Shown piece after piece: positions 1 through 64,000 of a stretch of DNA of 64,000 bases (positions are counted from its first letter, which is position 1; each line of letters begins with the position of its first letter). Below the pieces are notes generated by a model that made no database searches, was not told the origin of the DNA, and was given only the letters and a program-made list of their open reading frames with translations. Location: assembly GCF_003382285.1 (NCBI RefSeq), contig NZ_QTJR01000002.1:372001-436000 (forward strand). Reading direction: 5' to 3'. The translations under genes and the position numbers were made by a program. The stretch comes from Lysobacter soli (GTDB lineage Bacteria > Pseudomonadota > Gammaproteobacteria > Xanthomonadales > Xanthomonadaceae).

Positions 1-467
1 ACCGCGTTGGCAGCCATCGGATCCATGGTGAAGACGCTGCGCGACCAGTCGCCCGACGCGCCGATGCGGCGCATCTGCTTCTCGATGGTGTCGCCGGACT
101 GCTGCTTCCACTCCCAGACCTTGGCGATGAAGCCGTCGCGACCGAGCGAGTCGCGCGTCTCGCCCGCGCCTTCGGCGGCGAGGTTGCGCGAGACCACCAT
201 TTCCGTCGCGATGCCCGCGTGGTCGGTGCCCATCTGCCACAGCGTGTCGTAGCCGCGCATGCGGTGGTAGCGGATCAGCGCGTCCATCAGCGTGTGCTGG
301 AACGCGTGGCCCATGTGCAGCGTGCCGGTGACGTTCGGCGGCGGCAGCAGGATCGAATACGGCTCGCCTTCGCCGCGCGGCTGGAATACGCCGCTGGATT
401 CCCACTCCTGGTAGAGGCGGGTTTCGAACTGCTTGGGATCGTAGGAGGAGGCGAGGGTGTGGGTCAT
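1..467 (-). CDS. valS: Valine--tRNA ligase, N-terminal part (cut by window edge)
   Basis: Class I aminoacyl-tRNA synthetase that charges tRNA-Val in the cytoplasm. Only the first ~155 codons are present; the gene continues leftward out of the window. Translation from the ATG at 467-465 begins [20 protein letters not shown], followed by [13 protein letters not shown], the HIGH-type ATP-binding signature in ValS context, then [13 protein letters not shown], typical of the ValS catalytic domain. It is the last gene of the leftward series pepA-holC-valS, an order common in gammaproteobacteria. It is separated from holC by a palindromic repeat, so some transcript attenuation between the two is possible. 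The identity is secure; the KMSKS half and editing domain cannot be checked here. Confidence 0.95.
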
Positions 468-487
468 GACGTCTTGATCGAGTGGTT

Positions 488-586
488 ACCCCTCTCCCGC
501 TTGCGGAAGAGGGTCGGGGTGAGGGCGGCAGCGACGGCTGCCCTCATCCGCCCTTGGGGCACCTTCTCCCGCAAGCGGGAGAAGGG
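488..586. repeat. ~98-bp composite palindromic (REP-like) element, copy 1
   Basis: Two inverted repeats built on CTCCCGC/GCGGGAG (near 490-513 and 561-585) flank a GAGGGC/GCCCTC core. The reverse complement matches the element at 34551-34650 over nearly its whole length. It begins just beyond the holC stop codon and fills the holC-valS gap. It probably acts as an mRNA 3'-end or attenuation structure; that role is inferred. Confidence 0.75.
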
Positions 587-588
587 AA

Positions 589-1011
589 TCACATGTCGTA
601 CTTCTTCAGTTCCAGCCCGCGCGACTGGTACTGCTTCCAGCGCTCGCGCAGCGGGCCGCGCGCGCTGTCGTCGGCCGGTACGACTTCCAGCACGCGGTCG
701 AAGGTGCCGTTGACCGGCTCGTCGCGCAGGTTGATCACCAGCGCGCGCATCGGCGTGTCGGCCTCCGGCGTGGCGATGAGGACCGGCGTGAGCTCGTCCT
801 CCTCGTCTCCGGCGAGCTGGTGCGGGATGTACGCGTCGGCGTCGAACTCCCACAGCAGTTCGTCCAGGCGCTGCGCCTGTTCGTCGTCGCGCGCCAGCAC
901 CAGGGTCCACAGGTTGGCGTCGTGCGCCTTGCGCGCCAGTTCGCACACCAGCAGGAGCGGTTCCTCGCGGAACCGGTCCTTCTGGATCAGGTAGAAATCG
1001 GCGCGTGCCAC
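589..1011 (-). CDS. holC: DNA polymerase III chi subunit
   Basis: HolC is the chi subunit of the replicative polymerase clamp loader; it links the gamma complex to single-strand DNA-binding protein. The 140-residue product opens MARADFYLI and contains the chi-family features LLVCELARKA and a C-terminal DRVLEVVPADD...RERWKQYQSRG stretch, at the usual family length (~140-150). The start is GTG at 1011-1009, four bases after the pepA stop, so translation is probably coupled to pepA. The pepA-holC-valS order supports the call. Confidence 0.93.
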   Translation of the reverse strand: MARADFYLIQKDRFREEPLLLVCELARKAHDANLWTLVLARDDEQAQRLDELLWEFDADAYIPHQLAGDEEDELTPVLIATPEADTPMRALVINLRDEPVNGTFDRVLEVVPADDSARGPLRERWKQYQSRGLELKKYDM

Positions 1012-1015
1012 GCGG

Positions 1016-2491
1016 TCAGGCCGCGCGGTCCAGCAGCCACTGGCTCAGCAGGCCGACCGGGCGGCCGGTCGCCATGCCGCGCTTGCCTTCGTCCGACGCC
1101 GAGCCGGCGATGTCCAGATGCGCCCAGCGCTGTCCCTCGGCGAAGCGCGCCAGGAAACAGCCGGCGGTGATCGCGCCGGCCCAGCGGCCGCCGATGTTGT
1201 AGACGTCGGCAAAGCTGGATTCCAGCAGGGTCTGGTATTCGTCCCACAGCGGCAGGCGCCATGCGCGGTCGAACACGTTCTCGCCGGCGTCCAGCAGTTC
1301 GTTCGCCAGATCGTCGTGCTTGCTCATCAGGCCCGAGGCGAACTTGCCCAGCGCGACCATGCACGCGCCGGTCAGCGTGGCCACGTCGACCAGCGCCTGC
1401 GGTTCGAAACGCTGCGCGTAGGTCAGCGCATCGCACAGGATCAGGCGGCCTTCGGCGTCGGTGTTGCCCACTTCGATCGTCTTGCCGGACATGCTGGTGA
1501 GCACGTCGGACGGGCGGTACGCATCGGCGTCGGGCATGTTTTCCACGGCCGGCACGACCACGACGAGGTTGATCGGCAGCTGCATGCCCACCGCGGCGAC
1601 GAAGGTGCCCATGACGGTGGCGCCACCGCACATGTCGTACTTCATCTCCTCGATGCCGCCCTGCGTCTTCAGGTTGATGCCGCCGGTATCGAAGGTGATG
1701 CCCTTGCCGACGAGCACGTAGGGCTTGGCATCGCCGGCGCCCGTGTACTTGAGCACGATGAGCTTGGGCGGGTTGGCCGAGCCGCGGCCGACGGCCAGCA
1801 GCGAGCCCATGCCCAGTTCCTGCATCTGCGCGACGTCGAGCACCTCGCAGGAGGCGGTCGGGAAGCGGCCGGCGAATTCCTGCGCCTGCTGCGCGAGGTA
1901 AGCCGGGTTGCAGATGTTCGGCGGCAGGTTGCCCAGCTCGCGCGAGAACTGCACGCCGGCGGCGATCGCCTGGCCCTGCGCGAGCGCGACGGCGTCGTCG
2001 CCGAGCACCGACAGCGCGCGCAGGCCCGGTTCGTCCTTCTTGCGCGAGGTGCCCAGCGTGGCGGTGTAGCGGTAGCAGGCGTGGTCGGCGGCGATGATCG
2101 CCTGGCGGATGTTCCAGGCCTTGTCGCGGCCGGCGACGTCGAGTTCGGACAGCGTGAACAGCGCCGTCGAGACCGGACCGCTCTTCAGCGTGCGTGCGGC
2201 ATCGCCGACGGCCTTGAGGTACTGCGGCACGCCGAACTTGCCGGCCTCGCCCAGGCCGATCACCAGCACGCGCGGCGCGGCCACGCCCGGCAGGTCGTGC
2301 AGCAGCGCGGTCTTGCCGGTCTTGCCGCTGGCATCGCCGCGCTCGAGCAGCGCGCGGATGCGGCCGTTGCTGGCTTCATCCAGGGCCTTGGCGGCCGGCG
2401 TCAGGCTGTTGTCGGCGAAGGCACCAACGACGATGCAATCGGTGTGGGCGGCGTCGGGCGCGTCGCGGTTCAGGTCGAATTCGAGGGCCAT
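1016..2491 (-). CDS. pepA: Leucyl aminopeptidase (cytosol aminopeptidase, M17)
   Basis: M17 metallopeptidase that removes N-terminal residues from peptides. In E. coli the same protein is also a DNA-binding accessory factor for Xer recombination. I chose the ATG at 2491-2489 ([14 protein letters not shown]), giving 491 residues; a longer in-frame extension exists but looks like promoter DNA. The two-metal catalytic motifs are visible: [15 protein letters not shown] (about 258-272) and NTDAEGRL (about 340-347). It is transcribed divergently from lptF and followed by holC after four bases. That xerD lies 3 kb away is a coincidence worth noting but not evidence of a link. Confidence 0.95.
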
Positions 2492-2831
2492 CCAACAGAT
2501 TCCGGGCAGATAAGAAGAGGCAACTTCGTACGGGAGTTCCGTACGGAGTACGACAGTTCCGTACAATTGGGCGGTGAGGGGGATCCGATCCCGGGCCGCG
2601 CATCGCGCTGCCGCCTCACGCCCTCGGACGAACCTCCGATTCTAGCAGGCCGGCCACACCCGGCCCGCGGAACGGGAGCCGGTGGCGACGGTCGAGGCGG
2701 CGATGACGGACGCGGCGGGTGCCAGGGCCCACGCGTGACGTCCTCGCGCCGCATGCGTCCGCCGCTGTTTCACGCGGGTCCGTCCAGACTGGCCCGTCCT
2801 TCCCCCGAAACGCCCAGGTTCCAACGACACG
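2492..2831. other. Divergent pepA / lptF intergenic region
   Basis: 340 bases with no convincing gene, holding the promoters of both divergent operons. Within 2524-2565 the sequence GTACGGAA and its inverse recur (CGTACGGGAGTTCCGTACGG, then GTACGACAGTTCCGTAC), an operator-like cluster just upstream of the pepA start. An extended -10 facing pepA lies at 2639-2647. I could not find a convincing -35/-10 pair for lptF. Confidence 0.5.
2639..2647 (-). promoter_or_regulatory. Candidate extended -10 promoter for pepA
   Basis: Read on the minus strand the bases are TGCTAGAAT, a TGn-extended -10 with five of six matches to TATAAT. No good -35 is present, as is usual for extended -10 promoters. It would give a leader of about 140 nt before the pepA start. 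The identical nonamer occurs ahead of the FMN riboswitch. Confidence 0.4.
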
Positions 2832-3935
2832 ATGCCCAAGCTGGACCGCTACCTCATCAGCGAATTCGCGCTGGCCATCCTCGCCACGCTGATCGTCCTG
2901 CTGATCGTCACCGTCGGCGGCGCCTTCACCGACGTCCTGCAGGACATCGCCCGCGGCCGCGTTCCGGCGGGGCTGATGCTGGCCCAGCTGGGGCTGGTGC
3001 TGCTGAAGTGGCTTCCGCTGATCCTGCCGCTGGCGCTGATGCTGGGCCTGATGATGGCCGTGGGCCGGCTGTACCGCGATTCGGAAATGCCGGTGATCGC
3101 CTCGATCGGCGTCGGCCCGCGCCGGATGCTCAGGCCGCTGCTGCTGGTCGTGGGCCCGCTGGTGGCGGTCGTCGCCGCCTGTTCGCTCTGGCTGGGACCG
3201 TGGGCCGACCGCGTCTCCAAGCAGATGATCAACGATGCCAATCGCAGTCTGGTCATGGCCGGGCTGGAACCGGGCTCGTTCACAGGCATCCCAGGCAGCA
3301 CCGGGGTGATCTACGTCTCGAACATGTCAAAGGACGGCAGCGGCCTGGAAAAAGTCTTCATCTATCGCGACGACGGCAACGGGTTGATGGACGTCGTCAC
3401 GGCCAACGACGGCAAGCTCACCGTCGATGAAGCCGGCCATCGTTACCTCACGCTCAACAAGGGTTTCCAGATCGAAGGCCGCACGAACGGTGCCAAGGAT
3501 TTCCGCCTGATGCGCTATGCGCGCAACGAAATCCTGCTGCCGGCGAACGACGAGCGTTTCGATCCGGACGCGCCGGAAATGCAGTCCACCCGGGCGCTGC
3601 TCGGCGACTACAGCCGAGAGGCGCGCGCGCAACTGCATTACCGTATCGCGCCGCCGCTGCTGGCGCTGGCATTCGGGCTCATGGCCGTGCCGTTGGCGCG
3701 GAGCATGCCGCGACAGGCGCGTTACGGCCGCATCCTGATCGGTTTCCTCGCCTACCTGATCGGGCAGAACCTGATGACCGCCGGCCGCGGCTGGCTCGAG
3801 GACGGCAAGATCGCCACCGGGCTCGGCCTGTGGTGGCTGATCGTGCCCATCATGGCGATCGCGCTCTGGCTGTACTTCACCGACGGCCGGCTCGGCAGGC
3901 GCAAGGCGAAGGCCGCTGACGGAGCGCGCGCATGA
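2832..3935 (+). CDS. lptF: LPS export ABC transporter permease LptF
   Basis: LptF is one of two inner-membrane permeases of the LptB2FG transporter that extracts lipopolysaccharide from the inner membrane. The 367-residue protein starts MPKLDRYLISEFALAIL and shows the family plan: three N-terminal membrane segments in the first ~110 residues, a periplasmic beta-jellyroll (about 120-260), and three C-terminal segments beginning near LHYRIAPPLLALAFGLMAVPLARS. Length is normal for the family (~360). The ATG of lptG overlaps its stop by four bases. Divergent placement from pepA matches E. coli and Pseudomonas. Confidence 0.95.
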   Translation: MPKLDRYLISEFALAILATLIVLLIVTVGGAFTDVLQDIARGRVPAGLMLAQLGLVLLKWLPLILPLALMLGLMMAVGRLYRDSEMPVIASIGVGPRRMLRPLLLVVGPLVAVVAACSLWLGPWADRVSKQMINDANRSLVMAGLEPGSFTGIPGSTGVIYVSNMSKDGSGLEKVFIYRDDGNGLMDVVTANDGKLTVDEAGHRYLTLNKGFQIEGRTNGAKDFRLMRYARNEILLPANDERFDPDAPEMQSTRALLGDYSREARAQLHYRIAPPLLALAFGLMAVPLARSMPRQARYGRILIGFLAYLIGQNLMTAGRGWLEDGKIATGLGLWWLIVPIMAIALWLYFTDGRLGRRKAKAADGARA

Positions 3936-5032
3936 AGCCGTTCCCGAAGATCCATGACATCTATGTCGGCCGCATCGTGCTCGGCACAGTAGCGTTGACT
4001 TGGGCGGTGCTCGCCGGTCTGGACGTGATGCTCGGGCTGGTCAGCGAATTCGGCGATATCGGCAAGGGCAAGTACGGCATTTCCGAAGCGTTCGTCTACA
4101 TGGCGCTCAGCATCCCGCGACGCCTGTACTACCTGTTTCCCTATGCAGCGGTGATCGGTTCGCTGATGGCGCTGGGCCAGCTCGCGGCCACGTCCGAACT
4201 GACCGCGCTGCGCGCGCTGGGCCTTTCGCGCCGACGCCTCGGCCTGGCGGTCGCCGGCGCGCTGACACTGATGACGGCGTTGATGGTCGTCAACGGCGAG
4301 AGCGTCGCGCCGTGGACGCAACAGCGCGCCGATGCGCTGAAGTCGGGCGCCAAGTCGGGCAATACGGTGGTGGCGCAATACACCGGCCTGTGGGCGCGCG
4401 AGGGCGAGACGATCCTGAGCGCGAGCGGCGGGCAGGAGCGCGAGCGCGATGGCGAGCGCTTCCTCGAACTCAATGGCGTCAACCTGTTCGAGTTCGCGCC
4501 CGACGGTCGCCTGAAATCGCTCGCGCATGCGCGCGTCGCCGAGCACCGCCCAGGCGGCTGGTTGCTGCGGGACGTGACGCGGAACCACTTCGAGGAACGC
4601 TCGGTCCGGCAGGAGAAGGTGGCCGAAGAGCGCTGGAAATCGCAGCTCGACGCAGCGGCGCTGGCGTCCGGCACCGAACGCCCGCGTTATCTGTCGGCAG
4701 CGGATCTTCGCAGCGCGATCGAGTATCGCAAGCGCAACGACCTCGACGCGGCGGAGTTCGAGGAGCACTACTGGGGCCGCTGGTTCTACCCGATCAACGT
4801 GCTCGCACTGTGCCTGGCGGCGGTGCCCTTCGCCTTCGGCACGCTGCGCAGCGGCGGCATGGGCAAGCGGCTGTTCATCGGCATCGTCTTCGCGCTGGGC
4901 TTCTGGTTGCTGCAGACGCAGTTCGTGAAGCTCGCGACGGTGTACAAGTTCGACTACCGCATCGCCTACCTGCTCCCGACGATGATCATGCTGGGCGTGT
5001 CCAGCTTCCTCTTCAGGAGGAGGAGTGGGTGA
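3932..5032 (+). CDS. lptG: LPS export ABC transporter permease LptG
   Basis: Partner permease of LptF in the lipopolysaccharide transporter. The 366-residue product has N-terminal membrane segments (TVALTWAVLAGLDVMLGLV and following), a periplasmic domain, and C-terminal segments around YPINVLALCLAAVPFAFGTLR. It starts with an ATG overlapping the lptF stop (ATGA), so the two are translationally coupled, as expected for a 1:1 complex. The stop codon TGA at 5030-5032 lies inside the first bases of an 83-bp repeat that is also found at the xerD stop, so the last codons were probably shaped by insertion of that element. Confidence 0.95.
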   Translation: MKPFPKIHDIYVGRIVLGTVALTWAVLAGLDVMLGLVSEFGDIGKGKYGISEAFVYMALSIPRRLYYLFPYAAVIGSLMALGQLAATSELTALRALGLSRRRLGLAVAGALTLMTALMVVNGESVAPWTQQRADALKSGAKSGNTVVAQYTGLWAREGETILSASGGQERERDGERFLELNGVNLFEFAPDGRLKSLAHARVAEHRPGGWLLRDVTRNHFEERSVRQEKVAEERWKSQLDAAALASGTERPRYLSAADLRSAIEYRKRNDLDAAEFEEHYWGRWFYPINVLALCLAAVPFAFGTLRSGGMGKRLFIGIVFALGFWLLQTQFVKLATVYKFDYRIAYLLPTMIMLGVSSFLFRRRSG

Positions 5033-5109
5033 GCGGCCGTGCTTGCGCGCCACTGGCGCGCGCGGCCGCGAACGCCCGGCCATGGATGGTCGGGCAGGGC
5101 GATCCGAAG
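5027..5109 (+). repeat. 83-bp two-hairpin repeat, copy 1 (at lptG stop)
   Basis: Nearly identical (three differences over 83 bases) to 6671-6753. The first half folds as a long stem of GCGGCCG...GCGCGCC against GGCGCGC...CGGCCGC; the second half is an imperfect palindrome around GGCCATGGATGG. Both copies begin with GGGTGAGCGGCC, the TGA being the stop codon of the upstream gene. A fragment of the second half recurs at 5124-5143. Confidence 0.85.
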
Positions 5110-5123
5110 TCCAGCACGTAACG

Positions 5124-5143
5124 CCATGGATGGCCGCGGCAAC
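5124..5143 (+). repeat. Partial copy of the 83-bp repeat's second hairpin
   Basis: The sequence CGCCATGGATGGCCGCGG lies 15 bases beyond the full copy and resembles its CCATGGATGG palindrome. It falls in the gap between the convergent genes lptG and the RDD protein. The remaining bases up to 5225 show nothing recognisable. Confidence 0.45.
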
Positions 5144-5225
5144 CTGATGGAAGCCGGGCTTCTGCTGTTGCTTAGGCTGTTGTTGCCGCCGAGGTCGTGG
5201 TCGCCGTCCCGTCCTGACGACCGCC

Positions 5226-5693
5226 CTACCGCCGAGCCAACCGCACCATCCGGGTCCCACTCGCCCGGTCGTGCCACGTAAGCCGTTCGCGATCCACCCA
5301 CGCCCACCAGAATCCCAATCCGCCGAACAGCAGCGACACGCTGCCCACCGCGAACCGGATCACCAGCGCACGAAGCACCGGCGCGGAAACGCCATCGTCG
5401 GCAACGACCTTCAACCGCCACGGCCGCATGCCCAGCGTCTGGCCGCCGCGCCGCCAGCTCAGCAGCGCATAGGCGCCTGTGATGAGCCAGCACACCAGCC
5501 ACAACACCCACTGCAACGCGCTGAAGGGCGCGATGTTCTCGCGACTCGCGTGCCCGCTCATCGTGAAGCCGACGGTGAACACGAGCGAGGCCACCATCCA
5601 CATCGCGATCACCGGCCACATGTCGTAGACGAGGGCGAGCACGCGCCAGCCGATGAGCGCGGAAGGTCGGGACGATGCGGGTGTCGATGCCAT
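5226..5693 (-). CDS. RDD family membrane protein
   Basis: A 155-residue protein of the RDD family, integral membrane proteins of largely unknown function, some linked to ion transport. Starting at the ATG 5693-5691 (MASTPASSRPSALIGWRVLALVYDMWPVIAMW), it shows the conserved Arg-Asp spacing of the first helix (GWRVLALVYD), a second helix near LQWVLWLVCWLITGAYALLSWR, the GQTLGMRPWRLKVV motif common to RDD proteins, and a last helix near VGSVSLLFGGLGFWWAW. It is divergent from xerD with only 29 bases between starts and convergent with lptG. The family call is firm; function is unknown. Confidence 0.85.
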   Translation of the reverse strand: MASTPASSRPSALIGWRVLALVYDMWPVIAMWMVASLVFTVGFTMSGHASRENIAPFSALQWVLWLVCWLITGAYALLSWRRGGQTLGMRPWRLKVVADDGVSAPVLRALVIRFAVGSVSLLFGGLGFWWAWVDRERLTWHDRASGTRMVRLARR

Positions 5694-5722
5694 CGCATCA
5701 GGATAGCCGCTAAGCTGCGGCG

Positions 5723-6676
5723 ATGACCGCACGCACGCCCGCGCAACGCCGTTCCATCGCCATGGCGTTGCCGCCGCTGCCCGACGCGGATGCCGCGCTG
5801 ATCGGCCGCTTCCTCGACGCGATCTGGGCCGAAAACGGCCTCGCGCAACCCACGCTCGACAGCTACCGTCGCGACCTCGAACTGCTCGCCCGGTATCGCA
5901 GCGATCGCAAGGCCGGCCTGGCGGATGCCGATCGCGCCGCGTTGTTCGATTACCTGGCTTGGCGCTCGCAACAGGGGTATTCGCCGCGAAGCAACGCGCG
6001 CCTGCTGTCGGCATTGCGCGCGTTCTACGCGTGGCTGGTGCGACGTGGCGAGCGCACGGACGATCCGACCGCGTTGCTGGATCCGCCGAAGCTGCCGCGT
6101 TCGTTGCCCAAGGCGCTCGCCGAAAGCCAGATCGAGGCATTGCTCGCCGCGCCGGACATCGCCACGTCGCTCGGCCTTCGCGATCGCGCGATGCTCGAAC
6201 TGATGTACGCCGCCGGCCTCCGCGTGAGCGAACTGGTCAACCTGCCCGCCACCGCCGTGAACCTGCGACAGGGCGCGCTGCGCGTGATGGGCAAGGGCAG
6301 CAAGGAGCGTCTGGTGCCGCTGGGCGAGGAAGCGCAGCACTGGCTGGAACGGTATATCGCGCAGTCGCGCCCGCAGCTCGCCGGAAAGCGCGCGCTCGCG
6401 CCGCTCTTCCTGTCGGCCAATGGCGAAGCGCCGACGCGCCAGCAGTTCTGGCAACTGGTGAAGAAATACGCCGCAGTCGCCGGCATCGATCCCGACCGCA
6501 TCAGCCCGCACGGCCTACGCCACAGTTTCGCGACGCACCTGCTCAACCACGGCGCCGACCTGCGCGCCCTGCAGATGCTGCTGGGCCACAGCTCGCTGTC
6601 GACCACGCAGATCTACACGCTGGTGGCGCGCGAACAGCTGAAGCAACTCCACGCGAAACACCATCCACGAGGGTGA
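5723..6676 (+). CDS. xerD: Site-specific tyrosine recombinase XerD
   Basis: Tyrosine recombinase that, with XerC, resolves chromosome dimers at dif. The 317-residue protein carries the N-terminal SAM-like domain ([23 protein letters not shown]) and a C-terminal catalytic domain with the family residues: Arg in GLRVSELVN (about 166), Lys in KGSKER, HGLRH (263-267), and [13 protein letters not shown] ending in the nucleophilic Tyr (about 298). It is slightly longer than E. coli XerD (298); an internal ATG at 5762 would give 304 residues and leave more promoter space. XerD is preferred over XerC by overall resemblance and by dsbC following, a common xerD-dsbC order. Confidence 0.9.
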
Positions 6677-6753
6677 GCGGCCGCGCTTGCGCGCCACTGG
6701 CGCGCGCGGCCGCGAACGCCCGGCCATGGATGGCCGGGCAGGGCGACCCGAAG
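6671..6753 (+). repeat. 83-bp two-hairpin repeat, copy 2 (at xerD stop)
   Basis: Second copy of the element at 5027-5109, same orientation, again starting so that its TGA is the stop codon of the upstream gene. The two imperfect hairpins are both preserved. It probably forms the 3' end of the xerD mRNA; no T-run follows, so a classical intrinsic terminator is not supported. The rest of 6754-6934 shows no recognisable gene. Confidence 0.85.
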
Positions 6754-6934
6754 CCCGCCACGTGCCGCCAGGGAGGGCATCCGTCGAACGACCGAATACG
6801 TGCTTGCGCGCACCCGCGACGGCCGGCCCAGACCGCTTGCGCCCGCCCGGGCCCGGCCACGAACCGCGACGTGAACGCCCTCCCAAACCTGAAACCCCAC
6901 CGGGACCAACGACACTCGCCGCTCCGGAGCCGCG

Positions 6935-6943
6935 TGCCACAAT
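6935..6943 (+). promoter_or_regulatory. Candidate extended -10 promoter for dsbC
   Basis: TGCCACAAT, a TGn element joined to CACAAT, lies 45 bases before the dsbC start in the 311-base xerD-dsbC gap. No -35 of note. Suggestive only. Confidence 0.3.
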
Positions 6944-6987
6944 CGGCCATTCCCCCTCGCGGCCCCGGCCGCCCGACAGGATTCCGA

Positions 6988-7842
6988 ATGAAGCGACTCG
7001 CCCTTGCCGTGCTCGGCGCCATCAGTCTTTCCGCCTGTGCGCAGGCGCCAGGTGGCAACACGGACCCGGTCCCGTCGGCGACGACCGCCACCGCCGCCAA
7101 GTCGGCCGCTGCCCCCAAGCCCGCCGCGGGTACCCCCGAGGCCCGCGCGATCGAGGCCGTCCGCGCGCTGAACCCGCAGGTCGAGGTCGAGCGCGTCGCA
7201 CCGGCGGCGATGCCCGGCTTCCGCGAGGCCATCGTCGCCGGCCAGGTCGTGTACGTCAGCGACGACGGCCGCTACCTGTTCCTGCCTGGTTCGGGCGGCG
7301 CGCTGTTCGACGTGGCCGCAAAGAAGAACCTCAGCGAGGACGCGATGGCCGGCCTGCGCAAGCAGCTGATCGCCACCATCCCGGCCAGCGAGCGCATCGT
7401 GTTCTCGCCGGCCAAGCCGAAGTACACCGTCACCGTCTTCACCGACGTGGAATGCGGCTACTGCCGCAAGCTGCACAGCCAGATCGCCGAATACAACCGC
7501 GAAGGCATCGCCATCGAGTACCTCGCCTTCCCGCGCATGGGCCTGGGCAGCGACGACTACCGCAAGATGGTCGCCGTCTGGTGCGCGCCGGACCGCCGCA
7601 AGGCGCTGACCGCCGCCAAGAGCGACCACGGCCCGACCAAGGCCGACTGCAAGACCAGCGTCAACCAGCAGTACGACGTCGGGCAGCGCGTCGGCCTGAC
7701 CGGCACGCCGATGATCGTGACGGCCGAGGGCGTGCAGGTCGGCGGTTACCTCCCGCCGGCCGCGCTGCGCGAGACGCTCGACAAGCTGGCCGCCGAACAC
7801 GCCCGCACCGCCTCGACGGTACCGGCCAAGCCGGGCACCTGA
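6988..7842 (+). CDS. dsbC: Thiol:disulfide interchange protein, DsbC family (lipoprotein)
   Basis: Periplasmic disulfide isomerase. The start is the ATG at 6988, giving 284 residues with a lipoprotein signal peptide ([19 protein letters not shown]; lipobox LSAC). A Pro/Ala/Thr-rich linker follows, then the DsbC dimerisation domain (about 60-130) and a thioredoxin fold with the redox motif CGYC (about 156-159), as in E. coli DsbC, and a cis-Pro loop TGTP. Unlike E. coli DsbC (236 residues, soluble) it appears membrane-anchored and has a longer linker. It follows xerD, the same order as in E. coli, and ends at an intrinsic terminator. Confidence 0.9.
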
Positions 7843-7860
7843 GTCGCCTGACCGTCGCTC

Positions 7861-7892
7861 CGACGCCGCCTGATGGGCGGCGTCGGCATTTT
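7861..7892 (+). terminator. Intrinsic terminator after dsbC
   Basis: A perfect 10-bp stem, CGACGCCGCC with GGCGGCGTCG, and a 5-base loop, followed by GCATTTT. It lies 19 bases past the dsbC stop. Confidence 0.75.
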
Positions 7893-7942
7893 GGGGCCTC
7901 GAGTAGGCCGGTTCCCGGCGGGCGGGCCGGGGAGCGCTTGGG

Positions 7943-7948
7943 TACAAT
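7943..7948 (+). promoter_or_regulatory. Candidate -10 element for purL
   Basis: TACAAT, five of six matches to the -10 consensus, lies 31 bases before the chosen purL start and after the dsbC terminator. Transcription would begin near 7955, which argues against the upstream ATG at 7947 as the translation start. No clear -35. Confidence 0.35.
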
Positions 7949-7979
7949 GTCGGGCCCGACGTTGCACGGTTCCCCGGAC

Positions 7980-10900
7980 ATGATCGTCCTCGAGGGCGCT
8001 TCCGCCCTGTCGCCGTTCCGACTGGAACGGCTCCAAGCCCGACTGCAAGCCCTCCATCCGTCCGTCCGCCTCCTTGGCGCGTGGCCCGTCTACTGGGTCG
8101 AACCGGACGCCGGCGCAACCCCCGATGCCGATGCGCTGCGCCGCATCCTCCAGGCCGAACCCGATGCTGCGCCCCGCGCCAGCGATGCGGTATCGCGCTT
8201 CGTCACGCCGCGCCTGGGCACGCTGTCGCCCTGGGCCAGCAAGGCGACCGAACTGCTCCACGGCGCGGGCCTGCCGGTCAAGCGCGTCGAGCGCGGCACG
8301 CGGTTCGACCTGGCCGGCTGGCCGTCGGACGCCCCGACGCAGGGCGCGCTGGCGAAGGTGCTGCACGACCCGATGACGCAGTCGCTGCTGGAAGCCCGCG
8401 AGGACGCCGTCGCGCTGTTCTCCGTGCCGGTCCGCGGCGACCTCGAACGCATCCCGCTGGCGGACCTGGAGCAGGCGAACACGCGCCTGGGCCTCGCGCT
8501 TGCCGACGACGAAATCGCCTACCTGCGCGAGCGTTACGCCGCGCTGGGCCGCCAGCCGTCGGATGTCGAACTGATGATGTTCGCGCAGGCCAACTCCGAG
8601 CACTGCCGCCACAAGATCTTCAATGCATCGTGGACCATCGACGGCGTCGAGCAGACGACGTCGCTGTTCAAGATGATCAAGCACACGCACGCGACCACGC
8701 CCGAGCACACGCTCTCGGCGTACAGCGACAACGCGGCGGTGGTGGAAGGCTATGCGAGCCGTCGCTTCCGCCCCGACCCGCAGACGCATGCGTACCGCGA
8801 GGAAGCGCAGGTCGATTCGGCCTTCGCGATCAAGGTCGAAACGCACAACCACCCCACCGCCATCGCGCCCTTCCCGGGCGCGTCCACCGGCGCCGGCGGC
8901 GAAATCCGCGACGAAGGCGCGACGGGTCGCGGCGGACGTCCGAAGGCCGGCCTGTGCGGTTTCAGTGTGTCGCACCTGCGCATCCCCACGCTGCCGCAGC
9001 CGTGGGAGCGCGAGCGCGCGCTCAACCCGCGCATGGCGTCGGCGCTGGAAATCATGATCGAAGGCCCCATCGGCGCCGCCGCGTTCAACAACGAATTCGG
9101 CCGGCCGAACCTCAGCGGCTATTTCCGCAGCTTCGAGCTGGACGAAGGCACGTCTGTTGGCGGGCCTGTTGCCCGTGCGTACGACAAGCCGATCATGCTC
9201 GCCGGCGGCCTGGGCGCGATCGATCGTGTGCAGGTGAAGAAGCTCGGCCTGCAGCCGGGCGATGCGGTGATCGTGCTTGGCGGCCCGGCCATGCTGATCG
9301 GCCTCGGCGGCGGTGCCGCGAGTTCGGTGGCCTCGGGTGAAAGCCACGAGGAACTCGATTTCGCCAGCGTGCAGCGCGACAACCCCGAGATGGAACGCCG
9401 CTGCCAGGAGGTCATCGACCGCTGCGTCGCGCGCGGCGAGGACAACCCCATCGCGACCGCGCACGACGTCGGTGCGGGCGGTTTGTCGAACGCGATTCCC
9501 GAACTGCTCCACGACTCGGGCCTGGGCGGCATCATCGACCTGGCGAAGGTGCCCAGCGACGATCCGTCGCTCTCGCCGATGCAGTTGTGGTGCAACGAAT
9601 CGCAGGAGCGTTACGTGCTCGGCATTCCGGCCGACCGCGTGGCGGAATTCGCGGCGATCTGCGAACGCGAGCGTTGCCCGTTCGCCGCCGTCGGTTTTGC
9701 CACCGCGGAAGAACGCCTGGTTGTCGGTTACGGCGCCACCCGCGAGACCGCGCGCGAAGCCGGTCGCGACTGGCCGATCGACATCCCGATGGACGTGCTG
9801 TTCGGCAAGGCGCCGAAGATGCATCGCGACACGCGTCGTCCGCAGGCCGCGCCGTGGCCCGCGCTGCGCTGGGACGGCCTGGAACTGCGCGACGCCGCGC
9901 TGCGCGTCATGGCGCATCCGTCGGTCGCCTCGAAGAACTTCCTGGTCACCATCGGCGACCGCACCGTCGGCGGCCTCACCGCGCGCGACCAGATGATCGG
10001 CCCGTGGCAGCTACCGCTGGCGGACTGCGCGATCACGTTCTCCGGCTTCGACGGTTTCGTCGGCGAGGCGATGGCGATCGGCGAGCGCACGCCGCTGGCG
10101 CTGATCGATGCCGCCGCCGCCGCACGCATGGCCGTCGGCGAGGCGATCACCAATCTCTGCGCCGCGCCGGTGGAATCGCTCAACCGCGTCAAGCTGTCCG
10201 CCAACTGGATGGCCGCGGCCGGCCACGACGGCGAAGACGCGCGACTGTTCGATGCGGTGAAGGCGGTCGGACTCGAGCTGTGCCCGGAGCTCGACCTGAG
10301 CATCCCGGTCGGCAAGGACTCGCTGTCGATGCAGGCGCAGTGGCATGCCGACGGACAGGCGCACAAGTCGGTTTCGCCGGTGTCGCTGATCGTCAGCGCG
10401 TTTGCGCCGGTCGTCGACGTGCGCGCGCAGCTGACGCCGCTGCTCGCGCGCGACGAGGAATCGGAGCTGTGGCTGATCGGCCTGGGTGCCGGCAAGCAGC
10501 GCCTCGGCGGTTCGGTGCTGGCGCAGTGCCATCCCGACGCCGCGGACGGCCAGGGTTCGTTGCCCGCGTTCGCCGGCCCGCTCGGTGTGCCGGACCTCGA
10601 CAATCCGCAGCGCCTGCGCGACTTCTTCGAACTCATCCGCGACGCACGCGAGGCCGGCCTGATCCGCGCGTACCACGACCGTTCCGACGGCGGCGCGTTC
10701 GCGGCGCTGTGCGAAATGGCGTTCTGCTCGCGCGTGGGCCTCGATATCACCCTGGACGGCTGGGGCGACGATCCGTTCCGCACGCTCTTCAACGAAGAGC
10801 TCGGCGCGATCGTGCAGGTGTCGCTCGAGGACCGCGCCGAATTCGCCGATCTCGTCGCGCGCCACGGCCTCATCGATTGCGCCCAGCGCATCGCCCGCCC

Positions 10901-11903
10901 GACCACGGCGCCGGCGATCCGCGTGCGCGACGACGGCAAGACGCTGGTGGAGTGGCGCTGGGACGAACTCTTCGATGCATGGTGGTCCACCAGCCATGCG
11001 ATCCAGAAGCTGCGCGACAACCCGGAAGGCGCCGACGAGGAACGCACCGTCGCGCGCGACTTCAATGCGCCGGGCCTGAAGCCGAAGCTCACGTTCGACC
11101 CGGCCGACGACGTCGCCGCGCCCTTCGTCAACACCGGCGTGCGCCCGAAGGTCGCGGTCCTGCGCGAGCAGGGCGTCAACGGCCAGATCGAAATGGCGCT
11201 GGGCTTCACGCGCGCCGGCTTCGAGGCCGTCGACGTGCACATGAGCGACCTCATCGCCGGGCGCGTCGATCTGGCGCAGTTCAAGGGCATCGCCGCCTGC
11301 GGCGGTTTCAGTTACGGCGACGTGCTCGGTGCCGGCCGCGGCTGGGCGACGTCAGTGCTGGAACGCAGCGCGCTGCGCGAGGCGTTCGCCGCGTTCTTCG
11401 CGCGCGAGGACAGCTTCTCGCTGGGCGTGTGCAACGGCTGCCAGATGCTCTCGCAGCTCAAGCCGATCATCCCCGGCGCCGAACACTGGCCGACGTTCCT
11501 GCGCAACCGCAGCGAGCAGTTCGAAGCGCGCCTGGGTTTGCTGGAAGTCGTCGAATCGCCGTCGCTCTTCTTCCGCGGCATGGCGGGTTCGCGCATCCCG
11601 GTGGCGGTCGCGCACGGTGAAGGTCGTGCCGAGTTCGAAAGCTCGCTGGACCAGTCGGCCGCGCACGTCTCGCTGCGTTACATCGACGGCAACGGCAACA
11701 CGGCAACGCGTTATCCGCTCAACCCGAACGGTTCGCCCGACGGCATCACCGGCCTCACCAGCCGCGATGGCCGCGCGACGATCCTGATGCCGCATCCGGA
11801 ACGCACGTTGCGCACGGCGAACCTGAGCTGGGCACCGGCCGAGTGGGGCGATGATTCGCCGTGGATGCGCATGTTCCGCAACGCGCGGGTCTGGGTCGGC
11901 TGA
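7980..11903 (+). CDS. purL: Phosphoribosylformylglycinamidine synthase (large, single-chain)
   Basis: Fourth step of purine synthesis: converts FGAR plus glutamine and ATP to FGAM. It is the large 1307-residue form of gammaproteobacteria (E. coli 1295). The start ATG 7980 gives [20 protein letters not shown], which lines up with E. coli PurL; an upstream in-frame ATG at 7947 is rejected. Visible features are the N-terminal PurS-like region, the AIRS-type synthase halves (EVETHNHP-like [16 protein letters not shown] and [16 protein letters not shown]), and the C-terminal class I glutaminase with VCNGCQML (nucleophile Cys about 1151) and HPER (His about 1272, Glu about 1274). It is monocistronic between a terminator and a convergent methyltransferase gene. 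Confidence 0.97.
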
Positions 11904-11907
11904 TTGA

Positions 11908-11933
11908 CCCGCCACGCACGAGTGTTCGGCGGG
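11908..11933. terminator. Possible hairpin between purL and convergent gene
   Basis: CCCGCC pairs with GGCGGG around a 14-base loop in the 34-base gap between the convergent purL and methyltransferase stops. No T-run, so only weakly supported as a bidirectional terminator. Confidence 0.3.
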
Positions 11934-11937
11934 CGCC

Positions 11938-12672
11938 TCACTCCACCGGAGTGAGGCTGCCTGACGCACCACCCGTGCGATTCGGATAGATGGTGTCGAG
12001 TACCGTCGACAGGGGAACGTCCCACCGCAGGCGCTCGCTGTCGTAATCCTTCACCTTTTCGGCAATCAGCGCGACGCCCAGTGACATCTCGTAATGGGAT
12101 ATGCCTCGTGTCGGCGGATCGGCAGAGAGGGAATGCAGTTTCGACGGAATACCTTCGGCGCAGGCGAGCACCCGGAACCCCAGCGGCTCGCTGAAAAGCA
12201 GCTTCAGCCCGGCAATCGGAAACCGCCAGAAGTCCCAGGGCAATTCGTGCGGCGGCCACGTCGGATGCGTGGAGACGTAGCAGAGGCCGCCCACGCGCAA
12301 CACGCGGTTTATCTCCATGGCCACCTTCCAGGGAAAGGCCAGGTGTTCGAAAACGGAGCACGAGTAAATTGCGTCGAAGCGGGACGGCGGGAAGTGGCGC
12401 GAAAGCTCATGCGCATCGCCCACGACGTCAACGCCCGGACCGGCATGGATGTCGAACCCCACATACTCCGAAGCGCCTGGGATGAGGCCACGGCGGCCGA
12501 TGCCGCTGACTTCCCGCGCTCCGATCTCCAGTGTCCGTGTCGGACCCAGCGCGGTGCAGCGATCGATGAACTCCTGGATGACGTGATGATATGGATCGGT
12601 GGCCGAGTCGCGTGCATGTGCCGAGTAGATTCGGTCGACTTCGGAAACTGCGCCTGCCAATGCATCGTTCAT
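11938..12672 (-). CDS. SAM-dependent methyltransferase, class I (unknown substrate)
   Basis: A 244-residue protein starting at ATG 12672-12670, preceded by an AGAGGG ribosome-binding site. The Rossmann-fold methyltransferase signals are visible: LEIGARE (motif I, replacing the usual ExGxGxG with EIGARxxSGIG), FDAIYSCSVFEHL (the methyltransferase-11 type motif II/post-I with Glu-His), and RVLRVGGLCYVSTHPTWP. The WDFWRFP stretch is typical of methyltransferases in polysaccharide or O-antigen clusters. No sugar genes adjoin it and it stands alone between purL and a TPR-like gene. By eye its GC is lower than its neighbours, consistent with transfer. The substrate cannot be inferred. Confidence 0.75.
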   Translation of the reverse strand: MNDALAGAVSEVDRIYSAHARDSATDPYHHVIQEFIDRCTALGPTRTLEIGAREVSGIGRRGLIPGASEYVGFDIHAGPGVDVVGDAHELSRHFPPSRFDAIYSCSVFEHLAFPWKVAMEINRVLRVGGLCYVSTHPTWPPHELPWDFWRFPIAGLKLLFSEPLGFRVLACAEGIPSKLHSLSADPPTRGISHYEMSLGVALIAEKVKDYDSERLRWDVPLSTVLDTIYPNRTGGASGSLTPVE

Positions 12673-12769
12673 GACATTCCCTCTGCCGTTGAACTGTCGC
12701 AAGACTCTTCTTGTGGCAGGCAATTGTCCAGCGGTGTCTCTGGCTAACCCTGCACCGGGGTAGCGAGGT

Positions 12770-12806
12770 GGGATCGGTGCGTCCTGGAAGGCGGCGCACC
12801 GATCCC
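12770..12806. terminator. Strong 11-bp hairpin between leftward genes
   Basis: GGGATCGGTGC (12770-12780) and GCACCGATCCC (12796-12806) form a perfect 11-bp stem. With the neighbouring stem at 12845-12872 it separates the TPR-like gene from the downstream methyltransferase gene. Neither has a T-run, so a processing or stability role is as likely as termination. Confidence 0.5.
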
Positions 12807-12844
12807 CGTGGCCGGCGCGACGAACCGGCGCGCCTGGCCTTGCC

Positions 12845-12872
12845 CGCGCCGGGCCGTTGCAGGCCCGGCGCG
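12845..12872. terminator. Strong 11-bp GC hairpin downstream of TPR-like gene
   Basis: CGCGCCGGGCC and GGCCCGGCGCG form an 11-bp all-GC stem with a GTTGCA loop, 23 bases beyond the TPR-like gene's stop on the minus strand. No T-run on either side. Confidence 0.5.
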
Positions 12873-12894
12873 ACCCGGCACGCCGGTGATGCGC

Positions 12895-13428
12895 TTACTC
12901 CTGCGGCCGCACGTTGAGGTACGCGCCCGCCATGTGCAGCGTCGCCCACAGGTCGTTCGACTCGATCGCGACCGAACGGTCGAACATCTGCTCGCCGGTC
13001 TGGCGATCGCCGCCGAGCAGGTACAGCGCGCCAACCTCGGCGTAGCCGGTTCCGTCGTCGTCGGTGGACTGGAAGTAGCGGTCGAACATCGGCCTGGCCT
13101 TGTCCCATTCGCCGGCCTCGCTGTAGACGCGCGCGATGCGGAACACGTCGCTGTCCTCGTGCTTGCCGGCGAGGATGGCGTCGAAGATCGCCTGCCCTTC
13201 GGCCTTGAAGCCGCCGAGGTAGTACACGCGGCCCACCGCGATCTGCTCCCAGCTGCCCTTGCCGGCCTGGAGCTTCGCCACCGCGAGCAGCTCCTTCGCT
13301 GCCTCCGGGCTGGCCTTCGCGTGGTACATCGCCGTCGTGGTTTTCTGCTGCTTCTGCGCCGTGTAGCCGACGCCCGCGCCCGCGACGAACACCGCCGCCG
13401 CGATGGCGACGGAAAGACTGGTCTTCAT
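12895..13428 (-). CDS. TPR-like protein with N-terminal signal/anchor
   Basis: A 177-residue protein with a hydrophobic N-terminus (MKTSLSVAIAAAVFVAGAGVGY), either a signal peptide or a single anchor, then helical repeats resembling tetratricopeptide units: VGRVYYLGGFKAEGQAIFDAIL, RIARVYSEAGEWDKARPMFDRYF, EVGALYLLGGDRQTGEQMFDRSV. These show the small-residue/aromatic pattern of TPRs. It is probably periplasmic. It lies upstream of and divergent from gspE, 161 bases away. I do not recognise a named family; a scaffold role for the secretion system is possible but unsupported beyond position. Confidence 0.65.
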   Translation of the reverse strand: MKTSLSVAIAAAVFVAGAGVGYTAQKQQKTTTAMYHAKASPEAAKELLAVAKLQAGKGSWEQIAVGRVYYLGGFKAEGQAIFDAILAGKHEDSDVFRIARVYSEAGEWDKARPMFDRYFQSTDDDGTGYAEVGALYLLGGDRQTGEQMFDRSVAIESNDLWATLHMAGAYLNVRPQE

Positions 13429-13555
13429 GAATGGTTCCCCCTGTGGAAGCGGCAGCTTAAATAGCCGTGCGGGCGCGAGGCAACGTCGTGACGGTCCGGG
13501 GCGAACGCCTTTGCCGAATTGGGAACCCCGCGGATCGCGGCCTGCACGGGCCTAC

Positions 13556-13564
13556 TGCTAAAGT
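13556..13564 (+). promoter_or_regulatory. Candidate extended -10 promoter of the gsp operon
   Basis: TGCTAAAGT (TGn plus TAAAGT) lies 25 bases before the gspE start; transcription would begin near 13571. No convincing -35. Confidence 0.4.
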
Positions 13565-13589
13565 CGGCGGAGGCTCCGAAGGTGAAAGC

Positions 13590-15302
13590 ATGGATCAGGT
13601 CGCCACCCGCACCGGGACGGACGAAGAGCGCATCATCGATGCGCTGCTCGCCAGGGGCAGGCTCAAGGAAGCGGACCTCGCCCGCGCGCGGCGTCTGCAG
13701 GAGGAGACCGGCGGCAGCCTGCTCGCGCTCCTGGCGCGGCTTGGGCTGGTGTCCGAGCGCGACCATGCCGAGACCTGCGCCGAAGTCCTCAACCTCCCGC
13801 TGGTCGCCATCAAGGACGCGCCCGAACTGCCGCCCGAAGGCGTGTCGCTGTCGACGCGATTCATGAAGCAATTCGCGGTGTGTCCGGTCGCGGAGAACGA
13901 CGCCGCCGTCGACGTGCTGATGGCCGACCCGCAGGATGCCTACACGCTCGATGCGCTGCGGCTGGCGACCGGTCGCGACATCCGCCCGGCCGTGGCGCTT
14001 CGATCGGAAATCGGCGACCTCGTCGAACGCTGGTACGGCCAGGGCCGCAGTGCGATGGGCGCCATCGTCGAGACGGCCGAAGGCGAAGGCGCCGGCGGCG
14101 ACCTCGACGACGTCGAGCACCTTCGCGATCTCGCGTCCGAAGCGCCGGTCATCCGGCTGGTGAACCTGGTCATCCAGCGCGCCGTCGAACTGCGCGCATC
14201 CGACATCCACATCGAACCGTTCGAGAACCGCCTGAAGGTGCGTTACCGCATCGACGGCGTGCTGAGCGAGGGCGAAAGCCCGCCGGCCAACCTCACTGCC
14301 GCCGTGATCAGCCGCATCAAGATCATGGCCAAGCTCAACATCGCCGAGCGCCGCCTGCCCCAGGACGGCCGCATCATGCTGCGCGTGCAGGGCAAGGAGC
14401 TCGACCTGCGCGTGAGCACCGTGCCGACCGCGCACGGCGAAAGCGTGGTCATGCGACTGCTCGATCGCGAAACCGTCGTGTTCGATTTCAAGCGGCTGGG
14501 GTTTACCGATGCCTTCCTGCCGCAGTTCCAGAAAGTGCTCGACCAGCCGCACGGCATCCTGCTGGTCACCGGTCCTACCGGCTCGGGCAAGACGACCACG
14601 CTGTACACGGCGTTGAGCAAGCTCAACACGCCGGACGTCAAGATCATCACGGTCGAGGATCCGGTCGAATACCAGATCGAAGGCATCAACCAGATCCAGG
14701 CCAAGCCGCAGATCGGGCTGGATTTCGCCCATGCGCTGCGCAGCATCGTGCGACAGGACCCCGACATCATCATGATCGGCGAAATGCGCGACCTGGAGAC
14801 GTGCCGCATCGCGATCCAGTCCGCACTCACCGGCCACCTCGTGCTGTCGACGCTGCACACCAACAACGCGGCCGGCGGCATCACGCGCCTGCTCGACATG
14901 GGCGTTGAGGATTACCTGCTCACGTCCACGATCAACGGCATCCTCGCGCAGCGCCTGGTGCGCCGGCTGGAAATAACGCATGCGCGCCGGTATCCCGCAT
15001 CGCCGGAGGAAATCGAACGCTTCGACCTGCGCCGCTACCAGCCCGAAGGCGAGATCTTCCTGTACCACCCGATGCCGTCGCCGATCGCGCCGACCGGTTA
15101 CCTGGGCCGCACGACGATCATGGAATTCCTCGTCATGAACGACGAACTGCGCCGCGCGGTGATGCGCCACGCGGGCATGGGCGAAGTGGAGCAGATCGCG
15201 CGCCAGCACGGCATGCGCACGATGTACGAGGACGGCATCGCCAAGGCGCTGCGCGGCGAGACGACGATCGAGGAAGTGCTGCGCGTTACGGAGGATGCGT
15301 AG
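13590..15302 (+). CDS. gspE: Type II secretion system ATPase GspE (XpsE)
   Basis: Cytoplasmic hexameric ATPase that powers pseudopilus assembly in type II secretion. Start ATG 13590 (MDQVATRTGTDEERI), 570 residues. The N-terminal MshE/GspE_N domain (about 15-150) is followed by the ATPase core: Walker A GPTGSGKTTT (about 328-337), Asp box near VEDPVEYQIEGI, Walker B IMIGEMRDLET (about 394-404) and the His box LSTLHTNNA. The region before TGYLGRTTIMEFL, where most GspE proteins carry a tetracysteine zinc motif, has no cysteine here. It is first in an E-F-G-H-I-J-K-L-M-N-D operon. A 472-base insertion with a GIY-YIG gene separates it from gspF. Confidence 0.95.
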   Translation: MDQVATRTGTDEERIIDALLARGRLKEADLARARRLQEETGGSLLALLARLGLVSERDHAETCAEVLNLPLVAIKDAPELPPEGVSLSTRFMKQFAVCPVAENDAAVDVLMADPQDAYTLDALRLATGRDIRPAVALRSEIGDLVERWYGQGRSAMGAIVETAEGEGAGGDLDDVEHLRDLASEAPVIRLVNLVIQRAVELRASDIHIEPFENRLKVRYRIDGVLSEGESPPANLTAAVISRIKIMAKLNIAERRLPQDGRIMLRVQGKELDLRVSTVPTAHGESVVMRLLDRETVVFDFKRLGFTDAFLPQFQKVLDQPHGILLVTGPTGSGKTTTLYTALSKLNTPDVKIITVEDPVEYQIEGINQIQAKPQIGLDFAHALRSIVRQDPDIIMIGEMRDLETCRIAIQSALTGHLVLSTLHTNNAAGGITRLLDMGVEDYLLTSTINGILAQRLVRRLEITHARRYPASPEEIERFDLRRYQPEGEIFLYHPMPSPIAPTGYLGRTTIMEFLVMNDELRRAVMRHAGMGEVEQIARQHGMRTMYEDGIAKALRGETTIEEVLRVTEDA

Positions 15303-15344
15303 GGCGGCCTGCGGTCTGCGCAACCACGCGACGGCTTCTTGCTC

Positions 15345-15369
15345 GTCATTCCCGCGAAGGCGGGAATCC
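15345..15369 (-). repeat. dRS3-like palindrome, copy near GIY-YIG gene
   Basis: Contains the 20-bp palindrome ATTCCCGCGAAGGCGGGAAT (15348-15367). Over 25 bases it is the exact reverse complement of 49690-49714. The ATTCCC-N8-GGGAAT form is the one described as dRS3 in Neisseria. Confidence 0.85.
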
Positions 15370-15393
15370 AGTGGCTTCGCTTCAGGGACGAAT

Positions 15394-15693
15394 GTGAAAA
15401 GGCAGCCTTGTGTTTACCTGCTAGCCAGCGGGCGTAACGGAACGTTGTATGCGGGCGTGACAAGCGATCTGGTGAAGCGCGTGTGGGAGCATCGCACGCA
15501 CGCCACAGAGGGATTCAGCGACAAGTACGACGCGACGATGCTGGTCTGGTTCGAGCTGCACGAAACAATGGAGTCAGCCCTCACGCGCGAGAAGCGGATC
15601 AAGAAATGGCGCAGGGAATGGAAGGTCGAGCTCATCGAAGGGAGCAATCCCTACTGGCGGGATCTGTGGTCGGAGATTCACGGATGTTCATGA
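15394..15693 (+). CDS. GIY-YIG domain protein
   Basis: A 99-residue single-domain GIY-YIG protein. I start it at GTG 15394 (VKRQPCVYLLASGRNGTLYAGVT); the open frame continues upstream, but that part is only a translated palindromic repeat. The family motifs are present: VYLL in place of GIY, YAGVTSDL for YIG, the conserved Arg and His in RVWEHR, and REKRIKKWRREWK, typical of the small UvrC-N/YhbQ-like subfamily. It lies between gspE and gspF, which are otherwise contiguous, bounded by a 20-bp palindrome on the left and a heptamer array on the right, and its GC is lower than its neighbours. A nuclease function in this small subfamily is unproven. Confidence 0.85.
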   Translation: MKRQPCVYLLASGRNGTLYAGVTSDLVKRVWEHRTHATEGFSDKYDATMLVWFELHETMESALTREKRIKKWRREWKVELIEGSNPYWRDLWSEIHGCS

Positions 15694-15723
15694 GTCATTC
15701 GGCCCCGATAGCTTTCCAACCGT

Positions 15724-15772
15724 GAATCCCGAATCCCGAATCCCGAATCCCGAATCCCGAATCCCGAATCCC
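15724..15772 (+). repeat. Seven perfect GAATCCC heptamers abutting gspF
   Basis: Seven uninterrupted copies of GAATCCC fill 15724-15772; the eighth unit is altered to GAATGCC and provides the ATG of gspF (15775). No Shine-Dalgarno sequence remains before that start. The same heptamer family occurs upstream of nrdR (36992-37080). It is not a CRISPR, because there are no spacers. Confidence 0.95.
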
Positions 15773-15774
15773 GA

Positions 15775-16992
15775 ATGCCCCTCTACCACTACAAAGCCCT
15801 CAACCCGCGCGGCGAGCTGCTCGACGGCCAGATGGAAGCCGGCAGCAGTGCGGAAGTCGTCGCGCGACTGCAGGAGCAGGGCCATCTTCCGGTCGAGGCG
15901 AAGCTGGCGAGTGAGGCGTCGGGGGCGTCGGTGTGGAAAGGGCTGTTCAAGCCGAAGCCGTTCGCCGGCGCGCGGCTGGTGCAGTTCACGCAGCAACTGG
16001 CGACGCTGCTCGGCGCCGGGCAGCCGCTGGATCGCGCGCTGACCATCCTGCTCGAACTGCCGGAAGACGATGCGGCGCGTCGCACCATCGGCGACGTGCG
16101 CGATGCAGTGCGTGGCGGCAGTTCGCTGTCGACGGCACTGGAACGCCAGCACGGCACGTTCTCGCGCCTGTACGTGAACATGGTCCGCGCGGGCGAAGCC
16201 GGCGGCAGCCTGCAGGAAACCCTCGCACGGCTGGCCGATTACCTGGAACGCACGCGCGCGCTGCAGGGGCGCGTGGTCAATGCGCTGATTTATCCCGCGA
16301 TCCTGCTGGTGATGGTCGGCGGCAGCCTGCTGTTCCTGTTCGGCTACGTCGTGCCGCAATTCGGCGCGATGTACGAAAGCCTCGACGCCGAACTCCCGTT
16401 ATTCACGAAGATCGTGCTGGGCATCGGCCTGTTCGTGCGCGACTGGTGGATCGTGCTCCTCGCGGTGCCGGCGCTGGGCCTGTGGTGGTTCGATCGCAAG
16501 CGTCGCGATCCCGTGTTCCGCGAGGCCTTCGATGCGTGGCTGCTGCAGCGGCGTTTCGTCGGTGGCCTCGTCGCCAAGGCAGAAACCGCGCGACTGGCCC
16601 GCACGCTTGGCACGCTGGTGCGCAACGGCGTGCCGCTGATCACCGCGCTGGGCATCGGTCGCAACGTGCTCGGCAACCGCGTGCTGGCGGCGGATGTCGA
16701 CGCGGCCGCGCAGGAGGTGAAGAACGGCGTCGCGCTCTCCACGGCGTTGGGTCGCGGCAAGCGGTATCCCCGCCTGGCGTTGCAGATGATCCAGGTCGGC
16801 GAGGAGTCCGGCGCGCTGGACGCCATGCTGGTGAAGACCGCCGAAACCTTCGAGCAGGAAACCTCCATCGCGCTGGACCGCATGCTCGCCGCGCTGGTGC
16901 CGGTGGTGACGATCGTCCTGGCGGCGGTGGTCGGCGTGGTCGTCCTGGCGGTGCTGATGCCGCTGTACGGGCTGACCAACGCGATCGGATAG
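15775..16992 (+). CDS. gspF: Type II secretion system inner-membrane protein GspF (XpsF)
   Basis: Polytopic platform protein that couples the GspE ATPase to pseudopilus assembly. 405 residues, the usual length. MPLYHYKALNPRGELLDGQM is the standard GspF opening, which supports the ATG at 15775 despite the missing ribosome-binding site. Two cytoplasmic T2SSF domains are visible (around FTQQLATLLGAGQPLDRAL and LARTLGTLVRNGVPLITAL), with membrane segments near LIYPAILLVMVGGSLLFLFGYVVP, DWWIVLLAVPALGLWWF and VVTIVLAAVVGVVVLAVLMPL. Translation initiation is unusual because the start is built into the last unit of a heptamer tandem array. Confidence 0.95.
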   Translation: MPLYHYKALNPRGELLDGQMEAGSSAEVVARLQEQGHLPVEAKLASEASGASVWKGLFKPKPFAGARLVQFTQQLATLLGAGQPLDRALTILLELPEDDAARRTIGDVRDAVRGGSSLSTALERQHGTFSRLYVNMVRAGEAGGSLQETLARLADYLERTRALQGRVVNALIYPAILLVMVGGSLLFLFGYVVPQFGAMYESLDAELPLFTKIVLGIGLFVRDWWIVLLAVPALGLWWFDRKRRDPVFREAFDAWLLQRRFVGGLVAKAETARLARTLGTLVRNGVPLITALGIGRNVLGNRVLAADVDAAAQEVKNGVALSTALGRGKRYPRLALQMIQVGEESGALDAMLVKTAETFEQETSIALDRMLAALVPVVTIVLAAVVGVVVLAVLMPLYGLTNAIG

Positions 16993-17108
16993 CCCCAATT
17001 CACACCCGCGTCGCAGGAACTGAACATCGACCTCCGCAGTCAGACCACTGGCAACGATTTTCGGGTAAACATCCCCTTCTTCCTGACGCACCTTCCCAAG
17101 GAACCCCC

Positions 17109-17543
17109 ATGCGCAACCGCCGTTCACTGACCCGTTCGCCGTCGGCCGCCCGCCAGCGCGGCATGAGCCTGATCGAGATCATCATCGTGATCGTGCTGAT
17201 CGGCGCGGTGCTGGCCTTCGTCGGCAGCCGCGTGCTGGGCGGCAAGGATCGCGGCGACTACAACATCGCCAAGGCGCAGGTGCAGACGATGGCCGGCAAG
17301 ATCGAATCCTTCCAGATGGACACCGGCCGCCTGCCGACCTCGCTGGAGGAACTGGTCACCCAGCCCAGCGACGTGAACGGTTGGCTTGGTCCGTACGCGA
17401 AGGCGACGGAACTGAAGGATCCGTGGGGCCATCCGCTCGAATACCGCGCGCCGGGCGAAGGCGGCCCGTTCGACCTGGTGAGCCTGGGCAAGGACGGCAA
17501 GCCCGGCGGCACCAGCGTCGATGGCGACATCAAGTACGAGTAA
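17109..17543 (+). CDS. gspG: Major pseudopilin GspG (XpsG)
   Basis: Main subunit of the type II pseudopilus. Start ATG 17109, 144 residues. The prepilin leader ends in RQRG, with cleavage before MSLIEIIIVIVLIG (Glu at +5), followed by the hydrophobic helix. The C-terminal half has the GspG signature with TSLEELVTQP, WGHPLEYRAPGEGGPFDLVSLGKDGKPGG and the calcium-binding type end (GGTSVDGDI). It follows gspF after 116 bases with no clear promoter and precedes the minor pseudopilins. The leader is longer (about 19 residues) than average. Confidence 0.95.
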   Translation: MRNRRSLTRSPSAARQRGMSLIEIIIVIVLIGAVLAFVGSRVLGGKDRGDYNIAKAQVQTMAGKIESFQMDTGRLPTSLEELVTQPSDVNGWLGPYAKATELKDPWGHPLEYRAPGEGGPFDLVSLGKDGKPGGTSVDGDIKYE

Positions 17544-17562
17544 GCGACCCGTCGGAGCCGAC

Positions 17563-18015
17563 ATGCATCGCGCACGCGGCGTTTCCCTGCTGGAGATGCT
17601 GCTGGTGATCGCGTTGATCGCCGCCATCAGCGTGCTCGCGCTGGCGGCGATGAGCGGCGGGCGCGAAGGCATGCAACTGCGATCCAGCACGAAGCAGGTC
17701 GCCTCCGCGCTGCGTTTCACCCGCACGCATGCGATTGCCACAGGGCAACCGCAGCGCTTCACGCTCGATCCGGTCAAGCGCACCTGGACCGCGCCGATGG
17801 GTCGCAACGGCGACATTCCGCCGAACCTGAGCATCACCTTCACCGGCGCACGCGAAGTGCAACCCAGGCGCGGCGAGGGCGCGATCGTGTTCTTCCCCGA
17901 TGGCGCCAGCACCGGCGGTCGCGTGCAGCTCGGCGCGCGCAAGGCCGCCTGGAACATCGACGTGGCCTGGCTCACGGGCGAGGTGAAGATGAAGCGCGCG
18001 CAGGGGGTGCGATGA
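17563..18015 (+). CDS. gspH: Minor pseudopilin GspH (XpsH)
   Basis: Minor pseudopilin of the type II secretion apparatus. Start ATG 17563, with GGAG nine bases upstream; 150 residues. A short leader MHRARG is followed by the mature N-terminus VSLLEMLLVIALIAAISVLAL with Glu at +5, then a GspH-type globular part (ASALRFTRTHAIATGQPQRF is characteristic). Ends with a stop overlapping the gspI start by four bases. Position between gspG and gspI confirms the assignment. Confidence 0.92.
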   Translation: MHRARGVSLLEMLLVIALIAAISVLALAAMSGGREGMQLRSSTKQVASALRFTRTHAIATGQPQRFTLDPVKRTWTAPMGRNGDIPPNLSITFTGAREVQPRRGEGAIVFFPDGASTGGRVQLGARKAAWNIDVAWLTGEVKMKRAQGVR

Positions 18016-18434
18016 CGCACCGCCAACACGGCTACACGCTGCTGGAAGTCATCGTCGCCTTCGCGTTGCTGGCGATGGCGCTGACGTTGCTGCTCGGCAT
18101 CCTGTCCGGTTCGGCGCGACAGGTGCGCCAGTCGGCCGACGCCGGACGCGCGGCGTTGTACGCGCAGTCGGTGATGGATCAGGTCGGCGTCGGCCAACGC
18201 CTGGCGGCCAGCGAGCGCGACGGCGATTTCGAACAGGGCCGCTACCGCTGGCGCCTGCGCGTCGCACCGTGGCGCGATCCGGCGGTCGCCGCGAGCGGCC
18301 AGCCGATGACGCTGGGCGGGCCGGAGCTGTTCGAGGTCACGCTGGCGATGCAGTGGGGCGACGGTCCGGGCCAGCGCCTGCAACTGCGCACGCTGCGCAT
18401 CGCCGCGGCCGGCAGCGGAGGCTCGCTGCCATGA
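18012..18434 (+). CDS. gspI: Minor pseudopilin GspI (XpsI)
   Basis: Minor pseudopilin; in homologous systems GspI starts the tip complex with GspJ and GspK. 140 residues with a very short leader MTHRQHG, then YTLLEVIVAFALLAMALTLLLG (Glu at +5). The ATG at 18012 overlaps the gspH stop, and its own stop overlaps the gspJ start (ATGA at 18431-18434), giving tight translational coupling of the tip subunits. Confidence 0.92.
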   Translation: MTHRQHGYTLLEVIVAFALLAMALTLLLGILSGSARQVRQSADAGRAALYAQSVMDQVGVGQRLAASERDGDFEQGRYRWRLRVAPWRDPAVAASGQPMTLGGPELFEVTLAMQWGDGPGQRLQLRTLRIAAAGSGGSLP

Positions 18435-19102
18435 GGCGAGCACGTCCGTCGAATTCCCGTGCGTCGCGCGGCTTCACGCTGATCGAAGTGCTGATCGCGA
18501 TGGTGCTGCTCGTCGCCGGCCTCGCGCTTGCGTTCGCGACGCTGGGCGCCGCCACACGCACCGCCGCGCGCGGCGAAGCGATGGCCGATCGCAGCGAACG
18601 CATGCGCGCGGTCGAAGGTTTCATGCGCACGCGCCTCACCGGTGCGCGGCCGATCGCGTTCGACATCGACCAGACACGCGCGATCGCCGTGCGCTTCATC
18701 GGCGAGCGCGAGCGCATGCGATTCGTCGCCGACATTCCCGATTACCTCGGCCGCGGCGGCCCATACCTGCACGATTTCAGGATCGAGGACGCCGGTGACG
18801 GCGCGCGCGTGACGCTGGCACTCAGCATGGTGCAGGCCGGCAAGACAGTGGAGGAACGCGATCCCCGGCCGCCGGAGATGCTGGTCGACGGGCTGCGCGA
18901 GGTGCGTTTCCGTTATCGCGCACTCGATGAGGACGGCCGCCTGGGCGACTGGCTGGACGAATGGAAGGCGACCGAGCAACTGCCGTTGCTGGTCGAAGTG
19001 ACGATGATCGATCGCGATGGCGCCGCGTGGCCACCGCTGGTCGTATCGCTGCCGCTGGCGCCGGCGTTCAGTGCCTTCGCATTGCCGGTGCAGACGCAAT
19101 GA
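18431..19102 (+). CDS. gspJ: Minor pseudopilin GspJ (XpsJ)
   Basis: Tip-complex pseudopilin. Start ATG 18431; 223 residues. The leader ends SRASRG before FTLIEVLIAMVLLVAGLALAF (Glu at +5). The globular domain includes the GspJ-like segments RMRFVADIPDYLGRGGPY and LVDGLREVRFRYRALDEDG. The four-base overlap with gspK keeps the subunits coupled. Length and position match XpsJ. Confidence 0.92.
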   Translation: MRRARPSNSRASRGFTLIEVLIAMVLLVAGLALAFATLGAATRTAARGEAMADRSERMRAVEGFMRTRLTGARPIAFDIDQTRAIAVRFIGERERMRFVADIPDYLGRGGPYLHDFRIEDAGDGARVTLALSMVQAGKTVEERDPRPPEMLVDGLREVRFRYRALDEDGRLGDWLDEWKATEQLPLLVEVTMIDRDGAAWPPLVVSLPLAPAFSAFALPVQTQ

Positions 19103-19998
19103 CGCGCCTGCATCGCCACGCGTCGACATCGCGCTCGCGCGGCGCGGCACTGATCCTGGTGCTGTGGCTGATCGTGCTGCTGACGGCATTGATCGGCGGC
19201 TTCGCGCTGGCGGCACGCGTGGAATCTCTGCAAGGCCGCGTGCTGGTTCGGGGACTCGTCGCATCGAACGCCGCGCGCGCGGGGCTCGAGTATTCGCTGA
19301 CCCGCGTCTCGTTGCCGGATGCACGCCTGCAATGGAAGCCCGACGGCACCGCGCATCGCTGGCGCTTTGGCGACGCGCAGGTCGAGGTGAAGATCGTCGA
19401 CGAGAACGGCAAGCTCGACATCAACCAGGCGCCGCATCCGCTGCTGGCGGCGCTGATCCAGCGCAAGGGCGTGGAGCCGTCGGAAGCCGGGCGCATCGCC
19501 GGGGCGATCGTCGACTGGCGCGACGCCGACCTGCTGACCCAGCCCGGTGGCGGCGCCGAGGACGGCGACTACGAAGCGGCCGGCCGCCCCTACGGCGCCA
19601 AGGACGCGGAGTTCGAAAGCGTGGCCGAGCTGCTGCAGGTGCTGGGCATGACGCCGGCGCTGTACGCGAAGCTCGAACCGGACCTGACCGTCTACAGCGG
19701 CCGCGCCCAGCCGGATCCGGCGTATGCCTCGGCGGAACTGCTCGATGCGATGGGGTTGAACGGTGCCGACCTGGTCGCCCAGCGCGGCCGGCCCGCCGGC
19801 GCGCTGCCGGTGGACGGCGCCCTGCCGGGCGCAAGCATGGTCGGCGCCGGCAGCGGCACCTATAGTATCGACAGCCGCGCGCGGCTCCCCGACGGTCGAC
19901 AGTCGCTGCTGCGAGCGGTGGTTCGCACGGGCGGAGGGGGCTTGCCTGGCATGGCGTACGTGCCGTTGCGCTGGGAGGAGGGAGCATCACCGCGATGA
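19099..19998 (+). CDS. gspK: Minor pseudopilin GspK (XpsK)
   Basis: Largest minor pseudopilin, at the pseudopilus tip. Start ATG 19099; 299 residues. Cleavage is expected after SRSRG, leaving AALILVLWLIVLLTALIGG; residue +5 is not Glu, the known exception for GspK. VKIVDENGKLDINQA is the conserved GspK motif, followed by GRIAGAIVDWRDAD and a calcium-site type Asp-rich loop. The gene ends four bases into gspL. Confidence 0.93.
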   Translation: MTRLHRHASTSRSRGAALILVLWLIVLLTALIGGFALAARVESLQGRVLVRGLVASNAARAGLEYSLTRVSLPDARLQWKPDGTAHRWRFGDAQVEVKIVDENGKLDINQAPHPLLAALIQRKGVEPSEAGRIAGAIVDWRDADLLTQPGGGAEDGDYEAAGRPYGAKDAEFESVAELLQVLGMTPALYAKLEPDLTVYSGRAQPDPAYASAELLDAMGLNGADLVAQRGRPAGALPVDGALPGASMVGAGSGTYSIDSRARLPDGRQSLLRAVVRTGGGGLPGMAYVPLRWEEGASPR

Positions 19999-21218
19999 AC
20001 GCAAGGAGCGAAAGCCGGCCACCAACCCGGCCTGCCGCCGACTGGGCGCAGGACCGGCTGCGTCGCCTGGGTGCGCGTCTGGCGCCCGGCGCGGGCGGCT
20101 TCGCCCATTGGTGGGCGCACAACCTCGCGGCATGGCTGCCGGCGCGCGTCCGCCGCGTGCTCGGTTTCGACCGCGGCCGCCTGCTGATGCAGGTGCAGGG
20201 CGACGCGGTACAGGTCCGGCTGCAGCAGGGCGGCGATCTTCGCGACCTCGGCGCCGTGCCGCAGCTCGCGCTGCCGGGCGAGGACGCCATCGTCGCGCCG
20301 ATCGATCCGCTGGCGACACTGCTTCCGCCGCGCCTGGCCGATCTGCCGCGCTGGCTCCTGCTGCCCGCCGCTGCCGGCCTACGCCGGCCCCTGACCCTGC
20401 CGGGCGCCGCGGGCGACCGGCTTCGCGACGTCGTCGGTTTCGAGATCGACCGGCAGACGCCGTTCACCCCCGACAACGTCGCCTTCGATGCGCGCGTGCT
20501 GGGCCGTCGCGATGCCGACGGCCTGATCGAGGCCGAACTCGTCGTCGTGCCGCGCCAGCGCCTCGACGCGCCGCTGTCGTCGCTGGGCCCGATGGCCGAC
20601 TCGCTCGCCGGCATCGACCTGTGCGCAGAGAACGGCCAGCCGCTCGGCGTGAACCTGCTCGATCCAGCGCTGCGCCGTCGCCATGGCGACGCGTTCCGCT
20701 ACTGGAATCTTGCGCTCGCCGCGGTGGCGGTGATCGCCGTCGCCGCGACGATGTGGCAGCTGCTCGCCAACCGCCGCGCCGCCGCCGATGAACTGGAAGC
20801 GCGCATCGCGAGCCAGGCGACCGCCGCGCGCAGCGCCGCCGCCGAACGGCAGGCGTTGATCGACCTGATCGAAGGCCAGGCCTTCCTCGACCGCGAACGC
20901 GCGCAGCGTCCGACCACGGTGGAAGTGCTCGACGAACTCACCCAGCGCCTGCCCGACAGCACGTACCTGGAAAAGCTGGCGATCGAGGACAACAACCTGC
21001 TGATGATCGGCCTCAGCCGCGAAGCCCCGTCGCTGGTGCAGCGCCTGCAAGGTTCGAAGCTGTGGCGCGCGCCGTCGCTCACCGGCGCGCTGATGCCCGA
21101 TCCCGTCAGCGGGCGCGATCGCTTCACGCTGACAGCCGAACTCGGCACGCCCGCATCGACCGCGCAGCGCGCACCGGCGCCCTCGCAGCCGCAGCCGGAG
21201 GACGCCGATGGCGGCTGA
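19995..21218 (+). CDS. gspL: Type II secretion system assembly protein GspL (XpsL)
   Basis: Bitopic inner-membrane protein that recruits GspE through its cytoplasmic actin-like domain and pairs with GspM. 407 residues: a cytoplasmic part (about 50-230, including the PilM/GspL-like DVVGFEIDRQTPFTPDNVAFDARV), one membrane helix near WNLALAAVAVIAVAATMW (about 236-253), a coiled coil, and a periplasmic ferredoxin-like domain. Overlaps gspM by 11 bases. The sequence is divergent from enterobacterial GspL but typical in layout of Xanthomonas XpsL. Confidence 0.88.
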   Translation: MNARSESRPPTRPAADWAQDRLRRLGARLAPGAGGFAHWWAHNLAAWLPARVRRVLGFDRGRLLMQVQGDAVQVRLQQGGDLRDLGAVPQLALPGEDAIVAPIDPLATLLPPRLADLPRWLLLPAAAGLRRPLTLPGAAGDRLRDVVGFEIDRQTPFTPDNVAFDARVLGRRDADGLIEAELVVVPRQRLDAPLSSLGPMADSLAGIDLCAENGQPLGVNLLDPALRRRHGDAFRYWNLALAAVAVIAVAATMWQLLANRRAAADELEARIASQATAARSAAAERQALIDLIEGQAFLDRERAQRPTTVEVLDELTQRLPDSTYLEKLAIEDNNLLMIGLSREAPSLVQRLQGSKLWRAPSLTGALMPDPVSGRDRFTLTAELGTPASTAQRAPAPSQPQPEDADGG

Positions 21219-21882
21219 CCCGACGCACGCCCGTCCGCAGGTGCAGGCCGCCACGGCGACGCCGCGCATCGGTCGCGACCAGTGGCTCGCGCTCGGCCTG
21301 CTGCTGGCCGCGTTGCTGCTGGGGTATCTGATCCTCGTGCATCCGTGGTTCACCGCGCCGATGCTGGAAGCCAACGAGCGCGTCGAAAGCCTGCAACAGC
21401 GCGAACTTCGCCAGCGCATGCAGCTGCAGCAGGCGCCGCAGGTGCAGCAGCGCCTCGCGCAGGTGCGCGCGCAGCAGGCGCGTTCGCCGGGATTCCTGCC
21501 GGAAAGCAGCGCGGAGCTCGCGACGGCCGGCCTCGTGCAACGACTGGAACGCGTCGTCGCCGAAGCCAGTCCCGGCAATCGCAGTTGCGCGATCAGCAAC
21601 CGATCGCCGCTGAGCGAACCGCGTCGCGACCGCTATCCGCGCGTCATCGTGCAGGTGCGCCTGCGTTGCGGGACGCCGGAACTGATGAGCGTGCTCTACG
21701 CGCTGGAAGCCGGCTCGCCGCGGCTGTTCGTCGGCAACCTCAACCTGCTGTCCTCGCGCGGCTATTTCCTCCCGGGCGCGAATCAGCCCAGCGGCGATGG
21801 CGGCCTGGACGTGAGCTTCGATCTCTACGGCTACCTGCGTCCGTCGCCGAATGTCGCGGAGGTGTCGCGTGCGCCTCGATGA
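21208..21882 (+). CDS. gspM: Type II secretion system protein GspM (XpsM)
   Basis: Inner-membrane partner of GspL. 224 residues: a short cytoplasmic segment, one membrane helix LALGLLLAALLLGYLILVHPWF (about 28-49), a Gln/Glu-rich coiled coil (NERVESLQQRELRQRMQLQQ...), and a periplasmic domain with LMSVLYALEAGSPRLFVGNLNLLSSRGYF, which fits GspM. Start ATG 21208 lies inside the end of gspL. A GGAGG near its 3' end serves as the ribosome-binding site for the next gene. Confidence 0.88.
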   Translation: MAADPTHARPQVQAATATPRIGRDQWLALGLLLAALLLGYLILVHPWFTAPMLEANERVESLQQRELRQRMQLQQAPQVQQRLAQVRAQQARSPGFLPESSAELATAGLVQRLERVVAEASPGNRSCAISNRSPLSEPRRDRYPRVIVQVRLRCGTPELMSVLYALEAGSPRLFVGNLNLLSSRGYFLPGANQPSGDGGLDVSFDLYGYLRPSPNVAEVSRAPR

Positions 21883-22711
21883 CGCCGGCCCGCGCACCTG
21901 GTTGCTGGCGACCGTCGCCGGCTGGGCGGTGCTCGCGTGGCTGCTCGCGGTGTTCGGCATGGGCCGCCACGCGCAGGCGCTGGACGCCGACCCCGGCCTG
22001 CTTCGCCCGCTGCCGAATGCGCGTCCGCCGGCGCCTCAGCGGCTCGGTCCGCTGTCGCAGTACGCGGCCATCGCGCAGCGTCCGCTGTTCTCGCAGGATC
22101 GCCTCCCCAAGCCCTTCTTCCTGCAGGGCGAAGGCGAGGGCGAGGGCCAGCAGACCGCGTTCGATTACGTGCTGACCAGCGTGCTGATCACGCCGACGCT
22201 GAAGATGGCGATCCTGCAGCCGGCCGACGGCAGCGAATCGGTGCGCGTGAAGCTCGGCGAGGTGCCCGAATCGCATCCGGCCTGGCGGCTGACCTCGCTC
22301 GACGCACGCAGCGCCGTTTTCGAAGGTCCCGAAGGTCGGCGCGAAATGACCTTGCGCGTGTTCGATGGAAACGGCGGCCAGCCGCCGACCGCGGTCGCCA
22401 CCGCACCGGGCACGAACCGGCAGCAGCCGGTGGGCGTTCCGGTGCCGCCAGCCGCAGCGAACGCGGCTGCTGCGAACGCCGCGCGTCCCGGCAACGCCAG
22501 CGCGAACGCGCGTCCCGCGGGCAACGGCACCGCGTCGAACCGCAACGCGAACAACACCCAGACGCCGGCGCCGCCGCCGGCGCCCGAGCCCAGCGAAAAC
22601 ACGCCAATGACGCCGGAGGCGCAGATGGAAGCCATCCGCAAGCGGATCGAAGCACGTCGTGCACAGATGCGCCAGCAGCAATCCGCGCAACCCCCGGCCC
22701 AGACGCCTTGA
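21869..22711 (+). CDS. gspN: Type II secretion GspC-like protein (XpsN)
   Basis: Corresponds by position and layout to XpsN, which takes the GspC role of linking the inner-membrane platform to the secretin in Xanthomonas. I choose GTG 21869, seven bases after GGAGG, giving 280 residues; an upstream ATG at 21851 is less likely. One N-terminal membrane helix (TWLLATVAGWAVLAWLLAVF), then a GspC homology-region-like domain (YAAIAQRPLFSQDRLP ... YVLTSVLITPTLKMAIL ... VRVKLGEVPESHPAWRL). There is no PDZ or coiled coil; instead the tail is a long Ala/Asn/Pro-rich low-complexity stretch and a charged helix. Confidence 0.82.
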   Translation: MRLDDAGPRTWLLATVAGWAVLAWLLAVFGMGRHAQALDADPGLLRPLPNARPPAPQRLGPLSQYAAIAQRPLFSQDRLPKPFFLQGEGEGEGQQTAFDYVLTSVLITPTLKMAILQPADGSESVRVKLGEVPESHPAWRLTSLDARSAVFEGPEGRREMTLRVFDGNGGQPPTAVATAPGTNRQQPVGVPVPPAAANAAAANAARPGNASANARPAGNGTASNRNANNTQTPAPPPAPEPSENTPMTPEAQMEAIRKRIEARRAQMRQQQSAQPPAQTP

Positions 22712-22719
22712 GAGACCGC

Positions 22720-24960
22720 ATGAATTCCCGTCCGATGAAGCTCCGCCCCGGCATCGCCGCACAGGCGATCGCCACCGCGACCATCGCCAGCCTGCTGGCC
22801 TCGTGCGCGACCGCCCCGGTGCCGAACATCCGGCGAGCTGACACGACCGCCGCGCAGCCCGGCGCCGCCGATGGCGCGCGCGGTGCGACGACGCAGGAAC
22901 CCTTGCCCGAGTCGACCGATGCCGGCGACGCGCGTCCGCAGATCCGTCGCGGCACCGGGCAGGTCATCAACCGCAGCGCCGCGAGCGCGCCGCCGCCGGG
23001 CCTGGGCGGCACGACCGGCTCGGCCACGTTCAATTTCGAAGGCGAATCGCTGCACGCGGTGGTCAAGGCGATCCTCGGCGACATGCTCGGCCAGAACTAC
23101 GTGATCGCACCGGGCGTGCAGGGCACGGTGACGCTCGCCACGCCCAAGCCGGTGAGCCCGGCCGAAGCGCTCAACCTGCTGGAAATGGTGCTCGGCTGGA
23201 ACAATGCGCGCCTGGTCTACAGCGGCGGCCGCTACAACATCGTCCCGGGCGACCAGGCGTTGCCGGGCAACGTCGCCGCACGCACCGGCGAGGCGAGCAC
23301 CGCACGCGGCTTCGAAGTGCGCACGGTCCCGCTGAAGTACGTCTCCGCGACGGAGATGGAGAAGATCCTCAAGCCGTACGCGCGCCCGAACGCGATCGTC
23401 AACGTCGACAACTCGCGCAACGTCATCACCGTCGGCGGCAGCCGTTCCGAACTCGAGAACTACCTGCGCACGATCGAGGTGTTCGACGTCGACTGGCTGT
23501 CGGGCATGTCGGTGGGCGTGTTCCCGCTGCAGTCGGGCAAGGCGACGCGCGTCGTGGCCGACCTGGAGAAGGTGTTCGGCGAGCAGAGCAAGTCGCCGGT
23601 CGCCGGCATGTTCCGCTTCATGCCGCTGGAAGGCGCGAACGCGGTGCTGGTCATCACCTCGCAGCCGAACTACCTCGACGACATCCAGCAGTGGCTGGAG
23701 CGCATCGACAGCGCCGGCGGCACCGTGCAGCTGTATTCGTACGAACTGAAGTACATCAAGGCCAAGGATCTCGCGGACCGACTTGCCGACGTGTTCGGTT
23801 CTGGCCGCGGCGGGCAGTCGGGCGAAAGTGGCGGTCCGCCGTCGCTGATGCCGGGCCTGGAATCGGTCGAACTGAAGGACAACAGCGACGCCAGCGGCAG
23901 CACGGCGACGCTCGGCAGCGACACGGGCAGCAGCAGCGGCACCGGAACGGGCGGCAACGGCACGCTCTCGCTGAGCCAGCAGCAGAGCGGCAACGCGAGC
24001 CTCACGCTCGACGTCAACGGCGATCGCGTCGGCGTGTCGGCGGTGGAGGAAACCAATTCGATCATCGTGCGCAGCAGTCCATCGGCGTGGAAGTCGATCC
24101 GCGACGTGATCGAACGCCTCGACGTCATGCCGATGCAGGTGCACATCGAGGCGCAGGTCGTCGAAGTGCAGCTCAAGGGCGACCTGAAATACGGCGTGAA
24201 CTGGTACTTCGAACGCGCCGTCACCGACGCCGGCCTGCCCGATGCCGTCGGCCGCACGACGTGGAGCACGCTGGCCGGCAGCATCCAGCCGGCCACCGGC
24301 AACCCGGCGGGCCTGGCGTGGACCTTCCTCGGCCGCAATGCCGCCGCGGTGATCAGTGCGCTGGACCAGGTCACCGACCTGCAACTGCTGCAGACGCCGT
24401 CGGTCGTCGTGCGCAACAACGCCGAGGCGACGCTCAACGTCGGCAGCAAGATCCCGATCTCGTCGGTGACGTTCAACCCGACCACCGGCAGCGACAACAC
24501 CTACAGCCAGGTGCAGTACCTGGACACCGGCACGATCCTGAAGGTGCGCCCGCGCGTGGCGAAGGACGGCGTCGTGTTCCTGGACATCGTGCAGGAAGTC
24601 AGCTCGCCCGGCGCGCAGGACACCGCCGACCGCAACGGCAACGTGCGCATCGACACGCGCAAGCTCAAGACCGAAGCGGCCGTGCAGAGCGGCGACACGG
24701 TCATGCTCGCCGGTTTGATCAGCGACGGCGTGGAGCGCGGCGCGTCCGGCTTCCCGGGCCTGAGCCGCATTCCCGTGATCGGCGGCCTGTTCGGCCAGCA
24801 GCGTTCGAGCAAGACGCGCAATGAAGTCATCGTGCTGCTGACGCCCACCATCGTGCGCAACCCGCAGGAAGCGCGCGACATGACCGACGAATACACCCGC
24901 CGCTTCCGCGCGATGGAACCGCTGCAGAAGACGCCGCGCCGGCCAGGCCAGCAACAGTGA
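22720..24960 (+). CDS. gspD: Type II secretion system secretin GspD (XpsD)
   Basis: Outer-membrane secretin channel. Start ATG 22720, 746 residues, with a lipoprotein-type signal (ASLLASCATAP; lipobox LASC), as XpsD is known to be a lipoprotein. After a Pro/Ala-rich linker come N0 (FNFEGESLHAVVKAILGDMLGQNYVI), N1-N3 repeats (VRTVPLKYVSATEMEKIL; YSYELKYIKAKDLADRLADVF with a Gly/Ser-rich loop of about 60 residues inside N3), and the secretin domain (VQTPSVV-type LQTPSVVVRNNAEATLNVGSKIP; SGDTVMLAGLISDG; GFPGLSRIPVIGGLFG). It is the last core gene of the operon and overlaps the next gene by four bases. Confidence 0.96.
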   Translation: MNSRPMKLRPGIAAQAIATATIASLLASCATAPVPNIRRADTTAAQPGAADGARGATTQEPLPESTDAGDARPQIRRGTGQVINRSAASAPPPGLGGTTGSATFNFEGESLHAVVKAILGDMLGQNYVIAPGVQGTVTLATPKPVSPAEALNLLEMVLGWNNARLVYSGGRYNIVPGDQALPGNVAARTGEASTARGFEVRTVPLKYVSATEMEKILKPYARPNAIVNVDNSRNVITVGGSRSELENYLRTIEVFDVDWLSGMSVGVFPLQSGKATRVVADLEKVFGEQSKSPVAGMFRFMPLEGANAVLVITSQPNYLDDIQQWLERIDSAGGTVQLYSYELKYIKAKDLADRLADVFGSGRGGQSGESGGPPSLMPGLESVELKDNSDASGSTATLGSDTGSSSGTGTGGNGTLSLSQQQSGNASLTLDVNGDRVGVSAVEETNSIIVRSSPSAWKSIRDVIERLDVMPMQVHIEAQVVEVQLKGDLKYGVNWYFERAVTDAGLPDAVGRTTWSTLAGSIQPATGNPAGLAWTFLGRNAAAVISALDQVTDLQLLQTPSVVVRNNAEATLNVGSKIPISSVTFNPTTGSDNTYSQVQYLDTGTILKVRPRVAKDGVVFLDIVQEVSSPGAQDTADRNGNVRIDTRKLKTEAAVQSGDTVMLAGLISDGVERGASGFPGLSRIPVIGGLFGQQRSSKTRNEVIVLLTPTIVRNPQEARDMTDEYTRRFRAMEPLQKTPRRPGQQQ

Positions 24961-25814
24961 CCAAGGCGGCCGCCGCGCCGGCGGTCGTCGGGCCCATCGT
25001 GATCGTCCCGGTCGGCACGGACGACGACGCGCTCGACGCCTGCCTGGCCGCACTCGATGCCGCCACCGCGCCGGGCACGCCGGTGTGGCTGGCCGACGAC
25101 GCGCAGGCGGGCCCGCGCGGCTACGCGATCATCGAACGCTGGATCGCGCGCACCGCGTTGAAGGCGGACTACACACGCCGCCAGCGCAGCGTGGGCGAAG
25201 TCGCACACCTGGACGAAGTGCTCGCCGCGTGTGGCGATGCCGACGTCGCCGTGCTCGCGAGCGATGCCTTCCCGGCGCCCGGGTGGTTGTCGCGTCTGTC
25301 GTCGGCCCTCGCCAGCGATGGCGCGATCGCCACCGCCACGCCCTGGAGCAACGCGGGCGAAGCCGCGGCGTGGCCCCGCATCGGCGAGATCGACCCCGTG
25401 CCGGACGACCTGGAGCGCATCTCGCGCGCCGCGAAGGCGATGCCCGCGCTGCATCCCGAACTACCCGCTGCCGTGAGCCACGCCGTGCTGCTGCGCGGCG
25501 CGGCCCGTCGTCGCGCCGGCGGCCTGGACGCGACCAGTTACGCGTCGTGGTACGCCGCGCTGATCGACCTGTCGTTGCGACTGGCCGGGCTGGGATGGCG
25601 CAACGCGCTGTGCGATACCGCGTTCGTCGCCCGTCGCGGCGAAGGCGGCCCCTTCGACGGCGACATGGACGCGCTCGCCGCGCGCTGGCCCGACTGGCAC
25701 GCGCGACTGGCCAATTACCTGATGCAGGATCCGCTGCGCGCCTCGCGCGTGCAGCTGGCGTCGCTGCTCGAACATCTCGGCCCCCCGGAACCGCAACGTG
25801 ATCTCTTCGTCTGA
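24957..25814 (+). CDS. Glycosyltransferase-like protein (GT-A fold, possibly degenerate)
   Basis: A 285-residue protein starting at GTG 24957, inside the gspD stop. The N-terminal strand-helix pattern (PIVIVPVGTDDDALDACLAALDAA, then GDADVAVLASDAFPAPGWLSRL) resembles family 2 glycosyltransferases; the DxD position reads SDA, and no clear catalytic Asp pair is seen, so activity is uncertain. It overlaps the following glycosyltransferase gene by 17 bases and is translationally coupled to the secretin gene. The pairing suggests modification of a surface or secreted component tied to type II secretion, but that is inference from position alone. Confidence 0.6.
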   Translation: MTKAAAAPAVVGPIVIVPVGTDDDALDACLAALDAATAPGTPVWLADDAQAGPRGYAIIERWIARTALKADYTRRQRSVGEVAHLDEVLAACGDADVAVLASDAFPAPGWLSRLSSALASDGAIATATPWSNAGEAAAWPRIGEIDPVPDDLERISRAAKAMPALHPELPAAVSHAVLLRGAARRRAGGLDATSYASWYAALIDLSLRLAGLGWRNALCDTAFVARRGEGGPFDGDMDALAARWPDWHARLANYLMQDPLRASRVQLASLLEHLGPPEPQRDLFV

Positions 25815-26664
25815 CGCCAGCGCCGGCATCGCCGCGGTGGTGGTGACCTACCGCAGCGCCGAAACCATCGACGATTGCCTCGCGCGCCTGCGCGCGGCCG
25901 ACGGCGTGGCGGCCATCCGCGTGGTCGACAACAACTCCGACGACGGCACGCTGGAAATCGTCCAGCGCCACGCCAGCAGCGATGCGCGCGTGCGCTTCAT
26001 CGCCAATCCCGACAACCCCGGCTTCGGCGTCGCCTGCAACCAGGGCGCGCGCGACGCGGGCGAAGGCGTGCAGTGGCTGGCCTTCGTCAACCCCGATTGC
26101 ATGGTCGAACACGACACGCTCTCTCGCCTGCGCGCGCTGGCCGCACCGCAGGGCGAAGCGCTGCTGGGTGCCGACCTGGTCGACGACCATGGCGTGCGCG
26201 ACGGCGCCGCGCGTCGTCGCGATCCCGACTTCGCCGCGATGCTCTCCGCGGCGCTCGGTGGCACGCCCGCGCCGAAACTCGAACTTCCCGTCGACGACAC
26301 GCGCGCGCTGCAAGCGGTTGAAGCGGTGTCGGGTGCGTTGATGCTGATGCCGCGCGCGTTGTTCGAGCGCCTGCACGGCTTCGACGAAGGCTATCGCCTG
26401 CACGCCGAAGACCTCGACCTGTCCCGTCGCGCGCGCGAGTCCGGCGCGCTCGTCGCCGTCGCCAACCACGTGCGCGTGCTGCACGTGCGCGGCGTGTCGA
26501 GCCGCTCGCGTCCGTTCTTCGTCGAATGGCACAAGCATCGTGGCCTGTGGCGCTATTACCGCAAGTTCGAGGCGCCGCGCCGCAGTGCCGGCATGAGCGC
26601 GGCGGTGTTCGCGGCGATCTGGCTGCGGTTCCCGCTCGCCTACCTGAAAGCGAAGGCGCGCTGA
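25798..26664 (+). CDS. Family 2 glycosyltransferase
   Basis: A 288-residue GT2 enzyme (rhamnosyltransferase-like). Starts at GTG 25798 within the previous gene. Canonical elements: AAVVVTYRSAETIDDCLARL, VVDNNSDDGTLEIV, NPGFGVACNQGA, FVNPDCMVEHDTL (acceptor DxD-like), and LHGFDEGYRLHAEDLDLSRRA with the catalytic ED. The C-terminal WHKHRGLWRYYRKFEAP is typical of enzymes acting on lipid-linked or cell-surface glycans. Ends three bases from the convergent purine permease. It is the last gene of the gsp transcription unit. Confidence 0.88.
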   Translation: MISSSDASAGIAAVVVTYRSAETIDDCLARLRAADGVAAIRVVDNNSDDGTLEIVQRHASSDARVRFIANPDNPGFGVACNQGARDAGEGVQWLAFVNPDCMVEHDTLSRLRALAAPQGEALLGADLVDDHGVRDGAARRRDPDFAAMLSAALGGTPAPKLELPVDDTRALQAVEAVSGALMLMPRALFERLHGFDEGYRLHAEDLDLSRRARESGALVAVANHVRVLHVRGVSSRSRPFFVEWHKHRGLWRYYRKFEAPRRSAGMSAAVFAAIWLRFPLAYLKAKAR

Positions 26665-26667
26665 TCG

Positions 26668-28011
26668 CTACTCCAGCGCGAACCGCACCACGAACAACGC
26701 CGCCACCAGCCACACCGCTGCGTGCACTTCGCGCGCGCGGCCGGTGAAGAGTTTCAGCACCGCGTAGGTAATGAAGCCGAACGCCAGCCCGTTGGCGATC
26801 GAATACGTGAACGGCATCGCCAGCGTGCACAGCGCGGCGGGGATCGCTTCGGTGAGGTCGTCCCAGTGCACGTCGCCGAGTTCGCGCAACATCAACCCGG
26901 CGACGAAAAGCAGCGCCGGCGCGGTCGCGTACGGCGGCACCATGCCCGCCAGCGGCGAGAACAGCAGCGCCAGCAGGAACAGCGCGGCGACGACGAGCGC
27001 GGTAAGCCCGGTGCGTCCGCCGGCCTGCACGCCGGACGCGCTTTCGATATACGCCGTCGTGCTGCTGGTGCCGAGCACGGAACCGGCGAGGATCGCCGTG
27101 CTGTCGGCGAACAACGCACGGCCGAAGCGCTTCTGCTGCGCGGCGGAGGCGTCGTCGGGCGGAAGCAGGCCCGCGCGACGCGCGACGCCCATCAGCGTGC
27201 CGGTCGCATCGAACACTTCCACCAACACGAACACGATCACCACGTGGAGCATCGCGGCGATGGAGAACCCGTCGCCGCCGCCCAGTGCGCCGCGGATGTC
27301 CAGCTGCATGAACGTGGGCGCGAGGCTCGGCGGAAGATCGACGATGCCGTGGTACTGCACGCGTCCGAACACCAGCGCGGTGGCGGTGACGGCGAGGATC
27401 CCGATAAGGATCGCGCCACGCACGCGCCATGCTTCGAGCACGGCGATCAGCAGGAAACCGGCGACGGCGAGCAGCGGTTCGGGTTCGCGCAGATCGCCCA
27501 GCGCGACCAGCGTGTCGGGGTCGCCGACGATCAGTTCGGATTTCTGCAGCGCGATGATGGCAAGGAACAGCCCGATGCCGGCGGTGATCGCGCTGCGCAG
27601 CGAATGCGGAATGCCGGCGATCAGCCATGCGCGCGCGCCGGTGATGGTGAGCAGCAGGAACACGATGCCCGAAACGAACACCGCCCCCAGCGCCTGTTGC
27701 CACGTGTAACCCATCGCGCCGACGACGGTGAAGGCGAAGAACGCGTTCAGGCCCATGCCCGGCGCCATGCCGACCGGGTAGTTCGCGGCGAAGGCCATCA
27801 CCAGCGAGCCGATCGCCGCCGCCAGGCAGGTCGCGACGAACACCGCTCCGGTGTCCATGCCCGTGTTGCCTAGCACGCTCGGGTTCACGAACACGATGTA
27901 GGACATCGTCAGGAACGTGGTCAGGCCGGCGACCAGTTCGGTGCGCACGTCGGTGCCGTGCTGGCGCAGCCTGAACAGCGAATCCAGCACGCGGGGGGCG
28001 GGGCGGGCCAT
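26668..28011 (-). CDS. NCS2 family purine (adenine/guanine/hypoxanthine) permease
   Basis: A 447-residue, roughly 12-helix inner-membrane transporter of the AzgA-like branch of NCS2 that imports purine bases with protons. Start ATG 28011-28009. Diagnostic stretches: TFLTMSYIVFVNP near the N-terminus, GMAPGMGLNAFFAF, AGIGLFLAIIALQ, VEVFDATGTLMGVA, and GTSSTTAYIESASGVQAGGRTGLTALV, which carries the family's Gly/Thr/Glu binding elements. Which bases it prefers among adenine, guanine and hypoxanthine cannot be told by eye. It stands alone. Confidence 0.92.
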   Translation of the reverse strand: MARPAPRVLDSLFRLRQHGTDVRTELVAGLTTFLTMSYIVFVNPSVLGNTGMDTGAVFVATCLAAAIGSLVMAFAANYPVGMAPGMGLNAFFAFTVVGAMGYTWQQALGAVFVSGIVFLLLTITGARAWLIAGIPHSLRSAITAGIGLFLAIIALQKSELIVGDPDTLVALGDLREPEPLLAVAGFLLIAVLEAWRVRGAILIGILAVTATALVFGRVQYHGIVDLPPSLAPTFMQLDIRGALGGGDGFSIAAMLHVVIVFVLVEVFDATGTLMGVARRAGLLPPDDASAAQQKRFGRALFADSTAILAGSVLGTSSTTAYIESASGVQAGGRTGLTALVVAALFLLALLFSPLAGMVPPYATAPALLFVAGLMLRELGDVHWDDLTEAIPAALCTLAMPFTYSIANGLAFGFITYAVLKLFTGRAREVHAAVWLVAALFVVRFALE

Positions 28012-28313
28012 CGGGAATCCTGGGGGAGCACGCGGGGGGCATGCGGGACGGTCGGAGAGGGTAGCCCGCGCCGACGACCCGAAGCATCGGGAAATGGTCG
28101 CCCGCGCGGCGTGACGTTCCCGACCGGCCCGGTGGCCGGTTTGTGTCGCTCGATGCCGTGGTTTTCACGCGTTGCACACATTGGATGCAAAACCTGCGGA
28201 CGCCGTCACGTTCAGCATCTCCAAAAGGCGACGGAGCGCCGGTTGTGACGGCGCGGCGGACGCTACCGTGCGCACCGCTCGCCGCGTGCTCCGCGGCCGA
28301 CAGGGGAAAACCG
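28012..28313. other. Divergent intergenic region, permease / DUF1800 gene
   Basis: 302 bases without a supported gene. At 28172-28190 TTGCA-N9-TGCAA sits inside GTTTT...AAAAC and looks operator-like. CCCGATGCTTCGGG near 28078-28091 could form a small hairpin. No strong sigma-70 promoter was found in either direction. Confidence 0.4.
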
Positions 28314-30032
28314 ATGAACATCACGCAGGGTGCGCGAGCGGGCATGCTCGCGCTTGGGCTGTGCATGCTCGCCGCGTGCGGGGGAGGCGGTGGCGGCGAT
28401 GACGGCGGCGGTACCTACGCTCCGCCGGCAAGCGGTGGCGGAACGCCGCCGACGCCCGAAGCGTATCCCGACGTCCCCGCGACCGACGCCGAGGCTGCGC
28501 GTTTCCTGACGCAGGCGACGTTCGGCCCGACCGCGACCGAAATCGCGCGGGTGCGGCAGATCGGCTACAAGCGCTGGATCGACGGCCAGCTCGCGCAAAC
28601 GCCGACGCTGATCCTGCCGCACCTGCAGCAACTGGTCGCCAACGGCGTGACCACGCCGACGCCGCAGAATCGCCGCAACTACTGGCTGTGGCAGACGGCG
28701 AATGCGCCGGACCAGTTGCGCATGCGCATGGCCTTCGCGCTGAGCGAAATCCTGGTGGTGTCCGATCGGGAAACCGCCGATGACGACGCCACGGTCTTCC
28801 GCATCGCCGACTACCAGGACACCCTGTCGCGCGGTGCATTCGGCAGCTACCGCACCCTGCTGGAGAAGGTTACGGTGCATCCGGCGATGGGCTATTTCCT
28901 CAGCCACGTCGGCAACCGCAAGGCCGATCCCCGCCGCAACATCACGCCCGACGAGAACTACGGCCGCGAAGTGATGCAGCTGTTCTCCATCGGCCTGGTG
29001 AAGCGCAACAAGGACTTCAGCCCGGTGCTGGATGCCAACGGCCAGACCATCCCGACCTACGACGAGCAGGTCGTCAGCGCGATGGCGCGCGTGTTCACCG
29101 GCTGGACCTACGCGGGACAGACCGACGCGCAGTTCGGTCGCGGCGACAACACCAGCTACGCGCCGATGGAATGCCATCCCGCATTCCATGACGACCAGCC
29201 CAAGCAGATCTTCGACGGCATCGTCGTCAGCGAAGGCAACAACTGCACGGCGAGCATGACCAGGACGGTGCAGGCGCTCGCAGACCACAGCAACACCGCG
29301 CCGTTCATCAGCCGCCAGCTGATCCAGCGCTTCGTCACCAGCAATCCGACGCCGCAGTATGTCGAGCGTGTCGCCAAGGTGTGGGACACGAGCAAGGGCG
29401 ACCTCGGCCAGGTGATCCGCGCGATCCTGCTCGACACCGAAGCGCGCCTGCCGCCGCCCAACGGCTCCTTCGGCAAGCCGCGCGAGCCGCTGGTGAAGCT
29501 GGCCACGCTGTGGCGCGCGTTCAACGCGCAGTACGTGCCCAACGCCATGGGAGAGGTGCGGTTCGCGTTCTCGAACGCGGGCGACCTGGCCAACTCGCTG
29601 CAACAGGATTCGCAGCGCGCGCCGTCGGTGTTCAACTTCTTCGAACCCGACTACCGACTGCCCGCGGCCGACGGCGTGCAGGGCATGTTCGCGCCGGAGT
29701 TCCAGATCCTCACCGAGGCGACGTACCTGAGCATGCTCAACCAGCACGATTCGCTGGTGTGGAACAACGCCGCGACGCCGCCCACGACCACGCCGAACGC
29801 GCCGTACCTCGACCTCACCAAACTCACCACGATGGCCGAAGGAAACGACCACGCTGGCATGGTGGCGCAGGTGAACCTGCTGCTGTTCCACGGCGCGCTG
29901 AGCAGCGCCAACGCGCAGGCGATGGTGGGCATGCTCGACCGCCTCGGCACCGCCAAAGAAACCGCCGCCAATCGCGCCAAATCGCTGGTGCTGCTGGCGA
30001 TGGCCACTCCCGAATTCGCGATCCAGCGCTAG
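28314..30032 (+). CDS. DUF1800 family lipoprotein
   Basis: A 572-residue member of the DUF1800 family, function unknown. Start ATG 28314 gives a lipoprotein signal (MNITQGARAGMLALGLCMLAACGGG; lipobox LAAC) followed by a Gly-rich spacer of about 30 residues. Family features are ARFLTQATFGPTATEIARV near the N-terminus, RMRMAFALSEILVVSD, NYGREVMQLFSIGLV, VSAMARVFTGWTY and FISRQLIQRFVTSNPTPQYVERVAKVW. It probably sits on the periplasmic or outer face of the envelope. It is followed after nine bases by a DUF1501 gene; the two families are almost always neighbours, so they very likely work together. Confidence 0.88.
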   Translation: MNITQGARAGMLALGLCMLAACGGGGGGDDGGGTYAPPASGGGTPPTPEAYPDVPATDAEAARFLTQATFGPTATEIARVRQIGYKRWIDGQLAQTPTLILPHLQQLVANGVTTPTPQNRRNYWLWQTANAPDQLRMRMAFALSEILVVSDRETADDDATVFRIADYQDTLSRGAFGSYRTLLEKVTVHPAMGYFLSHVGNRKADPRRNITPDENYGREVMQLFSIGLVKRNKDFSPVLDANGQTIPTYDEQVVSAMARVFTGWTYAGQTDAQFGRGDNTSYAPMECHPAFHDDQPKQIFDGIVVSEGNNCTASMTRTVQALADHSNTAPFISRQLIQRFVTSNPTPQYVERVAKVWDTSKGDLGQVIRAILLDTEARLPPPNGSFGKPREPLVKLATLWRAFNAQYVPNAMGEVRFAFSNAGDLANSLQQDSQRAPSVFNFFEPDYRLPAADGVQGMFAPEFQILTEATYLSMLNQHDSLVWNNAATPPTTTPNAPYLDLTKLTTMAEGNDHAGMVAQVNLLLFHGALSSANAQAMVGMLDRLGTAKETAANRAKSLVLLAMATPEFAIQR

Positions 30033-30041
30033 GAGCCCGTC

Positions 30042-31487
30042 ATGTCCCGTCCCATTCGCGAAGACCGCCGCGCGTTCCTGCGTCGCGTGCAGGCCGTGAT
30101 CGCCGGCGGCGCCGCGTACGCGCTGATGCCGCAGCTGGAGCTGGTCGGCCGCGCGTTCGCCGCCGAGCCGCTGCCCGGCAACGACTACAAGGCGCTCGTC
30201 TGCATCTTCCTGTTCGGCGGCAGCGATTCGTTCAACATGCTGATCCCGCATGACTCGGCCGAGCATGCGACGTACCTCACCAGTCGCGGCGGCGTGTTCG
30301 AAGCGACCTCGAACCCGTTCGGCCTGGGTTACGCGCGCGACACGCTGGTGCAGGTCGCCGACACCAACGGCAAGACCTGGGGCCTGAATCCCTTGTGCGC
30401 GGCGATGAAGCCGCTGTTCGATGCGGGCGAGCTGTCGTTCCTGGCCAACGTCGGTTCGCTGACGGTGCCGTTGACGAAGGAAGACGTCACCAAGCGCCTG
30501 AAGACGTTGCCGCCATACCTGTATTCGCACAACGACCAGCAGAAGCAGTGGATGCGCGGGCACACCAACCGCGCCGGCGTCACCGGCTGGGGTGGCCTGC
30601 TCGGCGATCGCGCGGAGGCGTCGAACCTCGGGCTGCAATCGCTGCCGCCGTCGATCTCGATCGCCGGCAGCAACCTGTTCCAGTTCGGCCGCACGACGCT
30701 GCCGTTCGCGATGGGCTCGGGCGGCGCGACGACGGTCAACCGTTTCCGCAACAACGGCAGCGCCACCGACCGCGTCCGCTACGAGTCGCTGCGCGCGATC
30801 ATCGAGTCCCAGCACAACCCGATCCTGCAGGACCAGTACGCGGTGATCGGCGAAAGCGCGATCAACCTCAACGACACGCTGCGCGTCACGCTGGATCCGG
30901 CCAACGGCGGCGACATCGCCACGGTGTTCCCGACCGGCAGTGGCGTCGCTTCGCAGCTGCGCATGGTCGCGCGCATGATCAAGGCCGCGCGCACCTCGGC
31001 GATCAACCATCGTCGCCAGATCTACTTCGTGAGCCTCGGCGGCTTCGACACGCACCAGAACCAGATGGCCGCCAACGGCCACGGTCGCCTGCTGCAGCAG
31101 CTGGCCGAGGGCCTCGCGGCCTTCCGCACGGCGCTGTCGGAGATCAACGCGCTCAACGACACGGTGACGTTCACCATGAGCGACTTCGCGCGCACCCTCA
31201 ACAGCAACGGCAACGGTACCGACCACGGTTGGGGCGGCGTGCAGCTGGTGATGGGCGGCTCGTCGACCAACGGCGGCGCGCTGCGCGGCAAGCAGGTGTG
31301 GGGCAGTTACCCGATCCTGGAACTGGACGGCGCGCAGGCCGTGGGCCGCGGCCGCATGGTGCCGACGATGTCGGTCAGCCAGATGGGGTCGACGCTGGCG
31401 CAGTGGTTCGGTTTGCCGGCCGGCGAAGTCGGAACGATCTTCCCGGGGATCGAGAACTTCGATCCGAAGATCGGGTTCCTTGGGTGA
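30042..31487 (+). CDS. DUF1501 family secreted protein (Tat substrate)
   Basis: A 481-residue DUF1501 protein, related to the alkaline phosphatase/sulfatase fold; its biochemical role is not established. The N-terminus has a twin-arginine signal (DRRAFLRRVQAVIAGGAAYALMPQ), implying export in folded form, perhaps with a cofactor. Family landmarks: LVCIFLFGGSDSFNMLIP at the mature start, YSHNDQQKQWMRG, FVSLGGFDTHQNQ and a C-terminal SDFARTLNSNGNGTDHGWGGVQLVMGG holding the conserved His/Asp residues. Nine bases separate it from the DUF1800 gene, so they form one operon. Confidence 0.9.
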   Translation: MSRPIREDRRAFLRRVQAVIAGGAAYALMPQLELVGRAFAAEPLPGNDYKALVCIFLFGGSDSFNMLIPHDSAEHATYLTSRGGVFEATSNPFGLGYARDTLVQVADTNGKTWGLNPLCAAMKPLFDAGELSFLANVGSLTVPLTKEDVTKRLKTLPPYLYSHNDQQKQWMRGHTNRAGVTGWGGLLGDRAEASNLGLQSLPPSISIAGSNLFQFGRTTLPFAMGSGGATTVNRFRNNGSATDRVRYESLRAIIESQHNPILQDQYAVIGESAINLNDTLRVTLDPANGGDIATVFPTGSGVASQLRMVARMIKAARTSAINHRRQIYFVSLGGFDTHQNQMAANGHGRLLQQLAEGLAAFRTALSEINALNDTVTFTMSDFARTLNSNGNGTDHGWGGVQLVMGGSSTNGGALRGKQVWGSYPILELDGAQAVGRGRMVPTMSVSQMGSTLAQWFGLPAGEVGTIFPGIENFDPKIGFLG

Positions 31488-31523
31488 GGCTCGGTCGCCG
31501 ACGACAGCGGCGACGGATCCGTT

Positions 31524-31567
31524 TCAAGCCCCTGTCCCACCGGGAGAGGGGTTGGGTGAGGGGGCGG
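31524..31567. repeat. Partial copy of the ~98-bp composite element
   Basis: CCCCTGTCCCACCGGGAGAG followed by GGGTTGGGTGAGGG matches one half of the elements at 488-586 and 34551-34650. It is the first of three repeats in the 306-base gap 31488-31793, which holds no gene. Confidence 0.6.
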
Positions 31568-31640
31568 AGCCACAGCGGTGAACGATCGCTCCCGCACAGC
31601 GCTGCGCTGTGGCTTCCCACCTCGATCGTCAAATCAGAAT

Positions 31641-31667
31641 GGGTTCCAGCTTTCGCTGGAACGACGG
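31641..31667 (+). repeat. dRS3-like palindrome variant
   Basis: TTCCAGCTTTCGCTGGAA (31644-31661) flanked by GGG and CGACGG: the same architecture as the other palindromes with compensating changes in both arms, which argues that the hairpin itself is conserved. Confidence 0.65.
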
Positions 31668-31710
31668 TGAACGTTGTTCGCCGGAAAGGGAATGCCCGAA
31701 GGTCGCCGGC

Positions 31711-31738
31711 CTGGGTCCCGGCGTCCGCCGGGATGACG
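31711..31738 (+). repeat. dRS3-like palindrome variant
   Basis: CTGGGTCCCGGCGTCCGCCG followed by GGATGACG, same family and orientation as 32689-32717. The remaining bases to 31793 contain nothing else recognisable. Confidence 0.7.
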
Positions 31739-31793
31739 ATGGGCGCGCGTCGGCAACTGGCGACCTCGTGCGCTGCCAAGGCAGCGCACCACC

Positions 31794-32609
31794 TCAGCGA
31801 AACCGGTTGATCTGATCCTGCAACTCGCGCGCCGCATTCGCCGCGGCTTCGGCGTAGTCGTCGCCCTTGGACGCGTACAGGATCGCGCGCGAACTGCTCA
31901 CCATCAGGCCCGTGCCCGCGGCGTTCTTCGCGTTGGTGACGACGGCTTCGACATCGCCGCCCTGCGCACCGACGCCCGGCACCAGGAACGGCACGTCGTC
32001 GCCGACGATCGCGCGCACTTCCTTCAGCTGCGCCGGCCAGGTCGCACCCACCACGAGCGAGCAGTTGCCGTTCGTGTTCCATTCGCGCGCCACTTTTTCG
32101 GCGACGTGCTGGTACAGCGGACGGCCGTCGATGACGAGGTCCTGCAGGTCGCCCGCGCCGGGATTCGACGTGCGGCACAGGATCACCACGCCGCGGTCGG
32201 CGCGATCGAGGAACGGCTGCACCGAATCGCGGCCGAGATACGGATTGGCCGTCACCGCGTCGGCGGCGTAGCGGTCGAAGGCCTCGGCGGCGTAATGCTG
32301 CGCCGTGCTGCCGATGTCGCCGCGCTTGCTGTCGAGGATGACCGGCACGCCGGGATGCGTGGCGTGGATGTGCGCGATGAGCCGCGCGAGTGCGTCTTCG
32401 GCACCGAGCGCGGCGAAGTGCGCGATCTGCGGCTTGAACGCGCAGGCGTACTGCGCGGTGGCGTCGGCGATGTCGCGGCAGAAGGAGAACACGGCATCGG
32501 CGTCGTTGGCGAACCGGGCCGGGAATTTCGCCGGTTCCGGATCGAGGCCCACGCAGACCAGCGAGTCGGCGTCGTTCCAGCGCTGTTTCAGGGATGACGT
32601 GAAGGTCAT
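31794..32609 (-). CDS. pyrF: Orotidine 5'-phosphate decarboxylase (long type)
   Basis: Last step of UMP synthesis: decarboxylates OMP. 271 residues, the longer class found in actinobacteria and some proteobacteria rather than the ~235-residue E. coli type. ATG at 32609. The catalytic motif DSKRGDIGSTA (about 92-102) contains the essential Lys-Asp pair; VGLDPEPAKFP near the N-terminus and VPGVGAQGGD near the C-terminus are characteristic. It stands alone, with repeat-filled gaps on both sides. Confidence 0.94.
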   Translation of the reverse strand: MTFTSSLKQRWNDADSLVCVGLDPEPAKFPARFANDADAVFSFCRDIADATAQYACAFKPQIAHFAALGAEDALARLIAHIHATHPGVPVILDSKRGDIGSTAQHYAAEAFDRYAADAVTANPYLGRDSVQPFLDRADRGVVILCRTSNPGAGDLQDLVIDGRPLYQHVAEKVAREWNTNGNCSLVVGATWPAQLKEVRAIVGDDVPFLVPGVGAQGGDVEAVVTNAKNAAGTGLMVSSSRAILYASKGDDYAEAAANAARELQDQINRFR

Positions 32610-32688
32610 GCTGGCCTCGGCATTCGATGGATCTTGTTGACGGGCGTCGATCCTGCGCCCGCAGGACCGACGCGTAACCGCAACGACA

Positions 32689-32717
32689 CTGGGTCCCGGC
32701 TTTCGCCGGGATGACGA
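32689..32717 (+). repeat. dRS3-like palindrome variant
   Basis: CTGGGTCCCGGCTTTCGCCG followed by GGATGACGA, one of five related palindromes in the window. It lies between ettA and pyrF. Confidence 0.75.
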
Positions 32718-32759
32718 ACCGGCAAAGGCGCCCGCGCTACGCGCGGACGCGCCGGTTCG
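32715..32759 (-). terminator. Nested hairpin directly after ettA
   Basis: CGAACCGGC (32715-32723) pairs with GCCGGTTCG (32751-32759), enclosing a second stem CCGCGC/GCGCGG. It starts at the base after the ettA stop. There is no T-run, so termination is plausible but not certain. Confidence 0.5.
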
Positions 32760-34421
<1,662 letters not shown>

Positions 34422-34488
34422 GCGCTCTCCGGAACCGGGACGCGCCCATGCCGGCCGGGTTGGCCTGGTCGGGCGGATGGAAGCGGCG

Positions 34489-34494
34489 ATTATC
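34489..34494 (-). promoter_or_regulatory. Candidate -10 element for ettA
   Basis: GATAAT on the minus strand, five of six consensus bases, about 68 bases before the ettA start. The -35 is weak (TGGGAA at 17 bases). Plausible as the main promoter. Confidence 0.4.
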
Positions 34495-34550
34495 CCGCAC
34501 GCGGCGCGGGTTTCCCAGTCTGATCGGCCGGTGCGCTTCAGTTTGGCGGC

Positions 34551-34650
34551 TCCCTTCTCCCCGCTCGCGGGAGAAGGTGCCCGGCAGGGCTGATGAGGGG
34601 CAGGGCGCCTGCCCTCACCCCAACCCCTCTCCCGCATGCGGGAGAGGGGC
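34551..34650. repeat. ~98-bp composite palindromic element, copy 2
   Basis: Two strong hairpins, CTTCTCCCCGC/GCGGGAGAAG and CCCCTCTCCCGC/GCGGGAGAGGGG, flank a GCAGGGC/GCCCTC core. It is the reverse complement of 488-586 with modest divergence. It begins about nine bases past the lpxO stop and ends upstream of ettA. Confidence 0.75.
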
Positions 34651-34658
34651 TTCAAGGC

Positions 34659-35564
34659 TCAGATCCAGACGATGAAAACCACCGCGAGCGCCACGGCGGC
34701 ATATTTCAGCCCGTAATACAGCGACTTGTTGCGCTCGCGCAGGCCCTTGGCCTTCAGGCGCAGGGCGTAGAAGTACTTGAACAGCCGGTTGAAGCCGCCG
34801 GTCTTGTCGCCTTCCTGGTTCGGCGACGCGCCGGCGGCGATCAGGTTCCGCGCGACGAAACGGTTGAAGGCGCGGGCCGGGGCGGTGTGCAGCGGGCGCT
34901 CCACGTCGCAGAACAGGATGATCCGGTTGCCCTGCGTCTCGTTGCGGGCGCTGTGGATGTAGGTCTCGTCGAACATCGTCCACTCGCCATCCCGCCAGCT
35001 GTAGCGCTGGCCGTCGACCTCGATGAAGCAGCCGTCGTCGTTCGGCGTTTCCAGCCCCAGGTGCAGGCGCAGCGAGCCGGCGTAAGGGTCGCGGTGCGGG
35101 CGAAGCTCGCTGCCCGGCGGCAGCTCGGTGAACATCGCCGCTTTCACGCTCGGAATCTGCTTCAGCAGCGCGGTGGTCTGCGGGCACAGCTCGGCGGCCG
35201 AAGGGTGGGCGTCGTCGTACCACTTCAGGTAGAAGCGCTTCCAGCCGCGGCGGAAGAACGAGTTGAAGCCCACGTCCGTATAGCCGTCAGCAGCCTTGAT
35301 GTGCTGCAGCTCGCGCAGGCGCAGGGCCTCGGCGCGGATTGCCTGCCAGTTCTGGCGGAGCGGTTCCAGCTCGGGGAAGTGGCGGCCCGGTTCGGCGATG
35401 AACGGCGTGGTCGGCACGCGCGAGAACGCGTACATCAGCACGTTGATCGGGGCCATGAAGGTGGAGTGGTCCAGCAATTGCCGGCCCAGGCGGTGCCGAA
35501 CCCGGCCGCGGTAGTGCACGTACACCGCGCTGGCGAGGAACAGCAGGACGAAGACCCATTTCAC
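34659..35564 (-). CDS. lpxO: Lipid A hydroxylase LpxO (aspartyl/asparaginyl beta-hydroxylase family)
   Basis: Fe(II)/2-oxoglutarate dioxygenase family; LpxO 2-hydroxylates a secondary acyl chain of lipid A. I start at GTG 35564-35562 ([20 protein letters not shown]), giving 301 residues like Salmonella LpxO (302); longer reading would run antisense through glyA. The N-terminal membrane anchor is followed by [28 protein letters not shown], closely LpxO-like. The metal-binding HxD lies in LRPHRDP (about 155) and the distal His in YIHSARN (about 202), with [11 protein letters not shown] for 2-oxoglutarate. A second hydrophobic segment closes the protein. Divergent from glyA. Confidence 0.88.
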
Positions 35565-35732
35565 GGTCGGAGGTTTCCCTGTGGGGGTGGGGGCGGAACG
35601 CTCGCATTGACGGCTGACCGGCCGGGTGCTCGCTGGCCGCATTTTAAGCCCTGGGCTACCATCTTCGACCCGGCCAAGGCAGCTTTTCCGGGCCCCCGCC
35701 GGCCCCCGCCCATCCACGCCCGAGGTTGCCGA

Positions 35733-36986
35733 ATGTTCCCCAGCTCCGCCCGCATCGCCGGTTACGACGATGAACTCGCCCAGGCCATCGCCAACGAGGC
35801 GCGCCGCCAGGAGGACCATGTCGAGCTGATCGCCTCGGAGAACTACGCCTCGCCGCGCGTGATGGAGGCCCAGGGCAGCGTGCTGACCAACAAGTACGCC
35901 GAGGGCTATCCGGGCAAGCGCTATTACGGCGGCTGCGAGTACGTGGACGTCGCCGAGCAGCTCGCCATCGAGCGCCTGAAGCAGCTGTTCGGGGCCGATT
36001 ACGCCAACGTCCAGCCGCATTCGGGCTCGCAGGCCAACCAGGCCGTGTACCTGGCGCTGCTGAACCCGGGCGACACGATCCTGGGCATGTCGCTGGCGCA
36101 CGGCGGCCACCTGACCCACGGCGCCAAGGTCAACGTCAGCGGCAAGCTGTTCAACGCGATCCAGTACGGCGTGAACGACCAGGGCCTGATCGACTACGAC
36201 GAAGTCGAGAAGCTCGCGCTGGAGCACAAGCCGAAGATGGTCGTCGCCGGTTTCTCGGCGTACTCGCAGCAGATCGACTGGGCGCGCTTCCGCGCCATCG
36301 CCGACAAGGTCGGCGCGTACCTGTTCGTCGACATGGCGCACGTGGCGGGCCTGGTCGCCGCCGGCGTCTACCCGAACCCGCTGCCGCACGCGCACGTGGT
36401 CACCTCGACCACGCACAAGACGCTGCGCGGCCCGCGCGGCGGCATCATCGTGGCGAAGGGCGCCGGTGAGGACATCGAGAAAAAGCTGCAGTCGATCGTC
36501 TTCCCGGGCATCCAGGGCGGTCCGCTGATGCACGTCATCGCCGCCAAGGCGGTGGCCTTCAAGGAAGCGCTGGAGCCGGAATTCACCGCCTACCAGCAGC
36601 AGGTCGTGAAGAACGCGCAGGCGATGGCGAAGACGATCATCTCGCGCGGCTACAAGATCGTGTCCGGCGGCACGCAGAACCACCTGATGCTGATCGACAT
36701 GATCGGCAAGGGCGTGACGGGCAAGGACGCCGAAGCCGCACTCGGCAAGGCGCACATCACGGTCAACAAGAACGCGGTGCCGAACGACCCGCAAAAGCCG
36801 TTCGTTACCTCCGGCCTGCGCATCGGTACGCCGGCGGTCACCACGCGCGGTTACGGCGAGGCCGACTGCATCGAGCTCGCCAACTGGATCTGCGACGTGC
36901 TCGACGCGCCGAAGGACGAGAGCGTCATCGCCGCCGTGCGCGAGAAGGTGACGGCGCAGTGCGCGAAGTTCCCGGTGTACGGCTGA
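35733..36986 (+). CDS. glyA: Serine hydroxymethyltransferase
   Basis: PLP enzyme interconverting serine and glycine and charging tetrahydrofolate with one-carbon units. Start ATG 35733, 417 residues, same length as E. coli. The PLP lysine lies in [14 protein letters not shown], at K229, the same number as in E. coli. Other signatures: [19 protein letters not shown] and [15 protein letters not shown]. The glyA-nrdR-ribD order is common in this group. A heptamer-repeat hairpin begins five bases past the stop. Confidence 0.97.
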
Positions 36987-36991
36987 AAGGC

Positions 36992-37080
36992 GGGGATTCG
37001 GGATGAAGGAATTCGGGATTCGCAATCGACGTTACGCGCTTTCGCCTTTCCGAATCACGAATCCCGAATCACGAATCCCG
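36992..37080. repeat. Inverted heptamer arrays between glyA and nrdR
   Basis: The left arm (36992-37022) is built of GGGATTC units, the right arm (37051-37080) of alternating CGAATCA/CGAATCC units; together they form a long imperfect hairpin with a loop of about 28 bases. It is the same heptamer family as upstream of gspF. The array ends seven bases before the nrdR start, which has no Shine-Dalgarno sequence. Confidence 0.85.
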
Positions 37081-37087
37081 GCCTGAT

Positions 37088-37609
37088 ATGCACTGCCCTT
37101 TCTGCCAGCACCCCGACACGCGCGTGATCGATTCGCGCGTGTCCGATGACGGCGCGACGATCCGCCGTCGTCGCGTCTGCGAAGCCTGCGGCGAGCGTTT
37201 CTCGACGCAGGAAACCATCGAGCTGAAGCTGCCGCTGATCATCAAGAGCGACGGCCGCCGCGAGGCGTTCGACGCGCGCAAGCTGCGCGCGAGTTTCGAT
37301 CGCGCGCTGCAGAAGCGCCCCGTTTCGGAAGAACAGATCGAATCGTCCGTGCGTGCGGTCGTGCACCACCTGCGCATGACGGCCGAACGCGAATTGCCTT
37401 CGCGCCGCGTCGGCGATTTCGTCATGACCGAGCTGCGCAAGCTCGACCACGTCGCGTACGTGCGATTCGCGTCGGTGTATCGCGCGTTCCAGGACGTGGC
37501 GGATTTCCGCGAGGAACTCGATCGCCTGGAAAGTGACAGCTCCGCCGAAGGCCAGCTGCCGCTGCTCGACGAGGAAGCAGAGCCGTCGCCGCGCAAGGGC
37601 AAGCGCTGA
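37088..37609 (+). CDS. nrdR: Transcriptional repressor NrdR
   Basis: Zinc-ribbon/ATP-cone repressor of ribonucleotide reductase genes. 173 residues. The zinc ribbon is complete: [17 protein letters not shown] and [16 protein letters not shown] give two Cys pairs. The ATP-cone follows (about 45-135; [22 protein letters not shown]). The stop overlaps the ribD start by one base. No ribosome-binding site is visible because a heptamer array ends just before the start. The C-terminal 25 residues are acidic, then basic. Confidence 0.95.
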
Positions 37610-38712
37610 TGACAACGGATTCGTTCACCGCCACCGATCACGCGATGATGGCGCGCGCGCTGCGGCTCGCCGAGCGCGGCGCGTACACGACCAAGCCCAA
37701 TCCGATGGTCGGCAGCGTGATCGCGCACGGCGAGGAAATCGTCGGCGAAGGCTGGCACGAGCGCGCCGGCGAGCCGCACGCGGAAGTGCATGCGCTGCGC
37801 GTCGCGGGCGAACGCGCGAAAGGCGCGACGGCCTACGTCACGCTGGAACCGTGCGCGCACACCGGGCGCACCGGTCCGTGCGCGGACGCACTGATCGCCG
37901 CTGGCGTTTCGCGCGTGATCGCGGCGATGCGCGATCCATTTCCGCAGGTCGACGGCGCGGGTTTCGACAAGCTCCGTGCCGCCGGCATCGAGGTTGCCTC
38001 GGGTTTGATGGAAGCGCAGGCGCGCGCGCTCAATCGCGGTTTCCTGTCGCGCGTGGAGCGCGGTCGTCCGTGGCTGCGCGTCAAACTCGCGACCAGCCTG
38101 GATGGGCGCAGCGCGCTCGCCAATGGCGAATCGAAGTGGATCAGCGGCGAGGCTTCGCGCCTGGACGTGCAGCACTGGCGTGCGCGTAGCGGCGCGATCG
38201 TCACCGGCGCAGGCACCGTACTCGCCGACGATCCCGCGCTCACGGTGCGCATGGGCGACGACACGCCGTTCGTGCCGCCGCTGCGCGTGGTGCTCGATCC
38301 CGGACTTGCGACCGTCGCGCGCGGACGCGTGCGCGAAGGCGATGCGCCGACGCTGTACCTGCACGCGCCCGACGCGAAGCCGCCGCGCGGTTTGCTCGCA
38401 CAGCACGCGGCCGTGCCGCTGCGTGATGGCCGGTTCGACCTGCATGCGGTGCTTGCGCTGCTCGCCGAGCGCGGCGTCAACGAAATCCAGCTCGAAGCCG
38501 GTGCGACGCTGGCCGGCGCATTCCTCGGCGCAGGCCTGGTCGACGAAGTGCTGCTGTATGTCGCGCCCGTATTGCTCGGCGAACGCGCGCGGCCGATGTT
38601 CGACGGCCTCGCCATCGACACGATGACGCAGAAACTCAAGATGGCGATCGTGGAATCGCGCTACATCGGACAGGACATCCGCCTGCTGCTGCGGCCCGAA
38701 TCGACAGTCTGA
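37609..38712 (+). CDS. ribD: Bifunctional riboflavin deaminase/reductase RibD
   Basis: Second and third steps of riboflavin synthesis: deaminates the pyrimidine and reduces the ribosyl side chain. 367 residues. The N-terminal deaminase has HAEVHAL and TLEPCAHTGRTGPC (zinc ligands His and two Cys); the C-terminal reductase starts near RPWLRVKLATSLDGRSAL and contains TGAGTVLADDPALTVR and EAGATLAGAFL. The start overlaps the nrdR stop. The FMN riboswitch lies downstream, before ribE, so ribD is not under its direct control. Confidence 0.95.
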   Translation: MTTDSFTATDHAMMARALRLAERGAYTTKPNPMVGSVIAHGEEIVGEGWHERAGEPHAEVHALRVAGERAKGATAYVTLEPCAHTGRTGPCADALIAAGVSRVIAAMRDPFPQVDGAGFDKLRAAGIEVASGLMEAQARALNRGFLSRVERGRPWLRVKLATSLDGRSALANGESKWISGEASRLDVQHWRARSGAIVTGAGTVLADDPALTVRMGDDTPFVPPLRVVLDPGLATVARGRVREGDAPTLYLHAPDAKPPRGLLAQHAAVPLRDGRFDLHAVLALLAERGVNEIQLEAGATLAGAFLGAGLVDEVLLYVAPVLLGERARPMFDGLAIDTMTQKLKMAIVESRYIGQDIRLLLRPESTV

Positions 38713-38734
38713 TCGCACCACCGCGGGGGCGCAG

Positions 38735-39490
38735 ATGAGCGGCTTCAAGGACCATTTCTCCGGCGTCGCCGATGCGTACGCACAGGCGCGGCCGGAGTAT
38801 CCCGACGAATTGTTCGACACGATCGCCGCCGTCGTTCCGCGCGACGCACGCGTGTGGGAACCCGGCTGCGGCAGCGGGCAGGCGACGCGCGGACTCGCCG
38901 CGCGTTTCGCACACGTGCACGCGACCGAGCCGAGCGCGAAGCAGCTCGCGCAGCACTGGGCGCAGCCGGGCACGGACAAGGTGAGCCTCGCGGTGGAGCC
39001 GGGCGAGCGCACCGCGCTGCCGGATGCGAGCGTCGAGTTGATTGCGGTCGCGCAGGCGCTGCACTGGTTCGACCGGGCGAAGTTCTTCGCCGAATGCGAA
39101 CGCGTGCTCGCGCCCGGCGGCGTCCTGGCCGCGTGGGGTTACGCGGATTTCGTCGCACCGGAAGGGATGGTCGACGAGGTCGAGGCGTTCCGCAGTCGCA
39201 TCGACCCGTACTGGCCGCCGGAACGCGAACAGATCGACGCGCACTACGCCGGCTACGACTGGCCGTTCCCGGCGCTGCCCGCGCCATCGCTGTGGCTGGA
39301 GATGGACTGGTCGCTCGCGCATTTCCTGCGCTACCTGTCGAGCATGTCGGCCGTGGCGCGGTGCACCGCGGACACCGGCGGGGATCCGGTCGCCCGACAC
39401 GCCCCGGCGCTGGCCGCCGCATGGGGCGATCCGGACGAGACGCGGGCGATCCGCTGGCCGCTGTTCCTGCACCTTCGCCGGAAGGGCTGA
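38735..39490 (+). CDS. SAM-dependent methyltransferase, UbiE/type 11-like
   Basis: A 251-residue class I methyltransferase: VWEPGCGSGQATRGLA (motif I), HATEPSAKQLAQ, and LPDASVELIAVAQALHWFD with ECERVLAPGGVLAAWGYADF. The ALHWFD motif is typical of a widespread group annotated only as class I methyltransferase, related to trans-aconitate methyltransferases; substrate unknown. It starts 22 bases after ribD and so is probably cotranscribed with nrdR-ribD, ending before the riboswitch promoter. No link to flavin synthesis is known. Confidence 0.85.
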   Translation: MSGFKDHFSGVADAYAQARPEYPDELFDTIAAVVPRDARVWEPGCGSGQATRGLAARFAHVHATEPSAKQLAQHWAQPGTDKVSLAVEPGERTALPDASVELIAVAQALHWFDRAKFFAECERVLAPGGVLAAWGYADFVAPEGMVDEVEAFRSRIDPYWPPEREQIDAHYAGYDWPFPALPAPSLWLEMDWSLAHFLRYLSSMSAVARCTADTGGDPVARHAPALAAAWGDPDETRAIRWPLFLHLRRKG

Positions 39491-39544
39491 CGGGCCGGCG
39501 TCATCGGCGGAACAGTCCATCCGGCGGGCCCTCCAGGGGCCGGA

Positions 39545-39553
39545 TGCTAGAAT
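39545..39553 (+). promoter_or_regulatory. Extended -10 promoter of the riboswitch-ribE transcript
   Basis: TGCTAGAAT, a TGn-extended -10, lies 36 bases before the riboswitch. Transcription would start about 39560. No good -35, consistent with an extended -10 promoter. Same nonamer as upstream of pepA. Confidence 0.5.
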
Positions 39554-39588
39554 CCGCGGGCCGGCTCGCCGGCAACCACAACACGTAA

Positions 39589-39772
39589 CGTCTTCAGGGC
39601 GGGGTGCAATTCCCCACCGGCGGTAGGTGCGGTGGCGCTGTCGAAGGCGCCGTTCGCACGAGCCCGCGAGCGCTTAGTCGCCTCTGGCGAAGAAGGTCAG
39701 CAGATCCGGTCCGATGCCGGAGCCGACGGTCGGAAAGCGCGAGCTTTCCGGAAAGTCCGGATGAAAGAAGAC
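39589..39772 (+). ncRNA. FMN riboswitch (RFN element)
   Basis: All conserved blocks of the RFN aptamer are present in order: CTTCAGGGCGGGGTGCAATT with CCCCACCGGCGGTA, then GAGCCCGCGAGCG, GTCAGCAGATCCGGTCCGAT with GCCGGAGCCGACGGT, and the closing AAAGTCCGGATGAAAGAAGA. It binds FMN and here stands before ribE, controlling ribE-ribB and probably ribH-nusB-thiL. An intrinsic terminator 30 bases downstream indicates control mainly by premature termination. Confidence 0.97.
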
Positions 39773-39801
39773 AGCCGCACACGGCCCCGCGCCGTGTGCC
39801 T

Positions 39802-39824
39802 GCCTCATGCCTTGAGGCGTTTTT
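39802..39824 (+). terminator. Riboswitch-controlled intrinsic terminator
   Basis: GCCTCA and TGAGGC form a 6-bp stem with a 5-base loop, followed by GTTTTT. Just before it, CACACGG/CCGTGTG (about 39778-39798) forms a second stem that may be the switching partner. Confidence 0.75.
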
Positions 39825-39853
39825 CGCTCATTCTTGAACGGGAAACGTTTCAT

Positions 39854-39955
39854 ATGCAGGTCCGTCTGCCAAAGCCCGCACATCCATGTGCGGGCATCTC
39901 AAAAAAAGCACAGCTTCGCTCTCGCGTCTTCGTGCGTTCAATGGAGGCGCGCTGA
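39854..39955 (+). CDS. Possible 33-codon leader ORF overlapping ribE start
   Basis: Begins ATG 39854 and ends TGA 39953-39955, sharing one base with the ribE ATG (TGATG), the usual geometry of translational coupling. The peptide starts MQVRLPKPAHPCAGISKKAQ and is basic. Its ribosome-binding site is weak (GGGA about ten bases upstream). A 9-bp hairpin (GCCCGCACA/TGTGCGGGC, 39874-39895) and an A7 run lie within it. It could be chance. Confidence 0.25.
   Translation: MQVRLPKPAHPCAGISKKAQLRSRVFVRSMEAR
39874..39895. promoter_or_regulatory. Stable tetraloop hairpin in the ribE leader
   Basis: GCCCGCACA-TCCA-TGTGCGGGC, a perfect 9-bp stem, lies between the riboswitch terminator and ribE and is followed by an A-rich run, so on this strand it is not a terminator. 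It may shape ribE translation or mRNA processing. Confidence 0.5.
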
Positions 39956-40557
39956 TGTTCACCGGCATCATCGAAGGCGTCGGCCGGCTGGCCACGCTTG
40001 AACACCGCGGCGGCGACGTCCGCCTCACCATCGACGTCGGCACGCTGCCGTTCGACGCCGTGCAACTGGGCGAGAGCATCGCTGTCAACGGCGTGTGCCT
40101 GACGGTGATCGAGTTCGACGCACGCAGTTTCGCCGCCGACGCCTCCAACGAAACGCTCGCGCTCACCACGCTCGGCGCGCTCGCGATCGGCGACGCGGTG
40201 AACCTGGAGCGCGCGATGCGTCCGACCGATCGCCTCGGCGGACATCTGGTCAGCGGGCACGTCGATGGCCTCGGCCGCGTCGAGCGCATCGAACCCGACG
40301 CGCGCGCGCAACGCTGGCGTTTTTCCGCGCCGGCGCCGCTGCTGCGCTACATAGCGAAGAAGGGCTCGATCTGCGTCGATGGTGTCAGCCTCACGGTGAA
40401 CGAAGTCGACGATGCGGGCTTCGACGTCGCGCTGATTCCGCATACCGTCGCGCACACGCGTTTCGCGCACACGCAGGTGGGCGACGCGGTGAACCTGGAA
40501 ATCGACCTGGTCGCGCGCTACGTCGAGCGCCTGCTCGCCGGCCGCGCGGGGGAATAA
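39955..40557 (+). CDS. ribE: Riboflavin synthase, alpha subunit
   Basis: Final step of riboflavin synthesis: dismutates two lumazines. Start ATG 39955 (MFTGIIEGVGRL), GGAGG eight bases upstream, 200 residues. The two tandem lumazine-binding repeats each show the GESIAVNGVCLTV-type signature (GESIAVNGVCLTVIE; GSICVDGVSLTVNEV). It is the first gene after the FMN riboswitch. The gene is called ribC or ribE in different organisms. Four bases separate it from ribB. Confidence 0.95.
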   Translation: MFTGIIEGVGRLATLEHRGGDVRLTIDVGTLPFDAVQLGESIAVNGVCLTVIEFDARSFAADASNETLALTTLGALAIGDAVNLERAMRPTDRLGGHLVSGHVDGLGRVERIEPDARAQRWRFSAPAPLLRYIAKKGSICVDGVSLTVNEVDDAGFDVALIPHTVAHTRFAHTQVGDAVNLEIDLVARYVERLLAGRAGE

Positions 40558-40561
40558 CGCC

Positions 40562-41674
40562 ATGCCTTTCAGCCCGATCCCCGAACTGCTCGAGGAAATC
40601 CGCAACGGCTGCATGGTCGTCATCGTGGACGACGAAGACCGCGAGAACGAAGGCGACCTCATCATGGCCGCCGAACTCGTGCGGCCGCAGGACATCAACT
40701 TCATGGTCACGCATGCGCGCGGCCTGGTGTGTTTGTCGCTCACGCGCGAGCGATGCCGCCAGCTCGGCCTGCCACCGATGGTGCGTGACAACACCTCGCC
40801 GCACCACACCAACTTCACGGTGAGCATCGAAGCGGCCGAAGGCGTGACCACGGGCATCAGCGCCTACGATCGCGCGCATACCGTGCGCACGGCGGTGCGG
40901 CCGGATGCATCGGCAAGCGATCTCTCGCAGCCCGGCCACATCTTCCCGCTGCAGGCGCAGCCGGGCGGCGTGCTCAACCGCGCGGGACACACCGAAGCGG
41001 CGAGCGACCTGGCGCTGCTCGCGGGCCTTGAACCTGCCGGCGTGCTGGTGGAGATCCTCAACCCCGACGGCAGCATGGCGCGCCGGCCGGAACTGGAAGC
41101 CTTCGCTGCCGAGCACGGGCTGAAGATCGGCTCGATCGAGGAGCTGATCCGTTACCGTCTCGAGACCGAGCACACCATCGAGCGCGTGGATGCGCGCGAG
41201 ATCGAGACCGAGCACGGCCCGTTCGAACTGTTCACCTACCGCGACCGCCTGAGCCACGCGCTGCATTTCGCGCTGCGCCGCGGCGAGCCGGACGTCGCCA
41301 CGCCGACGCTGGTGCGCGTGCACGTGCAGAACCCGCTGGCCGACGCATTGCACTGGCGGCGCCCGGACTTCGGCCCGGCGGTGGGCGACGTGCTGAAGGC
41401 GATCGCCGCCGAAGGCCGCGGCGCGCTGGTGCTGCTGGCCGACCACGCCGATGCCGACGCGCTGCTGGCGCGCATCCGCGCACCCCAGCATGCCGACGAG
41501 GCCGGCGCGGGCCGCGGCCACGCGCTCGCCGAATGGCGGCGCAACGGCGCCGGCGGCCAGATCCTCGCCGACCTCGGCCTCGGCAAGCTCCGCGTGCTGG
41601 GCACGCCGCGCAAGCAGATCGGCCTGGCGGGGTTCGGGCTCGAGGTCGTCGAGTACGTCGAGATCTCGCACTGA
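40562..41674 (+). CDS. ribB: 3,4-dihydroxy-2-butanone 4-phosphate synthase with degenerate GTP cyclohydrolase II domain (RibBX type)
   Basis: Makes the four-carbon precursor of riboflavin from ribulose 5-phosphate. 370 residues. The N-terminal half is an intact RibB: VVIVDDEDRENEGDLIMAAE, VCLSLTRERC, TNFTVSIEA and the GHIFPLQAQPGGVLNRAGHTEA active-site loop. The C-terminal half aligns in layout with GTP cyclohydrolase II but lacks the zinc-binding Cys cluster: where CLTGDVFGSxRCDC is expected it reads VHVQNPLADALHWRRPD. The cyclohydrolase activity is therefore probably absent and a separate RibA is expected elsewhere. Called RibBX when this pattern has been described in other proteobacteria. 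Confidence 0.92.
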   Translation: MPFSPIPELLEEIRNGCMVVIVDDEDRENEGDLIMAAELVRPQDINFMVTHARGLVCLSLTRERCRQLGLPPMVRDNTSPHHTNFTVSIEAAEGVTTGISAYDRAHTVRTAVRPDASASDLSQPGHIFPLQAQPGGVLNRAGHTEAASDLALLAGLEPAGVLVEILNPDGSMARRPELEAFAAEHGLKIGSIEELIRYRLETEHTIERVDAREIETEHGPFELFTYRDRLSHALHFALRRGEPDVATPTLVRVHVQNPLADALHWRRPDFGPAVGDVLKAIAAEGRGALVLLADHADADALLARIRAPQHADEAGAGRGHALAEWRRNGAGGQILADLGLGKLRVLGTPRKQIGLAGFGLEVVEYVEISH

Positions 41675-41758
41675 CCCCGCCACCGGCCGCGCCCGCCGCC
41701 CTTACCCGGGCTGGCGGGCCGGTCGGGTAAACTTCCCGCCCTTCACGAAGAACGCCCC

Positions 41759-42226
41759 ATGACCCACTACGAAGGCGACCTGCGCAGCCCCCCGGGCGCG
41801 CGTTTCGCGATCATCGCCAGCCGCTGGAACCCGCGCATCACCGATACGCTGGTCGCTGGCGCGCGCAAGACCTTCGCCGAAAATGGCGTGGACGAGTCGG
41901 CGGTCGATGTCATCCGCGTGCCCGGCGCGTGGGAAATCCCGGTCGTCGCCACGCGGCTGGCCAAGGCGGGGCAGCATGCTGCGGTGGTCGCGCTAGGCTG
42001 CGTCGTGCGTGGCGACACGCGTCATTACGAGCAGGTCGCCGACGGGTGTTCCGACGGCCTGATGCGCGTGCAGCTGGATTACGGCCTGCCGGTCGCCAAC
42101 GGCGTGCTGGCGGTGGAGCGCCACGAGGATGCCGAGGCCCGCGCCGGCGGCACGCACGGCAACAAGGGCGAGGAAGCGGCGCTGGCCGCACTTGAAATGA
42201 GTCACCTGCTGGGGCAACTGCCATGA
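41759..42226 (+). CDS. ribH: 6,7-dimethyl-8-ribityllumazine synthase
   Basis: Condenses the RibB and RibD products to lumazine; forms an icosahedral or pentameric shell. 155 residues. Family motifs: [30 protein letters not shown]-type [31 protein letters not shown] (catalytic His in TRHYE) and the [18 protein letters not shown]-terminus. It follows ribB by 84 bases and overlaps nusB by four. Confidence 0.95.
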
Positions 42227-42684
42227 ACCGTCGTCGTCCGGATGGAATCGATCCCGTTGCCCGTTCGCGTGCGCGTCGCCGCGCGCTGCAGGCCGTCTAT
42301 GCGTGGCAGATGTCCGGTTCGAGCGCGCGCGACGTGATCGGGCAGTTCGCGCACGAACAGGCCAAGGAACAGGCGGACCTGGAGTATTTCGAAGACCTCG
42401 TGCGCGGGGTCGAAGCGAACGTCGAGTCGTTGGACGACGCGCTCAAGCCGTTCCTGGATCGCGACATCGAGCAGGTCGACGCGATCGAACGCGCCGCGCT
42501 TCGCATCGCCGCGTACGAACTGCGCATGCGTCCGGACGTGCCGTATCGCGTGGTCATCAACGAGGCCATCGAAAGCGTGAAGCGCTTTGGCGCCGAGCAC
42601 GGCCACACCTACGTCAACGGCGTGCTCGACCACGCCGCCGCCGACTGGCGCGCGGTCGAAGTGAAGGCGCCACGGCCGCGATGA
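42223..42684 (+). CDS. nusB: Transcription antitermination protein NusB
   Basis: All-helical RNA-binding antitermination factor that binds boxA of rRNA leaders with NusE/S10. 153 residues. Signature regions: [62 protein letters not shown] and [12 protein letters not shown]. Overlaps ribH by four bases; the ribH-nusB-thiL order is standard in proteobacteria. Confidence 0.96.
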
Positions 42685-42754
42685 CGCCGCACGGCCGCGA
42701 CGCTGGCAACGCATCGCGGCCGCAACGTTCCACCGCGTTGCATCGGAGCATGTC

Positions 42755-43723
42755 GTGACACAGCCGCCTTCCGATGCCCACGAATTCGACCTGATCGAAC
42801 GCATCCGTCGCCGCGTGCATTCGCGCGACGATGTCGTGCTCGGCATCGGCGACGACGCTGCGCTGCTGAAAGTCCCCGCAGGGCAGCTACTCGTCGTCGC
42901 CATGGACACGCTCAATGCCGGCGTGCATTTCCCCGACGACACCGCAGCCGCCGACGTCGGTTGGAAATCGCTCGCGGTGAACCTGTCCGACCTCGCCGCA
43001 ATGGGCGCCGAACCGGCGTGGTGCACGTTGTCGCTTTCGCTGCCCGATGGCGACACGCGCTGGGTGGACGGCTTCCTCGACGGCTTCCTCGAACTTGCCC
43101 ACGCGCACGGCGTCGCGCTGGTGGGCGGCGACACCACGCGCGGCCCGCTGTCGATCAGCGTGACGGTGCACGGATTCGTCGCGCCGGGACGCGCGCTTCG
43201 TCGCGATGCGGCGCGTGTCGACGACGACGTCTGGGTCAGCGGCACGCCCGGCGATGCGGCCGGTGCGCTCGTGCAATGGCGCGAGCGCACGGTGCGCGAC
43301 GCCTTCCTGCGTTCACGCCTGGACCGCCCGACGCCGCGCCTGACGCTTGGCGCCGCGTTGGCGGATGTCGCGAACGCCTGCATCGACGTATCGGACGGCC
43401 TGCTCGCCGATCTCGCGCACGTATGTCGCGCAAGCAAGGTCGGCGCGCGCATCGAACTCGATCGGCTGCCGGCATCGGACGCGCTTCGCGTGGCGTTCGA
43501 CGAAGCCCATCGCCAAACGCTGCAGGCGACCGGTGGCGACGATTACGAACTGTGTTTCACCGCGTCGCCCGATCTGCGGGACGAGATCGAACGCATCGCG
43601 CTGGGGACCGGCACGCCGGTCACGCGGATCGGACGCATCGAGGCGGGCGAGGGCGCGCGCGCCTTCGACGCGCGCGGGCGGCTGTGGCAACCCGGGCGCG
43701 CCGGCTACCAGCACTTCGCCTGA
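42755..43723 (+). CDS. thiL: Thiamine-monophosphate kinase
   Basis: Phosphorylates thiamine monophosphate to the active diphosphate. 322 residues from GTG 42755. The AIRS-type fold motifs are clear: EFDLIERIRRR, GIGDDAALLKVPAGQLLVVAMDTLNAGVHF, WKSLAVNLSDLAAMGAEPAW, VGGDTTRGPLSISVTVHGFV and ISDGL-type CIDVSDGLLADLAHV. pgpA, the frequent next gene, is absent and a 61-codon membrane protein follows instead. Confidence 0.95.
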   Translation: MTQPPSDAHEFDLIERIRRRVHSRDDVVLGIGDDAALLKVPAGQLLVVAMDTLNAGVHFPDDTAAADVGWKSLAVNLSDLAAMGAEPAWCTLSLSLPDGDTRWVDGFLDGFLELAHAHGVALVGGDTTRGPLSISVTVHGFVAPGRALRRDAARVDDDVWVSGTPGDAAGALVQWRERTVRDAFLRSRLDRPTPRLTLGAALADVANACIDVSDGLLADLAHVCRASKVGARIELDRLPASDALRVAFDEAHRQTLQATGGDDYELCFTASPDLRDEIERIALGTGTPVTRIGRIEAGEGARAFDARGRLWQPGRAGYQHFA

Positions 43724-43797
43724 CTGCGGCGTAAGATCGGCCCACCGGCCGCCGGACGCCTCATCGCCGGTCCCGCCTTTCGCCAAGGAGGTCCCGC

Positions 43798-43983
43798 GTG
43801 GAAACGAGGTTCCTGATCGGCATGCTGTTCTTCATCGTGCCGACGGTGCTGCTGGCCATCGGCTTCTGGGTGCAGCGCAGGCGCGGGAAGACCGGCAGCA
43901 ACTGGGGCGCGGTGCTGCTCGTCATCCTGTGCTGGGTGGTCGGCATGATGCTCGTGATGCGCAAGCTCGACCAGTTCCTCTGA
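43798..43983 (+). CDS. Small two-helix membrane protein (61 aa)
   Basis: A 61-residue protein starting at GTG 43798 with a near-perfect ribosome-binding site AAGGAGGT at 43785-43792, which makes it a convincing gene despite its size. Two hydrophobic helices (about 5-24, FLIGMLFFIVPTVLLAIGFW; and about 37-54, WGAVLLVILCWVVGMMLVM) are separated by a basic loop QRRRGKTGSN, so both ends probably lie in the periplasm with the loop inside. I do not recognise a family. It follows thiL by 74 bases and is convergent with the FAD oxidase gene. Confidence 0.75.
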   Translation: METRFLIGMLFFIVPTVLLAIGFWVQRRRGKTGSNWGAVLLVILCWVVGMMLVMRKLDQFL

Positions 43984-43992
43984 CGCGCGCGC

Positions 43993-45375
43993 TCAGTCGG
44001 GCAGCAGCTTGCCCGGATTGAGGATGCCGTCCGGATCGAACGCCGCCTTCACCGCGCGCATCATCGCGAGCGTCGGCGCGTCGATCGCCTGCGGCATGAA
44101 TTCGCGCTTGGCCAGGCCGATGCCGTGCTCGCCCGACAGCGTGCCACCAAGCGACAGCGTCAACGCGAACACGCGCGCCATCGCCGCATGCGCGCGTGCG
44201 CTCTGCGCGTCGTCGTCGGGGTGATACAGCAGGTTGACGTGCAGGTTGCCGTTGCCTGCATGGCCGAAGCAGACGATGGGCAGGTCGAACTCGCGCGAGA
44301 GCGCATGCACGCCGTCGACGAGTTGCGGAATGCGCGAGACCGGCACCACGACGTCTTCGTTGATCTTGCCGGGCGCGAGCGTGCGCAGCGACGGCGAAAG
44401 CGCCTTGCGCGCGGCCCAGAGCTTTTCGCGCGTGGCTTCGTCGGCGGCGTCGTCCAGCGAGACCAGGCCCTCGCCGTCGGCGGCGCGCATCAATGCCTCG
44501 ATGTCGTGCGGCAGCGTCTGCGCGTCGCCATCGGCTTCGATCATCAGCAGCGCGCCGGCGTCGCGTGGGAGATCGGCGCCACCGACATCGCGCGCCAGCC
44601 GCACCGCATCGGCATCCATGAATTCCAGCATCGACGGCGTCACGGGCTGCGCCATGAGTCGCGCGACGGCCTGCGCGGCGGATGACACATCGCGATAGAT
44701 CGCCCGCAGTGCGCGTCGCGATTGTGGCGAGGGCGTGAGGCGCAGGCTGGCCTCGACGATCAGCGCCAGCGTGCCTTCGCTGCCGACGAGCAGTCGTTGG
44801 AGGTCGTAACCGGTCGCGCCCTTCGTCGTCGCGGTGCCGCAATGGATGAGGTCGCCCGTTCCGGTGACGGCGGTCAGCGCGAGCACGTTGTCGCGCGTGG
44901 CGCCGTACTTCACCGCGCGCGGACCGCCGGCGTTGCAGGCGAGATTGCCCCCGACACTGCTGTAGCCGGCGCTGGTCGGATCCGGTGGCCAGAACAGGCC
45001 GTGCGGTTTCAACGCGGCCTGCAGGTCGCCGTTGAGCACGCCCGGTTCCACGACCGCGCAGCGGTCGCCGGGCCGGATGTCGAGGATGCGGTTCATGCGT
45101 TCGAACGAGACCACCACGCCGCCCGCGACGGGCACTGCGGCGCCGGTCGTGTTGGTGCCACGACCGCGCGCGATCACCGGCACGCGCGCCGCGCGGCAAG
45201 CCCGCACCAGGCCGACGACCTGCTCGCGCGTGGTCGGCAGCGCCACCGCATCGGGCAGCGCCTGTCGGCGCGAATTGTCGAAGGCGTAGGTGAGGCGTTC
45301 GCTCTCGTCGGTGCGCCAGCCATCGCCGAGCAGGGAACGCAGTTCCGAATCGAGCGTGGTCGGCAACGGCGTCAT
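43993..45375 (-). CDS. FAD-linked oxidase, GlcD / D-2-hydroxyacid dehydrogenase type
   Basis: A 460-residue flavoprotein of the family containing glycolate oxidase GlcD, D-lactate dehydrogenase and D-2-hydroxyglutarate dehydrogenase. Start ATG 45375. FAD_binding_4 domain: PVIARGRGTNTTGAAVP, VEPGVLNGDLQAAL, SVGGNLACNAGGPRAVKYGATRDNVL. C-terminal FAD-oxidase domain: CFGHAGNGNLHVNLLY (His-rich metal/substrate site) and GEHGIGLAKREFM. The exact substrate cannot be told. Its start overlaps the stop of the upstream YdjM-like gene (ATGA), and both follow a DUF4349 lipoprotein gene. Confidence 0.88.
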   Translation of the reverse strand: MTPLPTTLDSELRSLLGDGWRTDESERLTYAFDNSRRQALPDAVALPTTREQVVGLVRACRAARVPVIARGRGTNTTGAAVPVAGGVVVSFERMNRILDIRPGDRCAVVEPGVLNGDLQAALKPHGLFWPPDPTSAGYSSVGGNLACNAGGPRAVKYGATRDNVLALTAVTGTGDLIHCGTATTKGATGYDLQRLLVGSEGTLALIVEASLRLTPSPQSRRALRAIYRDVSSAAQAVARLMAQPVTPSMLEFMDADAVRLARDVGGADLPRDAGALLMIEADGDAQTLPHDIEALMRAADGEGLVSLDDAADEATREKLWAARKALSPSLRTLAPGKINEDVVVPVSRIPQLVDGVHALSREFDLPIVCFGHAGNGNLHVNLLYHPDDDAQSARAHAAMARVFALTLSLGGTLSGEHGIGLAKREFMPQAIDAPTLAMMRAVKAAFDPDGILNPGKLLPD

Positions 45376-45905
45376 GGACGCGAGGATAACGCCCGACGCA
45401 GCGCGAGGCCCGCCCCAGCGAGCGCCGCGCAAGGCAGCCACACCCAGCGCGCTTCCGAGGCCATCACGGCCACACCGCGGGCGCTGAAGAAGCCGCTTCC
45501 GATGGGCGACACGGCGATGGGCTGCCACGGCGCAAACACGCGCCCGCCCGACCAGGGCCACCACAGCGCAACGCCGAGACCGCCGTTGGTGAGCGAATCG
45601 AGCAGCGGATGCGAGGCCGCGCATGCGAACAGCCACAACGCGGCGATCCAGGGCCGCGTCTGCAGCGGGCGGTGCAACAAGGCGCCCAGCGCGGCCACCA
45701 CGCCCGCGAACAACAGCGAATGGCTCGCACCGCGATGGCCGAAGTCGTCCGCATAGGCGATGCCAAGCTTGAAGGCGACGACATCGGCATCGGGCAGCAT
45801 CGCGGCGAGCATGCCCGCCGCGATCAGCCTTGGCGGCAGCCTTCGCGTGCCGCAGGCGATCCCCACCGCCAGCGGCACCACGGCATGCGTGAAGATCGTC
45901 GGCAC
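45372..45905 (-). CDS. YdjM/DUF457-like membrane-bound metal-dependent hydrolase
   Basis: A 177-residue membrane protein of the DUF457 (YdjM) family, starting GTG 45905. The conserved metal-binding pattern is visible: THAVVPLAVG (first His), MLPDADVV, HRGASHSLL (His-x4-His) and ASHPLLDSLTNGG (His and Asp). About four membrane helices. The E. coli member is LexA-controlled; I see no LexA box here. Coupled to the downstream FAD oxidase by a four-base overlap and one base from the DUF4349 gene. Confidence 0.85.
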   Translation of the reverse strand: MPTIFTHAVVPLAVGIACGTRRLPPRLIAAGMLAAMLPDADVVAFKLGIAYADDFGHRGASHSLLFAGVVAALGALLHRPLQTRPWIAALWLFACAASHPLLDSLTNGGLGVALWWPWSGGRVFAPWQPIAVSPIGSGFFSARGVAVMASEARWVWLPCAALAGAGLALRRALSSRP

Positions 45906-45906
45906 G

Positions 45907-46872
45907 TCAGCGCCCGCGCCGGCGCCACGCGCGGATGCCGAACACCGCGAGTGCTGCGGCCAGCCACAACGGCCACAGGTAGGTGATGCCGACGATCAGA
46001 TCGAGCCCTAGTCGTCCGCCGTCGCTTAACGCCTCCCACACGCGCGCGAAAAAGCCAGGTCCTTCGCGGCGCATCGCGACGTCCAGATCGGGCCGCTCGG
46101 TTCGACGAAGCTGCGGCGGCTGGTGCACCGCCAGCCCGATCCGCGCGAACGCGATCCGGTCTTCAAGTTCCGCGCGGGCAACGGTCGCTTCATCGCGCTG
46201 CGCCTGCGCATCCGCGCGCGCGTCGAGGGCGTCCGCCTTCTCGCCGGTCTTGCCAGGCGCGCTGGCGACCTGCGCCAACGCCGCCTGCGCATCCTGGTGC
46301 CTCGCGAAGGCGAGTTGCTGGCGCAGCAGATCGAACTGCGCATCGGTCGCCTCGAAGCTGCGCGAATCGAGGAACTCGATCTCCCCGGCGAGGGCGCGGA
46401 GGAATTCCTGCGTGCGCTCGCTGGGCACGCGAACCGTCAGCACGCCTTGCGTCGTGTACATCGACAATTCGACGCGCATGCCGTCGCGACGGGTATGCGT
46501 GCGCGTTTGGTCCACTTCGGTGCGGATGTCGTTGCGCTCGACGAAGCCACCGTGCTTCGCGGCGAGATCCTCGATCGAGAGCGCCGAGCGGTATACGTCG
46601 CGCACGCCGAAGGCGACGCTGGCCGTCCGGATGAAGCGCCGCCCGTCCGTGGCCTGCGTGTTCGTCGCCGACTGGAGTTGCGCCTGCATGCCCGGCGGCG
46701 AGAGCGCCTTCACCGGAGCGGGAGGCGCTGCGGCGCGGGCCGGCCTCTCCGAGAGGTTCGCGTGGACGAGCTCCGCCGAAGCCTCCGCTGCCTCTTCCTT
46801 GCGGGAACACCCCGCCAGCACCAACGTCCATGCACAGACCAGTAAGGCCGTACGGATCACCGTTCGCATCAT
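45907..46872 (-). CDS. DUF4349 domain lipoprotein
   Basis: A 321-residue envelope protein of the DUF4349 family, function unknown. The N-terminus is a lipoprotein signal (TALLVCAWTLVLAGCSRKE; lipobox LAGC). The domain spans about 75-270: RRFIRTASVAFGVRDVYRSALSIEDLAAKHGGFVERND, then GVLTVRVPSERTQEFLRALAG and a long charged helix region. A C-terminal membrane helix (GLDLIVGITYLWPLWLAAALAVFGI) with a basic tail would fix the other end, so the protein may be anchored twice. First gene of the unit with the YdjM-like protein and FAD oxidase. Confidence 0.82.
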   Translation of the reverse strand: MMRTVIRTALLVCAWTLVLAGCSRKEEAAEASAELVHANLSERPARAAAPPAPVKALSPPGMQAQLQSATNTQATDGRRFIRTASVAFGVRDVYRSALSIEDLAAKHGGFVERNDIRTEVDQTRTHTRRDGMRVELSMYTTQGVLTVRVPSERTQEFLRALAGEIEFLDSRSFEATDAQFDLLRQQLAFARHQDAQAALAQVASAPGKTGEKADALDARADAQAQRDEATVARAELEDRIAFARIGLAVHQPPQLRRTERPDLDVAMRREGPGFFARVWEALSDGGRLGLDLIVGITYLWPLWLAAALAVFGIRAWRRRGR

Positions 46873-46964
46873 CGTCCCCTGATTGCGTCGTGGAATTGCG
46901 CGACCCGATGCCGCGCCTCATGACGAACGCGCGTGCGCGCGGAGCGGGGTTGGCGGATCTTGGC

Positions 46965-47345
46965 CTAGACGTCGTCCGCGCGGAAGGCGTCCTTCACCCA
47001 GGTCAGGCGGGGCGATGCGGGGTCGCCGTCGGCCTCGACGACATCGAAGCGACAGGGGACGTTTGCGTGCTTCGGGTGATGCGCGAGGAAGGCGCTCGCG
47101 GCCTGCACGAGCTTGCGGCGTTTATGCACATCGACCGAGGCCGCGCCGCCGCCGAAGCGGGCATCGCGCCGATAGCGCACTTCGACGAACACCAGCGTGC
47201 TGCCGTCGAGCATGACCACGTCGAGTTCGCCGAAGCGGTAGTTCGCGTTGGCCGCGACGTCGCGGAGTCCGGCGCGGCTCAGGTGCGCGCGCGCGGCGGC
47301 CTCGACCGCCGCGCCGCGGGAACGGCGATCAGCGGTTGGACGCAT
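46965..47345 (-). CDS. yraN: YraN family (UPF0102) nuclease-like protein
   Basis: A 126-residue protein of the UPF0102 family, with a restriction-endonuclease-like fold resembling Holliday-junction resolvases. Start ATG 47345, inside the end of lpoA. Motifs: [52 protein letters not shown], giving the E...ELD...EVR active-site-like set. The lpoA-yraN pair divergent from rsmI is the standard proteobacterial layout. Function is not established. Confidence 0.9.
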
Positions 47346-48723
47346 CCGCCAGGGCGGTCGGCAGTCCCGAACTGAAGGTCGACCACGACGGCGTGCGCTG
47401 CACGTTGCCGAAGCCGTCCAGGCGCAGAGTGCCGGTCGCGCCGTCGATGTGGCCGTCGGCGGTGGTCGCAAGCCGCTGCAGGTAGGCGGTGATCTGCCAG
47501 GCGTCGAAACCGAATGCGAACAGGCGCGCGGCGGGACCCTTGGCGTTGTTGAACTGCGAACCGGCAATCGCTGCCGGCGGCAGGCCCGGAACGCCGCGCG
47601 TGGTCCAGGTTTCGGTCGGGAACGCGATGCCGTCGAGCACGCGGTCTTCGTCCGCCTTGCCCGTACCGGACAGCAGTTGCGAGGTCGCCACGCGCGGCTT
47701 GCCGGCCAGGCCCGCGAGCGCGAGCTTGGGCATCAGCAGGCGCGCGCTGCTGCCCTTCACCGCGAGGAACACGGCGTCCACGCCGCCTTCCTTCTGCGCG
47801 AAGGGAATGAAATCGGACGTGCCTTCGCCCGCGACGTCGGTCACCGTCGCACCGCGCGCCACCAGCCGTTCGCGCAGGCTTGCGACAGCGCGCTGCTGCG
47901 TGTCGTCGACGCCCGCCACCACGAGCACGCGCTTGGCGCCCAGCGCCAGCAGGCGTTCGGCGGCCGCGTTGCCTTCGTCTTCCGGCGACAGCGAGAAGCT
48001 CGCATTGCCCGCCGGCGGTTCGCCGTCGCCGCGATTGAGCGCGAGGACCGGCACCTGCAGCGCGCCCTTGGCGAACAACGCGTTGACCTCGTCTCGGCCA
48101 AGCGGGCCGACGACGAAATCGTTGCCTTCCAGCGCGGCGCGGTCGTACGCGGCGAGCGCGCCACCGGGCGTGCCGGCGGTGTCGTAGAAGCTCACGTCGG
48201 GGCGGCGGCGCGGTTCGCCGTAGTAGCCGGCGAGGAAACCATCGCGCACCGGCGCGGCCGCGACGGCGAGGTTGCCCGACATCGGCAGCAGCACGGCGAG
48301 CTTCACCGGCGGGCGATAGCCATCGTGCTCGGCGGCCGGTCGGCCAGCCGCATCGAAGTTCCAGCCGGTGCGGTCGAACGCGCGCGGCAGCGGCAGGCCG
48401 CGACGCAGCAGCGCCTGGGCGGCGTGGTTGTACAGCGGATCGCCCGCGGCCAGCGACGCGGCTTCGCGCGAGAGCGTGGCGTTGTCGAGCGCGGACAGCA
48501 GGCGTTCGATCTCGCGATCGTTCGCGCTGCGCGCCGCGCCGGTGAGGGCGGCGCCGTTGCGCGCGAGCTCGCCGGCCTGCGCAATCGTTGGATTGCGGCT
48601 CTGCTGGGAGTTCGTGGTGCCGGTCGTGGCTACGGTCGCGCAACCGCCGAGCAGCATGGCGCCCAGCGCCGCCGCACACATCCACGTCATCGTCCAGCGG
48701 TTGGAAGCTCGGATCATCTGCAT
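47329..48723 (-). CDS. lpoA: Penicillin-binding protein activator LpoA (short form)
   Basis: Outer-membrane lipoprotein that stimulates PBP1A. 464 residues against 678 in E. coli. Signal and lipobox: [17 protein letters not shown] (LGGC). The C-terminal periplasmic-binding-protein-like domain starts near residue 117 ([24 protein letters not shown]) and runs to the end ([14 protein letters not shown]). The N-terminal TPR domain of the enteric protein is reduced to about 90 residues with no clear repeats. Overlaps yraN by 17 bases and is divergent from rsmI. Whether it still activates a PBP1A is unknown. Confidence 0.85.
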
Positions 48724-48791
48724 GCAATGCCGCGACGCGGCGTTCCTGAGGGACCGGTTAGGATTCTACCCGGCCCCACCGCAGACGCACG

Positions 48792-49649
48792 ATGCACACG
48801 TCCCAGCCCGCCACCGGCGGCAAGAAATCTCCCGGCACGCTTCACGTGGTCGCCACGCCTATCGGCAACCTGGGCGATCTTTCCGCCCGCGCGCTGGAAA
48901 CGCTGAAGACGGTCGACGCGATCTGCGCCGAGGACACGCGCCACACGCGCCAGCTGCTCTCGCACTTCGGCCTGGAGCGCCCGCTGATCGCGCTGCACGA
49001 ACACAACGAGGACGCGCAGGCGGCGCAGCTGGTCGCGCGCCTGCAATTGGGAGAAAGCTTCGCGCTGGTGTCCGACGCCGGCACACCGCTGGTGAGCGAT
49101 CCGGGCTTCCGCCTCGTTCGTGCCGCGCGCGCGGCGGGATTGCGTGTGTCCCCCGTGCCGGGCGCCTGTGCGGCGATTGCGGCGTTGAGCATCGCCGGCA
49201 TGCCGAGCGACCGTTTCGTGTTCGAAGGATTCCTGCCGGCGAAGGCGTCGGCGCGTCGGGAGCGGCTCTCCCGCCTGACGGGCGAAGTGCGCACGCTGAT
49301 CTTCTACGAGTCCGCGCACCGCATCGAGGAATCGCTGGACGACCTCGTCGCCGCTTTCGGCGAAGCACGCCGCGGCACCATCGCGCGCGAACTGACGAAG
49401 CTGTTCGAAACCGTCCTCGACGGAACCCTGGCCGACTTGCGCCAGCGCGTCGGTGCCGATGCCAACCAGCGCAAGGGCGAGTTCGTCCTGATCGTCGAAG
49501 GTGCCGGCGAAGACGCCGATGCCGCCGTCGCCGAAGGCAAGCGCCTGTACGCCAAGCTCACCGAATACCTCAAGCCCTCGCAGGCGGCCAAGCTCGCCGC
49601 CGAGCTGAGCGGCGCGCCGCGGAAGGCGTTGTACGGCGCGGAGGAGTGA
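48792..49649 (+). CDS. rsmI: 16S rRNA (cytidine(1402)-2'-O)-methyltransferase
   Basis: Methylates the ribose of C1402 of 16S rRNA; RsmH, encoded 1.6 kb downstream, methylates N4 of the same base. 285 residues from ATG 48792. Tetrapyrrole-methylase fold: LHVVATPIGNLGDLSARALETLKTVDAICAEDTRHTRQLL, VSDAGTPLVSDPGFRLVR, GACAAIAAL and FEGFLPAK. Divergent from lpoA-yraN and followed by rnpB, the usual order. Confidence 0.95.
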   Translation: MHTSQPATGGKKSPGTLHVVATPIGNLGDLSARALETLKTVDAICAEDTRHTRQLLSHFGLERPLIALHEHNEDAQAAQLVARLQLGESFALVSDAGTPLVSDPGFRLVRAARAAGLRVSPVPGACAAIAALSIAGMPSDRFVFEGFLPAKASARRERLSRLTGEVRTLIFYESAHRIEESLDDLVAAFGEARRGTIARELTKLFETVLDGTLADLRQRVGADANQRKGEFVLIVEGAGEDADAAVAEGKRLYAKLTEYLKPSQAAKLAAELSGAPRKALYGAEE

Positions 49650-49689
49650 GGCGGGAATAGGTACTCCCAACGGTGATGGGGCGGACGCA

Positions 49690-49714
49690 TGGATTCCCGC
49701 CTTCGCGGGAATGA
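49690..49714 (+). repeat. dRS3-like palindrome downstream of rsmI
   Basis: ATTCCCGCCTTCGCGGGAAT (49693-49712), a perfect 20-bp palindrome with a CTTC loop. Over 25 bases it is the exact reverse complement of 15345-15369. Confidence 0.85.
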
Positions 49715-49756
49715 CAGCAAACGAGTGTGACCCCTCGTGCAGCCATCGGAGCGTTA

Positions 49757-49850
49757 GCCCCCTTTAGTAAAGGGGGCGCGCCGGCAGGCGCGGGGAATTG
49801 GAGGTCGTGAGCCGGGGCACGAAGTTTTGCTTCAGCAAAACTTTGGGGGC
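49757..49850 (+). repeat. Left member of inverted repeat pair flanking rnpB
   Basis: Starts with a palindrome, GCCCCCTTTAGTAAAGGGGG-C, continues through GCGCCGGCAGGCGCGGGGAA, then a second hairpin AGTTTTGC-TTCA-GCAAAACT. The whole segment reappears inverted at 50266-50369 with moderate divergence. The rnpB -10 lies 18 bases beyond it, so the repeat may contribute upstream promoter sequence. Confidence 0.85.
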
Positions 49851-49867
49851 AATTCGCTGCGAAGCAG

Positions 49868-49873
49868 TAGAAT
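49868..49873 (+). promoter_or_regulatory. rnpB -10 element
   Basis: TAGAAT, five of six consensus bases, lies four bases before the first paired base of RNase P RNA. The best -35 (TTGGGG, 19 bases away) is poor and falls in the left repeat. Confidence 0.55.
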
Positions 49874-49877
49874 GCCG

Positions 49878-50235
<358 letters not shown>

Positions 50236-50265
50236 TTTTTCTCTCCGCTTCGCGGCTTCGAAAAA

Positions 50266-50369
50266 GCCCCAAAGTTTCGCCGCGGCGTTGCCGCGGCAAA
50301 ACTTCGGGCCCCGGCTCGGTGCCTCCAAATCCCCGCGCCTGCCGGCGCGCCCCCTTTACTAAAGGGGGC
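50266..50369 (-). repeat. Right member of inverted repeat pair flanking rnpB
   Basis: Inverted counterpart of 49757-49850: GCCCCAAAGTTT, a GCAAAACTT arm, CCGGCTC, CCAAATCCCCGCGCCTGCCG and the terminal palindrome GCCCCCTTTACTAAAGGGGG-C. It has a short GC-rich internal difference (CGCCGCGGCGTTGCCGCGGC). The stretch from here to the mraZ promoter (50370-50658) shows no gene. Confidence 0.85.
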
Positions 50370-50658
50370 TGGTTACTAGAGGGGACTGGCTTCTCCGCTT
50401 TGGAAGCGAGGGGGCTTTGGGGTCTTAGGTCTGGGACATCGATCGGCGGATCTCGATCGTCGGCGCAAATGGACGGCCGGTGCTGCGGCGCAGCATCGGC
50501 CTTTCGCTTTTGCGGACTTGGGTCGCGCAGGTGGGCGGCATACGTGGCCAGTCTCAAAATTTGAGACGAAACAATGGGTAGTGGATAAGTCTTGAACAAA
50601 CCTGTGAAGTTCTTCGCAAGTCATTGACCGGACAGGTGAATTTGCCTCCCGAAACTTG

Positions 50659-50687
50659 TTGACAACCCTGTGGGGCGTGCCTAAGGT
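50659..50687 (+). promoter_or_regulatory. Sigma-70 promoter of the dcw operon (mraZ)
   Basis: A perfect -35 TTGACA (50659-50664), a 17-base spacer and -10 TAAGGT (50682-50687): the best promoter in the window. TGGG motifs at 50671, 50687 and a GAGGG at 50696 overlap it and resemble the TGGGN boxes that MraZ binds in E. coli, though their spacing is irregular. Confidence 0.85.
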
Positions 50688-50693
50688 GGGCAT

Positions 50694-50768
50694 CTGAGGG
50701 AAAACCGGGTTTTTTGTGGTTTTCCAGGATCAAGCCGCCCGCCTAGAGGCGGCCCCAACAGGTGAGCA
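50694..50768 (+). promoter_or_regulatory. mraZ leader with two hairpins
   Basis: From the predicted start of transcription, GGAAAACC/GGTTTTCC (about 50699-50726) forms an 8-bp stem enclosing a T6 run, and GCCGCC/GGCGGC forms a second stem nearer the start codon. The mraZ ribosome-binding site (AGGTGAG) follows. Confidence 0.5.
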
Positions 50769-51215
50769 ATGTTCCAGGGCGAGACCGCCATCACGATCGA
50801 CGACAAGGGCCGGTTGGCGGTACCCACCGTCTACCGCGATGCCGTCGCGCGCGAGTGCGAAAACCGCCTGGTCATCACCTACAACCCCTTCGAGTCCGGC
50901 TCGCTGTACCTCTACCCGCATGCCGCGTGGGAGCGGCTGCGCGACCAGGTCAATGCGCTGCCCAAGGCCAAGGCGGTCAACCGCAGCATGCAGCTCAAGC
51001 TCGTTGGCGCCGCGGCGTTCGTCGAGCTCGACGGCAACGGACGCATCAGCATCCCGGCCAGCCACCGCAGCGCGGTAGGCATCGAGAAGAAGGCCGTGCT
51101 GCTGGGCATGGGCGACAAGTTCGAACTGTGGAGCGAGCAGGCGCACCACGCGCAGATCCGTCAGACGATTTCTGACGCCGATCTGAGCGAGGAGCTGCTC
51201 GACCTTCAGCTGTGA
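50769..51215 (+). CDS. mraZ: Transcriptional regulator MraZ
   Basis: First gene of the division/cell-wall cluster and, in E. coli, repressor of its own operon promoter. 148 residues (E. coli 152). Two AbrB-like SpoVT domains are visible, each with the DxxxR motif: [15 protein letters not shown] and [15 protein letters not shown]. Start ATG 50769 follows a leader with two hairpins. The stop overlaps the rsmH start by four bases. Confidence 0.96.
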
Positions 51216-52336
51216 CGGTGGGTGGCATGGAGCGCGGCGCGCTATCCGGCCACCTTCCCGTGATGTACGCGCAGGTGCTCGACGGCCTGGACGTGCGCGG
51301 GAGTGGAACGTACCTGGACGGCACGTTCGGGCGTGGTGGTCACGCGCGCGGCGTGCTGGAACGACTCGGCCCCGGAGGCCGCCTGCTGCTCATGGACAAG
51401 GACCCCGAAGCGATTGCGGTGGCGATGCGCGAATTCGCGCAGGACGCCCGCGTCGCGGTCTTCCGTGGCAGCTTCGCCGAACTTTCGAACTGGGACGAAA
51501 CCGCCGCCGGCCTGGACGGCGTGCTGTTCGACCTGGGCGTGTCGTCGCCGCAGCTGGACGTCGCCGAGCGCGGTTTCAGCTTCGGCAAGGACGGCCCGCT
51601 GGACATGCGCATGGACCCGGACAGCGGCGAGAGCGCGGCGCAGTGGCTCGCGCGCGCCGATGACCGCGAGATCGCCGATGTCCTGTGGACCTACGGCGAG
51701 GAGCGCATGAGCCGCAAGATCGCGCGCGCCATCGTCGCCCGGCGCGATGCGCAGCCGCTGGAGCGCACCGCACAGCTGGCCGACCTCATCGCGTCGGTCG
51801 TGCCGCGCGGCGACCAGAAGATCCATCCGGCCACGCGCAGCTTCCAGGCCATCCGCATCTTCATCAACCGCGAACTGGTCGACCTGGAAACGGGCCTCGA
51901 CGCCGCGCTGGCGCGCCTGAAGCCCGGTGGGCGTCTGGCCGTGATCAGCTTCCACTCGCTGGAAGACCGCATCGTCAAGCAGTTCATCGCGCGCCACAGC
52001 AAGGCGCCGCCGGCCAACCGCCGCATGCCGGTGGAAGTGGCCTTCACGCCCGTGCTGCGCGCCATCGGCGGCGCGCAGAAGGCGACGGACGAAGAAACCT
52101 CGGCGAATCCGCGTGCCCGCAGTGCGGTGCTGCGCGTGGCGGAGAAGCTGGGAATCGGGAACGAGGAAGGCGAGAGCGCATCGGACGGCGTCTCCGACAC
52201 GGCACAGCCGGCAACGGGCCGTGGAGACCGGCGGAACGCGATGGCGCCCGGCGAGCCGGCACTCCAGCGACCGCGTCTTTCCCGTACCCGATTCCCGGCT
52301 GGTGCTGTCGAACTGCATGCGGAGGTGCGCGCGTGA
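51212..52336 (+). CDS. rsmH: 16S rRNA (cytosine(1402)-N4)-methyltransferase, with C-terminal extension
   Basis: Methylates N4 of C1402 in 16S rRNA. From GTG 51212 the protein is 374 residues (ATG 51227 is an alternative), compared with 313 in E. coli. Signatures: [58 protein letters not shown] and [15 protein letters not shown]. The normal domain ends with [12 protein letters not shown] near residue 312, exactly where an element with inverted ends begins (52147). The last ~62 residues are low in hydrophobic content, rich in Ala/Gly/Arg and look derived from that element. The stop overlaps ftsL. Confidence 0.95.
52147..52299. repeat. Putative 153-bp element with 26-bp inverted ends inside rsmH
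   Basis: The left end (52147-52172, GCTGGGAATCGGGAACGAGG...) and right end (52274-52299, ...CCCGTACCCGATTCCCGGC) are inverted repeats with about five mismatches over 26 bases. The element lies exactly where the normal RsmH reading ends and keeps the frame open into the ftsL ribosome-binding site. Confidence 0.6.
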
Positions 52337-52602
52337 GCGTCCTTCGCCTGCTGCTGAGCGTGCTCGTGGTGGCCAACGTCGTCTCGGCGCTGGCCGTCGT
52401 GCAGGCGCGCCATGAACACCGCCAGCTGTTCGTCCAGCTCAGCCGCCTGGAGCGCGCGCGCGACGAGCTCAACATCGAATTCGGTCGCCTGCAGCTTGAG
52501 CAGGCGACGTGGTCGGAAAGCAACCGCATCGATCAGGTCGCGCGCGACCGGCTGGGCATGAAGTTCCCCGAAGGCGCCGAGACCGTGGTGATCCGCCCAT
52601 GA
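52333..52602 (+). CDS. ftsL: Cell division protein FtsL
   Basis: Bitopic divisome protein that forms a coiled-coil complex with FtsB and FtsQ. 89 residues from GTG 52333, with GGAGG eight bases upstream. A short cytoplasmic tail, one membrane helix ([21 protein letters not shown], about 3-23), then a heptad-rich periplasmic helix ([34 protein letters not shown]) and the [15 protein letters not shown] motif common to FtsL. Overlaps rsmH and ftsI by four bases each. Confidence 0.94.
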
Positions 52603-54542
52603 ACGGCGCATCGCGCAATCCTCGAAACGCAAGCCAGCGCAGCGGCCGAAGCGGGCCGCTCGACGCCGTGCTCGCACTTCGCGACAAGTTCGGCGGTGGC
52701 AACGATCGCGTCGCCGGCAAGGGCCGCGGCCGCGCCTCGTTCAACCTGCGCAACCGGCTGCTCCTGGTGGGCGGTGCGCTCGGCCTGTGCTCGATCGCGC
52801 TGGTCGGCCGCGCGCTGGACCTGCAGGTCATCAGCAACGATTTCTACCGCCAGCAGGGCGATGCGCGCTCGCTGCGCGAGATCCCGATCCCGACCTCGCG
52901 CGGCATGATCACCGACCGCAATGGCGAGCCGCTGGCGGTGTCCACGCCGGTCGAATCGGTGTGGGCGAACCCGCAGGAACTGCTCAAGAACCCGGCGCGC
53001 ATTCCGCAGTTGGCCAAGGCGCTGGGCGTGTCGCCCGACGCGCTGACGCGCAAGCTCAGCCAGCGCGCCGGCAAGGAATTCGTTTACCTCAAGCGCCGCA
53101 TCAATCCGGACGAAGCCAAGCGCATCCTCGCCGCGAAGATCCCCGGCGTGTTCTCGCAGCGCGAATTCCGCCGCTTCTACCCGCAAGGCGAAGCGATGGC
53201 GCACATCCTGGGCTTCACCAACATCGACGACCTGGGCCAGGAAGGCCTGGAGCTCGCGTTCGACGACTGGCTTCGCGGCAAGCCGGGCGCCAAGCGCGTG
53301 ATCCGCGACGGCGCCGGCCGCATCGTCGAAAGCGTGGACCTGGTGAAGGCCGCCGAACCGGGCCGCGACCTCACACTCACCATCGATCGCCGCATCCAGT
53401 TCCTGGCGATGCGCGAACTGCGCAGCGCGCTGGAGCGCACTGGCGCCAGCAGCGGCTCGACCGTCGTGCTCGACATCGCCACCGGCGAAGTGCTCGCGAT
53501 GGCGAACCTGCCGACCTACAACCCCAATGCGCTTTCCGTCGGCAATCCGGACACGCACCGCAACCGCGCCGTGACCGACGTGATCGAGCCCGGCTCGACG
53601 ATGAAGCCGCTGACCGTCGCCTCCGCCCTGGAAGCGGGCGTCATCACGCCACACACGAAGTTCGACACGAATCCGGGCTGGATGCCGAACGGCAAGTACC
53701 GCACGACCGACCACCACAATTACGGCGTGCTCGACACGACGGGCGTGATCACCAAGAGCTCCAACGTCGGCGCGGCGAAGATCGTCGCCAAGGTGCCGAA
53801 CCAGGAGTACTACGAGTTCCTCAAGCGCTTCGGTTACGGCCACAAGACCAACAGCGGCTTCCCGGGCGAGTCGTCGGGCGTGCTCGCGCCGCCATCGCGC
53901 TGGAGCGGCACGACCAAGCAGACGATGTCGTACGGCTACGGCCTGTCGGCCACGCCGCTGCAGATCGCGCAGGCGTACGCAGCGCTGGGCAACGGCGGAA
54001 AGCTGATCGCGCCGACGTTCGTGAAGGGCGAGCGCCACGAGCCGGTACAGGTGCTCGATCCGGCCATCGCCGGAACGATCATGCGCATGATGCAGACCGT
54101 GACCGAGCCCGGCGGCACCGCCACGCAGGCGGCGATCCTGGGTTACCACGTCGCCGGCAAGACCGGCACGGCGCGCAAGTTCAACGAGTTCGGCGGCTAC
54201 TCGCGCCGCTACGTGTCGTTCTTCGCCGGCGTCGTGCCGGTGAACAACCCGCGCTTCTCGATGGTGGTGGTGATCAACGATCCGGATCCGGCGAAGGGCT
54301 ACTTCGGCGGTTTCGTTTCCGGCCCGGTATTCAAGAGCGTGATGGAAGGCTCGCTGCGCCTGATGGACGTCGCGCCGGACGACATCGACACCTGGATGGC
54401 CGCGCAGGCCGCCGCCGAAGCCAAGCGTGCGAAGGCCAACGGCGGCAAGCCGACCGGCACCGTGCTGCCGGCACCGACGCATGCCTCGGCCGCGCTGCCC
54501 GCGCCGGTCGGGCTGGTGACGCCGCCTGGAGGTGCGCGATGA
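52599..54542 (+). CDS. ftsI: Peptidoglycan D,D-transpeptidase FtsI (PBP3)
   Basis: Septal class B penicillin-binding protein. 647 residues from ATG 52599. Cytoplasmic Arg-rich N-terminus, membrane helix [20 protein letters not shown] (about 49-68), pedestal domain ([25 protein letters not shown]), and transpeptidase domain with the three active-site motifs: STMK (Ser333), SSN (387-389) and KTGT (521-524). An Ala/Pro-rich tail of about 50 residues follows. Four-base overlaps on both sides keep it coupled to ftsL and murE. Confidence 0.96.
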
Positions 54543-56011
54543 GCCGCCTCATGCCGCTGGCCGAACTGCTGCCGGACGTCGCCGGCATTCCGCCGGAACT
54601 GACGATCACCGGCCTGGTGCTCGACAGCCGCGCCGTGCGTCCGGGCAACGCGTTCGTCGCGATCGCCGGCTTCGGTGCGCACGGGCTGCGCTTCGTCGAC
54701 CAGGCGCGTGCGGCCGGCGCCGCGGCCATCCTTTTCGAGCCGCCCGCGCCCGATGACCTTCCCGCGCCGCACGACGCGATCGCCGTGCCGGGCCTGCGTT
54801 CGCGCCTGGGCGAAATGGGCGATCGCTTCCACGGTCGCGCCACCGAGGCGATGACCGTCGTCGGCGTCACCGGAACCAACGGCAAGACCTCGACCGTGCA
54901 GCTGCTCACGCAGGCGTGGCACGCGCGCGGGATCGTCAGCGGCAGCGTCGGCACGCTCGGCGCTGGGCTTTACGGGCACGTGGTGCCGACCGGCTTCACC
55001 ACGCCACTGGTGCTGCAGACGCACGAACTGCTGGCGACGATGCACGACGACGGCGCGCAGGCCATCGCGATGGAAGCCAGCTCGCACGCGCTCGACCAGG
55101 GCCGCGTCGACGGCGTGCACTTCGACGTTGCGGTCTTCACCAACCTCACGCGCGATCACCTCGATTACCACGGCGACATGGCGACCTACGGCGCCGCGAA
55201 GGCGCGCCTGTTCGCGTGGAAGGGCCTGAAGGCCGCCGTCATCAACCTCGACGACGCGTTCGGTCGCGAGCTCATCGCCACGCTGCCGCACGACGTGCGC
55301 GCGATCGGCGTGAGTTCGCGCGGCGATGCGTCGGCCACGCTGCAGGCGCGCAACCTGCGCTTCGACAACGCAGGCATCGGTTTCGACCTGGTCGTGGACG
55401 GGCAGTCGCATGCGGTGCAGTCGCCGCTGCTCGGCCGCTTCAACGTCGACAACCTTCTCGCGGTCGCCGGCGTGCTCATCGCGCTGGGCGACGCGCCGGC
55501 GCAGGTCGCCGGAACGCTCGCGACGCTGCAGCCGATCCACGGCCGCATGAACCGTCTCGGCGGCGATGGCCGCCTGCCGCTGGTCGTCGTCGATTACGCA
55601 CACACGCCCGATGCGCTGGAGCAGGCGCTGACTTCGCTGCGCGCGCATGTCCAGGCGAAGCTGATCTGCGTGTTCGGCTGCGGCGGCGATCGCGATCGGG
55701 GCAAGCGCCCGCAGATGGCGGCGATCGCGGAACAGCACGCCGACGTTGTCATCGTGACCGACGACAACCCGCGTTTCGAGGACGGCGACGTCATCGTGGC
55801 CGACATCATGGCCGGCTTCGCGCATCCCGAGCGCGTCACCGTGCAGCGCGATCGCGCCGCGGCGATCGCGCATGCGGTGGGCAGGGCCGGTCCGAACGAC
55901 ATCGTGCTGATCGCAGGCAAGGGCCACGAGCCCTACCAGGACGTGCAGGGCGTGCAGTATCCCTTCGACGACACGCAGGTGGCGCGTTCCGCGCTGGAGG
56001 CTCGCCAGTGA
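54539..56011 (+). CDS. murE: UDP-MurNAc-L-Ala-D-Glu:meso-diaminopimelate ligase
   Basis: Adds meso-diaminopimelate as the third stem-peptide residue. 490 residues from ATG 54539. Mur ligase features: [15 protein letters not shown] (ATP-binding loop, about 110-118), [27 protein letters not shown] and [11 protein letters not shown]. The DNPR motif (409-412), which selects meso-diaminopimelate over lysine, is present, so a DAP-type peptidoglycan is expected. Overlaps ftsI and murF by four bases each. Confidence 0.96.
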
Positions 56012-57393
56012 AAGCGCGCAAGCTCTCCGACATTGCCCGCATCACCCGCGGCCGCCTCATTGGCGAGGACCGCATGGTCGACGCGATCGCCACCGACACG
56101 CGCGCGCTGCCGCACGGCGGCGCGGCGCTGTTCGTCGCACTGAAAGGCGAGCGTTTCGACGGCCACGACCACGTCGCGAAAGCCGCACAGGCGGGTGTCG
56201 CCGCCGCGCTCGTGTCGCGCGAAGTCGAGGCGCCCGTCGCCCAGATCGTCGTCGCCGACACCGAACGCGCGCTGGCCGACTTCGCCGCTGCCGTGCACCG
56301 CGAACGCATCGAGGGCAACGCGCAGAAGGTCGTCGCGATCACCGGCAGCAACGGCAAGACCAGCGTGAAGGCGCTGACGTTGGCGATCCTGGAGCGCGTC
56401 GGCAAGACCTTCGCGACGCCCGGCAACCGCAACAACGAGATCGGCCTGCCATTGGCCGTGATCGACGGGCCGGACGACGCCGTCTTCGCGATTTACGAAA
56501 TGGGCGCCGGCAAGCCGGGCGACATCGCGTACCTCACCGACATCGTGCGTCCCGACGTGTCGATCGTGAACAACATCGCGCCCGGTCACCTGGAGCGCAT
56601 GGGCAGCCTGCTCGGCGTGGCCGACACGAAGGCGGCGATCTACGACGCGCTGCCGGGTGAGGGCGTGGCGGTGATCAACGCCGACGACGCGTTCGCGCCG
56701 TACTTCGCCGAACGCGCGCACGGCCGTCGCCTGCTGCGCTTCGGCTTGGAATCAAGCGCGGACCTCACCGCGAAGAATATCGAGGCGCTGCCGGACGGCT
56801 CGCGCTTCACGCTTGTCGCGCCGCAGGGCGAGGCCGCGGTGTCGCTCGCGTTGCCGGGTCGTCACAACGTGAGCAACGCACTCGCCGCTGCGGCGCTTTC
56901 GCTCAGCGTCGGCGCGACCCTGCAGCAGTTCGCCGAAGGCCTCAACGCCGCGCGTCCCGTCGCTGGACGGCTGATCACGCATCGCCTCGCCAACGGCGCG
57001 GTGCTGATCGACGACAGCTACAACGCGAATCCGGGCTCGCTTGCCGCGGCCATCGACACGCTCGCGGCCGGTGGCGGCGAAGCGTGGCTGGTGCTGGGCG
57101 ACATGCGCGAACTGGGCGCCGATGCCGAAGCGATGCACGCCGAAGCCGGACGTCGCGCGAAGAGCGCCGGCATCCGCCGCCTGCTGACGTTGGGGCCGTA
57201 CAGCGCGGCGGCCTCGCGCACGTTCGGCGAAGGCGCGACGCACTTCGAAACGCATGACGCGCTGGCCGATGTGCTGAAGAACGAATTGCGCGAAGGCGTC
57301 CGGGTACTGGTGAAAGGCTCGCGCGGAAGCGCGATGGACAGGATCGTGGCCGCGCTCGTGGGCCCGCAAGAAGGGGACACCCATGCTGCTTGA
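56008..57393 (+). CDS. murF: UDP-MurNAc-tripeptide:D-Ala-D-Ala ligase
   Basis: Adds the D-Ala-D-Ala dipeptide to complete the UDP-MurNAc pentapeptide. 461 residues from GTG 56008. Motifs: [27 protein letters not shown] (N-terminal uridine-binding domain), [15 protein letters not shown] (ATP loop, about 113-119), [11 protein letters not shown] and [17 protein letters not shown]. Overlaps murE by four bases and mraY by 11. Confidence 0.96.
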
Positions 57394-58468
57394 ACTCACG
57401 CGTTGGCTCGAACAACTGCAGAGCCTGTTCGGCCTGTTCGGCTACCTCACCTTCCGCGGCATCCTGAGCGCGCTCACCGCGCTCGCGCTGTCGCTCTGGT
57501 GGGGCCCGGCGGTGATCCGCAAGCTTGGCCAGCTCAAGGGCGGCCAGCCGATCCGCAAGGACGGCCCGCAGTCGCACTTCTCCAAGGCCGGTACGCCGAC
57601 GATGGGCGGCGCACTGATCCTGTTCACGGTGATGGCCTCCGTGCTGCTGTGGGGCGACCTGCGCAACAAGTACGTGTGGGTCGTGCTGCTGGTGATGCTC
57701 GCCTTCGGCGCGATCGGCTGGTACGACGACTGGATCAAGATCGTCAAGCGCGATCCGAATGGCCTGAAGTCGCGCTGGAAGTACCTCGCGCAGTCGGTGT
57801 TCGGCCTCGGCGCCGGCCTCTACCTGTGGTATTTCGCCGACGTTCCGGCGGCGACGAACTTCTACGTGCCGTTCTTCAAGTCGATCGCGCTGCCGCTGGC
57901 GGGCGTGGGCTTCGTGGCGATCGCGTACTTCTGGATCGTCGGTTTCTCCAACGCGGTGAACCTCACCGACGGCCTGGACGGCCTCGCGATCATGCCGACG
58001 GTGCTGGTCGCGTGCGCGCTGGGCATCTTCGCGTACGCGTCGGGCCACGCGGAATTCTCGAAGTACCTGCAGATTCCCGCCGTACCCGGAGCGGGTGAGC
58101 TGGTGATCATCTGCGCGGCGATCGCCGGCGCGGGCCTGGGCTTTCTGTGGTTCAACACCTATCCGGCGATGGTGTTCATGGGCGACATCGGTGCGCTCGC
58201 GCTCGGCGCCGTGCTCGGCACCATCGCGGTGATCGTGCGCCAGGAACTGGTGCTGGTGATCATGGGCGGCATCTTCGTCATCGAAACGCTCTCGGTGATG
58301 ATCCAGGTCGCCTCGTTCAAGCTCACCGGCAAGCGCGTGTTCCGCATGGCCCCGATCCACCATCACTTCGAGCTGAAGGGCTGGCCGGAGCCGCGCGTGA
58401 TCGTGCGCTTCTGGATCATCTCCGTCGTACTCGTCCTCGTCGGCCTGGCCACGCTGAAGGTACGTTGA
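57383..58468 (+). CDS. mraY: Phospho-MurNAc-pentapeptide transferase
   Basis: Integral membrane enzyme that makes lipid I by transferring phospho-MurNAc-pentapeptide to undecaprenyl phosphate. 361 residues, about ten helices. Motifs: [20 protein letters not shown], the catalytic [29 protein letters not shown] and the HHHFE-type [12 protein letters not shown]. Its TGA shares one base with the ftsW ATG (TGATG). murD, which normally follows, is absent. Confidence 0.97.
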
Positions 58469-59796
58469 TGAGCGACTCCGCGCGCCAGGCAACACGACTC
58501 GACGCGATCGGCGGCCACTTCGACCCGTGGCTGCTCGGGATCTCGTGCGCGCTCGCGTGCCTGGGCGTGGTGATGGTCGGCTCGGCGTCGATCGGCGTCG
58601 CGGACGGCCACGACGTCGGCCCGTTCTACTTCCTCACACGTCACGTCGTGTTCCTCGCCATCGGCCTGGTCGGCGCGGTGTGGGTCATGCGGACGGAACT
58701 GAAGACCATCGAGCAGCACAACCAGTGGCTGCTGCTGGTGTGCTTCGTGCTGCTGATCGCGGTATTCGTGCCCGGCATCGGCCGCAGCGTCAATGGCGCG
58801 CGCCGCTGGCTGAACCTCGGGTTCTCGAATTTCCAGGCCGTCGAAGCGGTCAAGCTGCTCTACATCGTCTGGCTCGCCAGCTACCTCAAGCGCTACAGCG
58901 AGGAAGTGACGGCGACCTGGGGCGCGATGCTCAAGCCGATCGGCGTCGCCGTCGCGCTGGTGATGATGCTGCTGTTGCAGCCGGACTTCGGTTCGTCCTC
59001 GCTGCTGCTGGCGATCACCGCCGGCATGCTCGTGCTCGGCGGCGTGAACATGCCGCGCATGTTCGGCCCGGTGCTGATCGGCCTGCCCGTGCTGGCGGTG
59101 GTGGCGATCGCAGAGCCCTACCGCGTCGTGCGCCTGACCTCGTTCCTCGACCCGTGGCAGGACCCGTTCAAGACCGGTTACCAGCTGACCAACGCGCTGA
59201 TGGCCGTGGGTCGCGGCGAATGGCTCGGGGTCGGGCTCGGTGCATCTGTGCAGAAGCTCTCGTACCTGCCCGAGGCGCACACCGACTTCATCATGGCGGT
59301 GATCGCGGAGGAGTTCGGATTCCTCGGCGTGTGCCTCGTCGTCGGCCTGTACGCGGGCCTTGCCGGTCGCGCCTTCTGGCTCGGCTTGAAGTGCGTGGAG
59401 ATGCGCCGCCACTTCGCGGGGTATTGCGCGTTCGGCATCGCGCTGTGGATGAGCCTGCAGAGCTTCGTCTCGATCGGCGTGAACCTCGGTTTGCTGCCCA
59501 CGAAGGGCCTGACGCTGCCGATGATTTCCTACGGCGGTTCCAGCGTGATCATGACCTGCGCCGCGCTCGGCCTGCTGCTGCGCGTGTCGTACGAACTCGA
59601 TCGCGCGCAGCGCCAGGTGGCGCGCGTGCGCAACGAGACCGCGCCGCCGTCGGCCGCGAACGATCCGGGCGCGCCGTCGCCGACCGCCGCGCCGATGCCG
59701 TCGCGCAAGCCCGCGCCGGTTGCGTCGGCGATGACGTCGCGCGGCACCAGCCGCCTGCAGCAGCGCGTCGAGCCGACGCTGGGGAGGATCGCGTGA
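58468..59796 (+). CDS. ftsW: Peptidoglycan glycosyltransferase FtsW
   Basis: SEDS-family septal glycan polymerase working with FtsI. 442 residues from ATG 58468, with about ten helices. Motifs: [45 protein letters not shown] (the essential Asp of the SEDS family), [31 protein letters not shown] and [17 protein letters not shown]. The cytoplasmic C-terminus is an Ala/Pro-rich tail of about 60 residues. Coupled to mraY and murG. Confidence 0.96.
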
Positions 59797-60887
59797 TGCA
59801 CGCCGCGACCGATTCCGACCTGCATCCGGTGATGATCCTCGCCGGCGGCACCGGCGGGCATATCTTCCCGGGCCTGGCCGTGGCCAAGGCGCTGAACGGG
59901 CGCAACGTCCCGGTGCTGTGGCTCGGCGCGGAAGGCGGCATGGAGACGCGCCTGGTCCCGCAGCACGGCATCGCCATCGACACCATTGCCGTGCGCGGCA
60001 TGCGCGGCAAGGGCGTCGCGACGCTGCTGGCCACGCCGTTCCGCCTCATCGGCGCCGTGCGCGCCGCGATGCAGACGCTTCGCGAGCGCCAGCCGCGCGC
60101 GGTGATCAGCTTCGGCGGTTATGCGGCCGGCCCGGGCGGTCTGGCGGCGAAGCTCGCCGGCATTCCGCTGATCGTGCACGAACAGAACCGCGCGCCGGGC
60201 CTGACCAACCGCGTGCTCGCGCGTTTCGCGCGCCACGTGCTGACGGGCTTTCCGGACACGTTCCCGAACGAGGAAGTCGTCGGCAATCCCGTACGCGCCG
60301 AGATCGCCGCGGCCGCGCCGCCGGCGCAGCGTTTCGCCGGACGCACCGGCGCGCTGCGCGTACTCGTGCTCGGCGGCAGCCAGGGCGCGCGTGCGTTGAA
60401 CACCGCGGTGCCGAAGGCCGTCGCCGGCCTGCGTGGCCGCATCCAGTGCGAAGTGCGCCACCAGTGCGGCGAGAAGCTGCGCGAGGAAGCCGAGCGCGCG
60501 TACGCCGAAGCAGGTGTGCAGGCGTCGGTGGAACCCTTCATCGCCGACATGGCGTCCGCCTACGCGTGGGCCGACATCGTCGTATGCCGCGCCGGTGCGC
60601 TGACGCTCGCGGAGCTGTGCGCGGTCGGAGTGGGCAGCGTGCTGGTGCCGTTCCCGCAGGCGGTGGACGACCACCAGACCAAGAACGCGCAATACCTCGT
60701 CGACCGCGGCGCCGCACACCTCGTGCCGCAGGGCACGGCGGGCGACCTGGCGCAGCGGCTGTCGGCCACCCTCGAAATCCTCGGCGAGCGCGGCGCCCTG
60801 CTGCAGATGGCGCAGGCGGCGCGCGCGATCGCCAAACCCGACGCAGCCGAACGCGTCGCACAACTGGTTCTGGAGCAAGTCGAATGA
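59796..60887 (+). CDS. murG: UDP-GlcNAc:lipid I GlcNAc transferase MurG
   Basis: GT-B glycosyltransferase that makes lipid II at the cytoplasmic face of the membrane. 363 residues from ATG 59796, sharing one base with the ftsW stop; a GTG three bases earlier is possible. Motifs: [65 protein letters not shown] and [35 protein letters not shown]. Ends overlapping murC. Confidence 0.96.
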
Positions 60888-62338
60888 GTACGGCCCTGCG
60901 TCGCCGCCTGCAGCACACCGGCGACCTCGCCAAAGCCTTCCCGCGCGTCCACTTCGTGGGCGTCGGCGGCGTGGGCATGAGCGGCCTGGCCGAAGTGATG
61001 TGCACGCTCGGTTACCAGGTGTCGGGTTCGGACAACGCCGACAATGCGGTGACGCGCCGTCTCGCCTCGCTGGGCGTCACCGTGAACAAGGGCCACGCTG
61101 CCGCGAACGTGCTCGGCACCGATTGCGTCGTGGTGTCGAGTGCGATCAAGCCCGACAACCCGGAGCTGATGGAAGCGCGCGCGCAGCGCATCCCGGTCGT
61201 GCCGCGCGCGGAAATGCTTGCCGAGCTGATGCGCTTCAAGCGCGGCATCGCGGTGGCGGGCACGCACGGCAAGACCACGACGACATCGCTCGCGGCCAGC
61301 GTGCTCGCCGAAGGCGGCATCGATCCCACGTTCGTGATCGGCGGCCAGCTGCTCGCAGCCGGCGCGAACGCGCGCCTGGGCACGGGCGAATGGCTCGTGG
61401 CCGAAGCCGACGAAAGCGACGGCAGCTTCCTGCGCCTGAATCCGCAGATCGCCATCGTCACCAACATCGACGCCGATCACCTGGAGAACTACGGCGGCGA
61501 TTTCGCCCGCGTGCAGGCGGCGTTCGAGGAATTCATGCATCGCCTGCCGTTCTACGGGCTGGCGGTGCTGTGCATCGACGATGCGGAAGTCGCCGCGCTC
61601 GCGAAGAGAACGCCACGCCACGTGATGACGTACGGCTTCAGCATCGAAGCCGACGTGCGCGCCGAGGACGTGCAGCAGGACGGCCCGAACATGCGCTTCA
61701 CGCTGTGCCTGCCCGATGCGACACGCACGCCGATCACGCTCGCGCTGCCGGGCCGCCACAACGTGCTCAACGCGCTGGCCGCCGCTTCGGTCGCGTGGCA
61801 GCTGGGCGTCGCGGCCGATGCGATCGCCCGCGCGTTGCAGAACTTCGCCGGTGTCGGTCGCCGCTTCAACCTGCTTGCGAGCCCGACCACGTCGAAGGGC
61901 GCGACGGTGCAGCTGGTCGACGACTACGGCCATCACCCCAAGGAACTGGACGCGGTGTTCGCCGCTGCACGCGGTGGCTGGCCGGACAAGCGGCTGGTCG
62001 TCGCGTTCCAGCCGCATCGCTACAGCCGCACGCGCGATCTGTTCGACGAGTTCGCCGCGGTGCTGTCGACGGTCGACGTGCTCGTGCTGACCGAGGTGTA
62101 TCCGGCCGGCGAAGCGCCGATCGCCGGTGCGGACGCGAAGTCGCTGGCGCGCGCGATCCGCGCGCGCGGCCGCATCGATCCCGTGGTCGTCAGCGGCGCG
62201 GCCGATCTGTCGAGCGTGCTGCCCGACGTCCTCAACGACGGCGACCTGCTGCTGATGATGGGCGCGGGCGACATCGGCTACGCCGCGCAGCAGATCGCTG
62301 CGAACGGCTTCAACGCATCCAACGGAGAGAAGAAGTGA
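60884..62338 (+). CDS. murC: UDP-N-acetylmuramate:L-alanine ligase
   Basis: First Mur ligase; adds L-Ala to UDP-MurNAc. 484 residues from ATG 60884. Motifs: [17 protein letters not shown] (UDP-sugar binding), [15 protein letters not shown] (ATP loop, 126-131), [22 protein letters not shown] and [14 protein letters not shown] with [16 protein letters not shown]. Overlaps murG and ddlB by four bases each. Confidence 0.96.
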
Positions 62339-63321
62339 GCGCGCAGTCCGCAGCGGCGAAACTCGGTCCGACCCGCATCACCGATCCGGCCGCGTTCGGT
62401 CGCGTCGCCGTGCTGATGGGCGGCACCAGCGCCGAACGCGAGGTCTCGCTGGACTCGGGCCGCAACGTGCTCGACGCGCTGCGCTCGCGCGGCGTCGATG
62501 CGTTCGCGGTCGATGGCATCCCGGCACTGATCGACGCGATCCGCGCCGGCAGCGTCGATCGCGTCTTCAACATCCTCCACGGCAACAAGGGCGGAGGCGA
62601 AGACGGCGTGCTGCAGGGCCTGTGCGAAGCGCTTGGCGTTCCGTACACCGGTTCGGACGTGCTGGGTTCGGCGCTCACGATGGACAAGATCCGCACCAAG
62701 CAGGTGTGGCTCAGCATTGGCCTGCCGACGCCGCGCTACGTGCGCCTGGCGAAGGGTGGTGACGTGCACGCCGCCGCGCGCGAACTGGGCCTGCCGGTGT
62801 TCATCAAGCCGTCGAGCGAAGGCTCCAGTGTCGGCGTGTCGCGCGTGCTGAGCGATGCCGATCTCGATGCCGCCGTCGAACTCGCCGCGAACTATCCCGG
62901 CGAGATGCTGATGGAGCAGCTGATCGTCGGCGAGGAACTCACCGTGCCGGTGCTCAACGACATCGCGCTGCCGTCGATCCGCATCGTCCCGAAGGGCGAG
63001 TGGTACGACTACCACGCCAAGTACATTTCCGACGACACGCAGTACCTGTGCCCCGGCCTGGAAGGCGCGGCGGAAGCGGAGATCGGCCGCATCGCGGCGG
63101 AGGCGTTCGTCGCCGCCGGTTGTCGCGGCTGGGGTCGCGTGGACTTCATGCGCGATCGCGCGACCGGCCAGCTGTATCTGCTCGAAGTGAACACCGCGCC
63201 GGGCATGACCAGCCATTCGCTGGTGCCCAAGGCCGCGCGCCAGATCGGCATCGGATTCGATGAACTGTGCTGGCGCGTGCTCGAGTCGAGCCTGGCGAAC
63301 GCGGGAGGTGCGGCGGCGTGA
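62335..63321 (+). CDS. ddlB: D-alanine:D-alanine ligase, DdlB type
   Basis: ATP-grasp ligase making D-Ala-D-Ala for MurF. 328 residues from GTG 62335, preceded by GGAG. Motifs: [41 protein letters not shown] (the usual HGxxGEDG read with an inserted residue pattern), [30 protein letters not shown] and [21 protein letters not shown]. The N-terminus is about 20 residues longer than in E. coli DdlB. Coupled to murC and ftsQ. Confidence 0.95.
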
Positions 63322-64000
63322 ACGCCATGCTTCGCCTCGTCGGATGGATCCTCGCGCTGGCGCTGGTCGCGCTGCCGGTCGTCGCCGTGCTCAACGGCTG
63401 GATCGGTGCCGCGCACTGGCCGCTGACGAAGCTGCGCGCGACGGGCCAGTTCGAACGGGTCGATGGCGTGCTGCTGCAGAAGACGCTGCTGCCGTATGCG
63501 CAGCGCGGGTTCTTCGCGGTGGACCTGGCGGGCGCGCAGGACGCGGTGTCGAAGCTGCCGTGGGTCGAGCGCGCCGAAGTGCGCAAGCGCTGGCCCGACG
63601 TGCTGGAAGTGACGGTGTTCGAACACCGCCCGTTCGCGCGCTGGAGTGGCGACCTGCTGCTGTCCGAGCAGGGCAGGCTGTTCCCGGCGAAGGGCATCGA
63701 CGTGCCGAAGGGCCTGCCGCTGCTCGGCGGTCCGGAAGCGCGCGTCAGTGAAGTCGTAGAGCTCTACAACGAGTCGCGCGCGATGTTCGCGCCGATCGGT
63801 CTTGAAGTGCGCGAAGTCGGCCTCGATCCGCGCGGCAGCTGGACGCTCGGTCTGGACAACGGCGCGCGCATCGTCGTCGGCCGCAGCGAAGCGCGTGCAC
63901 GTCTGTCGCGTTTCGTGCGCCTGCTGCCGCAGTTGCTCACGCAGCAGGCGCAGGTGCTCAAGCTCGCCGACCTTCGTTACACCAATGGTTTTGCATTGAC
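63318..64000 (+). CDS. ftsQ: Cell division protein FtsQ (cut by window edge)
   Basis: Bitopic divisome protein of the FtsQBL complex. About 227 codons are present from GTG 63318; the end lies beyond the window. A short cytoplasmic segment, one membrane helix ([22 protein letters not shown], about 7-28), then the POTRA domain ([76 protein letters not shown]) and part of the beta domain. Note that the ATG nine bases after the GTG is an alternative start. ftsA and ftsZ are expected next. Confidence 0.94.

Follow-up and report, generated by a model that had tools for sequence, protein, structure and literature searches.

The mraY-ftsW junction of Lysobacter soli

The dcw cluster of Lysobacter soli raises the question of where this organism encodes its MurD ligase and which enantiomer of glutamate that ligase would use. 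In Escherichia coli K-12, murD sits between mraY and ftsW, whereas in the 64,000-nucleotide stretch of contig NZ_QTJR01000002.1 analysed here (the window) mraY (361 aa; 57383..58468, plus strand; NCBIfam TIGR00445, 444.1 bits, cut-off 192.05) is directly followed by ftsW (442 aa; 58468..59796, plus strand; NCBIfam TIGR02614, 419.3 bits, cut-off 337.5). The mraY stop codon TGA (58466-58468) and the ftsW start codon ATG (58468-58470) have one base in common, giving TGATG (58466..58470, plus strand) at the site that murD occupies in the E. coli gene order. A preliminary description of this DNA had reported shared bases and no room for murD at this junction, which is exact in the sequence, and both flanking genes are confirmed by their families.

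The remainder of the cluster, all on the plus strand, has the usual order according to NCBIfam profile matches. Upstream are murE (54557..56011; TIGR01085, 500.2 bits; open reading frame 52787-56011, with the family match starting near 54557) and murF (56092..57393; TIGR01143, 447.3 bits; open reading frame 54916-57393, match from near 56092), and downstream are murG (59796..60887; TIGR01133, 355.1 bits), whose predicted ATG start overlaps the ftsW stop, murC (60947..62338; TIGR01082, 545.7 bits; open reading frame 59918-62338, match from near 60947) and the D-Ala-D-Ala ligase gene ddl (62386..63321; NF002378, 387.1 bits; open reading frame 61000-63321, match from near 62386). The other ligases murE, murF and murC are therefore present, as had been described, and it is only within these three genes that the murD model finds matches in the window, all below 100 bits, leaving no murD there.

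A mistake in assembly or reading at 58466-58470 could in principle produce such a gap, but nothing was found in its favour, and it is most improbable given that mraY and ftsW are both intact and that 28 of 29 further genomes from the order show the same junction. These come from 30 chosen relatives in which mraY was sought, yielding 29 usable loci (G029 was not usable and G016 is partial); in 28 of them the ftsW start is no more than approximately 115 nt away from the mraY end, and murD occupies the position between the two genes in a single one (G018). Since ftsW lies directly behind mraY in 28 of the 29 usable loci of relatives, the junction is not due to chance.

A murL-murD2 pair elsewhere in the genome

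A profile search of the whole genome (3.95 Mb, 99.99% complete) recovered a sole gene over the murD cut-off, on contig C24 (161516-162844, minus strand; TIGR01087, about 301.4-301.6 bits), and no second MurD over the family cut-off. The earlier statement that murD is missing thus holds for the dcw cluster and fails for the genome. Directly before this ligase gene lies murL, encoding a protein of 453 aa that scores 829.7 bits against NF041275, the MurL model of Xanthomonadales (cut-off 700), and whose end is overlapped by the reading frame of the ligase. A gene for a fused aspartokinase/diaminopimelate decarboxylase (NF006515, 1352.3 bits) precedes murL with overlapping stop and start codons, giving the gene row lysC-lysA, murL, murD2. 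An adjacent murL-murD2 pair, for which the preliminary description had proposed a search, is thus present. A comparison of MurL with solved structures returned no convincing relative, the single match having an E value of 0.65.

The MurD2-MurL pathway has been described in Xanthomonas oryzae (XOO_1320 and XOO_1319; PMC8788868, citing Feng et al. 2017). According to that review, MurD2 has Glu197 and Arg358 where E. coli MurD has Asp182 and Lys348, and the two MurD2 residues are said to set the specificity for L-Glu; reversion of either residue alters stereospecificity, as the laboratory change R358K does, and reversion of both brings about a full switch (PMC8788868). The same review lists the pair in Lysobacter, Xanthomonas, Stenotrophomonas, Xylella, Dyella, Frateuria, Rhodanobacter and Pseudoxanthomonas, and also in some Alphaproteobacteria and rare actinobacteria (PMC8788868), and PMC5808125 reports further orthologues, of low similarity, from cyanobacteria, a fungus and an amoeba.

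The C24 ligase contains both Glu197 and Arg358, in the motifs FPEH and GGHDRG, which align to E. coli Asp182 and Lys348, respectively; in the test for a canonical MurD (Asp182 and Lys348 in the E. coli numbering of the review), it has Glu and Arg instead. Position names follow the review and are shifted by one residue relative to the E. coli record, the offset having been picked to make the named residues match.

The usual suppliers of D-Glu do not reach their cut-offs in this genome. The glutamate racemase model gave one genome-wide match, at 23.9 bits against a cut-off of 146.65, and the search for murI that had been proposed therefore found no MurI over the cut-off. The matching protein is a member of the aspartate/glutamate racemase family (TIGR00035, 230.2 bits, over the cut-off of that model) and scores 326.4 bits against PRK10200, under the cut-off of 417; we take it to be of the YgeA type. 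D-amino-acid transaminase was likewise absent above its cut-off in the genome-wide model search, the best match (126 bits against 277.45) being IlvE (392.6 bits).

A very probable MurD2-MurL route in the window genome

It is very probable that the genome of the window uses the published MurD2-MurL pathway, judging by gene content, gene order, residues and distribution. By analogy with published work on homologues, the ligase encoded by murD2 would add L-glutamate, and MurL, an epimerase encoded just before it that uses ATP with AMP as product, would convert the terminal L-Glu to D-Glu, in which case free D-Glu and a racemase would not be needed. The preliminary description had read the absence of murD from the dcw cluster as a reflection of this pathway, a reading that holds and is supported by the MurL match, the presence of Glu197 and Arg358, and the lack of MurI or transaminase matches over their cut-offs. 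Its argument that this absence is what the pathway predicts is somewhat weak in its logic, as a gap in the dcw cluster does not by itself predict MurL. Because a ligase can move without changing its substrate, the case rests on MurL, on the ligase residues and on the lack of a racemase over the cut-off.

A relocation of this kind is the main competing explanation: murD would merely have moved and still add D-Glu, supplied by the YgeA-type racemase, with MurL doing some other job. Genes can indeed relocate without functional change, the presence of the racemase-family protein makes some free D-Glu from another source possible, and the score of the ligase is over the cut-off of the canonical murD model, although this model cannot separate MurD from MurD2. 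Such a scenario is nevertheless very unlikely, as MurL exceeds a curated cut-off and is encoded directly before the ligase, the ligase contains the residues associated with L-Glu, fused MurL-MurD2 proteins exist, and Lys at the key position never occurs together with MurL, neither in the ligases examined in the order (0 of 78) nor in the wider set described below (0 of 59 readable loci, among the best 80 of 113).

The MurD2-MurL pathway is already known, and the genome of the window is a plain member of the group that has it, the system being usual in the order. It resembles that of X. oryzae in the adjacency of murL and murD2, the lack of a glutamate racemase over the cut-off and the presence of Glu197 and Arg358 in the ligase, and, as far as it is known here from genes, shows no difference of substance. 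The available part of PMC8788868 makes no mention of the lysC-lysA, murL, murD2 row or of the dcw junction. The genome of the window differs from the canonical MurD and MurI system of E. coli, in which murD lies between mraY and ftsW, MurD has Asp182 and Lys348, and D-Glu comes from MurI.

Distribution across the order

Among 121 genomes of the order (the genome of the window and 120 relatives that are at least 90% complete), 117 have MurL, 119 have a murD over its cut-off and three have a MurI over its own. The window thus confirms, for an essential pathway, a variant that is already known and is near universal in this sample, and the suggestion that the whole lineage uses it is largely upheld, with the exception of four genomes that lack MurL (G018, G110, G041 and G083). 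This distribution suggests that the murD of the dcw cluster would have been lost early in the order, leaving mraY and ftsW touching.

Ligase residues were read in 80 of the 119 genomes with murD over the cut-off, and in 71 of these 80 the stretch examined also encodes MurL. All 78 examined ligases of MurL genomes have Arg at the position of E. coli Lys348 and Ile, Leu or Met at that of Lys319. The position of Asp182 is occupied by Glu in 73 of the 78 and by Asp in five (G015, G026, G033, G088 and G105); Glu197 is not strict in MurL genomes.

Gene arrangement also varies within the order. MurL and the ligase are encoded on different contigs in the five genomes of family f10 (G010, G020, G029, G037 and G044), where the ligase stretches examined show no mraY, and on different contigs, near contig ends, in G006 and G047. 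A possible selenocysteine at an in-frame TGA in MurL of G010, G020 and G100 was rejected, as this TGA is at the C-terminal end, the position of an ordinary stop. One MurL genome, G117, also encodes MurI (209 bits; L115, 7618-8445) and has a ligase with Arg358, which shows that MurI can be present without loss of MurL.

The exceptions differ from one another. G018 (L024 and L116) encodes murD in its dcw cluster, also encodes a MurI, has no MurL, and its ligase has the canonical residues Asp, Lys and Lys. Its MraY is 49% identical to that of the window, compared with 58 to 90% for the 28 remaining loci that were usable; this genome may be misplaced in the order and is counted here as an exception from which no conclusion is drawn. 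G041 and G083, both of family f7, have neither MurL nor murD over the cut-offs, and ftsW lies directly behind mraY in both. They are fragmented metagenome-assembled genomes (MAGs) of about 110 and 290 contigs, each 96% complete, and since MurL and MurD2 are usually neighbours, one gap in such an assembly could remove both genes; another route could also account for the pattern. Six genomes of family f7 contain matches to the MurI model below its cut-off (the top match of each genome scoring about 47 to 69 bits) that cover most of the model and are excluded from the MurI count. In this family, L044, L046 and L048 encode a divergent protein related to glutamate racemase that stays below the MurI cut-off; in L044 and L046 its gene is preceded by a putative zinc carboxypeptidase gene, identified by eye.

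A possible reversal in OFTM154

The fourth exception, the MAG OFTM154 (G110), lacks murL, encodes MurI and has Lys in place of Arg358 (L025, 8333-12412; L114, 8972-9787). Its ligase, 100% identical to that of L117 (contig JAJFKX010000012.1), is encoded on a 282-kb contig immediately after the lysC-lysA fusion, with no murL between them. MurI (220 bits) is encoded on a 492-kb contig, and the base composition of the MurI and ligase contigs is alike, at 49.3% against 49.7%. The ligase residues are Glu, Lys and Ile, with Glu197 retained, Lys at position 358 and the MurD2-type Ile at the position of Lys319; OFTM154 alone has Lys at position 358 among the 79 MurD2-type ligases examined.

The sole genus mate in the sample, OFTM396 (G019; L118), has lysC-lysA, murL and murD2 in a row, retains Arg and has no MurI match in its genome. 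In the tree its ligase is sister to that of OFTM154 (61% identity; support 0.994), and the ligase of G070, a MurL genome with Arg, joins this pair with a support of 0.984. This tree, rerooted on E. coli, has weak or unclear support at its deep nodes, so only this sister pair and the joining of G070 were used.

The simplest reading is that a transition in this one lineage likely involved the loss of murL, the presence of MurI and the replacement of Arg358 by Lys, returning it to the racemase route. With Glu197 unchanged, the published double switch is only half present in OFTM154. The case comes from one MAG that is 98% complete with 3% contamination, in which a misplaced contig, or a MurL encoded in the missing part, is possible. 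The sister pair of OFTM154 and OFTM396 lets one ask whether the stereospecificity of the ligase has switched back in nature. Lys at position 358 and MurL never occur together in the genomes examined, and this residue may therefore mark the glutamate used by the ligase.

MurL and MurD2 beyond the order

In the class, MurL was found in eight of 281 sampled genomes, four from the family of the window (its own genome included) and four from two other families. A wider scan covered named genomes, using two peptide patterns from the ligases of OFTM154 and OFTM396, and was read for the best 80 of 113 loci; it is biased both by the origin of the patterns and by this selection of loci. Within these 80 loci, MurL adjoins the ligase in 56. 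A search of the genomes behind 44 of the 80 recovered MurL in all 20 of the loci where it adjoins the ligase and in four of the 24 where it does not, giving 60 of the best 80 loci with MurL in total. The absences rest on the Xanthomonadales model.

The key position is Arg in 59 of the 60 loci with MurL and unreadable in one (L159), and the 20 without MurL comprise 15 with Lys (OFTM154 included) and five with Arg (again among the best 80 of 113). The associated Fisher value of 2.4e-10 ignores relatedness and is not read as a probability. The five loci that have Arg although their genomes yielded no MurL (L160, L163, L184, L186 and L196) are among 64 Arg-bearing loci, and the MurD of Streptococcus mutans also has Arg at position 348 according to PMC8788868; Arg at this position is no proof of MurD2. 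The residue may still help annotators, who call both enzymes murD, as Lys348 speaks against the alternative route.

Named taxa among the MurL-bearing loci (L120 to L195, within the best 80 of 113) include Bacteroidales, Clostridia, Erysipelotrichales, Bacilli and Omnitrophota, together with Peribacteria, Peregrinibacteria, Roizmanbacteria, Falkowbacteria, Pacebacteria, Staskawiczbacteria and Saccharibacteria. MurL-MurD2, which also occurs in many bacteria of candidate phyla, is thus spread more widely than the list in the available part of PMC8788868, and a description of this wide spread was not found in listings of open PubMed Central papers. In the two Saccharibacteria loci L172 and L195, murL follows the ligase gene.

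On balance, we slightly favour a broader reading in which the route is reversible in nature, as in OFTM154, position 358 may mark the choice of glutamate, and MurL-MurD2 is widespread and has been fused several times. What deserves follow-up is the possible reversal, together with the broad distribution and the fused proteins; these by-products matter more than the window itself.

Fusion of MurL and the ligase into one open frame occurs in four of 80 genomes of the order, three of one genus (G008, G027 and G099) and one of another family (G053), and in seven of the best 80 of 113 wider loci. The one-frame loci are L092 (342-2918), L093 (1446-4016), L105 (319-2874) and L076 (302-3055), with L126, L129, L134, L143, L145, L166 and L178 from several other phyla. 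In the three of these 11 fusions that were searched for families (G008, G053 and L126), MurL forms the first half and MurD the second, and such fusion supports sequential work of the two enzymes on one substrate.
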